Part shown: piece after piece, positions 1 to 41,835 of the stretch | How the letters are laid out: every line of letters begins with the position of its first letter | Position numbering within the stretch: the first letter of the stretch is position 1 | DNA from: an uncultured Roseburia sp. | Lineage (GTDB): Bacteria > Bacillota > Clostridia > Lachnospirales > Lachnospiraceae | Assembly (NCBI GenBank): GCA_934358955.1 | Contig: CAKRLC010000009.1 | Location: 1-41,835, forward strand | Reading direction: 5' to 3' | DNA length: 41,835 bases | Notes under the pieces: generated by a model | Database searches by the model: none | What the model saw: only the letters and a program-made list of their open reading frames with translations | Told to the model about the DNA's origin: nothing | Position numbers and translations under genes: made by a program

Positions 1-183
1 GAGCTTGCGGAAGATGGAATGACGATGGTAGTTGTTACACATGAGATGGGATTTGCAAGAGAAGTGGCAAACCGTGTCATGTTTATCAACGACGGTATCA
101 TCCAGGAAGAAAATACACCGCAGGAGATCTTTAACAATCCGCAGAGCCCGCGTCTGCAGGACTTCTTATCCAAGGTACTTTAA
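1..183 (+). CDS. Polar amino-acid ABC transporter ATP-binding protein, C-terminal end (partial)
   Basis: The last 60 codons of an ABC ATPase run from the window edge to TAA at 181-183. The segment contains the H-loop histidine ([18 protein letters not shown]), then the D-G-I-I strand and the '[22 protein letters not shown]' tail. This combination is typical of the GlnQ/ArtP/HisP family, which energises uptake of glutamine or other polar amino acids at the inner face of the membrane. Walker A, Walker B and the signature motif lie upstream of the window, so substrate specificity cannot be read. As the last gene before a terminator at 199-239, it is probably the distal gene of its operon. Family assignment is confident; the exact symbol is not. 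Confidence 0.9.
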
Positions 184-197
184 TTATCAGAAATTCA

Positions 198-240
198 GGA
201 CCGTTTCGTGAATGCAAAACACGAAGCGGTTCTTTTTTTA
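198..240 (+). terminator. Intrinsic terminator after the ABC ATPase
   Basis: GACCGTTTCGTG at 199-210 pairs with CACGAAGCGGTTC at 220-232 across a 9-nt loop, and a run of seven T follows. It lies 15 nt after the ABC ATPase stop codon and just before the first palindromic element. Confidence 0.9.
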
Positions 241-247
241 TTTCATA

Positions 248-483
248 GGATTCGGGTGACAAATGGTCTACATCGTAGTTTGAATGACAAATTACACAAA
301 AAAATATTGCAAGTTTCATTGTGCAAAACATTCCGATAAGCCTCTGAAAGCGTGAAGCGTGTTCAGCAGAGGCTTCCACGCTTCATGAGTCTTATCTCCA
401 TTGCACAAAGAGAAACTTTCCATATTTCTTTTGTGCAATTTGCCAATAAAGGTTACGGAGAAGACCATTTGACACCCGAATCC
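248..483 (+). repeat. Palindromic intergenic element, copy 1
   Basis: A 236-bp non-coding element with imperfect terminal inverted repeats (GGATTCGGGTG at 248-258, CACCCGAATCC at 473-483). The arms keep pairing inward: ACAAATGGTCT on the left with AGACCATTTG on the right, then TTGTGCAA at 319-326 with TTGCACAA at 401-408. The core holds GATAAG 335-340 / CTTATC 391-396, AGCCTCTG 339-346 / CAGAGGCT 367-374 and CGTGAAGCGTG 351-361 / CACGCTTCATG 377-387; the last two helices interleave. Copies 2 (4800-5032) and 3 (7371-7607, inverted) share the core almost exactly. No open frame is shared among them. It resembles a MITE or a structured intergenic repeat of unknown function. Confidence 0.85.
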
Positions 484-561
484 TAATATATAAAAACCGC
501 TCCGCTAGGGATACGCACTGCGGCGTACAAGGCAGGTGTCGCAATCTTTATAAGGAATTGT

Positions 562-590
562 TTGCAACAGTACCTGCTTTGTGGTAGTAT
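562..590 (+). promoter_or_regulatory. Promoter for prmA
   Basis: -35 TTGCAA at 562-567, a 17-bp spacer and -10 TAGTAT at 585-590, with an extended -10 TGG at 582-584. It lies downstream of the palindromic element and about 80 bp before the prmA start. Inferred from consensus only. Confidence 0.6.
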
Positions 591-670
591 ATTTAATGGT
601 TTCGTGTGCTTTGGTACGAAAAAGAAAGCTTGGCACACAAGAATTTTTGGGAAAATAAGGAGGAAATCCA

Positions 671-1654
671 ATGAAATGGAATAAATATACCATTGAGACG
701 ACAACTGCAGCAGAAGATTATTTAAGTGCTGCATTGATGGATCTTGGCATCGAGGGAGTGCAGATCGAAGACAATGTACCGCTGACAAAAGAGGATCAGG
801 CGGAGATGTTTATTGACTTTTTGCCGGAGCTTCCACCGGACGAGGGAATCAGCTACGTGAGCTTCTACCTGGAAGACGACGGACAGGACGATACAGAGCT
901 GTTAAAGCAGGTCCGCACAACCATCGAAGATATGCGTAAGGTTGTAGATATGGGAAGTGGTAAGATCACTTCTGACCAGACAGAGGATCTTGACTGGATC
1001 AACAACTGGAAACAGTTTTTCAGCTCTTTTTACATCGAAGATATTCTGATCAAACCTACCTGGGAGGAACTGAAAGAGGAAGATAAGGATAAATTTCTGA
1101 TCGAGATCGACCCGGGAGTTTCCTTTGGAACCGGAAAACATGAGACCACACAGCTTTGCATCCGCCAGCTGTTAAAATATATCCGTGGCAATGCGGACTA
1201 TTCACCTGCAAACAACGTACCGAAGGTACTTGATGTCGGATGCGGCAGCGGTATTTTATCCATCGTTGCATTAAAGCTGGGTGCTTCTGAAGTGGTAGGA
1301 ACAGACTTGGATCCGGACTGCATGACTTCAACACACGACAACATGCAGGTAAATCACCTGGATCCGTCCCTTGGAACATTCTATGTGGGCAATCTGATCG
1401 ATGATACCGAGCTTCAGGAAAAGGTCGGAACCGAAGAATATGACATTGTTGTTGCCAATATTTTAGCAGACGTGATCATTCCGATGGCACCGGTCATCCC
1501 GGCGAGACTGAAACAGGGCGGCTATTTCATTACATCCGGAATCATTGATTTTAAGGAAAATGAAGTAAAAGAAGCCATTGAAAAAGCAGGGCTCGAAGTG
1601 GTTGAGATCAACCATCAGGGCGAATGGGTGAACATCACAGCAAGAAAGAATTAG
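671..1654 (+). CDS. prmA: Ribosomal protein L11 methyltransferase
   Basis: A 327-residue SAM-dependent methyltransferase that methylates ribosomal protein L11 in the cytoplasm. The N-terminal domain (about 1-120) matches the PrmA substrate-recognition part. The class I Rossmann fold follows, with SAM motif VLDVGCGSGILSI near residues 188-200, an acidic ribose-binding strand ending VVGTDLDPD, and the catalytic-site motif VVANILADVI. The start is fixed by AAGGAGG at 657-663, 7 nt before ATG. Length matches the family. rsmE begins eight bases after the stop, so the two ribosome-modifying enzymes are co-transcribed, and the desulfurase gene follows directly. Confidence 0.96.
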   Translation: MKWNKYTIETTTAAEDYLSAALMDLGIEGVQIEDNVPLTKEDQAEMFIDFLPELPPDEGISYVSFYLEDDGQDDTELLKQVRTTIEDMRKVVDMGSGKITSDQTEDLDWINNWKQFFSSFYIEDILIKPTWEELKEEDKDKFLIEIDPGVSFGTGKHETTQLCIRQLLKYIRGNADYSPANNVPKVLDVGCGSGILSIVALKLGASEVVGTDLDPDCMTSTHDNMQVNHLDPSLGTFYVGNLIDDTELQEKVGTEEYDIVVANILADVIIPMAPVIPARLKQGGYFITSGIIDFKENEVKEAIEKAGLEVVEINHQGEWVNITARKN

Positions 1655-1662
1655 GAAAAAAT

Positions 1663-2409
1663 ATGTATCAGTTTTTTGTAGAAGAGTCAAATGTGTCAGC
1701 CACATCCGTTATGATCGAAGGCAGCGATGTCAATCATGCCAAAAATGTGCTCCGGATGAAGCCGGGGGAGAAGATCCGCGCATGTACCAGAGATGGAAAA
1801 GGATATTTCTGTGAGATCGCAGAATTAAATGACAGCTTTATCCGTGCAGAGATCCTTACGGCAGATGAAGAGGGAACAGAGCTTCCATGCCGCATCTATT
1901 TATTTCAGGGACTTCCGAAGAACGATAAGATGGAATGGATCATTCAGAAAGCAGTAGAGCTTGGCGCGTATCAGATCATTCCGGTTGCCATGAAAAACTG
2001 TGTGGTGAAGCTGGATGAGAAAAAAGCAAAATCAAAGGTAACAAGATGGCAGGCAATCGCTGAGAGTGCAGCCAAGCAGTCCAAAAGAAGTCTGATCCCG
2101 GAAATTTTGATGCCGGTAAGCTATAAAGAAGCGGTAAAAATGGCAGAATCGTTTGATGTGAACCTTGTTCCGTATGAGAACGAACATGGTATGGCAGGAA
2201 CGAAGAAAGCGGTAGAGCAGATCAGAGGCGGGGAGCAGATCGGTATTTTTATCGGACCGGAAGGCGGATTTGCTCCGGAAGAGATCGAACTGGTAAAGGA
2301 ACAGATGCATCTGATCTCACTTGGAAAGAGGATCCTTCGGACAGAGACTGCCGGTATGGCGACACTGGCAATTCTTGGCTATCATCTGGAAAGTATGGAG
2401 AATGACTAA
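1663..2409 (+). CDS. rsmE: 16S rRNA (uracil-1498-N3)-methyltransferase
   Basis: A 248-residue SPOUT-family enzyme that methylates U1498 of 16S rRNA. An N-terminal PUA-like domain (about 1-75; MYQFFVEES start) leads into the SPOUT domain with its SAM knot: LFQGLPKNDKMEWIIQKAVELG, FIGPEGGFAPEEIELV and LGKRILRTETA, the hallmark RsmE motifs. ATG 1663 is preferred over an in-frame upstream ATG at 1624 that lies inside prmA, because it has AGGA at 1653-1656 and gives the standard N-terminus. The gene is tightly packed between prmA and the desulfurase gene. Confidence 0.95.
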   Translation: MYQFFVEESNVSATSVMIEGSDVNHAKNVLRMKPGEKIRACTRDGKGYFCEIAELNDSFIRAEILTADEEGTELPCRIYLFQGLPKNDKMEWIIQKAVELGAYQIIPVAMKNCVVKLDEKKAKSKVTRWQAIAESAAKQSKRSLIPEILMPVSYKEAVKMAESFDVNLVPYENEHGMAGTKKAVEQIRGGEQIGIFIGPEGGFAPEEIELVKEQMHLISLGKRILRTETAGMATLAILGYHLESMEND

Positions 2410-2410
2410 A

Positions 2411-3580
2411 ATGGAAACAAATGTTACAGAAGTATATCTGGATAACTCTGCAACGACACGGTGCAGTGAGCGGGCAAAAGATCTTATGGTAAAGCTCCTT
2501 ATGGAGGATTACGGTAACCCGTCTTCTCTACACATGAAAGGTGTCGAGGCAGAAAACTATATCAAAGAAGCAAAAAAGAAAATCGCAAAAACCTTAAAGG
2601 CCGAAGAAAAAGAAATCTTATTTACATCCGGCGGAACAGAATCCAACAATATGGCGCTGATCGGAACAGCGCTCGCCAACAGACGCGCAGGAAATCATAT
2701 CATTACGACATCCATCGAGCATGCATCTGTTTCTGCAACTGTGGCATACTTAGAGGAGCTTGGATTTCGCGTGACCTATCTTGGTGTGGACGAGAACGGG
2801 ATCATCTCGCTTGATGAATTAAGGGACGCTGTCTGTGAAGATACGATCCTTGTATCTATGATGATGGTGAACAATGAGATCGGAGCAGTAGAGCCGATCG
2901 AGGAAGCAGTAAAAGTCATCCGTGAAAAGAATCCGAAGACGCTCATCCATGTCGATGCGATCCAGGCGTACGGAAAATACCGTATTTTCCCGAAAAAAAT
3001 GGGTATTGATCTGTTGTCAGTCAGCGGACATAAAATCCATGCTCCGAAAGGAACCGGATTTTTATATATCAAAGATAAAACAAAAATAAAACCTCTGATC
3101 TATGGAGGCGGTCAGCAGAAGGGCTTACGTTCCGGAACGGAAAATGTACCAGGCGCAGCAGCTCTGGGTGCAGCAGCAGAAGAGATCTACGAAGATTTTG
3201 ATGCAAAGATCGACCACATGTATGAACTGAAAACGCGGTTCATCGAAGGCGTACAGAACATTGAAGGTGTGACAGTCAACGGAAAGACCGGACGGGATTC
3301 TGCACCGCAGATCGTCAGCGTGAGCATTGACGGCGTACGAAGCGAAGTCATGCTCCATACTTTAGAGGATAAGAAGATTTATGTGTCAGCCGGAAGTGCC
3401 TGTTCTTCAAACAAGCCATCTGTCAGCCATACACTGACCTCTATCGGGCTGAAAAAGAATCTTTTGGATTCCACGATCCGTTTCAGCTTTTCTGTGCATA
3501 CAACAGAAGAAGAGATCGATTACGCCATCTCCGTAATGGCGGATGTCATCCCGATGCTGCGCCGTTACACACGCCACTAA
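2411..3580 (+). CDS. Cysteine desulfurase, NifS/IscS-like, paired with ThiI
   Basis: A 389-residue PLP-dependent class V aminotransferase-fold protein that takes sulfur from cysteine to form a protein persulfide. Visible motifs are the N-terminal YLDNSATT, the PLP region TSGGTESNNMAL, SIEHASV, HVDAIQAYGK, the lysine Schiff-base site SVSGHKIHAPKGTGFLY, RSGTENVPG, and the catalytic cysteine loop SAGSACSS. ATG 2411 is chosen because GGAG at 2397-2400 is 10 nt away; ATG 2402 would be too close. It begins one base after the rsmE stop and lies 22 bases before thiI. That linkage, known for NifZ-ThiI in Bacillus, suggests it feeds sulfur to tRNA 4-thiouridine synthesis more than to Fe-S assembly; this role is inferred. 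Confidence 0.93.
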   Translation: METNVTEVYLDNSATTRCSERAKDLMVKLLMEDYGNPSSLHMKGVEAENYIKEAKKKIAKTLKAEEKEILFTSGGTESNNMALIGTALANRRAGNHIITTSIEHASVSATVAYLEELGFRVTYLGVDENGIISLDELRDAVCEDTILVSMMMVNNEIGAVEPIEEAVKVIREKNPKTLIHVDAIQAYGKYRIFPKKMGIDLLSVSGHKIHAPKGTGFLYIKDKTKIKPLIYGGGQQKGLRSGTENVPGAAALGAAAEEIYEDFDAKIDHMYELKTRFIEGVQNIEGVTVNGKTGRDSAPQIVSVSIDGVRSEVMLHTLEDKKIYVSAGSACSSNKPSVSHTLTSIGLKKNLLDSTIRFSFSVHTTEEEIDYAISVMADVIPMLRRYTRH

Positions 3581-3602
3581 CCAGTATAATAAAGGAGAAA
3601 TT

Positions 3603-4784
3603 ATGTACAAATCATTTTTGATCAAATATGCGGAAATCGCAATCAAAGGAAAAAACAGATACCTGTTCGAAGATGCGCTTGTAAGCCAGATCAACCATGC
3701 ACTGAAAAAAGTGGATGGTGAATTCCTCGTGCGCAAAGAGCAGGGAAGAATTTATGTAGATACATTGAGTGATTACGACTTTGACGAGGTCGTGGAAGCG
3801 TTAAAATGCGTTTTTGGTATCGTTGGAATCTGCCCGGTTGTTTTATTAGAGGATGAAGGCTTTGACAAGCTTGCAGAAGAAGTGATCGCTTACATCGACC
3901 GAGTGTATCCGGACAAACATTTTACCTTCAAAGTAAATTCGCGTCGCGCAAGAAAAAATTATCCGATGGAATCCATGGAGATTAATGCGGCAATGGGCGA
4001 ACGCATCTTAGAGGCCTATCCGGAGACAAAAGTAGATGTGCATCATCCGGAAGTTGTTTTCAACATTGAGATCCGTGCAAAAATCAATGTTTATTCTACG
4101 ATCATCCCGGGCCCTGGCGGAATGCCGGTTGGAACAAACGGCAAAGCAATGTTATTGCTTTCCGGAGGAATCGACAGCCCGGTTGCAGGCTATATGATCG
4201 CAAAACGAGGCGTTACGATCGACGCAACTTATTTCCATGCACCACCATATACATCTGAGCGTGCAAAACAGAAAGTCGTTGACCTTGCGAAAATCGTGGC
4301 AAAATATTCCGGACCGATCAATCTTCATGTTGTAAACTTTACAGATATTCAGCTCTACATCTATGAGCAGTGCCCACATGAGGAACTGACGATCATCATG
4401 CGCCGCTATATGATGAAGCTGGCAGAGCATTTTGCAAAAGAAAATAAATGTCTTGGACTGATCACAGGAGAAAGTATCGGACAGGTGGCAAGCCAGACCA
4501 TGCAGTCTCTTGCAGCAACCAACGAAGTATGTACGATGCCGGTATACCGTCCGCTGATCGGATTTGATAAACAGGAGATCGTGACCATCTCAGAAAAAAT
4601 CGATGCTTATGAGACATCCATTCTTCCTTACGAAGACTGTTGTACTATCTTTGTGGCAAAACATCCGGTTACCAAACCAAGCTTAAATGTGATCCACAAT
4701 GATGAACGGAAATTAAGCGAGAAGATCGACCAGCTGATGCAGGAAGCAATTGACTCTGTTGAAGTGATTCACATCGAAGGATAA
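3603..4784 (+). CDS. thiI: tRNA 4-thiouridine synthase ThiI
   Basis: A 393-residue enzyme that adenylates U8 of tRNA and transfers sulfur to it (4-thiouridine); the family also serves thiazole synthesis. It has an N-terminal ferredoxin-like and THUMP region (about 1-165), then the PP-loop ATP pyrophosphatase motif LLLSGGIDSPVAGYMIAKRG, TGESIGQVASQTMQSL, and the cysteine-containing YEDCCTIFVAKHPVTKP. There is no C-terminal rhodanese domain, as in most Firmicutes ThiI, so the sulfur donor must be external; the desulfurase immediately upstream is the obvious partner. AAAGGAG at 3592-3598 sets the start at ATG 3603. The second palindromic element begins 15 nt after the stop. Confidence 0.95.
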   Translation: MYKSFLIKYAEIAIKGKNRYLFEDALVSQINHALKKVDGEFLVRKEQGRIYVDTLSDYDFDEVVEALKCVFGIVGICPVVLLEDEGFDKLAEEVIAYIDRVYPDKHFTFKVNSRRARKNYPMESMEINAAMGERILEAYPETKVDVHHPEVVFNIEIRAKINVYSTIIPGPGGMPVGTNGKAMLLLSGGIDSPVAGYMIAKRGVTIDATYFHAPPYTSERAKQKVVDLAKIVAKYSGPINLHVVNFTDIQLYIYEQCPHEELTIIMRRYMMKLAEHFAKENKCLGLITGESIGQVASQTMQSLAATNEVCTMPVYRPLIGFDKQEIVTISEKIDAYETSILPYEDCCTIFVAKHPVTKPSLNVIHNDERKLSEKIDQLMQEAIDSVEVIHIEG

Positions 4785-4799
4785 AAAACATTATGTAAG

Positions 4800-5032
4800 A
4801 TTCAGGTGGCGAAAGGTCTGTATATAAGTTTCTGTTAGCAGATTGCACAAGAGAAATATTCCAGGTTTCATTGTGCAAAACATTTCGATGAGCCTCTGAA
4901 AACGTGAATCGTGTTCAGCAAAGGCTTCCACGATTCATGAGTCTCATCTCCATTGCACAAAGAGAAAACTGGAATATTTTCTTTGTGCAATCTGTCAATA
5001 AAAATGATGGGCAGACCTTGCGCCACCTGAAT
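4800..5032 (+). repeat. Palindromic intergenic element, copy 2
   Basis: The second 233-bp copy, in the same orientation as copy 1, with ends ATTCAGGTGGCG / CGCCACCTGAAT. Compared with copy 1, several paired positions change together: core GATGAG 4887-4892 / CTCATC 4943-4948 (copy 1 GATAAG/CTTATC), CGTGAATCGTG 4903-4913 / CACGATTCATG 4929-4939 (copy 1 has G/C where this has T/A), and the terminal stem (A/T in place of G/C). One unpaired change is also seen: CAAAGGCT at 4919-4926 for CAGAGGCT. It lies between convergent thiI and the HPr-like gene. Confidence 0.85.
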
Positions 5033-5033
5033 T

Positions 5034-5079
5034 TATATTTTATGTAATAGAAGACTTCATTTCTATTACATAAAATATA
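5034..5079. repeat. Long AT-rich perfect inverted repeat
   Basis: A 17-bp perfect stem (TATATTTTATGTAATAG at 5034-5050, complement at 5063-5079) with a 12-nt loop, wedged between palindromic element 2 and the terminator of the HPr-like gene. It may act as a secondary terminator between the convergent genes. Confidence 0.6.
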
Positions 5080-5105
5080 AAAAAAGAACCGCCATGCGGC
5101 GGTTC
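5080..5105 (-). terminator. Terminator of the HPr-like gene
   Basis: GAACCGCC 5086-5093 pairs with GGCGGTTC 5098-5105 over a 4-nt loop; on the minus strand a T-run follows (plus-strand A-run ending at 5085). It ends the minus-strand gene and may stop thiI transcripts too. Confidence 0.85.
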
Positions 5106-5119
5106 TTAAAAAATTATTT

Positions 5120-5350
5120 TTATACTAAGTATGGTTTTAATACTTCAAGGATTTCATCCAGGTTGCTCTCTGCATGGATTGCAAGATCGATCGGTTTGGA
5201 TAAATCTAAGCTGAAGATACCCATGATAGATTTTGCATCGATGACATATCTGCCAGAGATGAGATCAAAATCAAATTCAAACTGAGTAATTGCATTAACA
5301 AAAGATTTTACTTTGTCAATAGAGTTTAAAGAAATCTGTACTGTTTTCAT
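5120..5350 (-). CDS. HPr-like protein lacking the phosphorylatable histidine
   Basis: A 76-residue HPr-fold protein. The second half matches HPr closely, including YVIDAKSIMGIFSLDL, the region around regulatory Ser46, and a C-terminal helix DEILEVLKPYL. The segment that should carry the GxHARPA active-site loop reads SLNSIDKVKSFVNAI: there is no His15 and no Arg17. It therefore cannot pass phosphate in the PTS and is more likely a regulatory relative in the manner of Crh, with Ser46 possibly the target of HPr kinase (inference). AAGGAGG on the minus strand at about 5358-5364 sets the start. It is monocistronic, with its own promoter and terminator, and is divergent from mtaB. Confidence 0.85.
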   Translation of the reverse strand: MKTVQISLNSIDKVKSFVNAITQFEFDFDLISGRYVIDAKSIMGIFSLDLSKPIDLAIHAESNLDEILEVLKPYLV

Positions 5351-5389
5351 ATTGGAAAACCTCCTTATTAGCTATCAAAGTTAATTATA

Positions 5390-5417
5390 TACTAGTGTTT
5401 TTTTTAGGAAAAGTCAA
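5390..5417 (-). promoter_or_regulatory. Promoter of the HPr-like gene
   Basis: Read on the minus strand, -35 TTGACT (plus 5412-5417), a 16-bp spacer and -10 TAGTAT (plus 5390-5395), followed directly by a second -10-like TATAAT (plus 5385-5390). Confidence 0.55.
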
Positions 5418-5507
5418 GTGACGATTGTGCTTTCTGAAAGTTTCGTCACACAGACGAAAAAAACAGGAAAATAACAGTTAAAGTGACGAAAATAACAGGA
5501 GAAATAA

Positions 5508-6833
5508 ATGGAAAAAAGGAAAAAAGCTGCACTTCATAACTTGGGCTGCAAGGTAAATGCCTATGAGACCGAAGCAATGCAGCAGATTTTAGAAAAAGCG
5601 GGATATGAGATCGTCCCATTTCAGGAATATGCGGATGTCTATGTGGTGAATACGTGTTCCGTTACAAATATGGCAGACCGTAAATCAAGACAGATGCTCC
5701 ATCGTGCGAAGAAGACGAACCCGGAGGCGATCGTTGTCGGTGCAGGCTGCTATGTGCAGACGAAGGAAGCAGAAGCACTGCTAGACGATACGGTAGATAT
5801 CATCATCGGAAATAACCGGAAAAATGAACTGGTCGATATGATCGAGGCTTATGAAGCGGATCATGGAAAAAAGGAAAATGTTGCGGATATCAACCACGAA
5901 AAACAGGAATACGAAGAAATGTATCTGGATAAGACGGCAGAACACACAAGAGCTTTTATCAAGGTGCAGGATGGCTGTAACCAGTTTTGTACCTACTGTA
6001 TTATCCCATTTGCAAGAGGCAGGGTGAGAAGCAGAAAGGCAGAGGATGTGATCGAAGAAGTGAAACGTCTTGCCGGACACGGATTTAAGGAAGTGGTGCT
6101 GACCGGCATCCACTTAAGCTCCTACGGCATTGACACCGGAGAGAATCTGCTTCAACTGATCCGTCTTGTGCATGAAGTGGAAGGAATCGAACGGATCCGC
6201 CTTGGAAGCTTAGAGCCGCGGATCGTGACAGAGGAGTTTGCACAGGCTCTTTCTGAAATGGAAAAAATCTGCCCACACTTCCATCTGTCCTTACAGAGCG
6301 GCTGCGATGCAACCTTACAGCGCATGAACCGCAGATATACAACAGAAGAATATGAAGAGGGCTGTAAGATCCTGCGGAAATACTTTACACACCCAGCGAT
6401 CACGACCGATGTGATCGTCGGATTCCCAGGTGAGACCGAGGAAGAATTTGAAACGACAAAAGCGTACCTTGAGAAAATCCATTTTTATGAGATGCACATT
6501 TTTCAGTATTCAAAACGAGAGGGTACGAAGGCTGCAGTGATGGAACATCAGGTGCCGGAACCGGTAAAAAAAGTACGCAGCAACCACTTGCTCGATTTAG
6601 AAAAAGAAATGTCAGAGCAGTTCCGCAAATACTATATTGGAAAACAGGTTACTGTATTAATGGAAGAACCGTTTGAATTTGAGGGAGAAACCTATTTTAC
6701 CGGCTATACAAAAGAGTATGTAAAGGTCGCAGTCAGGACAGCGGAAGACCTCTCCAACCAGTTTGTGGAAGGAAAGATCACAGATTACCGCTCTTTTGGC
6801 AGCGAAGCACTTGCGGTTATGGAACCAAAATGA
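5508..6833 (+). CDS. mtaB: tRNA N6-threonylcarbamoyladenosine(37) methylthiotransferase
   Basis: A 441-residue radical-SAM methylthiotransferase that converts t6A37 to ms2t6A37 in tRNAs reading ANN codons. The UPF0004 N-terminal domain carries cluster cysteines C14 (NLGCKVNAYETEA), C50 (NTCSVTN) and C81 (GAGCYVQ). The radical-SAM cluster is C157-x3-C161-x2-C164 (DGCNQFCTYCIIPFARGR). A C-terminal TRAM-like domain follows. The 'LGCKVNxYETEA' signature distinguishes MtaB from MiaB and RimO. ACAGGAG precedes ATG 5508. A palindrome TTTCGTC-N5-GACGAAA lies 49 bp upstream in the divergent region. No clear terminator follows before the next promoter at 6842. Confidence 0.95.
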   Translation: MEKRKKAALHNLGCKVNAYETEAMQQILEKAGYEIVPFQEYADVYVVNTCSVTNMADRKSRQMLHRAKKTNPEAIVVGAGCYVQTKEAEALLDDTVDIIIGNNRKNELVDMIEAYEADHGKKENVADINHEKQEYEEMYLDKTAEHTRAFIKVQDGCNQFCTYCIIPFARGRVRSRKAEDVIEEVKRLAGHGFKEVVLTGIHLSSYGIDTGENLLQLIRLVHEVEGIERIRLGSLEPRIVTEEFAQALSEMEKICPHFHLSLQSGCDATLQRMNRRYTTEEYEEGCKILRKYFTHPAITTDVIVGFPGETEEEFETTKAYLEKIHFYEMHIFQYSKREGTKAAVMEHQVPEPVKKVRSNHLLDLEKEMSEQFRKYYIGKQVTVLMEEPFEFEGETYFTGYTKEYVKVAVRTAEDLSNQFVEGKITDYRSFGSEALAVMEPK

Positions 6834-6841
6834 TCTTATGG

Positions 6842-6870
6842 TTGAATTTTAAGGAAAACTATATTAGAAT
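6842..6870 (+). promoter_or_regulatory. Promoter of ireB
   Basis: -35 TTGAAT at 6842-6847, a 17-bp spacer and -10 TAGAAT at 6865-6870. It lies 112 bp upstream of the ireB start, leaving a long leader with no recognisable riboswitch. Confidence 0.65.
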
Positions 6871-6981
6871 AAAGTGAAAGAATTCTGTAATTATCTGGAA
6901 TCAGTTCAGAGCAGGAACGGTTCTGATAACAGAAAATGATTCGACAGATAAAGCAAAGCAGAGTATAAGGGCGTGACAAAT

Positions 6982-7245
6982 ATGCAGAACATAAATCATA
7001 CACAGTACTTCAGAGTGGAAAAAGAACCGGAATTGCAGGTAAAAGACGTTTTATCGATCGTTTATCATGCACTCAGTGAGAAAGGATATAATCCACTGAA
7101 TCAGATTGTTGGATATATTATGTCAGGTGATCCTACCTATATCACCAGCCATAATAATGCAAGAAGTCTGATCATGAAGGTTGAACGTGACGAGCTGGTA
7201 GAAGAAGTCTTACGGGCTTATATCAGAAACAATAACTGGAACTAA
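6982..7245 (+). CDS. ireB: IreB-family regulatory phosphoprotein (UPF0297)
   Basis: An 87-residue cytoplasmic protein of the YrzL/IreB family. The whole length matches: [46 protein letters not shown], and the terminal basic helix. In Enterococcus, IreB is a substrate of the PASTA kinase IreK and affects cell-wall stress resistance and cephalosporin tolerance (established for that species). ATG 6982 is preferred over GTG 6973 because AAGGG at 6967-6971 is about 10 nt from 6982 and only 1 nt from 6973. In Firmicutes ireB is normally followed by ruvX (yqgF) and a DUF1292 gene; here ruvX is absent and palindromic element 3 sits in its place. Confidence 0.93.
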
Positions 7246-7370
7246 GTATCGGTTACATGTCATTCTTTCCAGTATAATTTTTTAAAAATGAATTATTATA
7301 TGGTTAAAAATCAGGGCTCAGGAAGAGCTTAGGCTGCCGTAGTAGACGTGGAGCCTTTATTTGCTATGCA

Positions 7371-7607
7371 GGATTCCGGTGTAAAAATGACTGACGCATA
7401 ACTTTTATCTATAGATTGCACGACAGAAATATTTCAAATTTCTCTTTGTGCAATGGAGATAAGACTCATGAAGCGTGGAAGCCTCTGCTGAACACGCTTC
7501 ACGTTTTCAGAGGCTTATCGAAATGTTTTGCACAATGAAAGTTGAAATATTTCTGTCGTGCAATCTGCAAGATACATGTGGCAACAGTCATTTTTACCCC
7601 GGAATCC
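7371..7607 (-). repeat. Palindromic intergenic element, copy 3 (inverted)
   Basis: A 237-bp copy in the opposite orientation to copies 1 and 2. The ends are GGATTCCGGTGTAAAAATGA and its near complement (7588-7607), again differing in sequence from the other copies while staying self-complementary. The reversed core at about 7470-7530 matches copy 1 at the interleaved helices. It occupies most of the 480-bp gap between ireB and the DUF1292 gene. The rest of the gap (7246-7370, 7608-7725) shows no gene; AGGCT...AGCCT at 7331-7356 is a weak possible hairpin. Confidence 0.85.
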
Positions 7608-7725
7608 GATGCTGGACAATAGAATGGCAGGCATGAAAGAATAGTCACCCGAAAAGATATTTATACCCCAAACGGGTATGGATGCTGAATATAGAAAAAG
7701 AAAAGAAAGGAGATCCCAAAAAGAA

Positions 7726-7983
7726 ATGGAAAAAGTAATTTTTACAGATCCGGAGACAGGCGAAGCAATTGAGTTTTATGTCCTGGAAGAAACACAGATC
7801 AATGGCAGCAGATTCCTTTTTGTGACGGAAGAGGAAGATGGTGACAGTGATGCATATATTTTAAAAGAAGTTGCAGATGAGAACGAAGAAATCATCTACG
7901 AGATGGTCGAAGACGAAAAAGAACTGGCAGCACTCGGTAAAGTGTTTGCGGAATTGATAGAGGATGCGGATATTGAATATTAA
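7726..7983 (+). CDS. DUF1292 domain protein (YrzB-like)
   Basis: An 85-residue acidic protein: MEKVIFTDPETGEAIEFYVLEET, then YILKEVADENEEIIYEMVEDEKELAALGKVFAELIED. This is the whole DUF1292 domain, conserved across Firmicutes next to ireB and ruvX and of unknown biochemical function. ATG 7726 is chosen because GAAAGGAG at 7705-7712 precedes it (spacing of 13 is long); an in-frame ATG at 7678 has no ribosome binding site and would add 16 basic residues untypical of the family. Its end overlaps the possible start of the RNase J frame by 20 bases, suggesting coupled translation. Confidence 0.88.
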   Translation: MEKVIFTDPETGEAIEFYVLEETQINGSRFLFVTEEEDGDSDAYILKEVADENEEIIYEMVEDEKELAALGKVFAELIEDADIEY

Positions 7984-10003
7984 GATCGGAAATGGAATAG
8001 GTATTTTGAATTTGAAGAAGACAGAAAAGAACACAGAAAAGATCACGACAGAGAATATAGAAGAACGGACAGTGGCAGAAGCTGCACAGACAGAGGTTGC
8101 AGCAGCATCAGAAAAAGGCCCGGAAGAGAAGAAGAAAAAAGCACCTGTGAAACGAAACAGTGGTGCAAGAAAAACTGCCGAAAAGAATACAGAAAAAAAG
8201 AATACAGAGAAAAAGACAGCAGAGAAGAAGACATCTGAGAAGAAAACGGGCGGAAAGAAAAAATCAGATGTAAAGGCTGCAGAGATCAAAGAGAAAGAAA
8301 ACAGACCGGCAAAGAAAGCGAAAGAGAAAAAAGCAGCACCGGAGAATACAGGTGCTTCCAAATTAAAGATCATTCCGCTTGGAGGATTAGAGCAGATCGG
8401 AATGAACATTACTGCATTCGAATACGAAGACAGCATTATTGTTGTAGACTGCGGACTGTCTTTCCCGGAAGACGATATGTACGGAATCGACCTTGTTATC
8501 CCGGATGTTACCTATCTGAAGGATAACATCGATAAAGTGAAGGGATTTTTCATTACACATGGTCATGAGGATCATATCGGTGCGATCCCATATGTGTTAA
8601 AAGAGGTCAATGTACCAATCTATGCAACGAAGCTGACGATCGGTATCATTGAGCACAAATTAAAAGAGCATAACATGCTCACAAAGGTAAAACGCAAGGT
8701 TGTAAAATACGGACAGCATATTAATCTTGGCTGCTTCCGTGTAGAATTTATCAAGACCAATCACAGTATCCAGGATGCAGCAGCACTGGCAATCTATTCG
8801 CCGGCAGGAACGATCGTGCATACCGGAGACTTTAAAGTAGATTATACACCGGTATTCGGTGATGCGATCGATCTGCAGAGATTTGGTGAGATCGGCAAAA
8901 AAGGTGTTCTTGCCTTAATGTGTGACAGTACCAATGCAGAGCGGCCAGGATTTACCATGTCAGAAAAGAGCGTCGGACGGACGATCGATGCGATTTTTGA
9001 AGAAAATAAGAATTCCAGAATTATCATATCGACCTTTGCTTCAAACGTAGACCGTGTACAGCAGATCATTAACGCTGCTTATAAAAATGGCCGAAAAGTA
9101 GTTGTAGAAGGCCGCAGTATGGTCAACATCATCGGAACAGCTACAGAGCTTGGCTACATTAGTATTCCGGACAATACACTGATCGATATCGAACAGCTGA
9201 AGAATTACCCGGATGAACAGACCGTACTCATTACAACAGGAAGCCAGGGAGAATCCATGGCAGCATTATCCCGTATGGCTTCCGGAATCCATCGTAAGGT
9301 AAGTATCAAGCCAAACGACACCGTTGTATTAAGCTCGAATCCGATTCCTGGAAATGAAAAAGCAGTTTCCAATATCATCAATGAGCTTTCCATGAAAGGT
9401 GCAAAGGTTATTTTCCAGGATGTCCATGTATCCGGACATGCCTGCCAGGAAGAGATCAAGCTGATCTACTCCCTGGTAAGACCAAAATATGCGATCCCGG
9501 TTCATGGAGAATACCGTCATCTGATCGCGCAGGCGAGAGTGGCAGAGGAGCTTGGAATCGATAAAGATAACATTTTCATCTTATCCTCCGGTGATGTATT
9601 AGAACTGAATGAGGAAAGCGCAGCAGTCAAGGGCAAGGTTCATACCGGAGCGATCATGGTTGACGGACTTGGCGTTGGAGATGTCGGTAATATCGTATTG
9701 CGTGACAGACAGCATCTTGCAGAGGACGGAATCATTATCGTTGTCCTTACATTAGAATCCGGTTCCGGCCAGGTACTGGCAGGCCCTGATATTGTATCCA
9801 GAGGCTTCGTATATGTGCGTGGTGCAGAGAGCTTAATGGAAGAAGCAAAACACGTTCTCGATGACCGTATGGATTACTGTATGGAAAAAGGAATCACAGA
9901 CTGGGGCAAGATCAAGACAGAGATCAAGGATTCCCTTGGTGACTTTGTATGGAAAGAAACAAAGAGAAGACCTATGATAATGCCGATTATCATGGAGGTA
10001 TAA
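7964..10003 (+). CDS. rnj: Ribonuclease J with long charged N-terminal extension
   Basis: Up to 679 residues. The core from about residue 133 (LKIIPLGGLEQIGMN) is the metallo-beta-lactamase/beta-CASP exo- and endoribonuclease that turns over mRNA in Firmicutes: zinc motif HGHEDH at 199-204, beta-CASP motifs STFASNVDRVQQI and TTGSQGESMAALSRM, and HVSGHACQEEIKL, then a C-terminal domain. Residues about 18-130 are Lys/Glu/Ala-rich with tandem TEKK/AEKK/SEKK units, almost certainly disordered. The family is usually about 555 residues. The start is uncertain: ATG 7964 has AGAGG directly against it, and TTG codons at 8006 or 8012 are alternatives; all retain most of the extension. Next to ylbF. Confidence 0.94.
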   Translation: MRILNIKIGNGIGILNLKKTEKNTEKITTENIEERTVAEAAQTEVAAASEKGPEEKKKKAPVKRNSGARKTAEKNTEKKNTEKKTAEKKTSEKKTGGKKKSDVKAAEIKEKENRPAKKAKEKKAAPENTGASKLKIIPLGGLEQIGMNITAFEYEDSIIVVDCGLSFPEDDMYGIDLVIPDVTYLKDNIDKVKGFFITHGHEDHIGAIPYVLKEVNVPIYATKLTIGIIEHKLKEHNMLTKVKRKVVKYGQHINLGCFRVEFIKTNHSIQDAAALAIYSPAGTIVHTGDFKVDYTPVFGDAIDLQRFGEIGKKGVLALMCDSTNAERPGFTMSEKSVGRTIDAIFEENKNSRIIISTFASNVDRVQQIINAAYKNGRKVVVEGRSMVNIIGTATELGYISIPDNTLIDIEQLKNYPDEQTVLITTGSQGESMAALSRMASGIHRKVSIKPNDTVVLSSNPIPGNEKAVSNIINELSMKGAKVIFQDVHVSGHACQEEIKLIYSLVRPKYAIPVHGEYRHLIAQARVAEELGIDKDNIFILSSGDVLELNEESAAVKGKVHTGAIMVDGLGVGDVGNIVLRDRQHLAEDGIIIVVLTLESGSGQVLAGPDIVSRGFVYVRGAESLMEEAKHVLDDRMDYCMEKGITDWGKIKTEIKDSLGDFVWKETKRRPMIMPIIMEV

Positions 10004-10010
10004 AAAGAGC

Positions 10011-10355
10011 ATGAGTCAGATGAAACAGGCACTGGATAATCTGATGGAAGCTATCCGGACGAGCGATGAGTTCGTCCGGTATCAGATGATCCGGGAAAAA
10101 GTACATGGTTATCCTGCATTGGAAAGAGAGATCACGGCGTTCCGCAAGAAAAATTATGAACTGCAGAACAGCCGCGGAGAAGTCGATCTTTATGAGGAAA
10201 CGGACCGTCTGGAAAAAGAATACAAAGAATTTCGAAAGAATCCTCTGGTGGCAGAATATCTGTCGGCAGAGAATGAGCTTTGCAGAATTGTACAGCAGAT
10301 TAACTGGACACTGATCCGGGAATTGGACTTTGAAGTAGGCTTCGAGGAATCGTGA
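10011..10355 (+). CDS. YlbF/YmcA-family protein
   Basis: A 114-residue, mostly helical protein: MSQMKQALDNLMEAIRTSDEFVRYQ, HGYPALEREITAFRKKNYELQN, KEYKEFRKNPLVAEYLSAENELCRIVQQIN. These match the Com_YlbF family. In Bacillus, YlbF, YmcA and YaaT form the Y-complex, which influences RNase Y-dependent mRNA maturation (established there). Placement seven bases after an RNase J gene fits an RNA-processing role; that link is inferred. The mltG-like gene follows after nine bases. Confidence 0.85.
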   Translation: MSQMKQALDNLMEAIRTSDEFVRYQMIREKVHGYPALEREITAFRKKNYELQNSRGEVDLYEETDRLEKEYKEFRKNPLVAEYLSAENELCRIVQQINWTLIRELDFEVGFEES

Positions 10356-10364
10356 GGTTAAGAA

Positions 10365-10841
10365 ATGAATTACAATAAAGTAGTATTTCAATTTGTCAGA
10401 ATCAGCTTTTCTATTCTTGTTATCCTGTTGATTCTGATCGGATTTGTAAAAATCAGCACAAAATGCTATGATTTTGGCTACCGTATTTTTACAGAGCAGC
10501 CGGTAGATGCTGAGCCGGGAAGAGATGTGACGGTGAACATTACAGCAGATATGTCTGGGATGGATATTGCAAAAGAGCTGGTACAAAAAGGACTGGTGGA
10601 AGATGCGAAGATTTTCTATGTGCAGATGAAGCTCTCTGCTTACTCCGGAAAATTGAATGCCGGCGTGTTTACTTTAAACACATCCATGGAAGCAAAAGAG
10701 ATGATGGCCGTGATGGCAGCAGAACCGGAACAGAGCGACGACGCTTCCGGCCAGAGCGAGCAGCAGCTGTTAGAGCAGGAGACCGGAACAGAAGCAGATG
10801 AAGAACCGGATACAGCAGCTGCGTCAGAAAATGAGCAGTAA
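10365..10841 (+). CDS. MltG-like membrane protein, LysM-like domain only
   Basis: A 158-residue membrane-anchored protein. One transmembrane helix (about 12-30, ISFSILVILLILIGFVKI) leads to an extracytoplasmic segment DVTVNITADMSGMDIAKELVQKGLVEDAKIFYVQMKLSAYSGKLNAGVFTLNTSMEAKEMMAVM. That is the LysM-like subdomain of MltG/YceG endolytic transglycosylases. The catalytic YceG domain is absent and an acidic Glu/Gln/Ala tail follows. It should bind peptidoglycan or an MltG partner without cleaving glycan. The Bacillus equivalent position (yrrL, before yrrM) holds full-length mltG, so this is a shortened syntenic version. The stop is clean, with no catalytic remnant downstream. Confidence 0.8.
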   Translation: MNYNKVVFQFVRISFSILVILLILIGFVKISTKCYDFGYRIFTEQPVDAEPGRDVTVNITADMSGMDIAKELVQKGLVEDAKIFYVQMKLSAYSGKLNAGVFTLNTSMEAKEMMAVMAAEPEQSDDASGQSEQQLLEQETGTEADEEPDTAAASENEQ

Positions 10842-10896
10842 AAAAAAGAGCATGGCAGGACGGAAAGCCTGGTGACAACATGGCAGGAGAACAGCA

Positions 10897-11547
10897 GTGA
10901 TAGTAGACGAAAGACTTGTAACCTATATCAATTCACTGGATACCGGAAATACACCGGTACTCGATGAGATAGAAAAAGAGGCGTTGGATACCTATGTGCC
11001 GATCGTGCGCAAGGAAATGCAGACCTTCTTAAAATTCATTCTTGCAGTCAAGCGTCCGATGCGTATTTTAGAAGTCGGAACAGCAGTCGGATTTTCTTCC
11101 ATTCTGATGGCAGAATACAATCCGGTACACTGCGAGATCACAACCATTGAAAATTATGACAAAAGGATTCCGATCGCTAAGGCGAATTTCGCACGGGCAG
11201 GAAAAGACGGACAGATCACATTATTAGAAGGAGATGCGGCAGAGATCTTAAAGGAACTGGAAGAACCATTTGACTTTATCTTTATGGATGCAGCCAAAGG
11301 ACAGTACATTCATTTCATGCCGGAGATCTTAAGACTGTTGAAAACAGATGGAATCCTTGTTTCAGATAATGTGCTGCAGGATGGCGATATCATAGAATCA
11401 CATTTTATCGTGACGAGAAGAAACCGGACGATCTATAAAAGAATGCGCGAGTATCTGTATGAACTGACACATTCAGAAGAACTGGTCACGACCGTCCTCC
11501 CGGTAGGGGACGGCATCACGGTAAGCGTGAAAAAAGAAAAAGCCTAG
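10897..11547 (+). CDS. trmR: tRNA 5-hydroxyuridine methyltransferase (YrrM-like O-methyltransferase)
   Basis: A 216-residue class I SAM methyltransferase of the O-methyltransferase-3 family: RILEVGTAVGFSSILMAEY (SAM motif I), ITTIENYDKRIPIAKANF, FDFIFMDAAKGQYIHFMPE and VSDNVLQDGDI. In Bacillus, TrmR (YrrM) methylates 5-hydroxyuridine at tRNA position 34 to mo5U (established). Start is GTG 10897 with AGGAGA at 10885-10890. The U32 gene trhP, which supplies the hydroxyuridine, follows; the same neighbours occur in Bacillus (yrrM-yrrN-yrrO), which supports the assignment over a generic caffeoyl-CoA-type methyltransferase. Confidence 0.85.
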   Translation: MIVDERLVTYINSLDTGNTPVLDEIEKEALDTYVPIVRKEMQTFLKFILAVKRPMRILEVGTAVGFSSILMAEYNPVHCEITTIENYDKRIPIAKANFARAGKDGQITLLEGDAAEILKELEEPFDFIFMDAAKGQYIHFMPEILRLLKTDGILVSDNVLQDGDIIESHFIVTRRNRTIYKRMREYLYELTHSEELVTTVLPVGDGITVSVKKEKA

Positions 11548-11655
11548 ATGGCACAGCCTCCTTTTATGAGGCAAAAATCCAACAAAAGTCTTGCAAATAG
11601 TTGCAAAACGGAATCAACAGTAATACGCAGAAGCAGGAAAGGCAGGAAAAGAAGC

Positions 11656-12879
11656 ATGAGAAGACCGGAGTTATTAATACCGGCAAGCAGTCTTGAAGTA
11701 CTCAAGATTGCGGTTATTTATGGAGCAGATGCAGTATACATTGGCGGAGAGGCTTTCGGACTCCGCGCCAAGGCAAAGAACTTTTCCATGGATGAGATCC
11801 GGGAAGGAATCGCATTTGCACATGAGCATGGCGTAAAAGTATATATTACGGCAAATATTCTGGCACATAACGATGATCTCGAAGGTGTCAGAGCCTATTT
11901 TGAAGAATTAAACGAAATCGGACCGGATGCACTGATCATTGCGGATCCGGCAATCTTTGAGATTGCAAAAGAGGTATGTCCTCAGATCGAGAGACATATC
12001 AGTACGCAGGCCAATAATACAAACTATGGAACCTATCTTTTCTGGTACAAGCAGGGCGCACAGAGAGTCGTTTCCGCAAGGGAGCTTTCCATGGCAGAGA
12101 TCAAAGAGATCCGGGCACATATTCCGGATGATCTTGAGATCGAGACCTTCGTCCATGGTGCTATGTGCATTTCCTATTCCGGAAGATGCCTCTTATCCAA
12201 TTATTTTACCGGAAGAGATGCAAACCAGGGAGCCTGCACACATCCGTGCAGATGGAAATATTCCATCGTTGAGGAGACAAGACCGAACGAATATATGCCG
12301 GTCTATGAGAATGAGCGCGGAACCTATATTTTTAATTCCAAAGACCTTTGTATGATTGAACATATCCCGGATCTTTTTGACGCGGGTATTGACAGTTTTA
12401 AAATAGAAGGTAGAATGAAGACAGCACTCTATGTTGCAACGGTGGCAAGGACTTATCGAAAGGCAATCGATGATTACATGCAGTCACCAGAGCTTTACAA
12501 AGAACATATGCCATGGTATCTGGATCAGATTTCCAATTGCACTTACCGCCAGTTTACGACGGGCTTCTTCTATGGCAAACCTTCCGATGAGGCACAGATT
12601 TACGATAACAATACTTACATGAAGGAGTATACTTATCTTGGAATTGTGGGTACTCAGAATGAAGAAGGACTTTACCGGATCGAGCAGCGCAACAAGTTTA
12701 GCGTAGGTGAGGAGATCGAAGTGATGAAGCCGGACGGAGACAATATCACGGTTACGGTAAAACGCATCGTAGACGAAGAAGGCAATGACATGGAATCCGC
12801 ACCGCATCCAAAACAGGTATTATATATCGACCTCGGACAGCCAGTGGAAATGTATGATATTTTGCGCAGAAGAGAGTAA
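11656..12879 (+). CDS. trhP: U32-family tRNA 5-hydroxyuridine synthesis protein
   Basis: A 407-residue peptidase-U32-fold protein: MRRPELLIPASSLEVLKIAV, GAMCISYSGRCLLSNYFTGRDANQG, the cysteine-containing CTHPCRW, and FKIEGRMKTALYVATV, followed by a C-terminal beta-barrel domain. TrhP proteins carry out prephenate-dependent hydroxylation of U34 in tRNA (known in E. coli YegQ and Bacillus YrrN/YrrO); four cysteines here could hold a Fe-S cluster. ATG 11656 with AGGAA at 11644-11648 is preferred over an earlier in-frame ATG at 11548, whose extra 36 residues are basic and unlike the family. It follows trmR by 108 bp. Bacillus has two copies; only one is here. Confidence 0.88.
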   Translation: MRRPELLIPASSLEVLKIAVIYGADAVYIGGEAFGLRAKAKNFSMDEIREGIAFAHEHGVKVYITANILAHNDDLEGVRAYFEELNEIGPDALIIADPAIFEIAKEVCPQIERHISTQANNTNYGTYLFWYKQGAQRVVSARELSMAEIKEIRAHIPDDLEIETFVHGAMCISYSGRCLLSNYFTGRDANQGACTHPCRWKYSIVEETRPNEYMPVYENERGTYIFNSKDLCMIEHIPDLFDAGIDSFKIEGRMKTALYVATVARTYRKAIDDYMQSPELYKEHMPWYLDQISNCTYRQFTTGFFYGKPSDEAQIYDNNTYMKEYTYLGIVGTQNEEGLYRIEQRNKFSVGEEIEVMKPDGDNITVTVKRIVDEEGNDMESAPHPKQVLYIDLGQPVEMYDILRRRE

Positions 12880-12956
12880 CAGAGTGACAGAAAAGTTACT
12901 GGAACGAGGTACGAGTGAACAGTAACGCAGAAAACTGGAAAGGAATGGTTAGGAGT

Positions 12957-14015
12957 ATGGCACAGGAGAAATATGTAGCTTATGTGGGCACCTATACCCA
13001 TGAGAACAGTGTAGGAATTCATATTTATGACGTAGATGTGGAGAATGGATCCATGAAGGAACGGAAAGTTGTTCCGATCAATAATCCATCCGACCTTGTT
13101 GTATCTAAGAACAAAAAGTTCCTTTATTCGATCGCTGATGAAGGTGTTGAGGCATTCAGAATCTTGAAAGACGGTGATCTTGAACCGATCAATGAACAGT
13201 GGATCGGCGGTATGAGAGGCTGCTATGTGGAAGTGGATGACGAGAACCGTTATCTGTTCGTGGGAGGACATCACGATGGACGTGTAACGATGATGCACTT
13301 AAACGAAGACGGAAGCATCGGCGAGATCGCAGACGGTATCTTTCACAAGGGAATGGGAAGAAGTCTTGCACAGCGTAACTTTATCCCACATGTAGACTGC
13401 GTAAAGCTGACTCCGGAACAGAAGTTCCTCTGTGCAGTTGATAATGGTCTTGACCAGGTGAAGGTTTACCGTGTCAACTATGAGACTGGCAAGCTCCGCC
13501 TTGTTGATATCATTCGTGGACCATTGGAATCTGCACCGCGAATGATCCGTTTCTCCAGAGATGGCAAACATGCTTACATATTATATGAGCTGTTAAACCA
13601 GATCGAAGTATATAATTACAGAGTGGAAAATGATGAACCTGTATTTGAGAAAATCCAGTCTGTTACAACAATGGGACCAAAGGATGATGACATCTGTGCC
13701 GCATCCGGTATGGAGATTTCAAAAAGCGGTAAATACCTTTTCTGCAGCAATTCCGGTGTGAACTCTGTGATCTGCTATTCGATCGATGAGAAAACAGGCA
13801 TGCTGACACAGGAATTCTACACAAGAGTGTGTAGCGATTTCCCGAAAATGCTTGCCATTCTTCCAGATGAGAAGCATTTCCTTACATTGAATAATGCATC
13901 GAATGACATTGCATTCTATAGAATCAATTATGAAGAAAAATATTCTACCTGGATCGGAAAACCGATCAAGGTTGATAAACCAAACAGCATCTATATTCTG
14001 AAGCTGGAGGAGTAA
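12957..14015 (+). CDS. Lactonase-family beta-propeller protein (6-phosphogluconolactonase type)
   Basis: A 352-residue seven-bladed beta-propeller of the YbhE/Pgl lactonase family. Repeated blades are visible: YVGTYTHENSVGIHIYDVD, NPSDLVVSKNKKFLYSIAD, HVDCVKLTPEQKFLCAVDNG, MIRFSRDGKHAYILYELLNQIEVYNY, MEISKSGKYLFCSNSGVNSVICY. Members hydrolyse 6-phosphogluconolactone or related lactones; the substrate here is not proven. The start is ambiguous: ATG 12957 (SD-like GAAAGG upstream) or ATG 12945; the family N-terminus favours 12957. A strong terminator follows at 14063-14107. Confidence 0.85.
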   Translation: MAQEKYVAYVGTYTHENSVGIHIYDVDVENGSMKERKVVPINNPSDLVVSKNKKFLYSIADEGVEAFRILKDGDLEPINEQWIGGMRGCYVEVDDENRYLFVGGHHDGRVTMMHLNEDGSIGEIADGIFHKGMGRSLAQRNFIPHVDCVKLTPEQKFLCAVDNGLDQVKVYRVNYETGKLRLVDIIRGPLESAPRMIRFSRDGKHAYILYELLNQIEVYNYRVENDEPVFEKIQSVTTMGPKDDDICAASGMEISKSGKYLFCSNSGVNSVICYSIDEKTGMLTQEFYTRVCSDFPKMLAILPDEKHFLTLNNASNDIAFYRINYEEKYSTWIGKPIKVDKPNSIYILKLEE

Positions 14016-14062
14016 ACGTTAAATTGCCATATTTTTATATGGCAGGTGATATTATGTAAGAA

Positions 14063-14107
14063 GGGGCTGTGAAAAAACTCGATTGAGTTTTTTCACAGCC
14101 CCTTTTT
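14063..14107 (+). terminator. Strong intrinsic terminator
   Basis: A perfect 18-bp stem (GGGGCTGTGAAAAAACTC 14063-14080 with its complement 14085-14102), GATT loop and T5. It separates the core region from the accessory island. A small hairpin, TGCCATA/TATGGCA, lies just upstream at 14025-14044. Confidence 0.92.
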
Positions 14108-14109
14108 GG

Positions 14110-14784
14110 GGAAGAACAAGTTTGAACTGAGAAGGAATGAACATGAAGCAATTCAGAATGAAACGATTTTGCGTAAAATGATCAATTCCGATGCCTTTTG
14201 AAGAGGGAGATAGTTTCCTTTGTGAGAAAAAGGCATCGGATTTATAAAAAAATGAAAAATCGATGTTTTTACGTCAGAAAACAGCTTGCAATATGTGAAA
14301 GCAGCCTGGGATATGGTGCAAGTGATCTTATCTTTGAGGCAAGAAGCATCGAATAGCAAAGTTATTTTAAAAATCGATGCCAGCACTAGCATCGGAAAAT
14401 TATATGAAACAGAAATTCAAGATTCACCGCGAGAAAACGCAGGTTTTACATCGATTGCAGCTATGTATTCATCACAGATTGCAGCCTGAAGGTTGTATGC
14501 GGGAAGTAACTGACCGTTTCCCATGTAATCGCGCTTTAAACGCATAAAAGTTGCATCGTGGTCAGTTTTCGAATAACTGTTTCTTTGTATACCGTAAGTA
14601 ATTCAGAGACGTAGTCAATCGCGTAAGCTTCTCGTTTTTCAAATTTTATTCCGAGATATCCAAGTACTTCCTGATTCATAGTATCAATCAAAAGTGAAAT
14701 CTTATCAAAAACTTTTTGACGATTTTTCACACACGATTTTTTTCTAGGGGAGCTTTTTTACACCCGAATCTATATAATAAAATA
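14110..14784. other. Gene-free stretch with hairpins and repeated CATCG-type motif
   Basis: No convincing gene is visible. Two hairpins stand out: TCCGATGCCTTTT 14187-14199 with AAAAAGGCATCGGA 14227-14240, and CGATGC 14375-14380 with GCATCG 14389-14394. CATCG or its complement recurs about eight times between 14189 and 14556. A 64-codon minus-strand frame (14536-14730, GTG start) has plausible composition but no ribosome binding site and no recognised family, and may be a gene remnant. ACACCCGAATCTATATAAT at about 14759 resembles the right end of palindromic element 1. Confidence 0.5.
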
Positions 14785-14880
14785 ACGTCCTTAAAAACGA
14801 GAAATATAACAAAAATACGTCCTTAAAAATGTATATAACGACAGAAATACGTCCTTAAAAATGTTGACTTGAAATCTATA
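14785..14880 (+). promoter_or_regulatory. Three direct repeats at exact 32-bp spacing over a promoter
   Basis: ACGTCCTTAAAAA occurs at 14785-14797, 14817-14829 and 14849-14861, each start exactly 32 bp apart (three helical turns). The third ends 2 bp before the -35 box. This looks like an operator array or iteron cluster controlling the downstream ATPase gene. Confidence 0.75.
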
Positions 14881-14893
14881 TCTGACATATAAT
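14864..14893 (+). promoter_or_regulatory. Promoter of the DUF4143 ATPase gene
   Basis: -35 TTGACT at 14864-14869, an 18-bp spacer and a perfect -10 TATAAT at 14888-14893, about 118 bp before the start codon. Confidence 0.75.
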
Positions 14894-15010
14894 AATGACA
14901 AGGAAGAAAGTTTTGGTATAAAGATGTATCATGAAAAATAGGATTCGTGACAATAAAATAGTTTCAGAGTATTCATTTGCGGTTACAAAAACAGAGGACG
15001 GAGGAAATAT

Positions 15011-16318
15011 ATGGAACGTTTTGCATTACAATACATGAAAGAATGGAAAGAAAAAGAGAATAGAAAACCGTTAATTATCCGTGGGGCAAGACAGGTGGGA
15101 AAGACATGGCTCATGAAGGAATTTGGTGCCCGATATTTCAAAAAGACAGCGTATGTGAACTTCGATAATAATGCGCGCATGAAGCAGGTTTTTGAAGGAG
15201 ATTTAGATATTGAAAGACTGATCCTTGCAATCAGTATTGAGACAGAGGTGACTGTTCGGGCAGAGGACACGCTCATTATTTTTGATGAAATCCAGGAGGC
15301 ACCGAAAGCACTCACATCGTTAAAATACTTTTACGAGAATGCACCGCAGTATACAATCGTGGCAGCAGGTTCGCTTCTTGGAGTGGCGTTGCATCAGGGC
15401 ACATCTTTCCCGGTTGGAAAGGTTGACTTTATGGACCTGTATCCGTTGAATTTCAGGGAGTTTTTGTGCGCAGTCGGAGAAGAACGCTATGTGTCGATTC
15501 TTGACAGTGGTGATATACAAATGACAACGGTGTTTAAAAGTAAATTCATTGAAAGATTAAGGGAATACTATTTTGTTGGAGGAATGCCGGAAGCGGTAAA
15601 AGTATTTGCCGAGAAAAAGGATTTTGCTCAAGTGAGAGAGGTTCAAAAAAATCTTATCAATTATTACCAGCAGGATTTCTCAAAGCATGCAGAGACAAAA
15701 CTGGTTCCAAGGTTGAATTTGATATGGAATTCCATACCAATGCAGCTTGCAAAAGAGAATAAGAAATTCATTTATGGCCAGGTGAGAGAAGGAAGCCGGG
15801 CAAAAGATTTTGAACTTGCAATACAATGGCTGCTGGATTGTGGTCTGATCCACAAGGTACAGCGCATCAACAAACCGGCATTACCATTGAAAGCGTATAT
15901 TGACTTTGATGCATTCAAATTATTTTTAGTCGATATCGGATTGCTGATTGCTATGACAGACTTAGATGCAAGGGTTATTATAGATGGCAATAAGATTTTT
16001 ACAGAATTTAAAGGCGCGTTGACGGAGCAGTATATTTTGCAACAACTGATATCGGATATAAAGACAGTTCCATATTACTATTCTACACAAAATTCAAACG
16101 GGGAGATTGATTTTCTGATTCAGGGCAGGACATCCGTGATCCCGATTGAGGTAAAGGCAGAGGAGAATCTGAAAGCAAAGAGTTTAAAAGCCTTTTGGGA
16201 AAAACATCAACCAAAATATGCAGTGCGGACTTCGTTGTCAGATTATAGAGAACAGGAGTGGATGACAAATATTCCATTATATGCGATCAACTGGATAAAG
16301 AAATACATGGAAGATTAA
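15011..16318 (+). CDS. ATP-binding protein, AAA_14/DUF4143 family
   Basis: A 435-residue stand-alone P-loop ATPase. Walker A is GARQVGKT (25-32) and Walker B is LIIFDEIQ (88-95), with the sensor-like AAGSLLGVAL after it. The DUF4143 half (about 200-370) contains LINYYQQDFSKHAE and ends with GEIDFLIQ...IPIEVKAEEN, an E/D-x-E-x-K pattern like that of PD-(D/E)xK nucleases. Such genes are common, scattered and laterally transferred in gut anaerobes; their cellular role is unknown, and proposals include defence. GGAGG precedes ATG 15011. It is monocistronic with its own repeat-controlled promoter and terminator. Confidence 0.88.
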   Translation: MERFALQYMKEWKEKENRKPLIIRGARQVGKTWLMKEFGARYFKKTAYVNFDNNARMKQVFEGDLDIERLILAISIETEVTVRAEDTLIIFDEIQEAPKALTSLKYFYENAPQYTIVAAGSLLGVALHQGTSFPVGKVDFMDLYPLNFREFLCAVGEERYVSILDSGDIQMTTVFKSKFIERLREYYFVGGMPEAVKVFAEKKDFAQVREVQKNLINYYQQDFSKHAETKLVPRLNLIWNSIPMQLAKENKKFIYGQVREGSRAKDFELAIQWLLDCGLIHKVQRINKPALPLKAYIDFDAFKLFLVDIGLLIAMTDLDARVIIDGNKIFTEFKGALTEQYILQQLISDIKTVPYYYSTQNSNGEIDFLIQGRTSVIPIEVKAEENLKAKSLKAFWEKHQPKYAVRTSLSDYREQEWMTNIPLYAINWIKKYMED

Positions 16319-16330
16319 TTTCAGGATACG

Positions 16331-16376
16331 AAACCGAATTGCAAACCGAAAAAACCGGATTGCAATTCGGTTTTTA
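16331..16376 (+). terminator. Terminator of the DUF4143 ATPase gene
   Basis: AAACCGAATTGCAA at 16331-16344 pairs with TTGCAATTCGGTTT from 16360, followed by further T residues to 16375; it starts 13 nt after the stop. The remainder of the gap to 16737 has no gene. Confidence 0.85.
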
Positions 16377-16603
16377 CATTTCGCGCCAATATGACGCAAT
16401 TCACACCAATTTCGGAAAACGCGGGCTGGAATGCGGTATAATAAACAAAATTTTATAACAAACAAGATAACTACGGTAATTGGCATAATCATAAGAATGA
16501 TTTGCAGAACAGGAGTGTGGAATGACACACAGATAAAAATATGCAAAAATAATGGCAAATGAATAAATAATTTGCATAAATGAATGAAATGTCAGAAAAT
16601 TCC

Positions 16604-16621
16604 GGGGGGGGGCAAAGCCCC
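16604..16621 (+). other. G9 homopolymer and small GC hairpin upstream of the polysaccharide promoter
   Basis: A run of nine G (16604-16612) ends in GGGGCAAAGCCCC, a five-pair hairpin with a 3-nt loop, in otherwise very AT-rich DNA about 125 bp upstream of the polysaccharide promoter. No T-run follows, so it is not a standard terminator. Confidence 0.6.
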
Positions 16622-16737
16622 TATCAGAGAACATAGAAAATATTACCAAAAAATTATCTTCGAAATCAGCAATATGGGCGAAATCGACAAAAAACAGAAA
16701 ATCAGCGTTTTTTTGACGGTGCAAGGGCGTATCAGTG

Positions 16738-16766
16738 TTGACTTTTATTCTTTTTTAATATAAATT
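16738..16766 (+). promoter_or_regulatory. Promoter at the head of the polysaccharide locus
   Basis: -35 TTGACT at 16738-16743, a 17-bp AT-rich spacer and -10 TAAATT at 16761-16766. It lies just before the CpsB gene. Confidence 0.65.
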
Positions 16767-16819
16767 TAGTATGAATGAATTTTGTAGTATTTGATAAGCA
16801 GACAAAAGGAGACAGACAG

Positions 16820-17530
16820 GTGATAGATATACATAATCACACTCTGTTTGGAGTGGATGATGGACCTGAAACAATCGAAGAGTCGATCGAGATGTTGTCC
16901 CAAGCGAAGCGTCAGGGAGTCGATGCAGTAATTTTCACTCCTCATTATCGGCATGGAATGTTTGCCTACCCAAAAGACAGGATCACAGATCATTTTGAAC
17001 AATTACAGAACGTGGCAGAAGACCTTGGCGTCATGATTTATCTGGGATGTGAATATCATGTAGACAGCTATATGGTAGAAGCATTTCAGAATGAAAAATG
17101 CTTTCCTTTAGCAGATGGAGATTATGTTTTGACTGAATATTCCCATGATACGGAATATTCCTACATCGTGCAGAATACACAGAAGCTGATCCATTGTGGA
17201 TACATACCTGTGATCGCACATGCAGAACGGTACCGCTGCTTTTTTTCTGCGCCGAAACGCTGTGGTGAGATCCAGAACATGGGTGCGTTCATCCAACTGA
17301 ATGCAGATGATGTTCTCGGCAAAGCCGGATGGCAGATGGCACACGTTTGTAAGAAAGTGTTGAAGAATGAATGGGCAGACCTGATCGCAAGTGATGCGCA
17401 TGGAGTAACGGAGAGAGCGAGCCATCTGGGGGAATGCAGGGCACTCATATTGAAGAAATACGGTCATGAATACGCAGACAGACTCTTTTACGAGAATGCA
17501 AAGAAGATCATAGAGTGTGGTAGACAATAA
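16820..17530 (+). CDS. cpsB: CpsB-type PHP-domain protein tyrosine phosphatase
   Basis: A 236-residue manganese-dependent phosphatase that dephosphorylates the CpsD tyrosine kinase and so tunes polysaccharide synthesis. PHP metal ligands are visible: DIHNHTLFGVDDGP, FTPHYRHG, LGCEYHVD, PVIAHAERYRCF, and SDAHG near the C-terminus. Start is GTG 16820, with AAAAGGAG at 16804-16811 spaced 8 nt; it gives the usual (M)IDIHNH N-terminus. An in-frame ATG at 16775 would coincide with the predicted transcription start and lacks a ribosome binding site. It is separated from cpsC by 200 bp holding a second promoter, so the regulator may be expressed apart from its kinase. Confidence 0.92.
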   Translation: MIDIHNHTLFGVDDGPETIEESIEMLSQAKRQGVDAVIFTPHYRHGMFAYPKDRITDHFEQLQNVAEDLGVMIYLGCEYHVDSYMVEAFQNEKCFPLADGDYVLTEYSHDTEYSYIVQNTQKLIHCGYIPVIAHAERYRCFFSAPKRCGEIQNMGAFIQLNADDVLGKAGWQMAHVCKKVLKNEWADLIASDAHGVTERASHLGECRALILKKYGHEYADRLFYENAKKIIECGRQ

Positions 17531-17604
17531 GACCGGGCAGAACGGAAAAGTGATGTAGAATCACAAAAAATGTTAAGTATGTACAGAAAATAATCAAAAA
17601 ATCA

Positions 17605-17633
17605 TAGTCAAAACAGGCAGGTACATATATAAT
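17605..17633 (+). promoter_or_regulatory. Probable promoter of cpsC-cpsD operon
   Basis: -10 TATAAT at 17628-17633, 17-bp spacer and a weak -35 TAGTCA at 17605-17610. A small CTGTC/GACAG inverted repeat at about 17643-17660 falls in the leader. Confidence 0.55.
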
Positions 17634-17732
17634 GAAATAAATGCTGTCAGGGAAAGACAGTTACAGACCATGAGACCGACAGGGCATGGCAGTTTAAAAT
17701 TAACTAAGGAATACCTTTGAGAGGAGACCACG

Positions 17733-18470
17733 ATGCAACAACGTTATACCGAAGATGAAATGGAAATTGATTTACTGGAGCTGTTCTTTGAACTGCTTGC
17801 ACATTGGAAGATGATCGTACTGTCAGCAGTATTAGCAGGAGCAATCGCACTGAGCGCAAGTGTTTTCTTAATGACACCTAAGTATGAGTCCACATCGGCA
17901 CTTTATGTATTATCCAAAAGTACATCGATCACAAGCCTTGCAGATATCCAGATGGGTACCAATCTTACGAATGACTACATTGTAGTTGCCAAGGGCAGAC
18001 CGGTATTGGAACAGGTTATTTCCAATCTGGATCTGTCAGAAAGCTATGGCGCATTAAAGAGCAACGTATCTGTCAGCAATCCATCTGATTCCCGTATCCT
18101 TGAGATCACAGTTACAGATACCGATCCACAGAGAGCGAAGACGATCGCAGATGAGATCGCGAAGGTTGTATCTGCATTCATCGCAGAGAAGATGGATCAG
18201 GATCCACCTACAACGATCCAGTATGGTTATGCAGACGGAGCAGCCGTATCACCAAGCATTCCGAAGAATACGATTATGGGAATCTTATTAGGCGCGATCG
18301 CAGCTATGGCAGTTGTAGTCATCAGCTACCTGTTAAATGATACGATCATGAGCGTGGAAGATGTCGAGAAGAAGATTGGTCTTGAAGTACTCGGAACCAT
18401 CCCATTAGAAGAAGATGGCATGGAAGAAAAAACAGCCAAGAAAAAACTGTTCCACAAAAAAAGCGCTTAA
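17733..18470 (+). CDS. cpsC: Polysaccharide chain-length regulator / tyrosine kinase activator (Wzz family)
   Basis: A 245-residue membrane protein of the Wzz/CpsC type. TM1 is at about 28-50 (MIVLSAVLAGAIALSASVFLM), an extracytoplasmic domain follows (YESTSALYVLSKSTSITSLADIQMGTNLTNDY), and TM2 is near 180-200 (TIMGILLGAIAAMAVVVISYLL), preceded by a proline-containing SIPKN segment. A cytosolic tail carries SVEDVEKKIGLEVLGTIPLEED, the part that activates the partner kinase. It sets chain length in Wzy-dependent synthesis. GAGAGGAG sets the start. cpsD follows 18 bases later. Confidence 0.93.
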   Translation: MQQRYTEDEMEIDLLELFFELLAHWKMIVLSAVLAGAIALSASVFLMTPKYESTSALYVLSKSTSITSLADIQMGTNLTNDYIVVAKGRPVLEQVISNLDLSESYGALKSNVSVSNPSDSRILEITVTDTDPQRAKTIADEIAKVVSAFIAEKMDQDPPTTIQYGYADGAAVSPSIPKNTIMGILLGAIAAMAVVVISYLLNDTIMSVEDVEKKIGLEVLGTIPLEEDGMEEKTAKKKLFHKKSA

Positions 18471-18488
18471 TACAAAGGATGAATATAT

Positions 18489-19262
18489 ATGGAAACAATA
18501 GAACTTCGTAATATCAAAAAAAACAGTTATGCATTAACCGAATCCTTAAGAACATTAAAGACAAACATTCAGTTCTGTGGGGACGATATCAAAACAATCT
18601 TAATCACAAGCTCCATTCCGAATGAAGGAAAAAGTACCGTGTCCTTTGAACTGGCACGTTCCCTGACAGAATCCGGAAAGAACGTTCTTCTGATCGATAC
18701 CGATATGAGAAAATCGGTCATGGTCTCAAGACTTGGAGCAGCCGTTGCAGGCAAAGGCGAGATCAACGGATTATCCCATTACCTGTCCGGACAGAAGAAG
18801 CTGACAGACATCTTATACGCAACACCTGTTCCGAAGCTTTTTATGGTATTTGCAGGACCGTATGTACCAAACCCGACAGAGATCCTTGAGAAGAAATACT
18901 TCGAAGAGCTGATCCAGTTCGCAAAACAGCAGTTTGATTATGTGATCTTAGACTGTGCGCCGATCGGTGCAGCAATCGATGCAGCTGTTGTAGCAAAACA
19001 CTGTGACGGTGCAATCCTTGTTGTTGCACAGGGAATGGCAGGTAGCCGTATGATAAGCGGTGTGCGCAAGCAGTTAGAGGCATCCGGTGTCCGGATCCTT
19101 GGCGCTGTCCTGAACAAAGTAAAAGTAGAAAAATCCCACTATGGTAATTATTATGGTAATTACTATAACAAATATTATGGTAACTACTATAATAATAAGA
19201 AGGAATATACCAATCAGGAAGTAAAAGCCTCAAAGGGCAAGAAAGAGAAAAAAGAGGATTAA
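18489..19262 (+). CDS. cpsD: CpsD-type bacterial tyrosine kinase
   Basis: A 257-residue cytoplasmic BY-kinase. Walker A SSIPNEGKST (41-50), Walker A' LLIDTDMRK (67-75) and Walker B YVILDCAP (151-158) are intact. The C-terminal tail has ten tyrosines between 218 and 240, in YGNYYGNYYNKYYGNYY, the autophosphorylation cluster. The cluster is coded by a tandem DNA repeat of about 12 nt (19140-19195), a likely site of length variation. It works with CpsC at the membrane; CpsB is the opposing phosphatase. Phosphorylation state governs polymer length and export in related systems. Confidence 0.94.
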   Translation: METIELRNIKKNSYALTESLRTLKTNIQFCGDDIKTILITSSIPNEGKSTVSFELARSLTESGKNVLLIDTDMRKSVMVSRLGAAVAGKGEINGLSHYLSGQKKLTDILYATPVPKLFMVFAGPYVPNPTEILEKKYFEELIQFAKQQFDYVILDCAPIGAAIDAAVVAKHCDGAILVVAQGMAGSRMISGVRKQLEASGVRILGAVLNKVKVEKSHYGNYYGNYYNKYYGNYYNNKKEYTNQEVKASKGKKEKKED

Positions 19263-19264
19263 TC

Positions 19265-20479
19265 ATGAACATGAGAAAAGGAATTGCAAATATCCTGATC
19301 TTAATCGAGGTGATCGTGCTTGTCCTTGTTTTGGTTATGAGTGCTGTCACTTATATACAGGGACCTAAGACTGCAATCGGTCAATATACTCCGGCGAATT
19401 CCAACGAGAGCAATGATAATGAGAATGCAGTCCAGATGACCGTGACAGAGCAGGCAGAGGAACCGGAGACGGAAGAGAGTGAAGAAGAGCTAAGCTTTGC
19501 TTCAGAGATCACGGAGAAGGTTTCTGCTATGACAACAGAACAGAAGGTAGCACAGCTTTTTGTGACGACCCCGGAGAGTCTTACCGGAAATGACCGTGTA
19601 ACGATCGCAAGGGAAGGAACAAAGACCGCACTGACGACCTATCCGGTAGGAGGATTGCTTTATTCAAGAGATTCCTTCCAGGGAAGACAGCAGTTCGGTG
19701 CATTATTATCAGGTGCACAGCGTTACAATCAGGAAGTGAATAGCAGCTATCTGCTTCTGGCAGCCTACGGCACGAATGCAGAGGGAAATACAGTCACCGC
19801 ATTTTCCGGTGTTTATGACACCAAGCCACTGACAGAACTTGTGGCAGCGAATCAGATGAAGGGTGACGAGAGTGGGGTCTTATATCCGGTTTTATTCCCG
19901 GACGAAGAAGACCAGATCGCAGAGAACGCATCCTATGTGATGCTTCAGAATATCATTGATGAGTCATTGACCGGAGACGGAGAGAATCCATGTTCCCTGT
20001 CAGAGGACGCAGTCGGTTATATCAGAAAAACACTCCATTATCAGGGCGTGATCGTTACAGAAGACCTTGCAGCTCCGTACATTACAGAGCTCTATCCGGA
20101 TTCAGATGCAGCAGTGCAGGCAGTGCTTGCAGGTGCAGATCTCATCCTCATATCCGGTGGATTCCAGGAAGCATATGAGGCAGTGCTTGATGCAGCCAAG
20201 AATGGAAAGATCCCGATGGAGCGGATCGACCATGCAGTGTGCAGGATCCTGACAGCAAAAGCAGCTATGCCGGAACCGACCGATGGAGATCTCACAGGAA
20301 ATGAAGCTGCCGCAGCAGGCAATCAGAACAATACAGCTCCTGCAGCACAGAATAACGGACAGGCAGCGGATGCTGCAGCACAGAATACAGATAACACAAC
20401 ACCGGCTCCTGCAGCGCAGACACCGGCAGAGAATCCGGATAACGGCGGACAGCAGACACCGGAGACACCACAGCAATAA
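19265..20479 (+). CDS. Membrane-anchored GH3-like protein, probably catalytically degenerate
   Basis: A 404-residue protein with an N-terminal anchor (TM about 8-32), an acidic linker, and a domain resembling the glycoside hydrolase 3 N-terminal (NagZ) barrel: VSAMTTEQKVAQLFV (86-100), YPVGGLLYSRDSFQG, IRKTLHYQGVIVTEDLAA (253-270), AVQAVLAGADLILISGGF, and IDHAVCRILTAKAAM. The conserved KH-(F/I)-PG-H acid/base loop of NagZ is not present, and the nucleophile position (usually SDD/TDD) reads TED (265-267), so hydrolysis is doubtful. The tail is rich in Ala, Asn, Gln, Pro and Thr, typical of wall-spanning linkers. It starts two bases after cpsD, firmly in the operon. It may bind glycan or scaffold the ligase (inference). 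Confidence 0.75.
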   Translation: MNMRKGIANILILIEVIVLVLVLVMSAVTYIQGPKTAIGQYTPANSNESNDNENAVQMTVTEQAEEPETEESEEELSFASEITEKVSAMTTEQKVAQLFVTTPESLTGNDRVTIAREGTKTALTTYPVGGLLYSRDSFQGRQQFGALLSGAQRYNQEVNSSYLLLAAYGTNAEGNTVTAFSGVYDTKPLTELVAANQMKGDESGVLYPVLFPDEEDQIAENASYVMLQNIIDESLTGDGENPCSLSEDAVGYIRKTLHYQGVIVTEDLAAPYITELYPDSDAAVQAVLAGADLILISGGFQEAYEAVLDAAKNGKIPMERIDHAVCRILTAKAAMPEPTDGDLTGNEAAAAGNQNNTAPAAQNNGQAADAAAQNTDNTTPAPAAQTPAENPDNGGQQTPETPQQ

Positions 20480-20502
20480 GAACAGAAGGGCAGGATCAGA
20501 CG

Positions 20503-21522
20503 ATGCAGAAGAAAAAAGAGAATCATAAAATCATTCTTATATTTGTATTGCTTCTTGTGATCATTCTTGCAGTGATCGTCCTGCTTGGAATCAGGAAAAA
20601 GTCTGCCACAGCTGAAGCAGATACACCAAATGGGGTACCGGCAACGGAGATCGCAGATGGCGAGACCGAGAAATGGCAGGAGGGCGTGATCAGCTATAAT
20701 GGTCAGCGCTATCAGTATAATAATAACATCCGAAGCTACTTATATATGGGTATCGATAACGATGGACCGGTAGAGGCAGCGAAGGATGCGACGAGCGGCG
20801 GACAGGCAGATGCATTATTTCTGCTTGTCGTAGACCGTGATACAAAACAGATGTCTGTCATTGCGATCCATCGTAATACGATGACGGATGTGGAAGTATA
20901 CGATAAAGACGGAACATCCCTTGGAACACACCGTCTGCAGATCTGTCTGCAGCATGGCTATGGAGACGGGATGCGGACGAGCTGTATCCGGACTGTGGAT
21001 GCAGTGTCCAGGCTTTTTTACAAGCTGCCGATCCAGGGCTACCTGTCGTTAAACATGGGTGGTATCCCGGCACTGAACGATGCGGTCGGCGGAGTCACCG
21101 TGGATGTCTTACAGGATCTGAGTGATCCGTCAAAGCATGTCGACCTGAAAAAAGGTGAGACTGTAACATTAAACGGAGCAGAAGCCTACACTTACTTAAG
21201 AAGCCGTGATACGGATGAATTCGACAGCGCCTCCAAGCGGCTGGAAAGAGAGATCCAGTATATCGAGAGCTTCATGGAACAGGCGAGAAGTCTTGGAACC
21301 TCCAAGGCACTCAGTATTTATAATTCGGCTTCGGATTATATCGTGAGCAACATTGATTTCGCAAAGCTCGCAGATGAAGTATTTGCCTGTGAATTTGACC
21401 CGTCGAGAATGTATACACTTCCAGGTGAAGTGACGATGGGAGAAGAGTATGAAGAGTACAACCTGGATGAGGATGCTCTTTATCAGATGATCATTGACAT
21501 ATTCTATAAACCGGTTGACTGA
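20503..21522 (+). CDS. LytR-CpsA-Psr (LCP) family glycopolymer ligase
   Basis: A 339-residue protein with one N-terminal TM (about 9-29) and an extracytoplasmic LCP domain: YLYMGIDNDGP, ADALFLLVVDRDTKQMSVIAIHRNTMTDV with the pyrophosphate-contacting arginine, HGYGDGMRTSC, LNMGGIPALNDAVGGVTVDV, LNGAEAYTYLRSRDTDEFDSASKRLER. LCP enzymes transfer undecaprenyl-linked polymers to peptidoglycan at the outer face of the membrane. Position in the cps operon says this polysaccharide is probably wall-anchored. After the stop, a small hairpin (GGTTC-CTTC-CGAACC, about 21564-21578) lies in the leader of the next gene. Confidence 0.92.
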   Translation: MQKKKENHKIILIFVLLLVIILAVIVLLGIRKKSATAEADTPNGVPATEIADGETEKWQEGVISYNGQRYQYNNNIRSYLYMGIDNDGPVEAAKDATSGGQADALFLLVVDRDTKQMSVIAIHRNTMTDVEVYDKDGTSLGTHRLQICLQHGYGDGMRTSCIRTVDAVSRLFYKLPIQGYLSLNMGGIPALNDAVGGVTVDVLQDLSDPSKHVDLKKGETVTLNGAEAYTYLRSRDTDEFDSASKRLEREIQYIESFMEQARSLGTSKALSIYNSASDYIVSNIDFAKLADEVFACEFDPSRMYTLPGEVTMGEEYEEYNLDEDALYQMIIDIFYKPVD

Positions 21523-21648
21523 AAAGGTCAGCCGCAATAGTTGTTATATATTTTTGGTATTAGGTTCCTTCCGAACCTCGGTGCGGGTATCGGATCGGAT
21601 TTAATATACACATGTAAATGAAATATGATGAAAGGAGAGATAAGACCA

Positions 21649-22473
21649 ATGAAGAAGAAAGTATTAGCCATTCTGGCAGCCGTTATGGTTCTGTCATTTG
21701 GCACAACTGCATTCGCTGCAAACAGCCCAGTTGCTGGAAATGTTACAGAGAATGTAAAAGAAAACGCTGAGCAGAAAGCTGAAGTGTCTTCTGACGTTAA
21801 GACAAGTACACCTGAGAAATATGCAGAAGCTGTAGCTGGTGCTACTGCTACCGTAAATGGTACAGCTGTAACAATTACAGTAACTCCAGTTGCTCAGGAA
21901 ACAGCGGATAATACAGCAGCTGTTGTAAAAGAACAGTTAAAAGACGTTCTTAACATCGCTAACAACTACATCGGTGGAACAAAGGGTGATAAACTTGCAG
22001 CAGAAGCAAAAGATGCTGGCAAGAAAATCGGTGCAGAGATCGTATCTGTATCTGACGTTACAGTAACAGGTATGACAGTATCTGCTTCTAACCCTGTAAC
22101 CATCACTTTCCCTGTTGCAGGTGTAACAGCTGACTCTTATGTCCTCGTATTACACTTCAACTCTACAACAGGAAAATGGGAGAACATCCCAGCTACAACA
22201 GGAAATGGCACAGTAACAGCTACATTTACAAGCCTTTCCCCAGTTGCTATTGTAAAACTTTCCGCTGATACAAAACCAGCAGCAAGCAACAACAATAACA
22301 ACAATAATAACAATAACAATGCAGCTACAACTACAGAATCTACAAGCACAACAACAGAGAACGGCGCAGCTGTTTCTCCAAAGACAGGTGCTGAAATGCC
22401 TGTAGTCGCAATCATTGCACTTGTTTGCGCAGCAGGTGCTGTAGTTTGCACAAAAAAAGTTAAATTTAACTAA
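21649..22473 (+). CDS. Secreted surface protein with SPKTG sorting signal
   Basis: A 274-residue protein: signal peptide MKKKVLAILAAVMVLSFGTTAFA with cleavage likely after AFA; two Thr/Val-rich beta domains (ATVNGTAVTITVTPVAQETA; NPVTITFPVAGVTADSYVLVLHF); a run of 11 Asn coded by AAC/AAT triplets (about 22288-22320); a Thr/Ser-rich linker; then SPKTG, a hydrophobic helix (MPVVAIIALVCAAGAVV) and a basic tail KKVKFN, the layout of an LPxTG-type sortase substrate. The function of the exposed part is unknown. The codon choice (GCT, ACA, GTA) suggests high expression. AAAGGAG at 21631-21637 selects ATG 21649 over ATG 21625. Its probable sortase is the next gene. Confidence 0.85.
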   Translation: MKKKVLAILAAVMVLSFGTTAFAANSPVAGNVTENVKENAEQKAEVSSDVKTSTPEKYAEAVAGATATVNGTAVTITVTPVAQETADNTAAVVKEQLKDVLNIANNYIGGTKGDKLAAEAKDAGKKIGAEIVSVSDVTVTGMTVSASNPVTITFPVAGVTADSYVLVLHFNSTTGKWENIPATTGNGTVTATFTSLSPVAIVKLSADTKPAASNNNNNNNNNNNAATTTESTSTTTENGAAVSPKTGAEMPVVAIIALVCAAGAVVCTKKVKFN

Positions 22474-22539
22474 TTAAGTATTAAGAGAGTCATATGGCTA
22501 TCGTGATATCCGAATAGCGCTATTTACATGTGGAACAGG

Positions 22540-22562
22540 CAGGCGGGAGATTCTCCCGCCTG
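22540..22562 (+). other. GC-rich hairpin between surface protein and sortase
   Basis: A ten-pair stem (CAGGCGGGAG 22540-22549 with CTCCCGCCTG 22553-22562) and a 3-nt loop, without a T-run. It may partly terminate transcription or protect the mRNA end of the upstream, probably highly expressed gene, giving unequal expression. GCTAT/ATAGC at about 22497-22520 is a second, weaker hairpin. Confidence 0.7.
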
Positions 22563-22582
22563 TATCAAAGGAAAGAAAAACA

Positions 22583-23404
22583 ATGACAGAGAAGAACAAC
22601 AACAGTCAGAAAATATATAAAATACTTGCAATTCTCTTTTTTGCAGGATTTCTCATCTGTGTCGGGATCCTTGGATTTCGTGCAGGCAGACAGAGAAGAC
22701 AGGAAGCGGCTTACAATAAGCTGGCAGAACAGACAGCTGCAGAACAGGTGACAGAAACAGAGACAGAAACAACAGAGACCGGGACGGCAGGAGATATACT
22801 GAAGGATCTTGGCGTCGAGATACCGGAGAAAAATCTGGACTGGGAAGCATTGAAGGAAGAAAACAGTGACATCTACGCATGGATCTACATTCCAAATACC
22901 CAGGTGGATTACCCGATCGTACAGCATGCGACGGACGACGACTATTATCTGAGACATAATCTTGACGGAAGCAGCGGCTATCCGGGCGCGATCTATTCAC
23001 AGAAGGATTATAACAGTAAAGATTTTACAGACAGCAATACCGTCCTCTATGGACATAATATGAAAAACGGCTCCATGTTCGGAAGCCTGCATGAATTTGA
23101 AGACAACGAATTCTTTGACGAGAATCCGTTTATATACATCTATACACCGGAGAAAACATTTGTGTATCAGATCTATGCAGCCTGTGAGGCAGGGGATAAA
23201 CATCTTCTCCATGCATATAACTTTGATACCGAGAGTGGCTTCGACCAGTTTATCACGGATATTAACCATGTCCGGGATATGAGATCCCATGTACGAAGCG
23301 GGATCGGGGCAGTTTACGGAAGAAAGCTGCTGACACTTTCTACCTGCATCAAAGGGGAACCGGAGAGCCGGTGGATCGTAGTAGGAGTACTATTAAACGA
23401 GTAA
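22583..23404 (+). CDS. srtB: Class B sortase
   Basis: A 273-residue transpeptidase anchored by an N-terminal TM (about 11-31), with a Glu/Thr-rich linker and the sortase B barrel: YAWIYIPNTQVDYPIVQ, YYLRHNLDGS. The catalytic His158 (YGHNM), Cys255 (LSTC) and Arg263 (ESRWIVVGVL) are all present. It should cut the SPKTG signal of the protein immediately upstream and join it to a wall acceptor. Class B enzymes often have one or few dedicated substrates, so the adjacent pair is a natural match (inference). The placement within a polysaccharide locus is unusual. Confidence 0.93.
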   Translation: MTEKNNNSQKIYKILAILFFAGFLICVGILGFRAGRQRRQEAAYNKLAEQTAAEQVTETETETTETGTAGDILKDLGVEIPEKNLDWEALKEENSDIYAWIYIPNTQVDYPIVQHATDDDYYLRHNLDGSSGYPGAIYSQKDYNSKDFTDSNTVLYGHNMKNGSMFGSLHEFEDNEFFDENPFIYIYTPEKTFVYQIYAACEAGDKHLLHAYNFDTESGFDQFITDINHVRDMRSHVRSGIGAVYGRKLLTLSTCIKGEPESRWIVVGVLLNE

Positions 23405-23428
23405 AGTTATGAAAAAGAGGAAAAACAA

Positions 23429-25396
23429 ATGACAAGCAAGAAGAAGACAAGCAAAAAAATCGAACACTGGAAGATCATAGCAGTGTACATGCTGCTTTAT
23501 GATATTGTGGCAGTGAACATTTCTTATTTCTTTGGTCTCTGGATGCGATTTGACCTGAAATATTCTGCAATCCCATCAGAGTATATGAATGCATTCTTAG
23601 CGTTTGCACCGGTCTATACCGTGATCTGTGTTGCAGTCTTTTTTGCATTACACCTGTATAACAGTCTGTGGAGATTCGCCAGCTATACAGAATTAAACCG
23701 GATCGCCATGGCATCGTTACTTACGACCTTTGTCCAGGTTGTAGGCATTACGTGCTTCGTGGAACGTATGCCGATCGCATATTATATCGTTGGAGCTGGC
23801 GTCCAGTTTATCCTTATTACATTTATCCGTTTCGGTTACCGTTATATCAATCTGGAGCGTAAGAGAAGACAGAAGGCAGCTGATATCCGCCATAACGTTA
23901 TGATCATCGGAGCCGGTGCCGCAGGACAGACGATCCTCCGTGAGCTGCGTGATGCCGCAGAGCTGAAGTCAAAAGCCTGCTGTATCATTGATGACAATGA
24001 GAACAAATGGAATCGCTATATTGATGGCGTGCCGATCGTGGGTGGCAGAGATGACATCTTAGAGGCAGCCAAGAAATACAACATCGACCAGATCATGTTT
24101 GCAATCCCGACCGCATCCGTACAGGTGCGCAGGGATATGTTAAATATCTGTAAGGAAACCAACTGCGAGCTGATGAGCCTTCCTGGAATCTATCAGATCG
24201 CAAACGGTGAAGTATCCTTAAGCAAGATGAAACCGGTCGCAGTCGAAGACCTGCTCGGACGCGAGCCGATCAAGGTCAATATGGATCAGATCTTCCAGCA
24301 CCTGAAGGGCAAGGTCATTATGGTCACAGGCGGCGGTGGTTCTATCGGAAGCGAGCTGTGCAGACAGATCGCGGCGCATGCGCCGAAGCAGCTGATCATC
24401 TTCGATGTCTATGAGAACAATGCCTATGAGATCCAGCAGGAATTAAAGAAAAAATATCCGGACTTAAACCTTGAGACGATCATCGGTTCCGTCCGTGACA
24501 GCCGTAAGATCTTCCAGGTATTTGATACCTATCGTCCGGAGATCGTATATCATGCGGCAGCGCATAAGCATGTGCCGTTAATGGAAGACAGTCCATGCGA
24601 AGCGATCAAGAACAATGCGATCGGTACTTATAAGACTGCTTATGCCGCAATGGTTTACGGATGCAAGCGTTTCGTACTGATCAGTACCGATAAGGCAGTC
24701 AATCCGACAAACATCATGGGTGCTTCCAAACGTCTCTGCGAGATGGTCATCCAGGCCTTCGACCATAAGATCAAAGAGGGCAAGGCAGATGAGATCCCAC
24801 AGTTATTCACACATCAGACGGAAGGAATCTTCCATAATGAAAACGCAGAAGAAAATTTGAAGAATGCCAAGACAGAATTCGTAGCGGTCCGTTTCGGTAA
24901 TGTATTAGGAAGTAACGGTTCCGTTATCCCGTTATTCCGCAAACAGATCGCAGCCGGCGGTCCGGTAACCGTTACCCATCCGGACATCATCCGTTACTTC
25001 ATGACGATCCCGGAAGCAGTCAGTCTGGTACTTCAGGCCGGAACCTATGCAAGCGGCGGAGAGATCTTCGTCCTTGATATGGGAGATCCGGTGAAGATCG
25101 ATACACTTGCAAGAAACCTGATCCGCTTATCCGGCTATACACCGGACGTGGACATCAAGATCGAATATTCCGGACTCCGTCCGGGCGAGAAGCTGTTCGA
25201 AGAGAAGCTGATGGCAGAAGAGGGCTTGAAGAAGACCGCAAATGACCTGATCCATATCGGATGCCCGATTCCTTTTGATACCGAAGAGTTCCTCGGCGAA
25301 CTGGAAGGTCTGATGGACGCAGCTTATAAGAACAAAGACGATATCCGTGAGAGAGTGATGCAGATCGTGACGACGTATCATCCGGCGGAGTTGTAA
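23429..25396 (+). CDS. Membrane-bound UDP-sugar 4,6-dehydratase (CapD/PglF/WbpM family)
   Basis: A 655-residue protein with four N-terminal TM segments (about 15-145), a CoA-binding-like Rossmann domain (VMIIGAGAAGQTILREL), and the catalytic SDR domain: MVTGGGGSIGSELCRQIA for NAD, YHAAAHKHVPLMED, and STDKAVNPTNIMGASKR with the Thr-Met-Lys type active site. It converts UDP-GlcNAc to the 4-keto-6-deoxy sugar, the first step to QuiNAc, bacillosamine and related sugars. Length and architecture match PglF/WbpM. Downstream genes encode an acyltransferase and a phosphoglycosyl transferase of the Pgl kind, but no 4-aminotransferase is visible. Confidence 0.93.
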   Translation: MTSKKKTSKKIEHWKIIAVYMLLYDIVAVNISYFFGLWMRFDLKYSAIPSEYMNAFLAFAPVYTVICVAVFFALHLYNSLWRFASYTELNRIAMASLLTTFVQVVGITCFVERMPIAYYIVGAGVQFILITFIRFGYRYINLERKRRQKAADIRHNVMIIGAGAAGQTILRELRDAAELKSKACCIIDDNENKWNRYIDGVPIVGGRDDILEAAKKYNIDQIMFAIPTASVQVRRDMLNICKETNCELMSLPGIYQIANGEVSLSKMKPVAVEDLLGREPIKVNMDQIFQHLKGKVIMVTGGGGSIGSELCRQIAAHAPKQLIIFDVYENNAYEIQQELKKKYPDLNLETIIGSVRDSRKIFQVFDTYRPEIVYHAAAHKHVPLMEDSPCEAIKNNAIGTYKTAYAAMVYGCKRFVLISTDKAVNPTNIMGASKRLCEMVIQAFDHKIKEGKADEIPQLFTHQTEGIFHNENAEENLKNAKTEFVAVRFGNVLGSNGSVIPLFRKQIAAGGPVTVTHPDIIRYFMTIPEAVSLVLQAGTYASGGEIFVLDMGDPVKIDTLARNLIRLSGYTPDVDIKIEYSGLRPGEKLFEEKLMAEEGLKKTANDLIHIGCPIPFDTEEFLGELEGLMDAAYKNKDDIRERVMQIVTTYHPAEL

Positions 25397-25438
25397 GAAA
25401 AGATTTTGAACAGTTTCTAATAGAGACTGTGTGAGTGT

Positions 25439-25511
25439 CCTGCACAAGGAAAAACAAATTCTTTGTGCAGGGCATGATGAAGAAATGCGTGGAGGACATG
25501 CATTTTCTTTT
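25439..25511 (+). terminator. Two consecutive hairpins after the dehydratase gene
   Basis: CCTGCACAA 25439-25447 pairs with TTGTGCAGG 25463-25471, then AAGAAATGC from 25480 pairs imperfectly with GCATTTTCTT ending in a T-rich run near 25511. The second looks like a weak terminator. The TGCACAA/TTGTGCA arms recall those of the palindromic elements, but the core is absent. The gap 25512-25650 is AT-rich and otherwise empty. Confidence 0.5.
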
Positions 25512-25650
25512 GGAAGTTATGTGTTTATATTGGTGGTATAGAGATAGATAATAGCATTAATATATAAGAGATAGAAAAGATAAATAATAGAATTAAAAGA
25601 GAAAGATAACATGGTAATAGTATTACATAGATAAAGTAATATATAAGATA

Positions 25651-25659
25651 TGTTATAAT
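25651..25659 (+). promoter_or_regulatory. Extended -10 promoter before the acyltransferase gene
   Basis: TGT followed by TATAAT (25654-25659) forms an extended -10; no good -35 is visible. With the hairpins upstream, it could start a separate transcript for the specificity part of the locus. Confidence 0.5.
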
Positions 25660-25679
25660 TACGGATAATGGAGTGGCAT

Positions 25680-26186
25680 ATGAGCAAAGAAATCCTAATT
25701 GTAGGAGCTGGAGATCATGGAAGAGTAGTTGCAGAGACAGCAAAAGCCTGTGGCTATGAAAAGATTGACTTTATCGATGATAATGATCCGACGGCGCTTG
25801 GCAAAACAGAAGATCTGGAACGTTTGAAAAGAGAATATAGTGATGGATTCGTTGCAATTGGAAATCCACAGATCCGTGAAAAGATGCAGCAAAAGCTGCT
25901 GGAATATGGGTACGAGATACCAGTGTTAGTTCATCCGAGTGCTTATGTCAGTCCATCAGCAGGAATCGGGATTGGTACTGTGGTAGAACCAATGGCGGTT
26001 ATTAATACAAATGCAACGATTGAGGATGGTTGCATTATCAGTATTGGTAGCCGAATTGATCATGAAGCCCATATAGGAAAGTTTAGCCATGTAAATACCG
26101 GTGCTATCGTGATGGCGTATGGAATGGTTCCAGAGTATACAAAAGTGGATGCGGGACAGGTTGTGAAAGACAGCCGAAGCATATAA
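25680..26186 (+). CDS. Sugar O/N-acyltransferase, NeuD/PglD family, short form
   Basis: A 168-residue protein with an N-terminal Rossmann-like PglD domain (MSKEILIVGAGDHGRVVAETA; FIDDND; VAIGNPQIREKM) and a left-handed beta-helix of hexapeptide repeats (VHPSAYVSPSAGIGIGTVVEPMAVINTNATIEDGCIISIGSRIDHEAHIGKFSHVNTGAI). The catalytic-type histidine in IDHEAHIG is present. Family members are usually about 205-215 residues; here the last helix turns are missing after VNTGAIVMAYG, leaving a short tail. ATG 25680 has GGAG at 25670-25673; ATG 25668 does not. It probably acetylates a UDP-amino sugar or a polymer precursor, unless the shortening has inactivated it. Confidence 0.82.
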   Translation: MSKEILIVGAGDHGRVVAETAKACGYEKIDFIDDNDPTALGKTEDLERLKREYSDGFVAIGNPQIREKMQQKLLEYGYEIPVLVHPSAYVSPSAGIGIGTVVEPMAVINTNATIEDGCIISIGSRIDHEAHIGKFSHVNTGAIVMAYGMVPEYTKVDAGQVVKDSRSI

Positions 26187-26220
26187 GAGATAGAAAAAGA
26201 AAACGAAAGAGGAGCAACGT

Positions 26221-26892
26221 ATGAACTATTTAGTAGTAGTAGCACATCCAGATGATGAAGTCTTAGGTGCAGGAGCAACAATTCATAAATTAGTGAAAGA
26301 AGGACATAAAGTTGCAGTTGCCATTATGGTGAGTCAGGCATCCGCAAGAAAAGATCTTTCGTCGACCTTATCTGCAGATGAGGAAGAGGCGCTTTTTATG
26401 CTCGGTGTAGAGAAAACTTATCATGCAAGTTTCCCAAATATAAAAATGAACACGGTATCACATCTTGAGCTAGTACAGTTTGTGGAGAAATGTATTGAAG
26501 ACTGGAATGCAGAAGCAATTATTACGCATCATCCGGCAGATACAAATAATGATCATGTTCAGACATCCTATGCAGTACAGGCAGCAAGCCGTTTGTTCCA
26601 GAGAAGAGAAAATCTTCCTGCATTGAAAGAGCTTCTTTATATGGAAGTACCATCCAGTACAGAATGGTCATTTGATACATCTGCAAATCGATTCCAGCCA
26701 AATTATTTTGTTGAAATCGGAAAAGAAGGTGTGGATATAAAAATCAAAGCACTTTCTGCATATAAGGGTGTCATGAGACCTTATCCTCATCCACGTTCAA
26801 ATGAGGCATTGGAGGGACTGGCAGCATATCGTGGGGCACAGGCAGGATGCAATTATGCGGAAGCATTTGAAGTCACATACAGAAGAGGATAA
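26221..26892 (+). CDS. PIG-L (LmbE) family deacetylase
   Basis: A 223-residue zinc-dependent deacetylase fold. The AHPDDE motif (VVVAHPDDEVLGAGA) supplies metal and catalytic residues and the second site is THHPADTNNDH. The family removes N-acetyl groups from GlcNAc-type sugars (GlcNAc-PI, mycothiol, bacillithiol and teichoic-type precursors). Located between an acyltransferase and the initiating transferase, it may expose a free amine on a nucleotide or lipid-linked sugar, which the neighbouring acyltransferase, ATP-grasp or GNAT enzymes could then modify (inference). GAGGAG precedes ATG 26221. Confidence 0.88.
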   Translation: MNYLVVVAHPDDEVLGAGATIHKLVKEGHKVAVAIMVSQASARKDLSSTLSADEEEALFMLGVEKTYHASFPNIKMNTVSHLELVQFVEKCIEDWNAEAIITHHPADTNNDHVQTSYAVQAASRLFQRRENLPALKELLYMEVPSSTEWSFDTSANRFQPNYFVEIGKEGVDIKIKALSAYKGVMRPYPHPRSNEALEGLAAYRGAQAGCNYAEAFEVTYRRG

Positions 26893-26897
26893 GAAAT

Positions 26898-27578
26898 ATG
26901 TATAAGTATGTAAAAAGATTAATCGATATTGTTTTATCGTTTCTTGCGATAGTCTTTTCTTCACCATTTTGGATTGTTACAATTATCGGCATTGAAATAT
27001 CAGATCCGGGACCTGTTTTTTATAAGGCAAATCGTATTGGCAAGGACAATGAGGAATTTTCAATGTATAAATTTCGATCTATGCGAGTTTTAAAGGAACC
27101 TCGAAAAGGTTCCGAAGCATCTCTCAGACCGGAAACAGATAGAATTTTTGCATGGGGAAAAATCATTCGGAAACTTAAATTGGATGAATTACCGCAGTTC
27201 TTAAACATTTTCCTTGGAGATATGAGTATCGTTGGACCTCGTCCAGTTGCAAAGGATCAAATGAATTTGTTTCGTTTTGGGAAGTACGATGAGGCAAAGA
27301 AAGTGAAGCCTGGCATTACGGGTCCGGCAGCTCTCTATGATTACATTTATGGAGACCAATTTGAAGAAGCAAATATAGATGAGTATATGGAAAAAGTATA
27401 TCCAACCAGAAGAGAGCTTGAATATGTGTATGTAAAAAAACAGGGATTTTTATTTGATACCTGGATGTTTTTTGAAACGGCCAAGTGTGTTATTTACAGT
27501 TTGTTTGGTAAAGAAAACACAGAGTTGTTAAGTAAATTAAGAAGAATGGCAATGAAGAGCAATCCAAAGCTTAAATAA
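26898..27578 (+). CDS. Initiating undecaprenyl-phosphate phosphoglycosyl transferase
   Basis: A 226-residue monotopic bacterial sugar transferase (PglC/WcaJ type). A membrane-inserted N-terminal helix (about 6-32, RLIDIVLSFLAIVFSSPFWIV), then DPGPVFYKANRIGKDNEEF, FSMYKFRSM, LKLDELPQFLNIFLGDMSIVGPRP and VKPGITGPA mark the family. It places the first sugar-1-phosphate on undecaprenyl phosphate at the inner membrane face. The small size, without WbaP-type N-terminal helices, and the neighbouring PglF/PglD-like genes suggest a 2,4-diamino- or deoxy-amino sugar donor, but specificity cannot be proved from sequence. Confidence 0.92.
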   Translation: MYKYVKRLIDIVLSFLAIVFSSPFWIVTIIGIEISDPGPVFYKANRIGKDNEEFSMYKFRSMRVLKEPRKGSEASLRPETDRIFAWGKIIRKLKLDELPQFLNIFLGDMSIVGPRPVAKDQMNLFRFGKYDEAKKVKPGITGPAALYDYIYGDQFEEANIDEYMEKVYPTRRELEYVYVKKQGFLFDTWMFFETAKCVIYSLFGKENTELLSKLRRMAMKSNPKLK

Positions 27579-27600
27579 CACTGCCGTCAGGGAGATTATT

Positions 27601-28437
27601 ATGAGAATACTTGTAACTGGTGCAAAAGGGATGATTGGTTCACATCTTGTAAAAGGGTTACTCTGTGCGGGATATGAAGTTATCGGGATAGATAGATATA
27701 GCGACAACTTATGCGAGGGTAAATATTTTCAGCGGAGAGTTGATCTTTCCGATAAAAAAATGCTTCAAACTATTGTAGAAGAGTATAAGCCAGATCGGGT
27801 GATTCATCTTGCTGCGTTGGCACATTCAGTTGACGGAAAAGACTTTACCTGGGATAAATACAAGCATCTAAATATTGACTGCGCCAAAAATGTATTTGAG
27901 ATAGCTGGTGATATTCCAGTCTTGTTCATCAGCACGGTTGATGTTTATGGTTTTACGAAAGGAACTGTAACAGCGAAAACAAAACTTCACCCAGTTTCGT
28001 TTTATGCCAAATCAAAAAAAATTGCAGAGGAAGAATGCAAGAAATTGAAACATTTTAATATCTATAGATTTTCACCTGTTTATACAGATGAGATAAAACG
28101 AGATATTCAGAAAAGATATTATCTAAAATACCCGAATATTGCTTATCAAATAGGAAAAGGAACTGAATATGAGATTCTGAATGTCAAGAATGCTGTACAG
28201 GCAATGGTTGACTGGTGTGGACAAGAAGTAACCAATAATGTTCATATTATTAAAGATCCAGCAAGAATGAACACGATTGATTATATCAGAGCAGAGAAAA
28301 GAGCGGGAAGAGCAAAAATTGTGCTTCATTTTCCTAAATGGATGGTTGTTTTAGGTTATAGAATATTGATGATTTCAGGAGAAAATAAATATACATATTT
28401 GTTAAATAAAGCGGTTTATCCGCTTAGATCGGAGTAG
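27601..28437 (+). CDS. NAD-dependent epimerase/dehydratase family protein
   Basis: A 278-residue extended-SDR protein: nucleotide motif TGAKGMIGSHLVKGL, HLAALAHSVDGKD, STVDVYGF and the Tyr-x3-Lys catalytic pair in YAKSK. It is shorter than the usual 300-340 residues of UDP-sugar epimerases. It probably reduces or epimerises a nucleotide sugar, perhaps the 4-keto product of the CapD-type dehydratase, as reductases for QuiNAc or FucNAc do (inference). The next gene begins four bases after the stop, so translation is coupled. Confidence 0.85.
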   Translation: MRILVTGAKGMIGSHLVKGLLCAGYEVIGIDRYSDNLCEGKYFQRRVDLSDKKMLQTIVEEYKPDRVIHLAALAHSVDGKDFTWDKYKHLNIDCAKNVFEIAGDIPVLFISTVDVYGFTKGTVTAKTKLHPVSFYAKSKKIAEEECKKLKHFNIYRFSPVYTDEIKRDIQKRYYLKYPNIAYQIGKGTEYEILNVKNAVQAMVDWCGQEVTNNVHIIKDPARMNTIDYIRAEKRAGRAKIVLHFPKWMVVLGYRILMISGENKYTYLLNKAVYPLRSE

Positions 28438-28441
28438 ACAG

Positions 28442-29611
28442 ATGGATTGGAAAGATGCTGCTAAGGGAAAGCACATTTTAATATTGGAAGGTTATGCAAG
28501 ACAATGTTTACCGTTCATGAGAGAGTTTAAAAAATTAGGAATGAAAGTGTCATTGCTTTGCAATACTAAGCTGGACTGTGGATATGCATCAAGGCTGCCA
28601 GATCATAAAATTTTAGGAATATGCGATCCGGAGGAATATGAGAAATCCGAAGAATATATTGTTAAGCTTGTTAAAACAGGAAAGTTTGATCTGGTTCTTC
28701 CTTTAGTAGATTTTTCGGCAAGTATTCTTGCAAAGCATAAAGAAGAATTATCAAAACATGCAATTATTTGCGTGAGTGATAAAGAAGCATTTGAAAAATC
28801 TCAAGATAAATTACAGGTGATGAAGGTATGTATGCAAAACAACGTACCATGTCCCAAAACACTGACAGGTGTTTCTAATATTGATGAAGTACTGAAAAGT
28901 GAAATGCAGTTTCCGATAGTCATTAAGCCAAGAAAAGGTTGTGGAGCAAAGGGCTTTCACAAGATAATGAATGAGGAAGATTTTAAGAAAATAGTTTCTG
29001 AAAATCAGATAGAACTGGCAGATATGGTTGTACAGGAATGTCTTCCGATTGAAAGCGCATTGATATCGGATAACATTTTCATTGATAAAAAGGGAAATAT
29101 AAAAAGTGCATTTTTGTATAGATGTTATCGGTTCTATCCGCTTACGGGTGGAACAGGTACTTTCAATATGACGTTCGATAGAAAAGATATTCATGAAGAG
29201 TGTGCCCACCTTGTAAAAATGATGGGACTGCGAGGCTGTGTAGGCGTGGATCTTATGATAGATCCAAGAGATAATATCGCAAAAGTAATAGAAATTAATC
29301 CGAGAATTCTTGCATGCTCGAAAATAGGATTTGTTGCAGGAGTAAATCAGGCTTATCAGGTCATTCAAGATATATATAGTGATTCAGTGATTTCAATGAT
29401 GGAGTATAAATCAGGAGTTGGAGTCAGAATGTCACAGATTGATATTCTTTGGTTTTTAAAATCACCGGAGCGATTTAAGGCAAAACCATCGTGGTTTAAA
29501 TTAAAAAATATTAAAGATCAGACATTTAGTATAGATGATCCTTTACCGTGGTTTGCATTTTTGCTAAGAGGATTTGTCAATCTTAAGAGTGAGGAAGAAA
29601 AGAGAAAATAG
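28442..29611 (+). CDS. ATP-grasp carboxylate-amine ligase family protein
   Basis: A 389-residue ATP-grasp enzyme: pre-ATP-grasp Rossmann part (LILEGYARQCLPFMREFKKLG), the ATP-lid region FPIVIKPRKGCGAKGFHKI, VVQECLP, and the metal-binding end VIEINPRILACS. Such enzymes join a carboxylate to an amine; in polysaccharide loci they are thought to attach amino acids or similar groups to sugars. A free amine could come from the PIG-L deacetylase in the same operon (inference). The gene is AT-rich, marking the start of a compositional change that continues to about 37950. Confidence 0.85.
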   Translation: MDWKDAAKGKHILILEGYARQCLPFMREFKKLGMKVSLLCNTKLDCGYASRLPDHKILGICDPEEYEKSEEYIVKLVKTGKFDLVLPLVDFSASILAKHKEELSKHAIICVSDKEAFEKSQDKLQVMKVCMQNNVPCPKTLTGVSNIDEVLKSEMQFPIVIKPRKGCGAKGFHKIMNEEDFKKIVSENQIELADMVVQECLPIESALISDNIFIDKKGNIKSAFLYRCYRFYPLTGGTGTFNMTFDRKDIHEECAHLVKMMGLRGCVGVDLMIDPRDNIAKVIEINPRILACSKIGFVAGVNQAYQVIQDIYSDSVISMMEYKSGVGVRMSQIDILWFLKSPERFKAKPSWFKLKNIKDQTFSIDDPLPWFAFLLRGFVNLKSEEEKRK

Positions 29612-29614
29612 TAT

Positions 29615-30136
29615 ATGAAGAATATTCCTAAGGAAATTATAACTGATAACTATAAATATGAACTATATATTCCATCTGTTATAAGACCATATAAAATATG
29701 GTTTCAAAGCATGTATTTGAAAAGACATATTCGTTTGATGATTCAGGCGCTTAGAGGATCTTATATATTTTATATGAAAGATAGAGAAAATAATGTGGTT
29801 GGGTATATTCATTTAGAAAAAGGAAACACAAGATATTCTTGGACAACATCTGACGATTGGATAATATCACCATATGCTATAGCCCCTAATTTACGTGGGG
29901 GGGGGGTAGGGAATACTCTTGTTAGAGATTTTAAAAATGAAATTTTAAAATATCTATCAGGAAATATATATGCGGAAACGGATACTAATAATACAGCATC
30001 TATTAAAGTTTTAGAAAAAAATGGGTTTAATTTTATTGGATATGCAAAAATAAGTGGAGTGTTTCGTAAATATTCTATGAGTTCAGAAATGTCTGATTAT
30101 AGAGTTTATAAATTGGATGAAGGCGGTAGAGGATAG
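29615..30136 (+). CDS. GNAT-family acetyltransferase with G10 tract
   Basis: A 173-residue GNAT-fold protein. Beta strand NNVVGYIHLE, IAPNLRGGGVGNTLVRDF (the R-x-x-G-x-G acetyl-CoA loop, R94 to G99), and YAETDTNNTASIKVLEKNGFNFIGYAK are typical. The acetyl-CoA loop is coded by a run of ten G (29897-29906); gain or loss of one base would break the protein near residue 97. It probably acetylates an amino sugar of the repeat unit. It starts three bases after the ATP-grasp gene and ends directly against the next ATG. Confidence 0.85.
   Translation: MKNIPKEIITDNYKYELYIPSVIRPYKIWFQSMYLKRHIRLMIQALRGSYIFYMKDRENNVVGYIHLEKGNTRYSWTTSDDWIISPYAIAPNLRGGGVGNTLVRDFKNEILKYLSGNIYAETDTNNTASIKVLEKNGFNFIGYAKISGVFRKYSMSSEMSDYRVYKLDEGGRG
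29897..29906 (+). repeat. Poly-G tract (10 G) inside the GNAT gene
   Basis: Ten consecutive G in a very AT-rich gene. They read GGG-GGG-GGG-G(TA) in frame as Gly-Gly-Gly-Val in the acetyl-CoA loop. A candidate phase-variation tract by slipped-strand mispairing. Confidence 0.9.
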
Positions 30137-30997
30137 ATGGCAGATTTGACGGCTATTATTTTGACAAAGAATGAAGAAAAAAATATAAATGAATGTTTGA
30201 AATCTATACAAAATTTTGTGGAGAGGGCAGTAATTATAGACAGTGGCAGCACAGACAAAACTATTGAAATAGCAAAAAAGTATGATTTTGTTGATATATA
30301 CGAGCATCCATTTGAAAATTATGCACGTCAGTTTAACTGGGGAATTGACAATACCGATATTACAACTAAATGGACATTACGGCTCGATGCAGATGAGCGT
30401 TTTACACCAGAATTATGTGCCGAATTAGAAGAGGCATTGGAAATACATTCAAATGATAATGTTAATGGATTTGTGTTAGAAGCATGGCTGTTTTTTATGG
30501 ATAAGTGTTTGAAACATGGTGGCAGCCGAAAAAAGAAGCTTATGGTATTCAAAACGGGAATTGGTCGTGTGGAAGATCGAAAGATGGATGAACATACAAT
30601 TTTATCTTGTGGTGAAGCGTTAGAAATCAAAGAGAAGTTTCTACATTATGATTTTAAAGATCTGAGTACATATGTGAAAAAATTAAATTGGTATGCTACC
30701 AGGGAAATGCAGGATTACATTGAAGGTACATTTCCAGATCAGAAGTTCGAAGCATCAGACAAAGAAATTAGTCAAATGAGATCAAAAAAAACAAAGTATT
30801 ATAAAACACCTATGTTTTTTCGATGTTGGTTATATTTTTTCTATGCATATTTTGTAAAAGGAAACTGCTTAAATGGTAAAGAGGGATTCATATATTCATT
30901 TTTGTATCATTTGTATTACAGAATGTTGGTAGATTTTAAAATTTATGAGCAGTTGAAGTATAAAAGAGAATTTGAAAAAACTGGGGATTTAAAGTAG
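30137..30997 (+). CDS. Glycosyltransferase family 2 (WaaE/KdtX-like)
   Basis: A 286-residue GT-A fold enzyme: LTAIILTKNEEKNINECLKSI, VIIDSGSTDKTIEIA, YARQFNWGID and the metal-binding RLDADERF. These match the group of WaaE/KdtX-like beta-1,4-glycosyltransferases found in polysaccharide loci. A C-terminal amphipathic region with aromatic clusters (FFRCWLYFFYAYFVKGN) suggests membrane association. Start ATG 30137 follows the GNAT stop with no gap. Sugar donor and acceptor are unknown. Confidence 0.9.
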   Translation: MADLTAIILTKNEEKNINECLKSIQNFVERAVIIDSGSTDKTIEIAKKYDFVDIYEHPFENYARQFNWGIDNTDITTKWTLRLDADERFTPELCAELEEALEIHSNDNVNGFVLEAWLFFMDKCLKHGGSRKKKLMVFKTGIGRVEDRKMDEHTILSCGEALEIKEKFLHYDFKDLSTYVKKLNWYATREMQDYIEGTFPDQKFEASDKEISQMRSKKTKYYKTPMFFRCWLYFFYAYFVKGNCLNGKEGFIYSFLYHLYYRMLVDFKIYEQLKYKREFEKTGDLK

Positions 30998-31008
30998 AGG
31001 ATGATTAT

Positions 31009-32142
31009 ATGAAAGTTGGAATAATGTCTATGCAACGCGTATATAATTATGGATCATATATGCAAGCTTATGGATTGAAAAAAATGATAGAATCACTGGG
31101 ACATGAGGTGGTTTTTGTTGATTATAAAGTGGGAAAACCTATAATTCATAATAAAAGCGATAGGATTAATTATATTAAAGGAAAATTTAAAAATATTATT
31201 TTTAAAGTGATTGAACATAATAAACTATTAATTGAAACTAATATACTTCCAAAGGAATTGAAATATGCTGTGCGTTCGCATTATCAATATCAACAGCTGT
31301 ATTGGAGTAAATTAGGATTAGATAAAAAAAAGCACTATAGAACAGCAGTAGATGTATTAGTAATCGGGAGTGATGAAGTTTTTAATTGTCTACAAGAAAA
31401 TATAGATGTTGGATATAGCCGAGAATTGTTTGGATATCATTCAAATGCAAAAAAAATCATTACATATGCAGCTTCTTTTGGGAATGCTACGCTGTTTCAA
31501 TTAAAAAAAGAGGGCTTAATTAATTGTATAAAAGAGGATTTTAAGAAAATATCTTGTTTTTCAGTTAGAGATAAAAATACTTTGGAAATAGTAGAAAAGT
31601 TAACTCAAAGAAATGATATTTATGAAAATTTTGACCCAGTATTGATGCATGACTTCTCAGAATTGGAGAAAAAACCTATAGCAATATCAAATTATCTGAT
31701 TGTATATGCATATAGAGGAAGATTAACAAAAGAAGAAGAGGAGGCAATAAAAAAATTCGCAAAAATAAAACAAAAGCAAATTGTTTGCATAGGTGGGTAT
31801 CATAAATTTTGTGATATTTATATTCAAGAATCACCCTTGAGAATATTTGATTATTTTAGAAAAGCAGATTATGTTATAACAGATACATTCCATGGCACGA
31901 TTTTTTCTGTGATTAATCATGCAAAGGTAGGAGTATTTGTAAGGAGTGGTCATGGAAAAAAATATGGAAATAGTGAAAAATTATTAGATCTGTTAAAAAA
32001 ATTGCAGTTAGAAGATCGGATAATTACCAATATTGAATTAATGGATAACATACTTGACAAAGAAATTGATTATAACAGTGTTGATGCAATAATTGCGAAA
32101 GAAAGACAACAAGCTATTAATTATTTGAATCAAAGTTTGTAA
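31009..32142 (+). CDS. Polysaccharide pyruvyl transferase family protein
   Basis: A 377-residue protein: MKVGIMSMQRVYNYGSYMQA at the N-terminus, VLVIGSDEVFN, ITYAASFGNA, CFSVRDKNTLEIV, DPVLMHD and TDTFHGTIFSVINHAKVGVFV. These are the PS_pyruv_trans family motifs; members add ketal pyruvate from PEP to sugars, giving negative charge. The stop overlaps the ATG of a possible upstream start of the next gene (TAATG). Its usual partner, the F420-hydrogenase-beta-like protein, is the next gene, as in many Firmicutes and Bacteroides loci. Confidence 0.9.
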   Translation: MKVGIMSMQRVYNYGSYMQAYGLKKMIESLGHEVVFVDYKVGKPIIHNKSDRINYIKGKFKNIIFKVIEHNKLLIETNILPKELKYAVRSHYQYQQLYWSKLGLDKKKHYRTAVDVLVIGSDEVFNCLQENIDVGYSRELFGYHSNAKKIITYAASFGNATLFQLKKEGLINCIKEDFKKISCFSVRDKNTLEIVEKLTQRNDIYENFDPVLMHDFSELEKKPIAISNYLIVYAYRGRLTKEEEEAIKKFAKIKQKQIVCIGGYHKFCDIYIQESPLRIFDYFRKADYVITDTFHGTIFSVINHAKVGVFVRSGHGKKYGNSEKLLDLLKKLQLEDRIITNIELMDNILDKEIDYNSVDAIIAKERQQAINYLNQSL

Positions 32143-32153
32143 TGGGGGAATAT

Positions 32154-33341
32154 ATGGAAAGTAAATGTATTTCAATGAAACAAATAGAGTGTTGTGGCTG
32201 TGGAGTATGTGCTATTGTTTGTCCATTATCTGCAATTACTATGATTGAAGATGAATATGGTTTTTCTGTGCCTATTGTAGATAAAAAGAAATGTGTTAAT
32301 TGTGGAAAGTGCAAAAGCAAGTGTGCATTTATAAATTCGATGAAATTTAAAAACGTTCCAGCTGAAAAAGTATATGCGGCAGCAATAAAAGATAAGAAAT
32401 TGATTGAAAATTCTGCTTCAGGTGGTATTTTCGCAGGAGCGGCAAAGTATATTATAAATCAAGGTGGAATTGTATATGGAGCCGCTTGGCAAAAAGATTT
32501 TTCAGTAAAACATATAGGTGTCCGCAAGCTTTCTGAACTTAATAAACTTCAAGGTTCCAAATATACTCAAAGTGATATAAGTGAGTGTTTATGTGAAATC
32601 GCGTATAATTTAGCAAATGGTGAGAAAGTACTTTTCTCAGGGACACCGTGTCAGGTTGCTGCGGTAAAGAGTTTTTTGGGAAAAGATTATACCAATTTTT
32701 ATACGATTGATTTAATTTGTCATGGAGTTGGTAGTAATAAATTTGTACAAGAAGATATTTCATTTTTGGAAAAGAAATATGGAGCAAAAATCAATTCAAT
32801 CGAATTTCGAACCAAACGCAAGGGGTGGGGGACGGCTGGTGATGTAATATTTGATGATTGTATCAAGGAGTTTAATACGAGAATATCCCCTTATTATTAT
32901 TATTATTTAGGTAATGCTTTATTTAGAGAGAGTTGTTATGTATGCCCATACTCTTGTGATAGCAGATCTGGGGAATTGACAATTGGTGACTATTGGAGAA
33001 TTGAAAATGCACATCCGGATACCGAAATTGACTATCAAAAAGGAGTATCCTGTCTTTTGATAAACAGTTCAAAAGGACAGAGTTTTTTTGAAGAATTTAA
33101 AGACACACTTGAGCTGACAAATTCAAGTCTGGATAAAATTAAAACTAGAAATGCTAATCTTGTAGAACCGTGTAAGAAACCAGAAAAGCGAAAAGATTTG
33201 CAACAAGTATATTTAAATGACGGATATGATGGTATTGTTAAGTTTTGGGACAAGAAAGAAAAATTGGTTAGAGGAATGTTATTGATTAAATGCTTTATAC
33301 CACCTCAACTAAAGAAAATAATAAAACAATTAATGAGGTGA
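32154..33341 (+). CDS. Coenzyme F420 hydrogenase/dehydrogenase beta-subunit family protein
   Basis: About 395 residues. Two N-terminal [4Fe-4S] ferredoxin motifs (CGCGVCAIVCP and CVNCGKCKSKC) lead to FrhB-like domains: ASGGIFAGAAKYIINQGGIVYGAAW, FSGTPCQVAAVKSF, LICHGVGSNKF, CPYSCDSRSGELTIGDYW. In polysaccharide loci these proteins sit beside pyruvyl transferases; their reaction is not established. ATG 32154 with GGGGG at 32144-32148 is preferred; ATG 32142 overlaps the previous stop and has no ribosome binding site. An iron-sulfur enzyme here fits an obligate anaerobe. Confidence 0.88.
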   Translation: MESKCISMKQIECCGCGVCAIVCPLSAITMIEDEYGFSVPIVDKKKCVNCGKCKSKCAFINSMKFKNVPAEKVYAAAIKDKKLIENSASGGIFAGAAKYIINQGGIVYGAAWQKDFSVKHIGVRKLSELNKLQGSKYTQSDISECLCEIAYNLANGEKVLFSGTPCQVAAVKSFLGKDYTNFYTIDLICHGVGSNKFVQEDISFLEKKYGAKINSIEFRTKRKGWGTAGDVIFDDCIKEFNTRISPYYYYYLGNALFRESCYVCPYSCDSRSGELTIGDYWRIENAHPDTEIDYQKGVSCLLINSSKGQSFFEEFKDTLELTNSSLDKIKTRNANLVEPCKKPEKRKDLQQVYLNDGYDGIVKFWDKKEKLVRGMLLIKCFIPPQLKKIIKQLMR

Positions 33342-33346
33342 CAAGT

Positions 33347-34246
33347 ATGGAAAAAGAAAAATATTCTGTCGTAGTATTAATGGCTTCATACAACGGAGAA
33401 AAATACATTGTTGAACAAATAGAGAGTCTTATTCACCAAGAAGAGGTTGATGTAAAAATTATTGTTAGTGATGATGGATCTTCAGATAATACAATTTCTA
33501 TTTTAAAAGAATATCAAAGAAGAGGAATACTGGAATGGTATAATGGACCACATAAAGGGGTAGAAAAGAATTTTTTGAAATTAATGAAAAATGCACCGGA
33601 AGCGGATTTTTATGCATTTTGTGATCAAGATGATTTTTGGGAAAAAAGAAAACTTATAGAAGCTATCCTGAAACTTAAAAATTTTGATAGTAATAAACCG
33701 GCTTTATATTTTTCAAGCTTGAAGCTTGTTGATCAGGATTTAAATCTAATAAGTGTGCACAGGGTCAATTTAGAACGATCTGAGTATGCGAGATTTATAT
33801 TTGCGGGTGTAGCAGGATGCACAATGGTATTTAACCGAGCATTGCTAAATTTGTGTAATCAGATAGAACCGATGTATATACGAATGCATGATGTTTGGGT
33901 GTACAATGTTTGTGTTGCGATGGGCGGATCATATTATGCAGATTATGAATCTTATATTAAATATCGTCAACACAGTAATAATGTCGTAGGTATTAAGAAA
34001 AAATCCATAAAGGAATCTTTTAATAATTATGTACTTAAATCTAAAGTTTCTAAGCATATGGAGTCACTAGTTGCAGGCTATGGAAAATTGATGACGAATG
34101 AGTATCGTATGCTATGTAAGGACTTAATCAAATGCAATTATTCTATAACAAGTCGAATGAAGCTGTTGTTTTCATGGAAGATTAAATTCGGAAATAACGG
34201 ATTAGATATTATTTTTAAACTTAAGGTTTTATTATGCAAAATGTAA
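33347..34246 (+). CDS. Glycosyltransferase family 2 (rhamnosyltransferase-like)
   Basis: A 299-residue GT2: VVVLMASYNGEKYIVEQIESL, VSDDGSSDNTISIL, AFCDQDDFWEKRKL (DxD-type metal site) and MHDVWVYNVCVAMGGSYY. The 'DQDD.W..KK' pattern is shared with rhamnosyl- and glucosyltransferases of O-antigen loci. ATG 33347 with GAGGTG at 33335-33340 is used; an in-frame ATG at 33290 falls inside the preceding gene. A 190-bp AT-rich gap follows before wzy. Confidence 0.88.
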   Translation: MEKEKYSVVVLMASYNGEKYIVEQIESLIHQEEVDVKIIVSDDGSSDNTISILKEYQRRGILEWYNGPHKGVEKNFLKLMKNAPEADFYAFCDQDDFWEKRKLIEAILKLKNFDSNKPALYFSSLKLVDQDLNLISVHRVNLERSEYARFIFAGVAGCTMVFNRALLNLCNQIEPMYIRMHDVWVYNVCVAMGGSYYADYESYIKYRQHSNNVVGIKKKSIKESFNNYVLKSKVSKHMESLVAGYGKLMTNEYRMLCKDLIKCNYSITSRMKLLFSWKIKFGNNGLDIIFKLKVLLCKM

Positions 34247-34387
34247 ATGATAGTATCATAAATATAGGCTAAAATAATTGTTATACAAAGATAGCACAGA
34301 TAAACTGCTTGAGATATTTGAGTATACAATGTTTTGGATTTGTATCGTCACTGACTTTATGGAAATAAACGTTTAAATTAGTTGAGG

Positions 34388-34409
34388 AAGGAGAAGTATG
34401 GTAATTTGA
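34388..34409 (+). other. Strong ribosome binding site with a three-codon frame before wzy
   Basis: AAGGAG (34388-34393) precedes ATG-GTA-ATT-TGA (34398-34409), a frame of M-V-I then stop. The wzy frame begins at ATG 34435 without its own ribosome binding site, and an in-frame TAA at 34429 blocks an upstream extension. The tiny frame may be a translational leader, or the wzy start region may have been altered. Confidence 0.55.
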
Positions 34410-34434
34410 GTCAAAAGCATCATACATGTAAATT

Positions 34435-35598
34435 ATGTTTTATTTGAAAGTAAGCAGGTTAAAACTGTTAACATTTCTTTTCTTTAGTAGTGAGTTATTG
34501 TATCCTATGATATCAATGCTTTCTAATACAACAATAGCGAACATTTTTTGTGACAGTTTGATTATAATGACATTAATAATTGTTATGTTGAAAGACTATA
34601 ATAAAATAAAGCTTATAACAATTATACTAGTTATAGTAAGCATGCTTTCGTTTGTTATTTCATATTTACAACATCCAGAGTACCAAACAGTATTATTTAA
34701 TACATATAATATTTGGGATAGGGTATTTGGTCCAAGAAAAGGTTTTTTTCTCTTAATGATACTTACAATGTATAATGATCCAAAAGAACTATTTAGTGCG
34801 TTGAAAGCAAGCGCAATCCCTGTTTGGATAGCATATACAATACGAGCATTGACAGGTATAGGATTATCTGAAAAGACCGGTAGTAATCATGCATTTGGAT
34901 ATTGGTTTCTTTTTGTAGCTATTATATATGCTATTGCATTTATTCGAGAAAGAAGATTTTATGAGTTACTATTAGCTGTTATACCTCTTATCCAGATTGT
35001 TTTATATGCGTCTCGTACATGTATTTTATCCTATGTTGTATTTTGGGGATTATACATTCTTTTTTATGAAGACAATAAGGACAACTTGAAAAAAAAGATT
35101 GTATTAATATGTATAGCTATTATCTTATCAGTAATGATTACATCAAATGTATTTATGGATATGATTAAAGAAATAATACAGCAATTAGGAATTTCTTCTA
35201 AAATTTTAAATGCTATTTTGTCTGGAAATAATGAATTGGATGGTGGGCGTGCTTATATGTATGCAAACGATGCAATATTATTAAAGGAGAATCCGTGGGG
35301 GTTAGGAATCTATTGGGATAGGTATTTATATCCTTCATATAACTATACACATAATTTCTTTTATGAAGTATTAATTGATTTTGGATGGCTAATTGGAGGA
35401 TTTTTAATAGTTGTATTATTAATGAGAACTATTAGCATATTAAGAGCAAGTAAATCAGAATGGAAACTTTTATTTATTATGTTTTTTTCTTTGAGTATGG
35501 TACGGTTATTTTTATCATATTCGTTTTGGTTTGATATTAACTTTTGGGGAATGATTGCAATTTTGATCTGTTATAATTATAACAAAGAAACATGGTAA
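34435..35598 (+). CDS. wzy: O-antigen/polysaccharide polymerase-like membrane protein (Wzy)
   Basis: A 387-residue, very hydrophobic protein with about 10-11 TM segments and one larger loop: NNELDGGRAYMYANDAILLKENPWGLGIYWDRYLYPSYNYTHNFFYEVLIDFGWLIGG. The loop has the G-R, N-P-x-G-x-G and H-N-x3-E/D-x6-G pattern of the O-antigen ligase/polymerase family. Adjacent wzx, cpsC and the phosphoglycosyl transferase make it the block-assembly polymerase of this locus. The start is uncertain (see the site at 34388-34409). It is very AT-rich. Confidence 0.85.
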   Translation: MFYLKVSRLKLLTFLFFSSELLYPMISMLSNTTIANIFCDSLIIMTLIIVMLKDYNKIKLITIILVIVSMLSFVISYLQHPEYQTVLFNTYNIWDRVFGPRKGFFLLMILTMYNDPKELFSALKASAIPVWIAYTIRALTGIGLSEKTGSNHAFGYWFLFVAIIYAIAFIRERRFYELLLAVIPLIQIVLYASRTCILSYVVFWGLYILFYEDNKDNLKKKIVLICIAIILSVMITSNVFMDMIKEIIQQLGISSKILNAILSGNNELDGGRAYMYANDAILLKENPWGLGIYWDRYLYPSYNYTHNFFYEVLIDFGWLIGGFLIVVLLMRTISILRASKSEWKLLFIMFFSLSMVRLFLSYSFWFDINFWGMIAILICYNYNKETW

Positions 35599-35623
35599 AT
35601 TATGGATGAAGCGAGGAAAAAAT

Positions 35624-36478
35624 ATGATATCAGTTGTTATACCTGTCTATAATAGGGCAGATAGAATAAAAAAGACAATTAGTAATATATTTGAACAGAC
35701 ATATTCAGATATAGAAGTTATCGTTGTTGACGACGGATCTTCTGATGAAATTGATTTGGCATTGAAATCTTTTGTGGAATTATCAAATTTTTCATTTGTT
35801 AAATCAGATAGAAATTATGGTGCATGTCATGCAAGAAATATAGGTATTCAAAAGGCAAAAGGAGAATATATTGCATTTCAAGATAGTGACGATTTATGGC
35901 ATAAAACTAAATTAGGAGATCAATTAAAGTTTTTGCAAAATAATAATGCGGATATATGCATATGTGGTATGCAGAATATATATGCTGATGGGCATATGAC
36001 GAAATTTCATAAAGAAGGATTTAATCAAAAGGATATTACATTAGAAAATGAGCTTGCAACTAGTTTTTTTAGTACACAATTAATACTAGGAAAAAGAGAA
36101 TGCTTTTTAAGAGAACAATTTGACGAACGTTTTCCAAGATTTCAGGATTGGGATTTGGGAATTCGACTTGTAAAAAATTTTAAAGTTGTATATCTTGATA
36201 AGGTGCTCGTGGATCGACTGGTTCAGAATGACAGTTTATCTCACAATAAGGAAAAAGGCTATATAGCTGGAAAATTGATTTTGAATAAGTATAGATCAGA
36301 ATATCAGTTATACCCAAAATCAGAAGCAAGATTCTTAGAATTTTATGCTCAGTTTCAAGAAGCAGTTGGAGAATCATCTAGGGAGAATTTGATTAAATCT
36401 TTAAAAAAAGAATTCAGAATAAAAACATTAGCAAAACTTATTCTTCAATTATTAGGAATATATGGTAAAAAAAAGTAG
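35624..36478 (+). CDS. Glycosyltransferase family 2
   Basis: A 284-residue GT2: MISVVIPVYNRADRIKKTISNIFEQTYSDIEVIVVDDGSSDEI, NYGACHARNIGIQKAKGEYIAFQDSDD (donor and metal site DSDD), and FPRFQDWDLGIRLVKNFKVVYLDKVLVDR. Standard full-length GT-A domain with a short C-terminal helix. ATG 35624 with GAGG at 35613-35616 gives the family N-terminus; an ATG at 35606 adds six residues without a ribosome binding site. wzx follows 12 bases later. Confidence 0.9.
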   Translation: MISVVIPVYNRADRIKKTISNIFEQTYSDIEVIVVDDGSSDEIDLALKSFVELSNFSFVKSDRNYGACHARNIGIQKAKGEYIAFQDSDDLWHKTKLGDQLKFLQNNNADICICGMQNIYADGHMTKFHKEGFNQKDITLENELATSFFSTQLILGKRECFLREQFDERFPRFQDWDLGIRLVKNFKVVYLDKVLVDRLVQNDSLSHNKEKGYIAGKLILNKYRSEYQLYPKSEARFLEFYAQFQEAVGESSRENLIKSLKKEFRIKTLAKLILQLLGIYGKKK

Positions 36479-36490
36479 AAGGGGATTTAT

Positions 36491-37951
36491 ATGCAAGGTT
36501 CTAGTTTGAAAAAAAATATTGTATATCAAATTCTATATCAAATTTTGATTTTGATTTTGCCATTGGTTACTTCACCGTATATTGCTAGAGTAATAGGTGC
36601 GGAAGGGCTTGGTACTTATACATATTCATATTCAGTTGCTTATTATTTTGTTCTCATTTCTATGCTTGGTATTGGTAATTATGGGAACAGAGCTATTGCT
36701 AGATGTAGAGATGATAGAGAAGAATTAAATACTGTTTTTTCAAATATAGTGTTTCTCCATTTTATTATTTCATTTATTTGCATTTTGGTATATGTTATAT
36801 ATTCTTTTGGAGTTTCACAAGATCGTTTGTATGCACAAGTTCAAACAATATATGTAGTGAGTGCTTTCTTTGATATAAGTTGGTTTTATTTTGGAATAGA
36901 AAAATTTAAACTTACGGTGACAAGAAATACTATTGTTAGAGTAGTAACGGTCATTTTAATTTTTACGATTGTAAAAACAGCAGATGATTTGTTGAAATAT
37001 TGTATAATAATGGCTATCAGCTCATTGTTTAGCCAGTTGTGTTTATGGATTCCAATTAGAAAATTTGTCCATATACAAAAACCGGAATGGAACAAGATGA
37101 AAAAGCATTTGTTGCCAATGTTGGTTTTATTCATTCCAACAATTGCAGTAAGTCTTTATAAATATATGGATAAAATAATGATTGGTGCAATGAGCAATAA
37201 GGAGCAATTAGGTTATTATGAAAATGCTGAGAAGATAGTGAATGTTCCAGCAGTAATTATTCAATCCTTTGGCACAGTTATGTTGCCTAAAATGTCAAAT
37301 CTTATGGCGAAAAAAGATAAAGGACAGGCAAATAAATATATGGACACATCAATGAAATATATTATGTGTATGTCGATAGGACTTTCGTTTGGACTTGCAT
37401 CAGTTGCACCTATATTTGCGCCAGTATTTTGGGGAGAAAAATTTTTGACATCAGGATATTTAATAATGGGATTGTCAATAACAGTTCCATTTATTTCATT
37501 TGCGAATATAATAAGGACACAATATTTATTACCAGCTCAACGAGATAGAGATTATTTGCTTTCAGTTATTGCTGGAGCAATCGTTAATCTTTTGATTAAT
37601 ACGTTATTGATAAATAAATATGGTGCTTTTGGAGCTATGGTTGGTACTATTGCTGCAGAAATAATTGTTTGTGTTCTGCAAACAATTACAATTCGGAGAG
37701 AATTGCCGGTTATAAGATATGTTAAAGAGAGTCTTAAATTTTCTATACTGGGAATAATTGAATTTTTGGTTGTATATTATGAAGGGATAGCGTTTAGTAA
37801 AAACATATTCACTTTGATTTTGCAAATGTTATCTGGTGCAGCAATATATGGCATTTTGATAACTATTTATTTTATTAAAACAAAGGATACCTTATTTTAT
37901 TCGTTAGCAAGCAAATTAACAATCATAAAGAAAATGATTGTGGATAAGTAA
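36491..37951 (+). CDS. wzx: Polysaccharide flippase (Wzx, MOP superfamily)
   Basis: A 486-residue membrane protein with about 12-14 TM helices. The N-terminus KNIVYQILYQILILILPLVTSPYIARVIGAEGLGTYTYSYSVAYYF is the typical Polysacc_synt signature; FIPTIAVSLYKYMDKIMIGAMSN and INTLLINKYGAFGAMVGTIAAEI mark the second bundle. It moves lipid-linked repeat units outward for Wzy. AAGGGGAT precedes ATG 36491. The last gene of the AT-rich block; a 160-bp gap follows. Confidence 0.93.
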   Translation: MQGSSLKKNIVYQILYQILILILPLVTSPYIARVIGAEGLGTYTYSYSVAYYFVLISMLGIGNYGNRAIARCRDDREELNTVFSNIVFLHFIISFICILVYVIYSFGVSQDRLYAQVQTIYVVSAFFDISWFYFGIEKFKLTVTRNTIVRVVTVILIFTIVKTADDLLKYCIIMAISSLFSQLCLWIPIRKFVHIQKPEWNKMKKHLLPMLVLFIPTIAVSLYKYMDKIMIGAMSNKEQLGYYENAEKIVNVPAVIIQSFGTVMLPKMSNLMAKKDKGQANKYMDTSMKYIMCMSIGLSFGLASVAPIFAPVFWGEKFLTSGYLIMGLSITVPFISFANIIRTQYLLPAQRDRDYLLSVIAGAIVNLLINTLLINKYGAFGAMVGTIAAEIIVCVLQTITIRRELPVIRYVKESLKFSILGIIEFLVVYYEGIAFSKNIFTLILQMLSGAAIYGILITIYFIKTKDTLFYSLASKLTIIKKMIVDK

Positions 37952-38140
37952 AAAGTGTGTTGGGTATGTTTTGGACATAAAGATATATCAAACTTAAATA
38001 AGATGGCTACTGTTTGCAGTACACAGGATAACATTTATAAAATTTTATTTCTATAGATTTTTAGGTGTGATATTTTATTTGCAACTTAATTAATAAGTAT
38101 ATGTTAAAGTTAAATGAAGAAGAAAATCGGAGAAACACAA

Positions 38141-39019
38141 ATGAAAGGAATCATTTTAGCCGGAGGATCCGGAACACGTTTATACCCATTAACAAAGGCA
38201 ATCTCAAAACAGATCATGCCGGTTTATGACAAGCCAATGATCTATTATCCGCTGTCTACACTGATGTTAGCAGGAATCCGCGAAGTACTCATTATTTCCA
38301 CGCCGAGAGACCTTCCGGTATTTGAAGAACTGTTAGGAGATGGATCACAGCTTGGAATGAGATTCGAATATGCGATCCAGGAACAGCCGAGAGGACTTGC
38401 AGATGCCTTTATCATTGGGGAAGAATTCATTGGAAAAGATGCCGTTGCATTAGTACTTGGAGATAATATTTTCTATGGACAGAGCTTCTCAAAGGTATTA
38501 TTAAATGCAGCAGCAAGAACTGAGTCAGAAAAAGGTGCTACGATTTTCGGATATTATGTAAGAGATCCGAGAGAATATGGTGTTGTTGAATTTGATGAGA
38601 ATGGCACAGCGTTGTCAATCGAAGAGAAGCCGGCAAACCCAAAATCAAATTACGCAGTGCCGGGACTTTATTTCTATGATAATGATGTTGTAGAGATCGC
38701 AAAGAATGTAAAACCGTCTGCCCGTGGCGAGATCGAGATCACAAGTGTGAACAATGCATATTTAGACAGGGGCGACTTAAAAGTAGAGACATTAGGACGT
38801 GGATTTGCATGGTTAGACACCGGAAATCACGACATGCTCCTTGCAGCAGCAGATTTTGTTTCTGCATTCCAGAAGAGACAGGGACTTTACATTTCCTGTA
38901 TTGAAGAGATCGCTTACAAACGTGGATTTATTGATAAAGAGCAGTTAGTTGAGCTTGCCCAGCCTTTATTAAAGACAGACTACGGCAAATATCTGATGGA
39001 GATTGCACAGGGATTATAA
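38141..39019 (+). CDS. rfbA: Glucose-1-phosphate thymidylyltransferase
   Basis: A 292-residue nucleotidyltransferase: [90 protein letters not shown]. It makes dTDP-glucose from glucose-1-phosphate and dTTP, the first step to dTDP-rhamnose. ATG 38141 with CGGAGA at 38128-38133 gives the canonical N-terminus; ATG 38114 adds nine basic residues. Base composition and codons return to core-like after the AT-rich block. rfbC, rfbB and rfbD, normally adjacent, are not in the window; the defence genes follow instead. A weak -35-like TTGCAA lies at 38079. Confidence 0.95.
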
Positions 39020-39024
39020 ATAAT

Positions 39025-39080
39025 GGGACTTCCTTTTTTAGGAAGTCCTGCATTATAGTATTTAAAACTACAAATGAAAT
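39025..39080 (+). repeat. Hairpin-leader repeat, copy 1 (after rfbA, before the RES gene)
   Basis: GGACTTCC 39026-39033 pairs with GGAAGTCC 39041-39048, followed by a 32-nt tail ending CTACAAATGAAAT at 39068-39080. The tail matches copy 2 at 26 of 32 positions. It may terminate rfbA and/or act as leader of the RES gene. No T-run follows the stem. Confidence 0.75.
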
Positions 39081-39083
39081 AAT

Positions 39084-40028
39084 ATGAGCAAAAACTATTC
39101 GATAAAATTATTAAATGATAAGGCTCGATTTTTGAATGGAAAAACAATAGAAAATATTTTGGAACATACAGATATTAACGAGTTAAAAGAAAAAATACGT
39201 ATTTTCCAAAATATGAATATTCAAAGTATGAGCGATAAAGAACTTAGAGCTAATATTGATAAAGTATTGAGTGTTGAACTCGATGGTGGCATTACAATTT
39301 CTACGGTTTTGTTGGAGTATTCTATCTTTGAGATAGGAGATCGGTTTTATAGAGTTAGAAAATTGAAGAATGCAACTATACCAAATCGTGACTTGAAAAA
39401 TGTATCTGCGTATTGGAATCCGCCATCAAAATATGTAAAACACTATGGGCGACTGAATAAGCCGGGAGAATCTCTATTATATACTGCATTAGATCCATAT
39501 ACTGCAATATGTGAAACGGGTTTGAAACCAGGAGATTCTTTTGTATTATGTATCTATGAAGCAATTAGACCGCTTCGGTTTTCTTGGATTGGGGGAAAAG
39601 CGGATTATAAATTTAATGGTATTAAGAACAAAAAAGTAATAGAATTAATGGAAACAATAAGAGAGTTTCTTGTTGATGAGTTCACTAGAATTGTTCCGGA
39701 AAATGAGAAGTTTTTGTATAGAATTACAGAAATAATCGCGAAAGGTTATTATGCTCCGCCGGAATATAATGGATGGCGTTATCCTTCAATAAAAAATAAT
39801 TTTGAAGATAATGTATGCTTTCGCGCGGAGCGTGTAATGTATAATCTAAAACTTATAGGTGCACTCGTTGCAGTATTTAATAAAGAGAATGAAGCAGATC
39901 CTGCCAAAATAAAAATGTCCCTTGAATATGTTGGCATAGGTCCCAATATGGATAATTATTATTCATATAAGAGTAAAGAAAGCATGGAGTATATGGAAGA
40001 GTTATTTCCCGAATTTAGCAAAGCATAA
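39084..40028 (+). CDS. RES-domain protein (predicted NAD-degrading family)
   Basis: A 314-residue protein. Residues about 1-85 form a helical N-terminal extension (SIKLLNDKARFLNGKTIENIL). The RES domain follows from FYRVR (88-92), with YGRLN (R123), LLYTALDPYTAICE (Y133, E144) and WRYPS (S235), matching the Arg...Tyr...Glu...Ser active-site set of RES toxins. Characterised RES toxins deplete NAD+ and are paired with an Xre antitoxin; no Xre-like gene is visible here. kwaA and kwaB follow. ATG 39084 has no clear ribosome binding site, implying weak translation. A Kiwa-associated effector role is inference. Confidence 0.78.
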   Translation: MSKNYSIKLLNDKARFLNGKTIENILEHTDINELKEKIRIFQNMNIQSMSDKELRANIDKVLSVELDGGITISTVLLEYSIFEIGDRFYRVRKLKNATIPNRDLKNVSAYWNPPSKYVKHYGRLNKPGESLLYTALDPYTAICETGLKPGDSFVLCIYEAIRPLRFSWIGGKADYKFNGIKNKKVIELMETIREFLVDEFTRIVPENEKFLYRITEIIAKGYYAPPEYNGWRYPSIKNNFEDNVCFRAERVMYNLKLIGALVAVFNKENEADPAKIKMSLEYVGIGPNMDNYYSYKSKESMEYMEELFPEFSKA

Positions 40029-40112
40029 TATATAAGAATTGAAAATAGTGAATATTCTTGTGTCAAGGGAACGGAATACAGAGATGGAAAAATTGAAAAG
40101 GTAAATTCAGAT

Positions 40113-40167
40113 AGGGCTTCCTTTTATGGAAGCCCTGTATTATAATAAAATAAACTACAAATGAAAT
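40113..40167 (+). repeat. Hairpin-leader repeat, copy 2 (before kwaA)
   Basis: AGGGCTTCC 40113-40121 pairs with GGAAGCCCT 40128-40136, followed by a 32-nt tail ending CTACAAATGAAAT at 40155-40167. Versus copy 1 the stem changes by compensation (GGAC.../...GTCC against GGGC.../...GCCC). The tail includes a -10-like TATAAT at 40141-40146. The ATG inside the shared tail leads to Met-Lys-stop in copy 1, so it is unlikely to be a real start in copy 2. Confidence 0.75.
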
Positions 40168-40184
40168 TAAAAGGAGACAGAAAT

Positions 40185-40802
40185 TTGCAGAAAGAAGAGG
40201 AAAAGAAAATAGTATTTTTTAAGTTGAGCCTTTATTTAATATCGTTGTGGATACTATTTTTTATGCTTATCGTTTTGAAAGTGGATATTTCAGATGTTCC
40301 ATTTGAAATAACACAAAAGAATATAGAAAGATTTTGGAAAAAGAATGTCTTTTCAATAGTCTGCTTGGGTTTGATGGGAGCAGGAGAAATTGGATATTTA
40401 TTTTTTAAAGATTCTTTGAATAATGCAAAAGAACTACCTGTGCAAATAAAGGAGTGTACAAGTGTAAATTATGAAAATCTTTCATTTTTGGCTACATACA
40501 TTATACCGTTGGTCTGTTTTCCAATGGATACAGACAGAGAAGTTTTTGTCATGTTTTCAGTTATTATTATTATTGGATGCATTTTTGCAAAAACAAATTT
40601 ATATTATTCAAATCCATCATTGGTTTTGCTCGGATTTAATGTTTATAGTGTGGAAACAAATTCTAAAAAGAGATTTCAGAAGGGGATTTTAATTGTAAGG
40701 GGGACAATAAAACCCGGTGATGATATAAAATATTTAAATTTAAGTGATGATGTATACTTCGGGAGGAATGTGAAAAATGACAATTGGAGAACTGAAAAAT
40801 GA
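40185..40802 (+). CDS. kwaA: Kiwa anti-phage system membrane protein KwaA
   Basis: A 205-residue protein with four predicted TM segments (about 11-32, 55-75, 99-113, 119-137) and a cytosolic C-terminal region with SNPSLVLLGFNVYSVETN and RGTIKPGDDIKYLNLSDDVYFGR. Size, topology and the pairing with a DUF4868 gene match KwaA, the membrane component of the two-gene Kiwa system, which responds at the membrane during phage entry. The start is probably TTG 40185, with AAAAGGAG just upstream (40168-40175, spacing 9); ATG 40161 lies within the repeated leader. The 3' end overlaps kwaB by 26 bases, so translation is coupled. Confidence 0.78.
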   Translation: MQKEEEKKIVFFKLSLYLISLWILFFMLIVLKVDISDVPFEITQKNIERFWKKNVFSIVCLGLMGAGEIGYLFFKDSLNNAKELPVQIKECTSVNYENLSFLATYIIPLVCFPMDTDREVFVMFSVIIIIGCIFAKTNLYYSNPSLVLLGFNVYSVETNSKKRFQKGILIVRGTIKPGDDIKYLNLSDDVYFGRNVKNDNWRTEK

Positions 40803-41748
40803 AATACAGCAGATGTTTACAGAGAGTATTGGTATAAAAGTGTATGCAATATTGAAGAATGAAAATGAAAATATAGTCAAAAGTATAAACATTGCCGATG
40901 AAGAACGTCAGGAGCATAATTCAACAGAAAGTTTACAGAAAGGATTTTGTAAATGTATAGAAAATTTGCTTGCCAGTTATAATGAGGAAGATAAGATTAT
41001 AGAGCTCTCGTCCGCGGATGAAAGAGGAAAGGCAGTTTATTTTTATGATTTGGAACAATTACCAAGTGAAATGGTGATGATGAAAGAGATTAAGGAGGAC
41101 GCAGATAACGTTGAGACGTATCAGTTTTCAAAGGATACGCTTGACCAGATAATCGCATTTATAATTCAAATTGGGAATGCAAATCAAAGTCTTGTATTAT
41201 ATAAGCAGCAGTATGCGATTAGTTTATTAAAGAGAGATAAGTATATGCTGATTCCAATGCCACATGAAAATCGATTTAAAAAATTTGATGAGGATATATT
41301 GAGAATAGATTTTAGCTGTCAGTTTATCTTGTGGAAAGATAGAATATATATATTTGATATTGAAAAAATGGAAAAAATATGTTCTTTTCATGAAATTATA
41401 GTGAAAGAAGCAAAAAAGAGCATAAGCGAAATAAAAAAAGTAGGAATATTGGAAAATGTTGAAGTATTGTATGATGAGTTGGATAATATTTCTTTTGCAA
41501 GAAAACTGACCCGTGTATATAAGGATTCTAAAGTATTAGGAAAAGTTAATAATCAGGAGTTAATCAGCTTTACAAGAAAACATTCATATTTTACAAAGAA
41601 CCCTATTAAAGTTACAGAGGATGGAGCAAGGCTGATGCTGGACACAAAAAAATCTAAGGCGGCGTTTGTAAAGCTTTTGAATGATGATCTTTTGACTTCA
41701 GAATTGACAAAGACAGATTATGAATCGTTGGCCAAGAATAATACATGA
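40777..41748 (+). CDS. kwaB: Kiwa anti-phage system protein KwaB (DUF4868)
   Basis: A 323-residue soluble protein. Features in line with DUF4868/KwaB are VYFYDLEQLP, SLVLYKQQYAISLLKRDKYMLIP, the IDFSCQFILWKDRIYIFDIEKMEKICSFHE core, and the C-terminal AFVKLLNDDLLTSELTKTDYES. KwaB is the DNA-binding partner that is thought to act on invading phage DNA together with KwaA. GGGAGG at 40761-40766 serves ATG 40777. About 320 residues fits the family. Assignment rests on remembered family patterns plus pairing with KwaA and would be settled by a profile search. Confidence 0.8.
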   Translation: MTIGELKNEIQQMFTESIGIKVYAILKNENENIVKSINIADEERQEHNSTESLQKGFCKCIENLLASYNEEDKIIELSSADERGKAVYFYDLEQLPSEMVMMKEIKEDADNVETYQFSKDTLDQIIAFIIQIGNANQSLVLYKQQYAISLLKRDKYMLIPMPHENRFKKFDEDILRIDFSCQFILWKDRIYIFDIEKMEKICSFHEIIVKEAKKSISEIKKVGILENVEVLYDELDNISFARKLTRVYKDSKVLGKVNNQELISFTRKHSYFTKNPIKVTEDGARLMLDTKKSKAAFVKLLNDDLLTSELTKTDYESLAKNNT

Positions 41749-41835
41749 CATGCATTGTAAGAATGCTCATGTACGGTAAGGAAGCAAGCAACCGAAAACA
41801 AGAGATAGACCGCCAGCACTACACTATTCCGAACC
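41749..41835. other. Unassigned right edge
   Basis: 87 bases after kwaB. A plus-strand frame opens at ATG 41764 or 41770 (MYGKEASNRKQEIDRQHYTIPN) and runs off the edge, but no ribosome binding site or family is recognised. Confidence 0.3.

Follow-up and report, generated by a model that had tools for sequence, protein, structure and literature searches.

The three palindromic repeats that lie between genes in the window, the whole 41,835-nucleotide stretch of Roseburia DNA analyzed here, probably arose long ago as insertions of a mobile DNA hairpin element that is MITE-like and non-autonomous. The family they belong to is new and MITE-like; its folded core is conserved, and a sister element carries an orphan Rfam motif. 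In relatives, this family is present in many copies per genome, is almost completely palindromic, and has a core with an asymmetric internal loop.

The original prediction was confirmed: the window has three palindromes, each about 235 bp long and the third inverted, all situated between the long ORFs, and the quoted stems are present in the sequence (Table 1). BLASTN within the window aligned the copies with one another at E values of 6.7e-55 or lower, and each copy with its own reverse complement at E values of 1.7e-24 to 2.4e-35. Pieces of 260-270 nt holding each copy had a predicted folding energy of -103 to -120 kcal/mol. Copy 1 lies in sense behind a gene and that gene's terminator-like hairpin, copy 2 is sense to the preceding thiI, and copy 3 is antisense to its preceding gene. 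An intact target duplication is absent at all three copies; at copy 3 the flanks match at 6/8 bases. Directly next to copy 2 lies an inverted repeat with perfectly matched 21-bp arms and an 8-bp loop (window 5032-5081).

Table 1. Features of the three repeat copies; positions are those of the window, and core statistics refer to the 35 aligned cores.
Feature	Position	Orientation	Remark
Copy 1, GATTC...GAATC	249-482	+ (core)	About 66 bp past the stop codon at 181-183
Copy 2, GATTC...GAATT	4799-5033	+ (core)	Just past the thiI stop codon
Copy 3, GATTC...GAATC	7372-7606	- (core)	Flanks CTATGCAG/CGATGCTG identical at 6/8 bases
Copy 1 left terminal inverted repeat, GATTCGGGTGACAAATG	249-265	+	Consensus GATTCGGGTGTCAAAAG taken from relatives
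Copy 1 right terminal inverted repeat	466-482	-	
Copy 1 conserved core	307-424	+	Covariance model match
Copy 2 conserved core	4859-4976	+	Covariance model match
Copy 3 conserved core	7430-7547	-	Covariance model match
Copy 1 internal loop, 5' side, AACATTCC	327-334	+	Last position C in 35/35 cores, first C in 34/35
Copy 1 internal loop, 3' side, TCCA	397-400	+	T in 35/35 cores, third base C in 34/35
Copy 1 stem GATAAG/CTTATC	335-340 with 391-396	+	6/6 pairs changed on both sides, 98.6% paired
Copy 1 tip stem CGTGAAGCGTG/CACGCTTCATG	351-361 with 377-387	+	Both-side changes in 6/8 counted pairs; 97.8% paired

Covariance-model searches of related Lachnospiraceae found further copies. A DNA search identified three distant copies in the genome of R. 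inulinivorans DSM 16841 (G001; locus L001), which were combined with the window copies into a covariance model, R1. R1 matched 6 of 62 Roseburia-genus genomes: at least 46 matches in G011, at least 27 in G001, four in G018, three in G010 (one being the other strand of another), two in G033, and a single weak match in G004 (E 0.05). At most 59 candidates were scored per genome, so these copy numbers are lower bounds. A second model, R2, built from 35 cores, matched 22 of 397 Lachnospiraceae genomes; here at most nine candidates were scored per genome, and copy numbers are again lower bounds. Many matches in G001 and G011 lie close to where a contig stops, about 200 bases away or less, which suggests that the elements break draft assemblies.

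Protein similarity places the window in Roseburia: its ThiI shares 97% identity with the ThiI of R. inulinivorans DSM 16841 (L001). The aligned DNA is only about 76-87% identical, so the window is probably from another species. The site of copy 2 measures about 95 bp in R. inulinivorans versus about 334 bp in the window, and BLASTN (E<=0.01) detected no copy in 80 syntenic loci, which are pieces of 4-21 kb rather than genomes. The site of copy 3 (window 7246-7677) corresponds to the place of ruvX in R. inulinivorans (L001 9473-9907); ruvX is present in 18 of 20 syntenic loci, and a tblastn search of the window failed to detect it (best E 0.70). Phages and plasmids gave no BLASTN match to copy 1 at E<=1e-5, and viral contigs none to either the core pattern or the end pattern. 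A 21-letter core pattern had 0 matches in GTDB contigs, though diverged copies are present there. Among the papers listed in literature searches, no title or abstract opening describes such repeats in Roseburia or Lachnospiraceae.

The ends of the elements point to mobility. Allowing up to two mismatches, GATTCGGGTGTCAAAAG occurred on the forward/reverse strands 25/26 times in G011, 30/28 in G010, 17/18 in G033, 1/1 in G018, 1/2 in G004 and 2/0 in G001. A control with the string reversed had 0 occurrences in 6/6 genomes. Direct flanking repeats of at least 6 bp, counted from flanks trimmed by up to two bases, were found in 27 of 65 repeat pairs of relatives (12 of 6, 14 of 7 and one of 8 bp), against a mean of 2.0 and a maximum of 7 in 500 shuffles. 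They are AT-rich, mostly 6-7 bp, and present in part of the copies; in 20 of the 65 pairs no direct repeat reaches 3 bp, which counts against the mobile-element reading. Short deletion derivatives of 36, 47, 57, 73 and 107 bp retain the ends. The GATTC-ended elements are thus like MITEs in being short and non-coding with terminal inverted repeats and, in relatives, in having target-site duplications.

For insertions of this kind, a transposase acting in trans would recognize the element ends and would duplicate a target site of about 7 bp. The palindrome may fold as DNA, either as a cruciform or as a single-strand hairpin at the replication fork, and the bulged core may be read as a DNA shape by the mobilizing machinery or a host factor. 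Such reading, perhaps helped by template switching, would keep the arms matched as their sequence changes.

A search for an IS transposase with the same ends covered one family, DDE_Tnp_1, and yielded none: 12 matches occurred in two of five genomes, and none of these loci carried the tested end strings. The DDE_Tnp_1 elements were rejected as partners, as their best inverted repeats differ from the repeat ends. An IS in G010 with ends GGGGCTGTGAAAAAA resembles the repeat merely loosely, and the one interval examined between two G010 repeats (9.1 kb) holds host-like ORFs. IS200/IS605-type single-strand elements make no target duplication; this identity was rejected for the GATTC-ended elements, in which direct repeats are present.

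Compensations are few when only the three window copies are compared. The predicted covariation of the arms was borne out on an alignment (A4) of 35 cores picked for diversity from 80 covariance-model matches, with tipless copies left out, where it exceeded both shuffled and slid controls. In A4, 85.3% of cells were paired, versus 40-44% when partners were slid by 1-3 columns. Both-side changes affected 22 of 32 pairs (shuffled mean 14.4; as high in 0 of 500 shuffles) and 132 cells (shuffled mean 36.6), cells from related copies not being independent. Further pair types were not above shuffles (39 vs 40.6). All six pairs of the GATRAG/CTYATC stem changed on both sides (98.6% paired), as did six of the eight counted pairs of the tip stem (97.8% paired); the outermost core stem was weak (58.6% paired). 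Between the stems lies an asymmetric internal loop that is nearly invariant across the 35 cores: alignment positions 28 (C) and 91 (T) are constant in 35/35, and C at position 23, T at position 26 and C at position 93 are each present in 34/35. The tip is missing from 11 of the 25 aligned R. inulinivorans copies, which retain the loop and stem. A tip pseudoknot, i.e. a second interleaved helix, was rejected: on six sequences 86.1% of cells paired without compensation, and on 35 sequences 68.9% paired, with two of six pairs changed on both sides. Arm identity between distant elements was likewise set aside as uninformative, any short gapped arm alignments scoring about 60-85%.

The original prediction took compensation to mean that the fold is maintained, as RNA or as extruded DNA. 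The covariation is strong, but compensation alone is no proof of a maintained fold, because template switching during replication, a mechanism described in PMC8794818, can also keep arms matched. Mutation alone, with one palindrome arm copied onto the other without selection, would account for the strand symmetry described below, and some tips are now near-perfect hairpins (e.g. L150). We nevertheless regard this explanation as improbable: correction should erase mismatches and would not preserve the mismatched internal loop, which is retained across species, and the arms still carry roughly 15-20% mismatches.

We reasoned that an RNA folding from one strand should tolerate G.U pairs and not A.C pairs. 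Where pairs were predicted on both strands, and are thus strand-neutral, G.U/A.C counts were 16/18, 19/17, 23/24 and 4/8, compared with 9/1 in an RNA control comprising the P1 stem alone of eight SAM riboswitches (the P2 stems, as printed, hold a U.G). A ratio of about 1:1 speaks against a one-strand RNA, and of the two forms originally proposed for the fold, we favor DNA-like maintenance on both strands. Stems S2 and P4 of A4 (1/3) and the AYGGAY hairpins (2/3, with L210 left out and L209 read at the wrong place) also gave no excess of G.U over A.C. Symmetric arm alignments gave 6/5 for the window, 119/95 for G001, 111/88 for G011 and 31/26 for others. Taken singly, none of the groups deviates, but summed over the window-type groups the count of 267/214 (nominal p 0.018) leans to G.U, which counts against the DNA-hairpin reading. 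The TwoAYGGAY arms described below (23 of 30 family loci used) gave 13/19 and 37/52, summing to 50/71 (p 0.07), a leaning in the opposite direction. The outer stems of A4 gave 15/2 (S1a) and 20/9 (S1b), largely through two columns fixed in G011, and in predicted structures G.U pairs on the core strand exceeded those on the opposite strand (89/69, 94/72, 121/44 and 14/9). Given these leanings in some subsets, RNA may make a weak contribution to the pairing.

The main rival is a structured RNA, a 3'-UTR element or sRNA that spread by its usefulness, its hairpin capping or processing messages and its bulged core binding a protein. The G.U leanings, the conservation of the internal loop and tip, and the many copies situated just behind genes agree with such an RNA, above all in R. 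inulinivorans, where a sense ORF ends near the element 5' end at 23 of 25 copies, and 15 copies have a sense ORF only versus one with an antisense ORF only (p 0.0005). Elsewhere the orientation bias was not significant, with counts of 17/9 for a further 52 copies, 7/12 for TwoAYGGAY (35 of 37 loci used) and 7/4 in 19 window-type loci. These context counts include some spurious frames (L148, L159) and overlook the gene preceding copy 1, truncated at the window start; a count of ORF overlaps (20/69) was discarded as not meaningful, many ORFs being artifacts of a simple finder. With strand-neutral pairs so evenly divided and the orientation bias significant only in R. inulinivorans, we consider the RNA explanation unlikely.

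The R. inulinivorans copies carry different, TAACCGGAGTTTAAC-like ends on the same core, a pattern with 56 matches versus 5 in the reversed control. Several of these copies (e.g. L105, L107, L158) share sequence beyond the palindrome 3' end (GGGATGAGTGCCTATA and more). A symmetric element predicts neither these other ends nor the orientation bias, both of which stand against our preferred reading. They could reflect two mobilization systems acting on one core, with an HUH-like or recombinase-like, orientation-specific insertion at gene 3' ends in R. inulinivorans and a DDE-like system for the GATTC ends. In keeping with this, 15 of the 25 copies begin with a TAA(A)CCGGAG-like string, in 12 of 25 this TAA also terminates the sense ORF, and the preceding genes look unrelated by eye. 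The TAA may, however, belong to the element's own end and merely supply a stop codon, and the GATTC-ended elements have direct repeats; we judge a two-system origin very unlikely.

Our reading of the repeats as MITE-like DNA hairpins also bears on TwoAYGGAY (RF01731). The terminal repeats recur on elements of about 310 bp in G010, G018 and G033 that also share a long palindromic arm and have RF01731 at the center; it scored 100-123 bits in seven of 11 loci searched, and the remaining four, window-type loci were without it. As the same ends bracket it, TwoAYGGAY appears to form the central part of a mobile element. The palindrome extends past the Rfam boundary: 28 of 30 family loci beat the best of 20 shuffles (L210 and L218 fail; L223 and L228 barely pass). 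RF01731 was found in 25 of 62 genus genomes, in 64 of 397 family genomes (62 above the cut-off) and in 0 of 14 control genomes; with at most 37 (genus) or six (family) candidates scored per genome, copy numbers are lower bounds. In G006, G007, G008, G024 and G040, at least 10 pairs of TwoAYGGAY copies are spaced no more than about 300-750 bp apart, a minus copy preceding a plus copy in every case, as if they belonged to composite elements. In G442 (L306 1200-1670), a TwoAYGGAY copy stands beside a window-type core, with 72 bp between the matches.

TwoAYGGAY has been treated as a probable RNA (PMC2864571), a proposed CsrA-binding sRNA (PMC4333381), a family whose Rfam model was improved (PMC11701678) and an example of stability (PMC11661157); the TwoAYGGAY passages of these four papers make no mention of mobility. 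The window core differs in that its tip is a single hairpin, whereas TwoAYGGAY has two AYGGAY hairpins. RF01731 matched neither the window at gathering score nor its positions 1-7700 at E<=5, and seven weak Rfam matches in 1-7700 (E<=5, below gathering score) were taken as chance. The original view that no named family fits holds insofar as the window has 0 Rfam matches at gathering score and the repeats have no Rfam family of their own; it needs amending in that their ends are common to TwoAYGGAY-carrying elements, and that terminal inverted repeats with flanking direct repeats place them among MITE-like elements. A bolder and, on present evidence, doubtful proposal is that TwoAYGGAY and the window core are folded DNA addresses rather than RNAs: interchangeable hairpin heads, extruded or single-stranded, that would be read by Lachnospiraceae mobilizing machinery. 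Their ends would turn over from lineage to lineage, and one would now be an oriented inserter at gene 3' ends.

Bacterial MITEs such as Correia/NEMIS, ERIC, YPAL and RUP, as described in PMC2229807, are likewise short, non-coding, multicopy, inverted-repeat sequences that form RNA or DNA hairpins. Unlike them, the window family is nearly all palindromic, conserves a folded core, has ends that vary by lineage, and had no partner IS among the DDE_Tnp_1 elements searched in five genomes. The bcr1-bcr18 repeats of Bacillus cereus, according to PMC6542083, are comparable as non-coding sequences of 100-400 bp that are mobile by an unsettled route, bcr1 reaching tens of copies per genome; they are linked to TTTAT motifs in one species group, whereas the window-type family has variable AT-rich direct repeats and occurs in Lachnospiraceae.

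These results give the orphan Rfam RNA family TwoAYGGAY a concrete context as the center of a mobile element, and the comparison of G.U with A.C offers a simple test, by strand symmetry, for telling RNA from DNA when a repeat covaries. For the common gut bacteria that carry them, the elements are an abundant source of intergenic hairpins, which may end or stabilize messages and may break assemblies.
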